The position numbers were made by a program, and so were the translations under genes. 20,646 bases of DNA from Deltaproteobacteria bacterium (lineage in GTDB: Bacteria > Bdellovibrionota_F > JAHFAK01): the NCBI GenBank assembly GCA_023250585.1, contig JAHFAK010000026.1, positions 1 through 20,646 of the forward strand. Direction: 5' to 3'. Numbering within the stretch: position 1 is the stretch's first letter; each line of letters starts with the position of its first letter. The notes under the pieces are model-generated. The model did no database searches. It was given only the letters and a program-made list of their open reading frames with translations, and had not been told where the DNA came from. Positions 1-20,646 of this stretch are shown in pieces.

Positions 1-66
1 GAGCTTTCGTAACTCTGATAGCCTTCGTACCAATGGCCCATGTTCCGTGATAAATGCTCGCTTCAT
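1..66 (-). CDS. 5' part of an unidentified gene, cut by the window edge
   Basis: An open frame starts with ATG at 66-64 and runs 22 codons off the window, beginning MKRAFITEHGPLVRRL. An AAGGAGGA ribosome binding site at 80-73 lies 6 bases upstream, and a canonical sigma-54 promoter lies further upstream at 130-114, so this is very likely a real gene start. The product cannot be recognised from 22 residues. It is the first gene after the sigma-54 response regulator on the same strand, which makes it the obvious candidate target of that regulator. The start and ribosome binding site are seen; the regulatory link is inferred. Confidence 0.7.
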   Translation of the reverse strand, partial: MKRAFITEHGPLVRRLSELRKL

Positions 67-113
67 ACAAAATCCTCCTTATATATGTTTACCCCAGATG
101 AAATATGTATATA

Positions 114-130
114 AGCAAAACACGTGCCAA
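114..130 (-). promoter_or_regulatory. sigma-54 (-24/-12) promoter for the gene starting at 66
   Basis: Read on the minus strand, 130-114 is TTGGCACGTGTTTTGCT. The invariant GG (128-127) and GC (116-115) are separated by exactly 10 bases, as in the sigma-54 consensus TGGCAC-N5-TTGC. Transcription would start near 103, leaving a leader of about 37 bases that contains the strong AAGGAGGA site. The promoter sits just after a sigma-54 activator gene. A near-identical promoter lies at 6172-6155. Confidence 0.85.
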
Positions 131-235
131 GATTATAGGAAAGTCTGTTACTCCCGTAGTATCTAGAGATTATATAAGAAGAGCATTTGAGGAAGAATCA
201 TTTTTATAAAAAATAGTGAAAAGCCGTTCAAGCAA

Positions 236-1549
236 TTAAACAATCTTGTCAATTTCTTTCATCTTATTACAAATCGTCGCCGGAGAAACACCAAGAATTC
301 GTGCTGCCTCTCGCATACTTTTCACGGTCTTCATCGTACGCTGAATAAGTTCTAACTCATACTTTCGAACTTGTGATCCTAGACTTTGATCGACGCTTTC
401 GTGTTTGAAAATTTTTGGTGGGATATCGAGAAGCCTAATCTCATCTGTCTGACTAAAGATCTTTGCGCTTTCAATAACCTGTTTGAGTTCTCGGATATTA
501 CCTGGCCAATCATAACATCGAAAGATCTCCATAACCTCTTGGCTTACTAATTTCTTAGTGTCACTCATAAAATAAGTAATAAGTGCTTCAAGATCTTCCA
601 TTCGATCTCGGAGAGCCGGAAGCGTGAATTCAATAGTATTGAGTCGATAATAGAGGTCTTCTCTCAATTTTCCTTCCGCAATTAACTTTTCTGGATTTTC
701 GTTTGTTGCAGCGATTACTCGAAAATCAACTTTACGACATTTCTGTGAGCCAATTCTTTCTACTTCTTTTTCCTGTAAGATTCGTAAGAGTTTACTCTGT
801 AATTCTATGTCCAAACATGTTATCTCATCCAAAAAAATATCTCCGCCGTCTGCAAGTTCAAACTTTCCAGCTCTTCCCTCCTTTGCATCCGTATATGCAC
901 CTGTCTCATATCCAAAAAGTATAGACTCAATAAGACTCTTGGGTAACGCCGCACAGTTGATTGCTATAAAGGGACGACTTAAATCTTTTTCTTGTTCGTT
1001 GAGTCTTCGTGCAATTAATTCTTTTCCCGTTCCACTCTCACCAAGAATTAAGATATGAGAATTATGTCCTTTTAATCGTTCTACTTTAGTAAGTATCTCT
1101 TGTATTGCATAGTTGGTTCCAATAATCTCAGTCTTCTGTGTTACCTCGCTCAGCTTATTTCTCAAGTGATTGTTCTCATCTTCTAATGATTTTCGTATCT
1201 TAATTTTGGTAAGAAAAAAGGTGAGCTCATCTCGATCAATAGGTTTTCGTAAATAATCAATTGCGCCAATGAGGAGAGACTCTCGTATAAGCTTTGTATC
1301 TGCCGATTGAGTGAGCATTACAACTGATGACTGATATCCTTTTTCTTTAATTGCCTTGAGAATTTCAATCCCACTGTGTTTCTGCTCTAAATTAATATCT
1401 AAAAATACAAGATCAATCTTTTCATTTCCCAAAATCTCAAGGGTTACCATCTTACTTCGTGCATGAAATAACGTACAGGTAATGCCTAAATAACTCTTGA
1501 GAGTCTCATGAATAATACTTTCATCATCAACGATCAGTACACGCAACAT
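236..1549 (-). CDS. NtrC-family sigma-54-dependent response regulator
   Basis: A 437-residue cytoplasmic activator of RNA polymerase-sigma-54 with the standard three domains. The receiver (about 1-118) has acidic residues D8/D9, phospho-acceptor D51, T80 and K102. The AAA+ domain (about 141-360) has Walker A GESGTGKE at 170-177, Walker B GGDIFLDEI at 235-243 and WPGNIREL at 348-355. The Fis-type helix-turn-helix is at about 411-432. The sigma-54 contact loop is GAYTDA (217-222) rather than the textbook GAFTGA; similar variants occur in working activators. The start has an AAGGAG site. The gene overlaps the 3' end of the hybrid kinase gene by 23 bases, so the two are probably translationally coupled. 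Two sigma-54 promoters flank the cluster and are its likely targets. Confidence 0.95.
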   Translation of the reverse strand: MLRVLIVDDESIIHETLKSYLGITCTLFHARSKMVTLEILGNEKIDLVFLDINLEQKHSGIEILKAIKEKGYQSSVVMLTQSADTKLIRESLLIGAIDYLRKPIDRDELTFFLTKIKIRKSLEDENNHLRNKLSEVTQKTEIIGTNYAIQEILTKVERLKGHNSHILILGESGTGKELIARRLNEQEKDLSRPFIAINCAALPKSLIESILFGYETGAYTDAKEGRAGKFELADGGDIFLDEITCLDIELQSKLLRILQEKEVERIGSQKCRKVDFRVIAATNENPEKLIAEGKLREDLYYRLNTIEFTLPALRDRMEDLEALITYFMSDTKKLVSQEVMEIFRCYDWPGNIRELKQVIESAKIFSQTDEIRLLDIPPKIFKHESVDQSLGSQVRKYELELIQRTMKTVKSMREAARILGVSPATICNKMKEIDKIV

Positions 1550-3434
1550 ACGAACTCCTTCCTACTAACCCCCGTATATCGCCTCTACTTACTGGTTTCA
1601 TGACAAAATCAATTGCACCTTTTTCAAGTGCTTCTATGCTTTCTTCTGATGTTCTGAAATTACTCATTAACAGAACTCGAATATCTTTCTTATGTGTTTT
1701 GATTTTTTCTAATATTTCTATGCCATTTAATTTATGATTACCTAATCTATAATCACTAATTACATAGCTAATTCCATGTTGTTCAATAAGATCAAGAACT
1801 TCTTCCCCATCAGAAGCTACAATAGTCTCGAGTGATGATAATTCCCTATCATCTTCAATGAGATATTTTACTGATTCACAAAAAATTGGCTCATCATCTA
1901 TTATCAAGACTCTCTCGCTCTTGCGTGCTCTCGTATATTCAGGTTTGATATTTTCAGAATGAGGTACGAGGTGATTAATAGTATAATGTCTATTGGCTAA
2001 GGTGATCTCCAATGGTTTTTCCTCAAATGCCGCATCACTAACGGGCAGTATTACCTGAAATATTACCTCTCCTTCTTCATTATTTTTAAGAATGAGGGTT
2101 CCCTCGTGTGCAAATACTATATTCTTTGCTATCGCAAGCCCTAATCCAGTTCCTTCTTTCTTTCCTCGAGTTTTAAAGGGCTCAAAAATTTCCTTGGCAA
2201 ATTCATTATCTATCTTTGGCCCATTATTTGTTATCTCAATAGATATACCAAAATCAGTATTTTCATTATCCTTTGGTATGTGTACTTGAGTTACTTTTAT
2301 TTCTACTATCTTCTTCTCATCTGAATTTGAAATTTCGCCGAGCACGTCAATCGCATTCACAATAATATTCATTAAGGCTCGTTGTAACTTTATCGCATCA
2401 ATGTGTAAAGATGCATCTATTGACGATGTACACGTACAAAATATTTTTGCGCTCTGCCCTCTCAAATGCTGTTCAACATCTTGAAAGACAGATTGAAGAA
2501 ACTCATGAAGTCGTAGAGGTATCTTATTAATCTGATTACCTCTCGAAAATTCCATGAGATCCTTGATCAGTGTTTCCACCTTCTCTCGGGCCTTCTCGAT
2601 CTCTCGTTTATTCTCCTCAATGAATGTTTCATCATGTGCTCGCTTCGGTAATAGCGCAAGAAACTGCTTTATGTTATTAAATGGCCTTCGTATATCATGC
2701 GCTATCTCTGTCGTCATCTGCCCTATTGAGGCAAGTTTCGATTGCTCTTTGATTGTCTGTATAAGATGATTAAATCGTTGTGCTAAATATCCCACTTCAT
2801 CTTTTCTATCAGTAAAACTTAGAGATCCTAAACTATCTTTTCCTTTTGCATGTTCTTCTATTTGTTGAGCCAACTTCAGAAGCGGATTACTCAACAGATA
2901 GACAAGAGAAGCAATTATAACAATAGTAGCAAATACTGTGATGAGAGCAATACCTAGAAGAATAATCGTTTGAACTAAGAGTAATTTTTTTACAGGAGCG
3001 ACCGAAATAGCCATAACAAACTTTTCAGCACCTTTTGTCTTCGTTAATTCAATATAGGAACCTCGTAAAGAACTCATTTTGCGCGCTTTAATGTCATCAT
3101 CATCTCTTAGTAGTAATCCATTGTTCGGCAAAGAGCAGAGATTTCCTTTCCTAAATACTCGTTGAAAGGATAGCTTGTTGTTTTCTCCATATAATCCAAA
3201 ATAAAGTATATCTTCGGTAAAATAAGGATCGTCGAGTCTTTCCTTTTGATAGGTCAATAGCGAAAGTTTTTTTATCCCTTCATCAATGGCTTGGTCATAT
3301 ACTTGTTTCCTAAGAGTAACGATAGAAAGGATAAACATAAAAATAAGGATACATGCTACAGGTATTGGCAGAGCAACCATGAGTTTGTTGCGAATTGATT
3401 TATTAAAGAAAAAAATAATTCGTTGAATCACCAC
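1527..3434 (-). CDS. membrane hybrid histidine kinase with C-terminal receiver
   Basis: A 635-residue sensor kinase. Membrane segments at about 21-41 and 150-182 bracket a periplasmic region of roughly 108 residues, small enough to bind an extracellular ligand directly. A HAMP-like linker follows (about 181-232), then the H-box with H246 (EIAHDIRRPF), the N-box (about 352-364) and the ATPase G-box GTGLGLAIAKNIV (428-440). A receiver domain at about 507-625 has D513/D514, phospho-acceptor D561 and K613. It overlaps the response regulator gene, its obvious partner, and follows the MFS gene by 9 bases. The start is uncertain. Two consecutive GTG codons (3434, 3431) lie against or within the GAGGAG ribosome binding site, and an in-frame TGA just upstream rules out an earlier start. 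Confidence 0.93.
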   Translation of the reverse strand: MVIQRIIFFFNKSIRNKLMVALPIPVACILIFMFILSIVTLRKQVYDQAIDEGIKKLSLLTYQKERLDDPYFTEDILYFGLYGENNKLSFQRVFRKGNLCSLPNNGLLLRDDDDIKARKMSSLRGSYIELTKTKGAEKFVMAISVAPVKKLLLVQTIILLGIALITVFATIVIIASLVYLLSNPLLKLAQQIEEHAKGKDSLGSLSFTDRKDEVGYLAQRFNHLIQTIKEQSKLASIGQMTTEIAHDIRRPFNNIKQFLALLPKRAHDETFIEENKREIEKAREKVETLIKDLMEFSRGNQINKIPLRLHEFLQSVFQDVEQHLRGQSAKIFCTCTSSIDASLHIDAIKLQRALMNIIVNAIDVLGEISNSDEKKIVEIKVTQVHIPKDNENTDFGISIEITNNGPKIDNEFAKEIFEPFKTRGKKEGTGLGLAIAKNIVFAHEGTLILKNNEEGEVIFQVILPVSDAAFEEKPLEITLANRHYTINHLVPHSENIKPEYTRARKSERVLIIDDEPIFCESVKYLIEDDRELSSLETIVASDGEEVLDLIEQHGISYVISDYRLGNHKLNGIEILEKIKTHKKDIRVLLMSNFRTSEESIEALEKGAIDFVMKPVSRGDIRGLVGRSSYVACTDR

Positions 3435-3443
3435 TCCTCACTA

Positions 3444-4826
3444 TTAAATTTTGTATGAAATTGATTCTCCTTCCAAAATTTTGTCAGGTTCTTCAATTGC
3501 AACTTTTTTTCTAAAGTATCTCATCATTAAAATATGCATTATTATAGCTACTACAATAACGACTCCAGAGGGAAGCATCCAACCAGCGGCGGATACGGTA
3601 TCTTGTGGTTTATTTGAGGGAAAGAGGAAAATTATTAATAGTAAATTCAAGAACATCGCGGAAAATGAAAGGATAGTAGAACGCTCTTTGGAATTTTCTA
3701 AGGGTATGTAATAGTTAATAAAGGTATTAAAGGCTGGCATAAGAAAGCCATAGCCAATATTAAAAATTGCAACAACCGCAATAAATAATGCAAGGTTGAG
3801 GGGACCTTTGAGATTACTGAAACCTAAAATAAAAAGAGACACTCCTGTTATTAATGAAATAATAACAAACAAATTCCATAATTTTTCATTAGGCATTCTT
3901 TTTTTTGTTTTTTCGATATACAAAATCTGATATTTTTCTAATCCCTTAGCGCCAATAAATGAAGTCACAAAATTAAGAACTATTATTAAGAACCAATAAA
4001 AGGTCATCTTCGTTACCCCAAAATTACTCTTCAGCGTAATAGGCCACAGAAACATCGCAATGTAGATGAGCATCATAACACTCCCGTAGAGAATAATACT
4101 AAAAAAAACAGGAGGCACTTTGGTGCTAATTTTAAAACCATTGACTAAAATATTTCGCATACGTTTAAAGGACTCTCGTACTAATAATTTCCCCTGATAA
4201 AAAGGAATGGATTTCGTTTCTTCCATCGTAACTGCACAATAAAGAGCACAGAGAAGTGATAGGATACATCCTATTGCAAAAATAAAGTATGGATAACCGC
4301 TCAGATATAACCCTATACCCATTATAGCTCCAACAAGTTTAGCTATAATCATATGGCCATATGATCGAGTAAGAATGGGTCCATGTCCTTCTTGAATATT
4401 TTGCTCTCGAACTGTATCAACAATCCATGCATTAAACGAACCATTATAGAGAGTATAGCTGATTGCAGAACAAATCGAAGCTGACACAATAAGACTTCCA
4501 GCAAAATACATATTCGAAACAAAATAAATCCAAAGAATCAAAAATGAGGAAAGACCAATAAAGACAAAGCTAGTGATAATAGTTTTTTTTCTTCCAATAT
4601 GATCCGCCACAATACCTGTGGGCACTTCTGTTAATAAATTAAGAATCTTATCGATAATCATAATAAATAAAACTAAACTTAGCGCAAAACTTTTTCCACC
4701 GAAATAATCGAAGAGAAAAAGTTTATAGATGTATTGGAATATCCCAACATTGAAACCATGGGTCAAACGTACAATTCGAGTCGTCTGCCAAATCTCTTGA
4801 ACCTTTGGATTATTGAGGTGTAACAC
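3444..4826 (-). CDS. MFS permease, probable exporter of the radical SAM cluster
   Basis: A 460-residue inner-membrane protein with about 12 hydrophobic segments. The MFS loop 2-3 signature is visible at about 71-82 (GIVADHIGRKKT), preceded by EVPT. The start is GTG at 4826, with GGGAG at 4836-4832 and a 4-5 base gap. The frame is followed 9 bases later by the kinase gene, so permease, kinase and regulator are probably one transcript. The substrate cannot be read from sequence. Because it sits between a radical SAM enzyme with a small ORF and a two-component system, export of a small modified peptide is plausible. A drug or metabolite efflux role would fit the family equally well. Confidence 0.85.
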   Translation of the reverse strand: MLHLNNPKVQEIWQTTRIVRLTHGFNVGIFQYIYKLFLFDYFGGKSFALSLVLFIMIIDKILNLLTEVPTGIVADHIGRKKTIITSFVFIGLSSFLILWIYFVSNMYFAGSLIVSASICSAISYTLYNGSFNAWIVDTVREQNIQEGHGPILTRSYGHMIIAKLVGAIMGIGLYLSGYPYFIFAIGCILSLLCALYCAVTMEETKSIPFYQGKLLVRESFKRMRNILVNGFKISTKVPPVFFSIILYGSVMMLIYIAMFLWPITLKSNFGVTKMTFYWFLIIVLNFVTSFIGAKGLEKYQILYIEKTKKRMPNEKLWNLFVIISLITGVSLFILGFSNLKGPLNLALFIAVVAIFNIGYGFLMPAFNTFINYYIPLENSKERSTILSFSAMFLNLLLIIFLFPSNKPQDTVSAAGWMLPSGVVIVVAIIMHILMMRYFRKKVAIEEPDKILEGESISYKI

Positions 4827-4869
4827 AATTACTCCCTAATTAATATTTTATGAATTAATTCTTTTCATT

Positions 4870-5010
4870 TTACCAAACTGATAATTCACTCAACATGTGC
4901 GTCTCTCTACTAACAATATGAGCTTCTACTATCTGTGCTCTTAATGAAACTGCTCGAACAGGTATCATTCTCACCACGCTTAGAATTCCTAAGATTATTC
5001 TTTTTTTCAT
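4870..5010 (-). CDS. 46-residue small ORF, candidate precursor peptide
   Basis: ATG at 5010-5008, stop TAA at 4872-4870. An AGAGGG ribosome binding site at 5023-5018 lies 7 bases before the ATG. The peptide begins MKKRIILGILSVVRMIPV, continues with an Arg/Val/Glu/His-containing stretch, and ends ETHMLSELSVW. It has a basic start, a short hydrophobic segment, no cysteine, no double-glycine motif and a C-terminal Trp. It occupies the only long gap in the cluster, directly after the radical SAM gene and before the permease, where ribosomally made peptide precursors are often found. I recognise no family. The frame and ribosome binding site are seen; translation and modification are inferred. A chance ORF of this length is possible. 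Confidence 0.5.
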   Translation of the reverse strand: MKKRIILGILSVVRMIPVRAVSLRAQIVEAHIVSRETHMLSELSVW

Positions 5011-5066
5011 AAAAATTCCCTCTCTTTAAATGACGAATGTAATTAGTAAGTTTTTCAACTAGCTAT

Positions 5067-6134
5067 TTATCTTTTGAGCCAACAACCAGGGTCCCATCCA
5101 AAAAAGTGACCATATGTTGCAAAGCTTGCGTTTCGATCTCCTCTACATTGTGTAAAGTAGGAACATTCACTACAAATGTCAAATGCTCCTTTTCTTAAAC
5201 GCTTCATGATGGGATGATTGAAAATAACGTCTTCTAAACTATCTTCTAATATATTTCCTAAAACCATAGGCGTACGACTTGTTACTTTAATCTTGCCTTG
5301 ATAACCAATAACGAGGCCATTGAATCCGACGTTGTTCGGAGCACCTAAGCCGTTTTCAATGAGACACCAGAGTGGGCCATTTGTTGAGGTAGCTATCCCA
5401 CTTCTCCTCGATACATCTAAAATACGTTTATATGCTGTTTTCAGTTCTTCTCCAAGAAGAGGTGCATCCTTATTATTCAATTGAAATTCTTGAGCATGCC
5501 CTTCAATAACAAGTCGAGCAAAGTTCATTGACCGAGCTCCTGTTTTTCTAGTAAGGGCAAAGAAATCATCTATCCATGGAGCAGTCCGCTTACTCAAAAC
5601 TGCTTGATGAATAAAAGGAATGCTCTTGTCTTTCAATACACCACATCCTGCCATTGCTTTTTCAAAGCTTCCGATTCCTCGAATCTGATCATTTCGTTCT
5701 CCATCTGGTCCATCTATACTTATCTGAAAGGAAACATTAAATTCTTTACATTTTTGGGTAAGCTCTTCAGTAATACGTGTCCCATTGCTTTGAATAGATA
5801 ATAGTGAGTCTGGAAAACGCTTACGAATATTTTCAATTAAAGGAAGTATAAATGGAGCAAGGGGAGGTTCACCTCCGCATAACGTCACATGAGCTTTCAT
5901 ATGTAATGTGTTGAGCAAGGCTTCATATTTATCAAGAACCTGACACCATTCTCCATAATTCAAGGATCCATCATTTCTATGATGCGGACAATAACAGTGA
6001 TCGCAGATAAGATTACATGCATTAGTGATATCGAGTTGCAAATGAAAGAACTGCTCTTGTGAATCGAACTTTGTCCAAAGACGATCACAAATCCAATTAA
6101 TGAAGTTCTGTTTATTGAGAGTTGATGTTATCAT
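5067..6134 (-). CDS. radical SAM/SPASM-type enzyme
   Basis: A 355-residue cytoplasmic enzyme. The cluster motif CNLICDHC gives C40, C44 and C47 for the 4Fe-4S centre that cleaves S-adenosylmethionine. GGEP at 87-90 and the SIDGPD strand at 139-144 are typical of the radical SAM barrel. The C-terminal SPASM-like region has C257, C321, C324, C330 (CX2CX5C) and C351 (DPGC), so one or more auxiliary clusters are likely, but the pattern has fewer cysteines than the full SPASM motif. Such proteins commonly modify ribosomal peptides, but cofactor (PqqE-like) and heme-modifying (NirJ-like) enzymes share the design. The leader is very short (about 11 bases from the predicted start site), with no clear ribosome binding site. 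A small ORF follows 56 bases downstream. Confidence 0.88.
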   Translation of the reverse strand: MITSTLNKQNFINWICDRLWTKFDSQEQFFHLQLDITNACNLICDHCYCPHHRNDGSLNYGEWCQVLDKYEALLNTLHMKAHVTLCGGEPPLAPFILPLIENIRKRFPDSLLSIQSNGTRITEELTQKCKEFNVSFQISIDGPDGERNDQIRGIGSFEKAMAGCGVLKDKSIPFIHQAVLSKRTAPWIDDFFALTRKTGARSMNFARLVIEGHAQEFQLNNKDAPLLGEELKTAYKRILDVSRRSGIATSTNGPLWCLIENGLGAPNNVGFNGLVIGYQGKIKVTSRTPMVLGNILEDSLEDVIFNHPIMKRLRKGAFDICSECSYFTQCRGDRNASFATYGHFFGWDPGCWLKR

Positions 6135-6154
6135 AAACTACTATTAAACGAGAT

Positions 6155-6172
6155 AAGCAAAATGCATGCCAA
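6155..6172 (-). promoter_or_regulatory. sigma-54 (-24/-12) promoter for the radical SAM cluster
   Basis: On the minus strand 6172-6155 reads TTGGCATGCATTTTGCTT, with GG (6170-6169) and GC (6158-6157) exactly 10 bases apart. It differs from the promoter at 130-114 only in the middle bases. The predicted start near 6146 lies about 11 bases before the radical SAM start codon. An 18-bp dyad TGTTTA-N6-TAAACA at 6223-6240 lies about 85 bases upstream of the predicted start, a usual place for an activator site, but I cannot show that the regulator binds it. Confidence 0.82.
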
Positions 6173-6312
6173 TTTTTCTAGCTTAATAATTTCAATAGAT
6201 TATAGAATACCAGATTATTTATTGTTTAACTTCCTAAACACGTATTCAAATTTTAAAACATTTCTATAATTTTTCAAACAATTATCCTTACACCACCGTA
6301 CAAAACCCAAAT

Positions 6313-6342
6313 TTGACAATTTTCCCTAAAACAGGATATAAG
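6313..6342 (+). promoter_or_regulatory. sigma-70-type promoter for the gene at 6374
   Basis: A perfect TTGACA at 6313-6318, an 18-base spacer and TATAAG at 6337-6342. Transcription would start near 6349, about 25 bases before the chosen start codon. The rest of the 6173-6312 gap holds AT-rich sequence and the dyad at 6223-6240; I see no gene there. Confidence 0.75.
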
Positions 6343-6373
6343 TCGTTATATTAATTTAAATATGGGAGGTGCT

Positions 6374-7099
6374 ATGCAAAGACTATTTACTTTATGTTCG
6401 TTCATCCTTATTTCTTTATTTCTTCTTTCTGCCGACAAATTTTCCTGCCAACCTAATGCTAAGCTGGATCGTACTAGTGCCAATTCATACTTAGAGTATT
6501 ATCCTTCTGGAAGTAGTACGTTGATTCGTACGTATACTCCTGGATATCCTGATGGGATTAATGAATATTTAATTACGACTGATACCTATGGAAATAAATA
6601 TATTAAAAACGCAAGTTTGCCATTAAGCTACGATAACATCCAAAATAGTAATGACATAGGCAGATATTCGGTAGTTAATATACATTATTTAGACTATTTT
6701 ATTGATAATGGAATTTACACATTAGATGATGATGATCCCGCAGAAATTGAGAAAGCTAAAGCAATACTTCCTGAATGGATTGGTAATCCCCCAAAACCAC
6801 AAAGTGGAGATTTTTTTCCTGAGCCCGTGTTTATTTATGTCGAAGATGCTGATTATGATGTGAATCCTAATGACCATTACTATGAATATCCTAAAGCAAT
6901 AACCAAAGCATTCTATGCCAAAAAAACAGATGTTAATGGGAATGGATCTCGATTGATTATAGAAACATTTAATGCATTAGATGTATATGATTATGCTGAG
7001 GTCTTAGAACTTCAAGATGCTGCTCAGCCTATTAATAAAATAATTAATGTAAAAAATACCGTAGATATTAAGAAGAATATACCTAATAAACTTCAATAA
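6374..7099 (+). CDS. unknown exported protein
   Basis: A 241-residue protein of unrecognised family. I chose ATG 6374 over the in-frame ATG at 6362 because GGGAGGT at 6364-6370 lies just before it; the earlier ATG would place that site inside the coding region. The N-terminus (MQRLFTLCSF then ILISLFLLSA) is a clear secretion signal. A cysteine follows in KFSC, which is a poor lipobox, so signal peptidase I cleavage or a non-standard lipoprotein are both possible. The mature part is rich in Tyr, Asp and Asn, with acidic runs such as LDDDDPAEIE, and has no further membrane segment. It has its own promoter and converges on the thrombospondin-repeat gene with only 5 bases between the stops. Confidence 0.75.
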   Translation: MQRLFTLCSFILISLFLLSADKFSCQPNAKLDRTSANSYLEYYPSGSSTLIRTYTPGYPDGINEYLITTDTYGNKYIKNASLPLSYDNIQNSNDIGRYSVVNIHYLDYFIDNGIYTLDDDDPAEIEKAKAILPEWIGNPPKPQSGDFFPEPVFIYVEDADYDVNPNDHYYEYPKAITKAFYAKKTDVNGNGSRLIIETFNALDVYDYAEVLELQDAAQPINKIINVKNTVDIKKNIPNKLQ

Positions 7100-7104
7100 T
7101 CCTA

Positions 7105-8733
7105 TTACCAACAGCTAGGATCTGGTATGAGTAATTCTGTATTCAATCTATCTAATGTTTTATCTTCATCTCTATCAAAAGGTAATATAAACTCATTAGG
7201 TTCAAAGATACTTAAATTAGAATATTCATCACTATAATAATTAAGCTTAGTCTTTGTCAGGATAATTTGCTCTTTATCTTTCATGAGGTTATATAAGGAA
7301 ATAGCGTCTGGACTATCAGGACTAAATGGATTCACAATCTGTCCCAACATAATTTTGACATCTTCAAAGCGAGAGCCAACTTTTCCTCTCAATACAATAG
7401 CAGCACCAAATATCCGAGCCTGTGGATTCTCAAGCTCTAAAGGAAACGTACACGTGTAGGTTTTCGTATCTTGATTGATAAGCTTTGCTTTATGAAAGAT
7501 CAGTGGATCTAAATCTCCTCCGCTATTCGTTTGTGTCGTTGCACAGACTGTCTCAAATTGATCAGTGAGCGTTGGAATACTCATACCATAGATATCAGGA
7601 ACATCTGTGGTATTATAATACATAGCCCAATCATCATCTTGGGCACTCTTATCTTGTACCTTCCTCTTCATACATTGAAGCATTGATTGTAATGCTAAGA
7701 CATAACTTACCTTCATCGTACTATTCGTAGACATTGTACTAAAGGTATAATTTACGATACTTTCATTCAATTCACTGAATGAGTATTTATTGGTAAATTC
7801 ATCAGGATTTACTCCGACTATAAGATCATCTCGCGTGATTATATGATCATCAGTTCTCGTAATAATCTCTTGTATCTTTGCTTCTAAATCATCTCGGGTA
7901 TGAATATCATTCGTAGCAATATCAGTACGCGTGATGATGTCATCGAAAATGTGGACATCCATAACATACTGCTGATCAAGAATACTTCCGGAGATAAGCG
8001 ATAGTGAAAGATTCTTATTCATTTGTCCTACATATTCATATGCATCTCCATCTTTGATATACATTCTAAAGCATACTGAATCTGTCCCCTCACATTTATA
8101 GTCTATATAAAGTTTGGTCGTTGTTGATTCAGCTGCTGGAGAATCTTTCGTTGATCCACAGTTTGGATTACTATCATATGGACAGAGATCTGATTCGTTT
8201 ATCTTACCATCTCCATCAATATCATCATCACAAGAATCTCCAATGCCATCTTTGTCTAAGTCTTCTTGCTTTTCATTGGCTATAGATGAACAGTTATCAT
8301 GATCATTATCTATGCCATCATCATCTTTATCATTCGGATCACAGCCATCTTGAGAATCATAGGGACATGCATCATCAGTATCCGCTATTCCATCATTGTC
8401 ATCATCGGTATCTGTTGCATCTCCTACTCCATCTTTATCTGAATCTGTTTGATCACTATTGACCACCGTTGGGGCGTTGTCTTCACTATCAGCTACTCCA
8501 TCATGATCGCTGTCAGACGTTGGGTTTTCATAGATAACCTGGTTTGCTTGTTCTGACTCCTCTGATGGATTCTCTATAATTTTATTCTCCACTGATCCAT
8601 CTTCATCTCCTCCTCCACAAAACGGTATCCCTAAAGAGAAGAGGATGAAGAATAGAGCTATCGTGATTAATACTATACTCGAAATATAATATGGACAACC
8701 AGATTTCTGATGAGTCTTGAACTTAAATTTCAT
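7105..8733 (-). CDS. membrane-anchored protein with thrombospondin type 3 repeats
   Basis: A 542-residue protein. A hydrophobic segment at about 17-38 is followed by C39 in GIPFCGGG, so it is either a lipoprotein with an unusual lipobox or an N-terminally anchored protein. Residues about 70-195 hold thrombospondin type 3 repeats, with Asp-rich DxDxDG calcium-binding units (for example DSDKDGVGD and DDDNDGIAD) and paired cysteines. These are known as rigid, Ca-stabilised stalks of outer-surface proteins. The C-terminal 340 residues match nothing I recognise. They contain a short run of ITRTD/HTRDDL-like repeats at about 267-303. The start has a strong AGGAGGAGAT site. The gene is monocistronic and convergent with the 6374 gene. 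Confidence 0.88.
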   Translation of the reverse strand: MKFKFKTHQKSGCPYYISSIVLITIALFFILFSLGIPFCGGGDEDGSVENKIIENPSEESEQANQVIYENPTSDSDHDGVADSEDNAPTVVNSDQTDSDKDGVGDATDTDDDNDGIADTDDACPYDSQDGCDPNDKDDDGIDNDHDNCSSIANEKQEDLDKDGIGDSCDDDIDGDGKINESDLCPYDSNPNCGSTKDSPAAESTTTKLYIDYKCEGTDSVCFRMYIKDGDAYEYVGQMNKNLSLSLISGSILDQQYVMDVHIFDDIITRTDIATNDIHTRDDLEAKIQEIITRTDDHIITRDDLIVGVNPDEFTNKYSFSELNESIVNYTFSTMSTNSTMKVSYVLALQSMLQCMKRKVQDKSAQDDDWAMYYNTTDVPDIYGMSIPTLTDQFETVCATTQTNSGGDLDPLIFHKAKLINQDTKTYTCTFPLELENPQARIFGAAIVLRGKVGSRFEDVKIMLGQIVNPFSPDSPDAISLYNLMKDKEQIILTKTKLNYYSDEYSNLSIFEPNEFILPFDRDEDKTLDRLNTELLIPDPSCW

Positions 8734-8805
8734 ATCTCCTCCTCATGTATTTCTAATAACCAATTTATAAGGTAAACATCCATCTACAATTCATGTCCTA
8801 ATCAT

Positions 8806-8814
8806 ATTATACCA
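8806..8814 (-). promoter_or_regulatory. extended -10 promoter for the thrombospondin-repeat gene
   Basis: On the minus strand 8814-8806 reads TGGTATAAT: a perfect TATAAT with the TGn extension. The best -35 candidate, TTGATG at 8837-8832, is 20 bases away, which is too far for the usual spacing, so the extended -10 would carry recognition. The start codon is about 70 bases downstream. The remaining gap to 8900 is AT-rich and contains only weak AT hairpins. Confidence 0.5.
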
Positions 8815-8899
8815 CAAATAATTTTATTTTGCATCAAAATTATCTAAATACAGAATCAGATCTTATTATTACCTAATAATTTAGATGTGTTATAATATT

Positions 8900-9202
8900 C
8901 TATTGAATAATCTTTTCGTCTTTTTCCTGCTTGTGAAGTTTTTCCTGAAGCTTACGAATAGTTCTTGATTGGCGGATAATTTTGAATTCTTGGCGGGTAA
9001 TGCCTAAAAACATAAAAATAATGATAATCAATAAGCCAATAACAAAAGAAAGGAAAATAATTAAGTACAAGGGCAATGGATTAGTGGAATAGTTAAAAAA
9101 CTTGATGGGCATCTCAACGTTATTCGATGAAATAAATTCACCCATAGTAACAATGAGTATAAAGAGAATGATGATGAGAAAAAGTTTTTTATACAAACGC
9201 AT
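8900..9202 (-). CDS. LapA-domain (DUF1049) inner-membrane protein
   Basis: A 100-residue protein with two membrane segments (about 5-24 and 44-70) and a basic, coiled-coil-like tail (about 71-100). This is the design of LapA/YciS-type lipopolysaccharide-assembly proteins, which in E. coli work with LapB to control LPS synthesis. Function here is by family resemblance only. It is the last gene of the rpsA-sppA-HIT-LapA string, 5 bases after the HIT stop. No strong ribosome binding site is visible, so translation may depend on coupling. Confidence 0.75.
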   Translation of the reverse strand: MRLYKKLFLIIILFILIVTMGEFISSNNVEMPIKFFNYSTNPLPLYLIIFLSFVIGLLIIIIFMFLGITRQEFKIIRQSRTIRKLQEKLHKQEKDEKIIQ

Positions 9203-9207
9203 AGTTT

Positions 9208-9693
9208 CTATAAACTAAAGAGAGGCAATAATTTTTCGTATGTTTCCTCAAGATGTTGTGATATCACTCGAGCTTCTGAGAGAAGTGGCATAAAATTGGT
9301 ATCACCATTCCAGCGGGGAAGGACATGAATATGAAGATGCTCTTCACCTGCACCCGCACATTTTCCGATATTTGCTCCTACATTAAATCCTTCTGCATTC
9401 AAGGCTTTACGAAGATGGGTTGTCGACAAACTCACGAGATTCATAATATTTTGCGCAAGAGTATTATTCAATTCATCAAATCCATGTACATGTGCACGTG
9501 GAGCAACGAGCAAATGCCCATTTGAATAGGGATACTTATTCATGACAATGCATGCTTGCTCATTTTTATAGAGAAGCAAATTTTTGGAAGAAACTTTTTC
9601 ATCTTTTAAATCACATAAAAAACAATGCGTAGATTTTTCTTTTGATTTATCTGAGATATACTCCATTCTCCAAGGAGCCCATAGATTTTTCAT
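9208..9693 (-). CDS. HIT-family nucleotide hydrolase or phosphorylase
   Basis: A 161-residue cytoplasmic protein of the histidine triad family, close in layout to Ap4A phosphorylase-type members. The catalytic triad is H119-L-H121-I-H123, followed by VLPRW and preceded by the phosphate loop GKCAGAGEEH. An N-terminal CxxC (C24, C27) is the zinc-site half seen in many family members. The N-terminal LWAPWRMEYI block is typical of this subgroup. Substrates are probably dinucleoside polyphosphates or nucleotidyl adducts. The start codon overlaps the sppA stop by 4 bases (ATGA). Confidence 0.9.
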   Translation of the reverse strand: MKNLWAPWRMEYISDKSKEKSTHCFLCDLKDEKVSSKNLLLYKNEQACIVMNKYPYSNGHLLVAPRAHVHGFDELNNTLAQNIMNLVSLSTTHLRKALNAEGFNVGANIGKCAGAGEEHLHIHVLPRWNGDTNFMPLLSEARVISQHLEETYEKLLPLFSL

Positions 9694-10643
9694 TTAATAT
9701 CGAGCGTCCTTTCAGAAACAAAAAGAGAACTCAAAACTGGAGAAAGCAGTAATTTATATTTTGCCCATGAGGAAGATTGCAAAAAATTCTGAAGTTTTCC
9801 TTCTGCTTTTTCGTCTAAAAGCATATTTAAAAATTGCATGCCAGGTTTTTTTGGGTACATAGCTTTAACTTCTTCTTTGATACCAGCTAGTTTTTGTGCA
9901 ACATCTTTTGAGAATTCAAGCCCACCAAGTTCATCAACAAGACCACGTTCTTTGGCTTCTCTCCCCGTAAATACTCGCCCGTCAGCAATAGAAGCAACTT
10001 TAGTTTTATCAAGCCCACGCCCTGAAGAGACAGCTTCAATGAATTGATTGTGAATATCTTTCAGTAATCCTGTCATTAATGCTTTTTCTTCTTCTGTCAT
10101 ATCACGAAATCCCGAACCCATATCTTTATACTTGCCACTTTTAAGTGTTATAGGCTTTAACTTCGCCCACTCAACAAGATTTTTGACATTCATAAATTCT
10201 GCAATGACACCAATGCTTCCCGTGATGGTACTTGGGTTAGCGACAATACGATCAGCAGCTGCAATGGCATAATATCCACCTGAAGCAGCGATATTACCGA
10301 GCGATGCGATGACTTTTTTTGTTTTTTTTACTCGCTGAATTTCTTCGTAAATTTCTTGCGATGGACCAACTGAACCACCGGGAGAATCAACTCTAACAAT
10401 GATTGCCTTAATATCATTATCTTTTCGGAAATCTTCAAGCTGTTCAATAATTTCTTTTGAATCGAGAATAACTCCATTGAGTTCTACAATGCCAACATTT
10501 CCTGACTCTTCAACCAATGGCTTCCCAAGATAAATACGCGCAAAGGAAAGAACAGCAATAAAAATGAAAAAAATGATGAGAATGATTCCAATAATAGGAA
10601 ATACTTTAGATTTATGATCTGTAATAAAATTAGGCTGATTCAT
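9690..10643 (-). CDS. sppA: signal peptide peptidase SppA, short single-domain form
   Basis: A 317-residue membrane serine protease that degrades cleaved signal peptides. One N-terminal membrane segment (about 14-37) anchors a single protease domain. The nucleophile is S121 in AASGGYY; the general base is probably K173 in SGKYKD. At 317 residues it is the short form that works as an oligomer, not the 618-residue tandem form of E. coli. It lies 22 bases after rpsA and overlaps the HIT gene by 4 bases, so it is translated within the rpsA operon. The ribosome binding site is weak. Confidence 0.92.
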   Translation of the reverse strand: MNQPNFITDHKSKVFPIIGIILIIFFIFIAVLSFARIYLGKPLVEESGNVGIVELNGVILDSKEIIEQLEDFRKDNDIKAIIVRVDSPGGSVGPSQEIYEEIQRVKKTKKVIASLGNIAASGGYYAIAAADRIVANPSTITGSIGVIAEFMNVKNLVEWAKLKPITLKSGKYKDMGSGFRDMTEEEKALMTGLLKDIHNQFIEAVSSGRGLDKTKVASIADGRVFTGREAKERGLVDELGGLEFSKDVAQKLAGIKEEVKAMYPKKPGMQFLNMLLDEKAEGKLQNFLQSSSWAKYKLLLSPVLSSLFVSERTLDIK

Positions 10644-10665
10644 GAATGGTATACTAAGATTTTAG

Positions 10666-12411
10666 CTACTTAGTTTCTTCATCTCTTGTAGATTTATTAG
10701 TTACAACCTTTTTAAGCTTCTCTAATTCTTTTTCGCCTAAACTATCTTGCAGACTTACGTCGCCACTTCCCTGCTTCTCAAGGAAAGCTTGGTAGTCTTT
10801 ACGTTCTTCCGACTCTTTTAATTTTTTAAGTGAAAGACCTATTTTTCTTTCACGATCATCAATACTTACAACAGAAGCTTCAAGTGCGTCACCAACTTTA
10901 AATTGAGTTAGATTTGTCTCATCAGTTTGATCTCTTTTAATTTCAGAAGCATACACAAGACCTTCGAGATCATCTCCAAGATCAACAAAAACGCCAAGAT
11001 CAGTTATCCGGGCAACTGTTCCTTGAACACGTTTTCCACGACTAAATTTCTCATTAATACTTGGCCATGGATCTTCGGTGAGTTGTTTTATTCCGAGTGC
11101 AAACTTCTCGTGTTCAACATCAATACTCAGTACTTGCGCATCAATAGTATCACCCTTTTTAAAATGTTCTTCGGGATGCTTAATCTTTTTTGTCCAAGAA
11201 ATATCAGAAATATGAATCAAACCATCAACCTCATGTCCTAAATCAAGAAAAATACCAAAATCAGTCATGTTTTGAATCTTGCCCTTCACACGAGAACCAA
11301 CCGGATATTTCTTTGCCAACTCTTCCCAGGGATTAGTCTCAAGTTGCTTAACGCCCATTGAAATTCTTCGTGATTCCATCTCAATATCGAGAATAAGAGC
11401 TTGTATTTCATCACCAACTTTATACATTCGAAGAGGATTTTTAACTTTCTTGGTCCATGACATTTCCGACACATGAACTAAGCCTTCAACTCCCTCGGCT
11501 ATTTCAATAAATATACCATAATCAGTTACATTAACTACTTTACCGGTTATCTTATCTCCCACATGGTATTTATTGACCGCATGTCTCCATGGATCCTCGG
11601 TAGTTTGCTTTAAGCCCAGTGAAACTCTTTGGTTTTCACGATCGTATTTAATAATTTTTACATCGATTTTTTTACCAACGGAAAGAACATCCGATGGATG
11701 ATTGATGCGACCCCATGAAATATCGGTGATATGCAATAAACCATCAATTCCACCTAAATCAATAAATGCACCGTAATCGGTAATATTTTTTACGATACCT
11801 TCGAGTACTTGACCTTCATCAAGATGTTCAAGGATATCTCTCTTTTGATTTTCTCGTTCTTTCTCTAATATAGCACGACGTGAAAGAACTATATTCCCGC
11901 GCTTTTTTGAAAACTTCAGTAATTTAAATTCATATACTTTGCCGAGGAGGCTATTGAGGTCACGAATAGGAACAAGATCAATCTGTGAGCCGGGTAAAAA
12001 AGCTTTAATACCGATATCAACCGATAAACCGCCTTTTACTTTATCGATAATTCTACCTTTAACTAAATCACCTTTTTCAAATGCAAGAGCAATCGTATCC
12101 CAAATTTTCATTTTATCAGCGCGTTCTTTTGAAAGAATGATATTGCCTTCTTCATCTTCGGCTTGCTCTAAATATACATCAATCGTATCACCGGGCTTAA
12201 TATGAAGTTCATTTTTCAAATCATAAAATTCAATGATTGGCACATAGCCTGCTGATTTATAACCAATATCAACGAGGACTTTATCTTTTAAAACACTCAC
12301 AACTATACCGCTTACGACTTGGCCTTCACGAAATCGCTGATTTTTTTTGTAACTTTCTTCGAGGAGAGCTGCAAAATTTTCTTCGTAGCCCTTAGTGACC
12401 GCTCCTACCAT
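10666..12411 (-). CDS. rpsA: 30S ribosomal protein S1
   Basis: S1 binds mRNA on the small subunit and helps load structured or weakly Shine-Dalgarno-led messages. Six S1 (OB-fold) domains can be followed along the protein. The later four share the pattern GxV-x-N-(I/V/M)-TD(Y/F)G-(A/I)F(I/L)-(D/E)-(L/I), then GL-(L/V/I)-H-(I/V)-S/T-(D/E)-(I/M)SW. I place the start at ATG 12411 (581 residues) because AAAGGAG lies 5 bases upstream; an in-frame ATG at 12474 would add 21 mostly Lys/Asp/Gln residues but has no ribosome binding site. The tail is Lys/Glu-rich. It heads the string to sppA, HIT and LapA and is divergent from rpsB. Confidence 0.93.
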   Translation of the reverse strand: MVGAVTKGYEENFAALLEESYKKNQRFREGQVVSGIVVSVLKDKVLVDIGYKSAGYVPIIEFYDLKNELHIKPGDTIDVYLEQAEDEEGNIILSKERADKMKIWDTIALAFEKGDLVKGRIIDKVKGGLSVDIGIKAFLPGSQIDLVPIRDLNSLLGKVYEFKLLKFSKKRGNIVLSRRAILEKERENQKRDILEHLDEGQVLEGIVKNITDYGAFIDLGGIDGLLHITDISWGRINHPSDVLSVGKKIDVKIIKYDRENQRVSLGLKQTTEDPWRHAVNKYHVGDKITGKVVNVTDYGIFIEIAEGVEGLVHVSEMSWTKKVKNPLRMYKVGDEIQALILDIEMESRRISMGVKQLETNPWEELAKKYPVGSRVKGKIQNMTDFGIFLDLGHEVDGLIHISDISWTKKIKHPEEHFKKGDTIDAQVLSIDVEHEKFALGIKQLTEDPWPSINEKFSRGKRVQGTVARITDLGVFVDLGDDLEGLVYASEIKRDQTDETNLTQFKVGDALEASVVSIDDRERKIGLSLKKLKESEERKDYQAFLEKQGSGDVSLQDSLGEKELEKLKKVVTNKSTRDEETK

Positions 12412-12536
12412 AGAATCTCCTTTATCTTTCTTTTCCTGCTTGGTATTTTGATCTGTATCTTTTATCTGTTTCATAATGATTAACGTATCAAAATTTCTTT
12501 ATCTTTCTAAGCATCATATATAATAAAAATCAAGGC

Positions 12537-12565
12537 AAGCTATGCTATTTGCAGATGTTTGTCAA
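12537..12565 (-). promoter_or_regulatory. possible promoter of the rpsA operon
   Basis: A perfect TTGACA is at 12565-12560 on the minus strand. With a 17-base spacer the -10 would be TAGCTT (12542-12537), a weak match. Location upstream of rpsA and before the palindromic element at 12610 is suitable. The -35 is convincing and the -10 is not. Confidence 0.4.
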
Positions 12566-12609
12566 TCGTAAATGAGATACTGGGACAATGGCTCAGTTAA
12601 TGGGGTGAG

Positions 12610-12726
12610 TTAGGGAGTAGGCATGTTGCAAAAAAGTATTTCTATCGAGCGCACTTTCCTGTTCTTAATAATATTATGGAAGCGACGTCGATAGGAATAC
12701 TTTTTTGCAACATGCCTACTCCCTAA
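12610..12726. repeat. palindromic element 1, conserved centre with private arms
   Basis: Arms 12610-12640 and 12696-12726 are 31-bp perfect inverted repeats. Pairing continues inward to 12647/12689 with one T-G mismatch. The 45-bp centre (12646-12690) runs from CGAGCGC through TTCCTGTTCTTAA to ATGGAAGCGACGTCG, and is 41/45 identical to the centre of the element at 14438-14550. The arm sequences of the two elements differ, although both have poly-T/poly-A tracts and a loosely similar outer end. It lies between the divergent rpsA and rpsB promoters, so it is not a terminator at an operon end. Confidence 0.9.
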
Positions 12727-12773
12727 TAACTGAAGCATTACATACTGGTGTAATACCTTGTCTCCTTTACTAG

Positions 12774-12800
12774 TTGACAACCACAAATAAAGCTTATAAG
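12774..12800 (+). promoter_or_regulatory. possible promoter of the rpsB-tsf operon
   Basis: A perfect TTGACA at 12774-12779 and TATAAG at 12795-12800, with a 15-base spacer that is shorter than ideal. A 17-base spacer would give TAAGAG at 12797. Either choice leaves a leader of more than 100 bases before rpsB. Confidence 0.5.
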
Positions 12801-12832
12801 AGTCTTGAGATTTTTAACTAATAAATACACAT

Positions 12833-12893
12833 GCTTTTCTGATGAAGACAATTCAAGCTTATCATAATAATTGTCTGAGAGATGAAGAAAAGC
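12833..12893 (+). promoter_or_regulatory. structured rpsB leader, candidate autoregulatory RNA
   Basis: The leader can form a two-part stem: GCTTTTCT (12833-12840) pairs with AGAAAAGC (12886-12893), and inside it GACAATT (12847-12853) pairs with AATTGTC (12869-12875). It ends 15 bases before the ribosome binding site of rpsB. Ribosomal protein S2 is known to control its own operon through leader RNA in some bacteria, so such a role is plausible; this structure is not one I recognise. Confidence 0.4.
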
Positions 12894-12917
12894 AGAGGTT
12901 TAAGCTTGGAGGACATT

Positions 12918-13820
12918 ATGGTTTCTGTAAGTATTAAAGAACTTCTCGAGGCCGGCATTCATTTCGGCCACCAGACATCGCGCTGGAACCCAAAAATGAA
13001 ACCCTATATTTTTGGTGAACGCGATGGCATTTACATCATCGATTTACAACAAACAGTTACACTTTTTACTAAAGCGCTTACCTTTTTGACTGACATGACC
13101 AGTAAAGGTGCTAAAGTAGCGTTTGTTGGGACCAAAGAACAAGCCAGAGAAATTGTGAAAGAAGAAGCAATTCGTTGCAATATGTTTCACATTACTACTC
13201 GATGGCTTGGTGGAACGCTTACCAATTTTAGAACAATTAAAAGCAGTATCGACCGAATGGAAGATCTTGAAAAAAAACAAAAAGATGGCACATTTGCTCG
13301 CCTTCACAAAAAAGAACGATTGATCATAGATAGAGAAATTGCAAAGCTTTCTCGAACATTTGGTGGTATTCGTGAAATCAAAAGACTTCCTGATGTTCTT
13401 TTTGTTATTGATACTAAAAAAGAAAAAAATGCTGTCGCAGAAGCGAATAAATTAGGTATTCCTATTATCGCTGTCGTTGATACCAACTGTGATCCTGATC
13501 TTATTACCTATCCTATTCCAGGCAATGACGACGCAATTAAAGCAATTCAGATTGTCATGAACAAAGCTGCAGATGCATGTGTGGAAGGCGCTAAAATTTT
13601 TGAAAGTTTCGAAGCAAAACGTATAAAAGATAAAGAGTCGGCTCCAAAAGAAATGAGATCCGATAAAGACAAACACTTTATTATGAGAAAAAAAGTTGTT
13701 ACAACAATAACAACGAAGGGATCGAAAAAAGGCTCCCCTGCTCAAAAAACAGGACCAAGCACAGCAAAAGCGGAAAATGAGACACAACAAGAAACAAAAG
13801 AACCCGGAAAGGCAACATAA
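12918..13820 (+). CDS. rpsB: 30S ribosomal protein S2
   Basis: A 300-residue small-subunit protein. The start at ATG 12918 follows GGAGG (12908-12912) by 5 bases and gives the usual S2 opening [20 protein letters not shown], then RRWNPKM-like [12 protein letters not shown]. An upstream in-frame ATG at 12882 lies inside a leader stem and is rejected. The family core ([27 protein letters not shown]) is intact. The last 60 or so residues are a Lys/Thr/Glu-rich extension with no fold signal, longer than in E. coli (241 residues). tsf follows after 10 bases, the classic rpsB-tsf pair. Confidence 0.96.
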
Positions 13821-13830
13821 GGAGTCGTCT

Positions 13831-14424
13831 ATGGAAATAGAAGCACATTTAGTCAAAGAACTTCGAGAAAGAACACAAGCAGGATTCATGGATTGCAAGA
13901 AAGCACTCGAAAATTCAAGTGGGAATATGGAAAAGGCTATTGCTTATTTGCGCGAACATGGTCTTGCAAAAGCTCAAAATAAGGCACTTCGAGAAACAAA
14001 AGAAGGCTTGGTGTATTCTTATATTCACGCCGGTGGAAAAATTGGTGTACTTTTAGAAATGAGTTGCGAAACTGATTTCGTTGCACGAACCGATGATTTT
14101 CAAAATCTTTCGAAGCATATAGCAATGCACATTGCTGCTGCAAATCCGAAATATACCACAAGCGCAGAAATTCCCCAAGAGGAACTTGAAAAAGAAAAAG
14201 AAATCCTCAAAAATCAGGCAAAAAATGAAGGAAAGCCAGAGCATATTATTGAAAAAATGATTGAAGGAAGAATAAAAAAGTTTTATGAAGAGATATGCTT
14301 GGTTGAGCAGCCCTTTATTAAAGATGATAAAAAGAAGGTTCAAGATATTGTAAAAGAATGTATTGCAAAACTTGGAGAAAATATTACGATACGAAGGTTT
14401 TGCAGATTTCAAATTGGCAATTAG
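13831..14424 (+). CDS. tsf: elongation factor Ts, short form
   Basis: EF-Ts exchanges GDP for GTP on EF-Tu. The start at ATG 13831 has AAGGAG just upstream, and gives MEIEAHLVKELRERTQAGFM with the N-terminal UBA-like segment (TQAGFMDCKKAL). The EF-Tu contact motif TDFVARTD is present. At 197 residues it is much shorter than the E. coli protein (283) and resembles the Thermus-type form with a single core subdomain. An earlier in-frame ATG at 13777 would overlap rpsB and lacks a ribosome binding site. A palindromic element separates it from pyrH. Confidence 0.95.
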   Translation: MEIEAHLVKELRERTQAGFMDCKKALENSSGNMEKAIAYLREHGLAKAQNKALRETKEGLVYSYIHAGGKIGVLLEMSCETDFVARTDDFQNLSKHIAMHIAAANPKYTTSAEIPQEELEKEKEILKNQAKNEGKPEHIIEKMIEGRIKKFYEEICLVEQPFIKDDKKKVQDIVKECIAKLGENITIRRFCRFQIGN

Positions 14425-14437
14425 TATATAGAATGCT

Positions 14438-14550
14438 ATAAGAGTATACTGTTCTTTTTTTTATTGTATACCGAGCGCGCCTTCCTGTTCTTAAAATTAT
14501 TATGGAAGCGACGTCGATATACAATAAAAAAAAGAACAGTATACTCTTAT
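14438..14550. repeat. palindromic element 2, same centre as element 1
   Basis: Arms 14438-14470 and 14518-14550 are 33-bp perfect inverted repeats; one mismatch follows (14471/14517). The centre 14472-14516 is 45 bp and differs from that of element 1 only at centre positions 8, 10, 24 and 26. The arms hold an 8-T/8-A run and otherwise differ from those of element 1. The element fills the tsf-pyrH gap. In RNA it would form a very stable hairpin, but no T-run follows the right arm. Confidence 0.9.
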
Positions 14551-14566
14551 GAAGTACTGATAAAAT

Positions 14567-15286
14567 ATGAATTCTATAAAATATAAAAAAGTCCTTCTTA
14601 AACTCAGTGGAGAAGCATTTGTGGGGTCAAAAAGTTATGGTATTGACCAAAAAATTCTGAAGTCTACTGCACAGCAATTAAAAGAAATTCATGAACTCGG
14701 TGTCCAAGTTGCTATTGTCGTCGGAGGAGGAAACATTTTCCGAGGATTATCAGCAAGCGAAGCCGGGATGGATCGGGCTCAAGCCGATTATATGGGAATG
14801 CTTGCAACCGTTATCAATGGTTTAGCCTTACAAGATGCACTCGAAAAAGTTGGGATTGTAACGAGAGTTCTCACCGCTATCGAAATGCATCAAATTGCTG
14901 AGCCGTATATTAGAAGAAGAGCAAAACGCCATCTTGAAAAAGGCCGTATTGTTATTTTTACTTGCGGAACCGGAAGCCCCTATTTTACAACAGATACTGC
15001 AGCAGCATTGCGAGCTGCAGAAATCGAAGCTGAAGTGTTATTAAAGGCAACTAAAGTCGATGGTGTTTATACGGAAGATCCTATGACTCATCCCAATGCC
15101 ACAAAATTTGATACCATCGAATACATTGAACTACTCAAAAATAATTTAAAAGTCATGGATTCAACAGCAGCATCTTTATGCAGAGACAATAAAATTCCTA
15201 TTATTGTTTTTAATCTTCGCACCGAAGGAAATATTAAAAAAGTAATTCTCGGTGAAAAAATTGGCACTAAAGTTAGTGGAGGATAA
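14567..15286 (+). CDS. pyrH: uridylate kinase (UMP kinase)
   Basis: A 239-residue cytoplasmic enzyme converting UMP to UDP with ATP, typically a hexamer. The amino acid kinase fold is clear: KLSGEA at the start, the phosphate loop GGGNIFRG, the UMP-binding [19 protein letters not shown] stretch, and [13 protein letters not shown] near the nucleotide site. It begins [17 protein letters not shown], a normal start, but no ribosome binding site is visible. The right arm of palindromic element 2 ends 16 bases upstream. frr follows after 5 bases. Confidence 0.96.
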
Positions 15287-15291
15287 AACAC

Positions 15292-15849
15292 ATGACAGAC
15301 AAAGTACTCAAAGCCTTTGAAGACAACCTTATTAAAGCCCTTGCTTTTTTTAAACAAAGCTTAACAAAAATGAGAACGGGCAGAGCTTCACTTGTTCTTT
15401 TAGATGGAATCATGGTTGATTACTATGGAACTAAATCACCACTCAAGCAAATAGCAAATCTTGCAACTCCAGAGCCAAAGCTTATAACAATTCAGCCCTG
15501 GGACCCCTCGATTCTCAAAGAAATTGAACGTACACTCCTACAATCTGATCTTGGAATTACCCCTATGAATGATGGCAAAATGATTCGAATCAATATTCCC
15601 GCTCTTACCGAAGAACGACGAAAAGAACTCACCAAACATGTCAAGAAAATGGCTGAAGAATGTAAAGTATCGCTCAGAGGATATCGTCGTGAAACAAATG
15701 AGGAACTTAAAACTCTCGAAAAAAATAAGCAAATCACCGAAGACGATGTTCATAAAATCTCTGATAAAGTTCAAAAAGTTCTCGACGACTACATCAAGCA
15801 TGTTGATGAAGCTGCTACCCGCAAAGAAAAAGACATCATGGAAATTTAG
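15292..15849 (+). CDS. frr: ribosome recycling factor
   Basis: A 185-residue factor that, with EF-G, splits the post-termination ribosome. Length is standard. The hallmark KMRTGRASLVLLDGI segment near the N-terminus, PLKQIANLATPEPKLITIQPWD, and the helix ending with TRKEKDIMEI are all typical. GGAGG precedes the ATG by about 10 bases. Its stop codon shares one base with the GTG start of uppS, so the two are coupled. Confidence 0.97.
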   Translation: MTDKVLKAFEDNLIKALAFFKQSLTKMRTGRASLVLLDGIMVDYYGTKSPLKQIANLATPEPKLITIQPWDPSILKEIERTLLQSDLGITPMNDGKMIRINIPALTEERRKELTKHVKKMAEECKVSLRGYRRETNEELKTLEKNKQITEDDVHKISDKVQKVLDDYIKHVDEAATRKEKDIMEI

Positions 15850-16598
15850 TGAAGCAATTTTCAAAGATCCCTCAACATATAGCCATCATCATGGATGGTA
15901 ATGGACGATGGGCAAAGAAACATTTTTTTAAAAGAATCATTGGCCATAAATACGGGATACATGCACTTCGAAATGTGGTTAAAGAATGCTCCCATCTTGG
16001 TGTAAACATTCTCACCGTCTATGCCTTTTCAGAAGAAAATTGGGATCGTCCCGCTTTTGAAGTTGAAAGCCTGATGAAACTCATGAAGGAGTATTTAATT
16101 AAAGAACGGGAAAAACTTCATAAAGAAAATATCAAAATACTCTCTATCGGTAATACTCAGAAGCTTCCTCATGAAGTACAAGGAGAATTAAAAAAATCAA
16201 TTGAACTTACAAAAAACAACACAAAAATGATTTTCATACTTGCGTTGAGTTATTCGGGGAGGTCTGAAATTGTCCAAGCGACAAAGACAATTGTTAGAAA
16301 TATACAAAATAACAAACTGCATATGGATGATATTACTGAAGCAACATTTGCTCACTACCTTGAAACGAAAGATTTACCAGATCCGGATTTATTTATCAGA
16401 ACGAGCGGAGAGCTGCGCATAAGTAATTTTTTATTATGGCAAATAGCTTATTCAGAACTATATATAACAAAAGCTCTCTGGCCCGACTTTACCATTGAAG
16501 AATTACATAAAGCTATTGAAGCGTTTGGAAAAAGAGAACGACGATTTGGTAAAGTTTTAGAAGATCGCTATCACAATAAGGACACCAACCTATGCTGA
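15849..16598 (+). CDS. uppS: undecaprenyl diphosphate synthase
   Basis: A 249-residue cis-prenyltransferase that extends farnesyl diphosphate with isopentenyl diphosphate to make the lipid carrier for cell wall and surface polysaccharide. The opening IAIIMDGNGRWAKK holds the catalytic Asp and phosphate-binding Arg; the closing RTSGELRISNFLLWQIAYSE is the second family signature. The start is GTG at 15849, sharing a base with the frr stop. Its end overlaps cdsA by 7 bases. The frr-uppS-cdsA-dxr-rseP order is widespread in Gram-negative bacteria. Confidence 0.96.
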   Translation: MKQFSKIPQHIAIIMDGNGRWAKKHFFKRIIGHKYGIHALRNVVKECSHLGVNILTVYAFSEENWDRPAFEVESLMKLMKEYLIKEREKLHKENIKILSIGNTQKLPHEVQGELKKSIELTKNNTKMIFILALSYSGRSEIVQATKTIVRNIQNNKLHMDDITEATFAHYLETKDLPDPDLFIRTSGELRISNFLLWQIAYSELYITKALWPDFTIEELHKAIEAFGKRERRFGKVLEDRYHNKDTNLC

Positions 16599-17377
16599 GA
16601 AATCGTATTATTACTTTTGTAATTGCTTTTCCCTTCCTTTTATTGATTATTTTTCTTTTTCCTCCTACTCTTTTTTCTTTCTTTATTCTTTTAGTGAGTG
16701 TCCTGTCGCTCTACGAACTCTTTAGTATGGTATTCCCAAATAATAATCGAAAAAAATGTATAGGAATTGGACTTGGAGCTCTTCTTACGAGTGGAATACT
16801 TTTCTCTGATCACTATTCCCTCTTAAGTTATATAGGATTTATTGTTCTCACACTCTTTATATTTTATTTATTTGTTCAAAATAATCCCGAAGAAGGCATA
16901 AAGGATTGTGCATTCAGTCTTTTGGGAATTTTTTATGTCGGTATTTTATGTCCCTTTTTTGCGTTGATACGTAATACAGCTGAAGGAAGTTATTTCTTTT
17001 TATTATTACTTGTAATCGTTTGGCTCACCGATACAGGCGCATATTTTATTGGAAAAAAATGGGGAAGACATAAACTCTACCCAAAAGTATCGCCAGGTAA
17101 AACAGTAGAAGGAGCTATTGGAGGACTTCTTATTTCCGTTCTTGGAGCCGCTCTTTTTGCAGGAATTTTTATAGAATCTCTGAATTTACTCTACATTATT
17201 GTTACCGCAGCAATATGCTCTATTATTGGCCAAATGGGAGACCTCTGTGAATCCATGATTAAAAGATCTTTCGGATGTAAAGACTCGGGAAAACTTCTTC
17301 CCGGTCATGGAGGATTACTCGATCGAATTGATGCATTGATTTTTGCTGCCCCCGTGCTATACTGGTTTATAAGTTAG
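16592..17377 (+). CDS. cdsA: phosphatidate cytidylyltransferase
   Basis: A 261-residue membrane enzyme making CDP-diacylglycerol from phosphatidic acid and CTP, the precursor of all major phospholipids. About seven or eight hydrophobic segments are visible. The family signature is complete near the C-terminus: SMIKRSFGCKDSGKLLPGHG followed by GLLDRID. WLTDTGAYFIGKKWGRHKL and SPGKTVEG are also conserved. The ATG overlaps the end of uppS by 7 bases. The gap to dxr is filled by a long inverted repeat. Confidence 0.96.
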   Translation: MLRNRIITFVIAFPFLLLIIFLFPPTLFSFFILLVSVLSLYELFSMVFPNNNRKKCIGIGLGALLTSGILFSDHYSLLSYIGFIVLTLFIFYLFVQNNPEEGIKDCAFSLLGIFYVGILCPFFALIRNTAEGSYFFLLLLVIVWLTDTGAYFIGKKWGRHKLYPKVSPGKTVEGAIGGLLISVLGAALFAGIFIESLNLLYIIVTAAICSIIGQMGDLCESMIKRSFGCKDSGKLLPGHGGLLDRIDALIFAAPVLYWFIS

Positions 17378-17386
17378 ATTACTTCT

Positions 17387-17506
17387 GAGAGGAGGAGGGA
17401 TGTACATTTAGAAAAAATATATATTAAAATTTGCTTCCTCTTATAAAACTTCACTGAGCAAAATTTTAATATATATTTTTTCTAAATGTACATCCCTCCT
17501 CCTCTC
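17387..17506. repeat. 46-bp perfect inverted repeat between cdsA and dxr
   Basis: 17387-17432 and 17461-17506 are perfect inverted repeats of 46 bp; a further G-C and C-G pair follow after one unpaired A (17460). The loop, 17435-17457, is 23 bases. The arms begin with a purine run (GAGAGGAGGAGGGATG) and are AT-rich inside. The short centre GCTTCCTCTTATAAAACTTC faintly recalls the TTCCTGTTCTTAAAATTA part of elements 1 and 2, but the match is too weak to call. The right arm ends 13 bases before the dxr start, which has no clear ribosome binding site. Confidence 0.9.
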
Positions 17507-17519
17507 TCGTGAGCTGTGT

Positions 17520-18668
17520 ATGAAAAAATTAATTATTCTAGGATCAACAGGTTCAATTGGCAAAAATACGCTCGATGTTGTTTCTCGTTTTCCTGATGAG
17601 TTTGAAGTTATTGGCCTTTCCTGTGGATCAAATATCAGTGAGCTCTTAGATCAAATCAAAAAATTTCATCCTCGCATCGTTTGTGTAAAAGATAAAAATG
17701 CAAGCATTGAACTCAGAAGCGTTATTAAAAATGATATACAAATAGTCTATGGCACTACAGGTTTACTCGAACTGGCTTCATACGAAGAAGGAAATTTTCT
17801 TCTCAATGCGCTTGTCGGATACTTAGGGCTTGCTCCAACACTTGCAGCAATTCAATCAGGAAAAAATGTAGCAACAGCCAATAAAGAAACGCTGGTGTGC
17901 GCTGGACATTTTATTATGCAAGAAGCTCGTACCCATAAAGTAAAAGTATTTCCAATTGACAGTGAACACAGTGCAATCTTTCAATCATTACAAGGAAACG
18001 AACAGAAAGCCGTAGCAAAAATTATTCTCACCGCATCGGGCGGCCCTTTTCTTCATCATTCACTAGAGCAATTACAATCAGTAACACAACAAGAAGCGCT
18101 CAATCATCCTAATTGGAAAATGGGTAAAAAAATTACCATTGATTCCGCAACAATGATGAATAAAGGCTTGGAAGTGATTGAAGCACGATGGCTTTTTGAG
18201 ATTTCCAAAGAAAAGATTGAAGTAGTCATTCATCCTCAGAGCATTATTCACTCGATGGTAGAATATGTGGATCGCTCAGTCATTGCTCAACTTGGATTGC
18301 CTGATATGAGAACACCAATTCTCTATGCACTGACCTATCCCAAGCGAAATGTGCTTCCGCTAGAAAGTCTTGATCTAACGAAAATTCAAAATTTAACGTT
18401 TTATAAACCTGATTTTGAAAAATTTCGCTGTTTACAACTTGCGTATGAGGTGCTTGAAGCTGGAGACTCATACCCTATCGTATTCAATGTCAGCAATGAA
18501 ATTGCCGTACATGCATTTCTTGATACTAAAATACGTTTTTTAGATATTTCAAAAACAATTGAAAAACTTTTGAATATACATACGAAAACTCAGATTACCA
18601 CAATTGAAGATGTATTTTGTGTTATTGACTGGACAAAGAAAAAAACCGAAGAACTTTTAACGAGATAG
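17520..18668 (+). CDS. dxr: 1-deoxy-D-xylulose 5-phosphate reductoisomerase
   Basis: A 382-residue enzyme of the MEP isoprenoid pathway, turning DXP into 2-C-methyl-erythritol 4-phosphate with NADPH and a divalent metal. The NADPH loop GSTGSIGKNTLDVV is at residues 8-21. The metal and substrate region is intact: NKETLVCAG, DSEHSAIFQ, ASGGPF, NHPNWKMGKKITIDSATMMN, KGLEVIEA and QLGLPDMRTPI. Length is normal. Together with uppS it supplies and uses isoprenoid precursors. It is 9 bases before rseP. Confidence 0.97.
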   Translation: MKKLIILGSTGSIGKNTLDVVSRFPDEFEVIGLSCGSNISELLDQIKKFHPRIVCVKDKNASIELRSVIKNDIQIVYGTTGLLELASYEEGNFLLNALVGYLGLAPTLAAIQSGKNVATANKETLVCAGHFIMQEARTHKVKVFPIDSEHSAIFQSLQGNEQKAVAKIILTASGGPFLHHSLEQLQSVTQQEALNHPNWKMGKKITIDSATMMNKGLEVIEARWLFEISKEKIEVVIHPQSIIHSMVEYVDRSVIAQLGLPDMRTPILYALTYPKRNVLPLESLDLTKIQNLTFYKPDFEKFRCLQLAYEVLEAGDSYPIVFNVSNEIAVHAFLDTKIRFLDISKTIEKLLNIHTKTQITTIEDVFCVIDWTKKKTEELLTR

Positions 18669-18677
18669 GATATTATT

Positions 18678-20276
18678 ATGAGTTTATTACTAAGTGTTAT
18701 ACTATTTGGCGTTCTCGTCTTTATCCATGAGTTTGGCCATTTCATTACGGCAAAACTCTTTGGAGTGAAAGTCGAAAAATTTTCTTTAGGTTTCGGCCCA
18801 AAAATTATCGGAAGACAAATTGGCGAAACCTACTATCAGCTTTCTCTTCTGCCTTTAGGCGGTTATGTAAAAATGCTGGGAGAAAATCCCGAAGATGAAA
18901 TAAAAACTGAAGAGCTAAAACGCTCTTTTGCGCATCTTCATCCATTAAAAAAATCTCTGATTGTTATTATGGGACCGATTTCGAATCTTCTTCTGCCTAT
19001 TATTATTTTTATGGTAGCTTTTCTGATTGGCTGGCCTCAAGTCACCACTGATGTCGGAGATGTAGTTATTGGCTCACCGGCGTGGAATGCGGGAATTAGA
19101 CCGCATGATCGTGTCGTTGCGGTCAATGATCAAAAAGTTATGTGGTATGAAGATCTCACAAAAATAGTCGAAAGTCGCGCAGGACTAGAAACCAAAATCA
19201 CTATCCAACGAAAAGATGCTTTCGATACCCTTACGCTTACTCCAGAAAAGAAGCCTTCAAAGAATCAATATGGAGAAGATGTTACCGTAGGTAAAATTGG
19301 AATTCTTCCGAATATTAAAAAACCCATTATTGGCGTGGAACAAGCTTCTATTCTTTACACCGCAGGTTTACGAAATGCAGATGAAATAATAAGTATCAAC
19401 ACGATCCCAATCAGAAGTTATTATGAACTTGAACTCTTCTTTAAAACCCATGTCTATCAAGAGTTAAAAATCGAGGCAAAAAGAGGCGAAGAAACAAAAC
19501 AATTTACGAGTGCAACAGAAGAAACAAATACCGAAAAACTTGGTTTTTTTTCAGGCGAATTTTTAGTACAAACTCTGGAGCCACATTCACCGGCGGAAGC
19601 TGCTGGCCTCAAACAATATGATCGTCTCTATAGTATTAATGATAGGGTGATTCCTGATTTCTACTATGTACAAAATCATATTTTTGAAGAAACAGGCAAA
19701 CCATTTGAACTTGGATACTATCGGAATAAGGAATTAAACAAAGTAACCATTACTCCTAAACAGCATACCCTGACTGAAGATTTAACCGGTACAAAAACTT
19801 CGATATGGTATATTGGAGTAAGTACATACATAATGCACACTGCTCCTTCGATGCAGATTGATAGCAAAGCATACCTTCATCCTTTTACCTCACTCATGTA
19901 TGGGGCTCAGAAAATGCTCGAAATAGCTAAAGTCACGCTCATTGGTTTTGTAAAACTCTTTACCGGAGATGTTTCTCTCAAAGCTATGGGTGGCCCGATC
20001 CTGATTTTCAAACTCACCGGCGCCTCATATCAATTAGGAGGAATTCTCTTTTTCATAAAATTAATGGCGATACTTTCCATAACATTAGGCCTCATCAATT
20101 TATTGCCCATTCCTGTTCTAGATGGTGGACATTTGATGTTCTTTCTCATCGAATATGCAAAAGGCTCTCCGCTCAATAAAAAAGTTTTAACAATCGCTAA
20201 TCAAATCGGTGTCATTCTCCTTGTCTCGCTCATGGTCTTTGCCTTTTATAACGATATCATGCGATTCTGGAATTAA
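18678..20276 (+). CDS. rseP: RseP-type site-2 zinc metalloprotease with three PDZ-like modules
   Basis: A 532-residue intramembrane protease; in E. coli it cleaves the anti-sigma factor RseA and leftover signal peptides. HEFGH at 17-21 provides the zinc ligands and catalytic Glu, and LDG at 481-483 in NLLPIPVLDGGHL the third ligand. Between them lie three PDZ-like units rather than the two of E. coli (450 residues): GSPAWNAGIRPHDRVVAVN at about 132-150, ASILYTAGLRNADEIISIN at about 223-241, and HSPAEAAGLKQYDRLYSIN at about 303-321. A terminator hairpin follows at 20297, so this is the end of the transcript. Its target here is unknown. Confidence 0.95.
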   Translation: MSLLLSVILFGVLVFIHEFGHFITAKLFGVKVEKFSLGFGPKIIGRQIGETYYQLSLLPLGGYVKMLGENPEDEIKTEELKRSFAHLHPLKKSLIVIMGPISNLLLPIIIFMVAFLIGWPQVTTDVGDVVIGSPAWNAGIRPHDRVVAVNDQKVMWYEDLTKIVESRAGLETKITIQRKDAFDTLTLTPEKKPSKNQYGEDVTVGKIGILPNIKKPIIGVEQASILYTAGLRNADEIISINTIPIRSYYELELFFKTHVYQELKIEAKRGEETKQFTSATEETNTEKLGFFSGEFLVQTLEPHSPAEAAGLKQYDRLYSINDRVIPDFYYVQNHIFEETGKPFELGYYRNKELNKVTITPKQHTLTEDLTGTKTSIWYIGVSTYIMHTAPSMQIDSKAYLHPFTSLMYGAQKMLEIAKVTLIGFVKLFTGDVSLKAMGGPILIFKLTGASYQLGGILFFIKLMAILSITLGLINLLPIPVLDGGHLMFFLIEYAKGSPLNKKVLTIANQIGVILLVSLMVFAFYNDIMRFWN

Positions 20277-20296
20277 AGAGTTTAAATTCCTGCCAT

Positions 20297-20324
20297 AAAA
20301 GCTCTCATTTAACGAGAGCTTTTT
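20297..20324 (+). terminator. rho-independent terminator after rseP
   Basis: AAAAGCTCTC (20297-20306), a 7-base loop, then GAGAGCTTTT (20314-20323) followed by one more T. A 10-bp stem with a T-run, 20 bases after the rseP stop, is the standard form. The A-run at the 5' side could make it work in both directions. Confidence 0.88.
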
Positions 20325-20387
20325 ACATTCTTGCTGATAAAAATGATACATGGCATGAACGAATGAATGAATATATAAAGTCTCATA

Positions 20388-20511
20388 ATACTAAGTTGCA
20401 TTCAAAATGATAACAAGGCGGCAAGGAGAAGGCGACGCAAACGTACGTAATAGTACGTTGAGGAGCCGACGACGAAGCCAACGCAGTTAGCGTTTGAATG
20501 CAACTTAGTAT
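20388..20511. repeat. palindromic element 4, different centre type
   Basis: Arms 20388-20406 and 20493-20511 (ATACTAAGTTGCATTCAAA and its complement) are 19-bp perfect inverted repeats. The 86-bp centre is markedly more GC-rich than the surrounding DNA. It holds a small hairpin, AACGTAC (20440-20446) with GTACGTT (20453-20459), flanked by related purine-rich stretches AGGAGAAGGCGACG and AGGAGCCGACGACG. It lies between the rseP terminator and tsaB. The outer arm sequence TGCAAC is also found in the right arm of element 1. Confidence 0.88.
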
Positions 20512-20525
20512 AAGGTACATTTAAG

Positions 20526-20646
20526 ATGAATATTCTCACACTCGACAGTTCACAACTCGAAGCTTCTTTAGCTTTATTTAGTAACGACAAAAAAGTCCGT
20601 GAGATACACTATTCACGAGAACGTCGGCTGTCGATGTATCTTGTTT
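20526..20646 (+). CDS. tsaB: TsaB, tRNA threonylcarbamoyladenosine protein, 5' part
   Basis: The first 40 codons of a gene that runs off the window. It begins MNILTLDSSQLEASLALFSN and continues with SRERRLSMYLV, matching the opening of TsaB (ILaiDTS...a.l...H s). TsaB scaffolds TsaD and TsaE in making t6A37 on ANN-decoding tRNAs. The typical DTS is DSS here. The ribosome binding site is weak. The gene stands after a terminator and a palindromic element, so it should have its own promoter, which I could not identify. Confidence 0.75.
   Translation, partial: MNILTLDSSQLEASLALFSNDKKVREIHYSRERRLSMYLV

Follow-up and report, generated by a model that had tools for sequence, protein, structure and literature searches.

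Quorum sensing in Gram-negative bacteria depends chiefly on small molecules that can diffuse; pheromones made from processed, modified peptides are a hallmark of Gram-positive bacteria. In LuxPQ-LuxO, the AI-2 quorum-sensing system of Vibrio, a periplasmic binding protein and a membrane hybrid kinase act on a sigma-54-dependent NtrC-type regulator. In the agr and ComQXPA systems, which combine a dedicated modifying enzyme with a kinase, ligand and receptor co-diverge within an otherwise conserved operon. In streptococci, Rgg/SHP-controlled RaS-RiPPs bring short hydrophobic peptides, radical SAM-modified peptides, and quorum sensing together within one regulon (PMC8092268, PMC13361665).

The window, that is, the whole stretch of DNA analyzed (positions 1-20,646 of contig JAHFAK010000026.1, Deltaproteobacteria bacterium, GCA_023250585.1), is metagenome-assembly sequence that contains one minus-strand operon encoding a radical SAM protein, a 46-aa open reading frame (ORF), an MFS transporter, a hybrid kinase, and an NtrC-type sigma-54 activator. 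We consider it probable that this cluster provides a Gram-negative-type cell with a peptide-based signalling module that induces itself; the circuit would be LuxPQ/LuxO-like, and its signal a modified peptide. Literature searches found no paper combining radical SAM, quorum sensing, histidine kinase, solute-binding protein, and sigma-54, and none joining OppA, pheromone, sensor kinase, and radical SAM.

Gene content of the operon

An earlier, sequence-only reading had arranged six minus-strand items as maker, peptide, exporter, sensor, activator, and output of a self-activating circuit, and all six were recovered. The putative peptide maturase (5067..6134, minus strand) is a radical SAM protein (PF04055, E=1.5e-17) with a SPASM-like tail, for which the profile search gave a SPASM score of 21.2 bits, just below the 21.5 cut-off. 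Its CX3CX2C motif, CNLICDHC, is kept across all four members of its subfamily, and four additional cysteines (C321, C324, C330, and C351) are likewise invariant in 4/4, the pattern by which a SPASM-type auxiliary cluster is recognized. The nearest maturase profiles are SbtM (TIGR04082; 97.4 bits versus a cut-off of 350) and ACGX (TIGR04340; 96.7 versus 400), and assignment to these or to any other named SPASM equivalog was rejected, with none of the 25 NCBIfam matches listed reaching its own cut-off. Five more distant radical SAM relatives (L046-L050) fall outside the subfamily; their gene neighborhoods differ, and several include a short ORF resembling PqqD. The nearest plasmid matches, mycofactocin-type and others, show less than 60% identity and were also rejected.

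The putative precursor (4870..5010, minus strand; MKKRIILGILSVVRMIPVRAVSLRAQIVEAHIVSRETHMLSELSVW) is the sole intergenic ATG ORF of at least 30 codons with a purine-rich ribosome-binding site in the window. Its signal-peptide-like N-terminus, with a strongly hydrophobic segment nearby, is followed by a polar tail, and the peptide contains no cysteine. When searched alone against 98 genomes, the small ORF matched only itself and one site in its own genome, located at most 3.2 kb from the sole radical SAM paralogue encoded there. We infer that this peptide is modified, exported, and sensed.

The putative exporter is an MFS transporter (3444..4826, minus strand; E=4.4e-19), for which no PDB relative was found by sequence at E<=1. 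It is followed by a membrane hybrid histidine kinase (1527..3434, minus strand) in which a transmembrane segment, a periplasmic segment, and a second transmembrane segment precede HAMP, HisKA, HATPase, and REC regions, with profile matches to HisKA, HATPase_c, and Response_reg; the single-sequence fold of its sensor part (pLDDT 55.7) was too poor for fold searches. Hybrid kinases ordinarily require an Hpt domain, and none was reported in the kinase or the regulator of the cluster or found to be encoded locally. The proposal that the cluster encodes its own sigma-54 activator is supported by the NtrC-type protein at 236..1549 (minus strand), which comprises REC, AAA+, and HTH domains (Response_reg; Sigma54_activat, 8.8e-64; HTH). 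The loop of this activator reads GAYTDA in place of the canonical GAFTGA, and the nine other activators examined in this genome conform to G[AS]FTG[AS]. In NorR, the single-site variants F264Y and G266D are still active and bypass repression (PMC2941729).

Sigma-54 promoters and a candidate enhancer

A site pattern search located both of the predicted sigma-54 promoters, a -24/-12 element heading the operon (TGGCATGCATTTTGCT; 6156..6171, minus strand) and another before the next gene (TGGCACGTGTTTTGCT; 114..129, minus strand), and RpoN is encoded in the genome. First-order Markov shuffles of the window yielded a mean of 0.02 such sites compared with the two seen, and the pattern occurs 57 times genome-wide versus once for the reversed control. 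A candidate enhancer with the form TGTT-N10-AACA (TGTTTAGGAAGTTAAACA; 6223..6240, minus strand) lies 51 bp upstream of the head promoter, and a copy with one mismatch (TGTTTAATTGCTTGAACG; 225..242, minus strand) lies 95 bp upstream of the second. This 18-bp palindrome is common to the window module and its sister modules C14 and C91, being located 51-106 bp upstream of 6/6 sigma-54 promoters of the three modules, both window promoters included, and in 1/24 other sigma-54 regions of this genome; the motif, like the RIFOXYA12 palindrome discussed below, was picked out after inspection of the sequences. The suggestion of self-activation thereby gains a candidate enhancer at the operon's own promoter and at the next one, as in the two sister modules; what is seen is the DNA wiring for a putative feedback.

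The gene behind the second promoter, taken by the sequence-only reading as the output, is indeed present (1..66, minus strand; start, MKRAFITEHGPLVRRLSELRKL), but is truncated where the contig stops. Near-identical copies of the gene stand at five contig ends (C14, C54, C64, C75, and C91), and its first 36 codons, as they appear in one of the other copies, resemble the start of a second sigma-54 activator. From its sequence, the repeated gene is probably a sigma-54 activator lacking a receiver domain; no exact match to it was found among viral contigs.

Related peptide clusters

The radical SAM subfamily consists of four clusters from two metagenome assemblies, two in this genome (the window cluster and C153) and two in Deltaproteobacteria bacterium RIFOXYA12_FULL_61_11, a name for which the literature search found no paper. 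All four encode a hybrid kinase and a peptide of 46-50 aa, and these peptides are homologous and begin like signal peptides; homologous clusters devoid of a small ORF, which would have spoken against the proposed circuit, were not encountered in the subfamily. The five-gene set is retained in part: the small ORF, the radical SAM gene, and the kinase gene are kept, but the RIFOXYA12 peptide clusters have no MFS gene, no adjacent activator, and, by a relaxed pattern, no sigma-54-like site close upstream of the peptide genes. An OppA-like binding protein is encoded in three of the four clusters, C153 and both from RIFOXYA12, and not in the window cluster; in both RIFOXYA12 clusters, the small ORF directly precedes the binding protein gene. 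A two-sequence fold of the binding protein (pLDDT 39) was too poor for fold searches.

In the RIFOXYA12 pair, the peptide leaders are identical at 27/28 positions and the tails are mostly changed; the maturases share 82.5% identity and the kinases 86%, with a nearly invariant periplasmic part, and the binding proteins share 61%, with saturated Ks and a GC content of 0.37-0.38 versus 0.61-0.62 for the maturase and kinase genes. The peptide tail and the binding protein diverge together, the pattern expected of a ligand and its receptor. The same comparison bears on the possibility that the small ORF encodes a one-helix membrane microprotein that, like MgrB or SafA, touches the kinase directly and is neither secreted nor a modified signal. 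The length of 46-50 aa, the strong hydrophobicity near the N-terminus followed by a polar tail, and the proximity of the kinase gene all fit such a role, but the tail varies with the binding protein and not with the nearly invariant periplasmic domain of the kinase, and every copy of the small ORF is accompanied by a maturase, so that we regard this explanation as highly improbable.

A hypervariable tail also suits warfare, and the combination of radical SAM enzyme, exporter, and two-component system is a common layout of bacteriocin clusters. The product could be a modified, bacteriocin-like antimicrobial that is autoinduced, with the kinase sensing it to control its synthesis or resistance and with signalling being secondary; quorum-controlled radical SAM antimicrobials are known in streptococci (PMC8092268). 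Against this view, genes for immunity, a protease, or a dedicated ABC exporter were not seen with the peptide cluster, the RIFOXYA12 clusters lack an exporter, the binding protein changes along with the tail, which fits a receptor, and the sister modules in this genome share the regulatory frame but carry non-peptide enzymes. Taking both sides into account, we consider the antimicrobial role unlikely and retain signalling as the more probable primary function.

A further RIFOXYA12 locus contains a small ORF, SBP_bac_5, YcaO, and a hybrid kinase, with YcaO in place of radical SAM; a putative precursor peptide stands beside a modifying enzyme in 4/4 radical SAM clusters and in the YcaO locus. 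All three RIFOXYA12 peptide loci share an 18-bp palindrome that occurs only four times in 4.6 Mb. The other RIFOXYA12 kinase/activator neighborhoods inspected appeared ordinary, with the exception of C11.

A wider module family

In the genome containing the window, the kinase and activator, or kinase and binding protein, part recurs with six other gene sets, which are mostly an enzyme, an exporter, and a periplasmic binding protein. The window circuit is therefore one member of a module family and does not represent a fixed five-gene set; the sequence-only reading had viewed an association of kinase and regulator mostly with unrelated genes as contrary evidence, and these six sets go part of the way in that direction. 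C102 encodes an EamA exporter joined to a periplasmic binding domain within one 703-aa ORF, and in C14, PfkB and a class II aldolase adjoin a sugar-type binding protein.

The latter arrangement would be in keeping with nutrient or toxin sensors, in which the binding protein would monitor an external compound that the enzymes and transporters process or pump out, and the small ORF would be a bystander. Activation of sensor kinases by binding proteins is common, usually with metabolites as the ligands sensed (PMC11113362). The binding proteins of the peptide modules, however, have no adjoining permease genes for uptake, the small ORF is kept in 4/4 clusters with a separate precursor-like ORF accompanying YcaO, and enzymes of the radical SAM and YcaO types usually have biosynthetic roles when small ORFs adjoin their genes. 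Environmental sensing thus appears to be quite an unlikely explanation of the peptide modules.

A broader generalization, which we offer only tentatively, is that both genomes harbor a family of 'make-and-sense' modules, each pairing dedicated biosynthetic enzymes (a peptide with radical SAM or YcaO, methyltransferases, PLP enzymes, or sugar-phosphate enzymes) and often an exporter with a kinase, a sigma-54 activator, and a periplasmic binding protein of matching class. Several modules of the genome containing the window might feed identical copies of one downstream sigma-54 activator, so that many private signals would elicit one shared answer; modified peptides would then serve as pheromones in an uncultured Gram-negative-type lineage, with exchangeable peptide-receptor cassettes.

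Proposed circuit

Under the signalling model, the radical SAM enzyme would modify the 46-aa precursor, which would leave the cytoplasm via its Sec-type leader, the MFS protein, or both. The membrane kinase would detect the mature tail in the periplasm; in most relatives, detection would go through the OppA-like binding protein from the same operon. In the window cluster, the kinase could sense the tail directly or rely on a binding protein from another locus, for which the C153 module, with two of them, is a possible source. The hybrid kinase, in which, as in the NtrC-type activator, the domains and phosphotransfer residues are in place, would then pass phosphate to the activator. The activator is predicted to bind TGTT-N10-AACA and to fire the two sigma-54 promoters, that of its own operon, closing a positive feedback loop, and that of the repeated, probably receiver-less sigma-54 activator, which would spread the response. 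Counting the window module, this genome contains about seven modules of the kind, of which the rest are mostly enzyme, exporter, and binding-protein variants, and the repeated downstream activator suggests a way for a small genome to integrate several self-made signals. Several features weigh against the scheme: the window cluster has no binding protein gene and its peptide no cysteine, the RIFOXYA12 clusters are devoid of an MFS gene, an adjacent activator, and a sigma-54 site, the activator loop is GAYTDA, no Hpt domain is encoded locally, and the subfamily comprises only four clusters from two metagenome assemblies. The peptide circuit as originally proposed is strengthened and supported in part, and quorum-like behavior is what its DNA wiring would predict.

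Comparison with known systems

If this scheme is correct, reading of a radical SAM- or YcaO-modified peptide by an OppA-like receptor and a hybrid kinase would constitute a new signalling route, and the cluster would be a defined system that can be expressed to find the signal. Joint divergence of the peptide tail and the binding protein opens orthogonal channels to direct testing.

The proposed logic, from a periplasmic binding protein and a membrane hybrid kinase to a sigma-54-dependent NtrC-type regulator, would resemble that of LuxPQ-LuxO. The presumed ligand, however, is a gene-encoded, modified peptide from the same operon, the receptor is OppA-like rather than LuxP-like, with the window cluster itself lacking a binding protein gene, no LuxU-like Hpt protein was found locally, and there is putative positive feedback on the operon. 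The streptococcal Rgg/SHP RaS-RiPP systems are Gram-positive; their signal peptide acts on an Rgg regulator in the cytoplasm, and the radical SAM-modified peptide is the regulated product, whereas in the present locus the reading role would fall to a membrane kinase together with a sigma-54 activator. The likeness to agr and ComQXPA lies in the joint divergence of ligand and receptor, but in the present clusters it is the binding protein, as presumed receptor, that diverges, and the sensor of the kinase stays constant.

The window cluster and its promoters

The gene set and the two sigma-54 sites described in the sequence-only reading were borne out, all on the minus strand, in an assembly of 2.24 Mb in 164 contigs (96.7% complete), of which the window is one entire contig of 20,646 bases. 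A sigma-54 pattern match at the head of the cluster (6171-6156) is followed by genes for a radical SAM protein (6134-5067), a small ORF of 46 codons with a GA-rich ribosome-binding site (5010-4870), an MFS protein (4826-3444), a hybrid histidine kinase (3434-1527) and an NtrC-type sigma-54 activator (1549-236); a second pattern match (129-114) lies upstream of a gene that is truncated where the contig stops. The pattern occurs 57 times in this genome, which also encodes RpoN, versus once for the reversed control, and Markov shuffling gives a mean expectation of 0.02 sites in the window. The phosphotransfer His and Asp of the kinase and the regulator can be read off the translations. The cluster is flanked by genes for a lipoprotein-like protein with no Pfam match (6362-7099, plus strand) and a thrombospondin type 3 repeat protein (7105-8733, minus strand); judging from translations, the remaining window genes appear to be housekeeping.

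A small ORF shared among radical SAM clusters

With the 46-aa peptide as the sole query, a search of 98 genomes yielded one further match, in the same genome (contig C153, position 6579; E=0.0115), on the contig that also holds the only paralogue of the window radical SAM gene (53% identity). The order there is sigma-54 activator (its start missing at the contig edge), sigma-54 site, MFS, radical SAM, two SBP_bac_5, small ORF and hybrid kinase. A relative of the same class, Deltaproteobacteria bacterium RIFOXYA12_FULL_61_11 (RIFOXYA12), has two clusters of small ORF, SBP_bac_5, radical SAM and kinase-REC. The small ORF has homologues in C153 and in both RIFOXYA12 radical SAM clusters, the peptides having in common a charged start, a hydrophobic stretch, Pro, Leu six residues on, and then a variable tail; judged from sequence, it is a genuine gene. 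More remote radical SAM relatives lie in different gene contexts and were not counted as members.

In C153 (locus L043), the second tandem SBP_bac_5 (5093-6556) is 60% identical to the first and has no signal sequence. The activator there lacks a receiver, and the bases ahead of it (1-122) translate as the last part of a transposase-like frame (KRPHEAL...), suggestive of an insertion element or an assembly join, although its 30 residues gave no Pfam confirmation. In each of the two RIFOXYA12 radical SAM clusters, the kinase gene is followed by one for a secreted protein of no assigned family (L045 9532-10464; L044 2-265).

When these two RIFOXYA12 clusters are compared, residues 1-28 of the peptide are nearly invariant (27/28 identical) and the tail is largely different; radical SAM is 82.5% identical and the kinase 86%, with its periplasmic segment almost unaltered, but the binding protein is just 61% identical, with synonymous divergence saturated. 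In this one pair, then, tail and binding protein co-diverge, which we read as a ligand and receptor that may be changing together while feeding a constant kinase. Peptide and binding protein are encoded by AT-rich DNA (GC 0.37-0.38 for the binding protein), against GC 0.61-0.62 in the maturase and kinase genes; this block therefore looks like an exchangeable cassette. Gene conversion of the cassette flanks would give the same pattern; even so, the content of the cassette would still be a ligand plus a receptor.

A YcaO locus and a shared palindrome

Contig C11 of RIFOXYA12 carries a 77-aa ORF with a signal-like start and the C-terminus ...EPYDSCGTHFTNER, which is the end of a 119-aa ORF (2217-2576) beginning at an internal ATG (2343) after a strong ribosome-binding site, together with SBP_bac_5, a YcaO protein (E=8.7e-17) and a hybrid kinase. 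YcaO would here represent a second maturase class beside radical SAM. A large radical SAM gene converges on this locus (L190 2212-7000) from the opposite side. The palindrome GATTCG-N6-CGAATC, absent from the window's genome, has 4 copies in the 4.6 Mb of RIFOXYA12, and all three loci (two radical SAM, one YcaO) share it upstream. The fourth copy (contig C74, L200 3607-3624) stands ~100 bp ahead of a gene that is ComF-like by its double zinc ribbon and phosphoribosyltransferase domains; a tie between peptide circuits and competence is only a lead.

Sister modules, a candidate enhancer and a repeated, predicted activator

Beyond the window (C75) and C153, five loci of the window genome bring together genes for an activator, a kinase and a periplasmic binding protein, and most of these loci also hold enzyme or exporter genes: C14 (PfkB, class II aldolase, SBP_bac_1), C91 (methyltransferase, S33 hydrolase, MatE, hexapeptide transferase, SBP_bac_5), C64 (methyltransferase, SDR, Peripla_BP_6), C102 (EamA fused to Peripla_BP_6) and C5 (beta-eliminating-lyase-type PLP enzyme, methyltransferase, ABC_sub_bind). 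The C102 fusion of exporter and binding domain is a single 703-aa ORF (L151 1972-4083, minus strand), suggesting that one compound is both exported and sensed. By search and inspection, such modules hold 7 of the ~11 sigma-54 activators in the genome; those of C153, C102 and C5 group together in one supported clade and those of C14 and C91 in another, and that of C75 stands alone.

Each of the six sigma-54 promoters in C75, C14 and C91 has TGTT-N10-AACA (at most one mismatch) 51-106 bp upstream, against 1 of 24 other sigma-54 regions with the motif; the hypergeometric value (7/593,775 = 1.2e-5) is a guide only, the motif having been picked by inspection. It is a candidate shared enhancer of these promoters. 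Within the C-terminal helix-turn-helix, the C75, C14 and C91 activators show a KMK pattern that none of the other module activators has.

The same gene (MKRAFITEHGPLVRRLSELRKLKGSTITIHIYGESG...; window 1-66, minus strand) follows a sigma-54 site at the ends of C14, C54, C64, C75 and C91, the overlap being 97-100% identical; failure to assemble the repeat is probably why the five contigs stop there. Alignment of the first 36 residues of its product with the AAA+ start of the activators from C64, C102 and C5 scored above all 200 shuffles in each case, and no receiver domain precedes this AAA+-like start; a Pfam search of the very short fragment found no domain. We infer a receiver-less sigma-54 activator whose body is missing from the assembly.

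A possible circuit and known systems

On the simplest reading, a maker would modify a peptide that is exported and perceived by a receptor and kinase, which would act through the sigma-54 activator on its own operon and on the second activator; modification, export, binding and regulatory direction are all putative. For the self-activating circuit proposed earlier, gene content, promoters, shared palindromes, peptide conservation and, in one pair, co-divergence are seen directly, but the sigma-54 wiring is not retained in RIFOXYA12, one of the only two assemblies that form the evidence base. Also weighing against the circuit, the window cluster has no binding protein, whereas C153 encodes two; no Hpt was found locally at the window cluster; and the window regulator reads GAYTDA. 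Since NorR with the single substitutions F264Y or G266D is still active, with partial or full escape from repression (PMC2941729), this regulator is, by analogy, possibly constitutive.

A search of the open-access literature combining radical SAM, quorum sensing, histidine kinase, solute-binding protein and sigma-54 returned no match. In streptococci, signalling by modified peptides through Rgg, with radical SAM enzymes involved, is documented (PMC8092268, PMC13361665), and kinase activation by binding proteins is well known (PMC11113362). Among known systems, the likeness of the peptide module to LuxPQ-LuxO lies on the receptor side.
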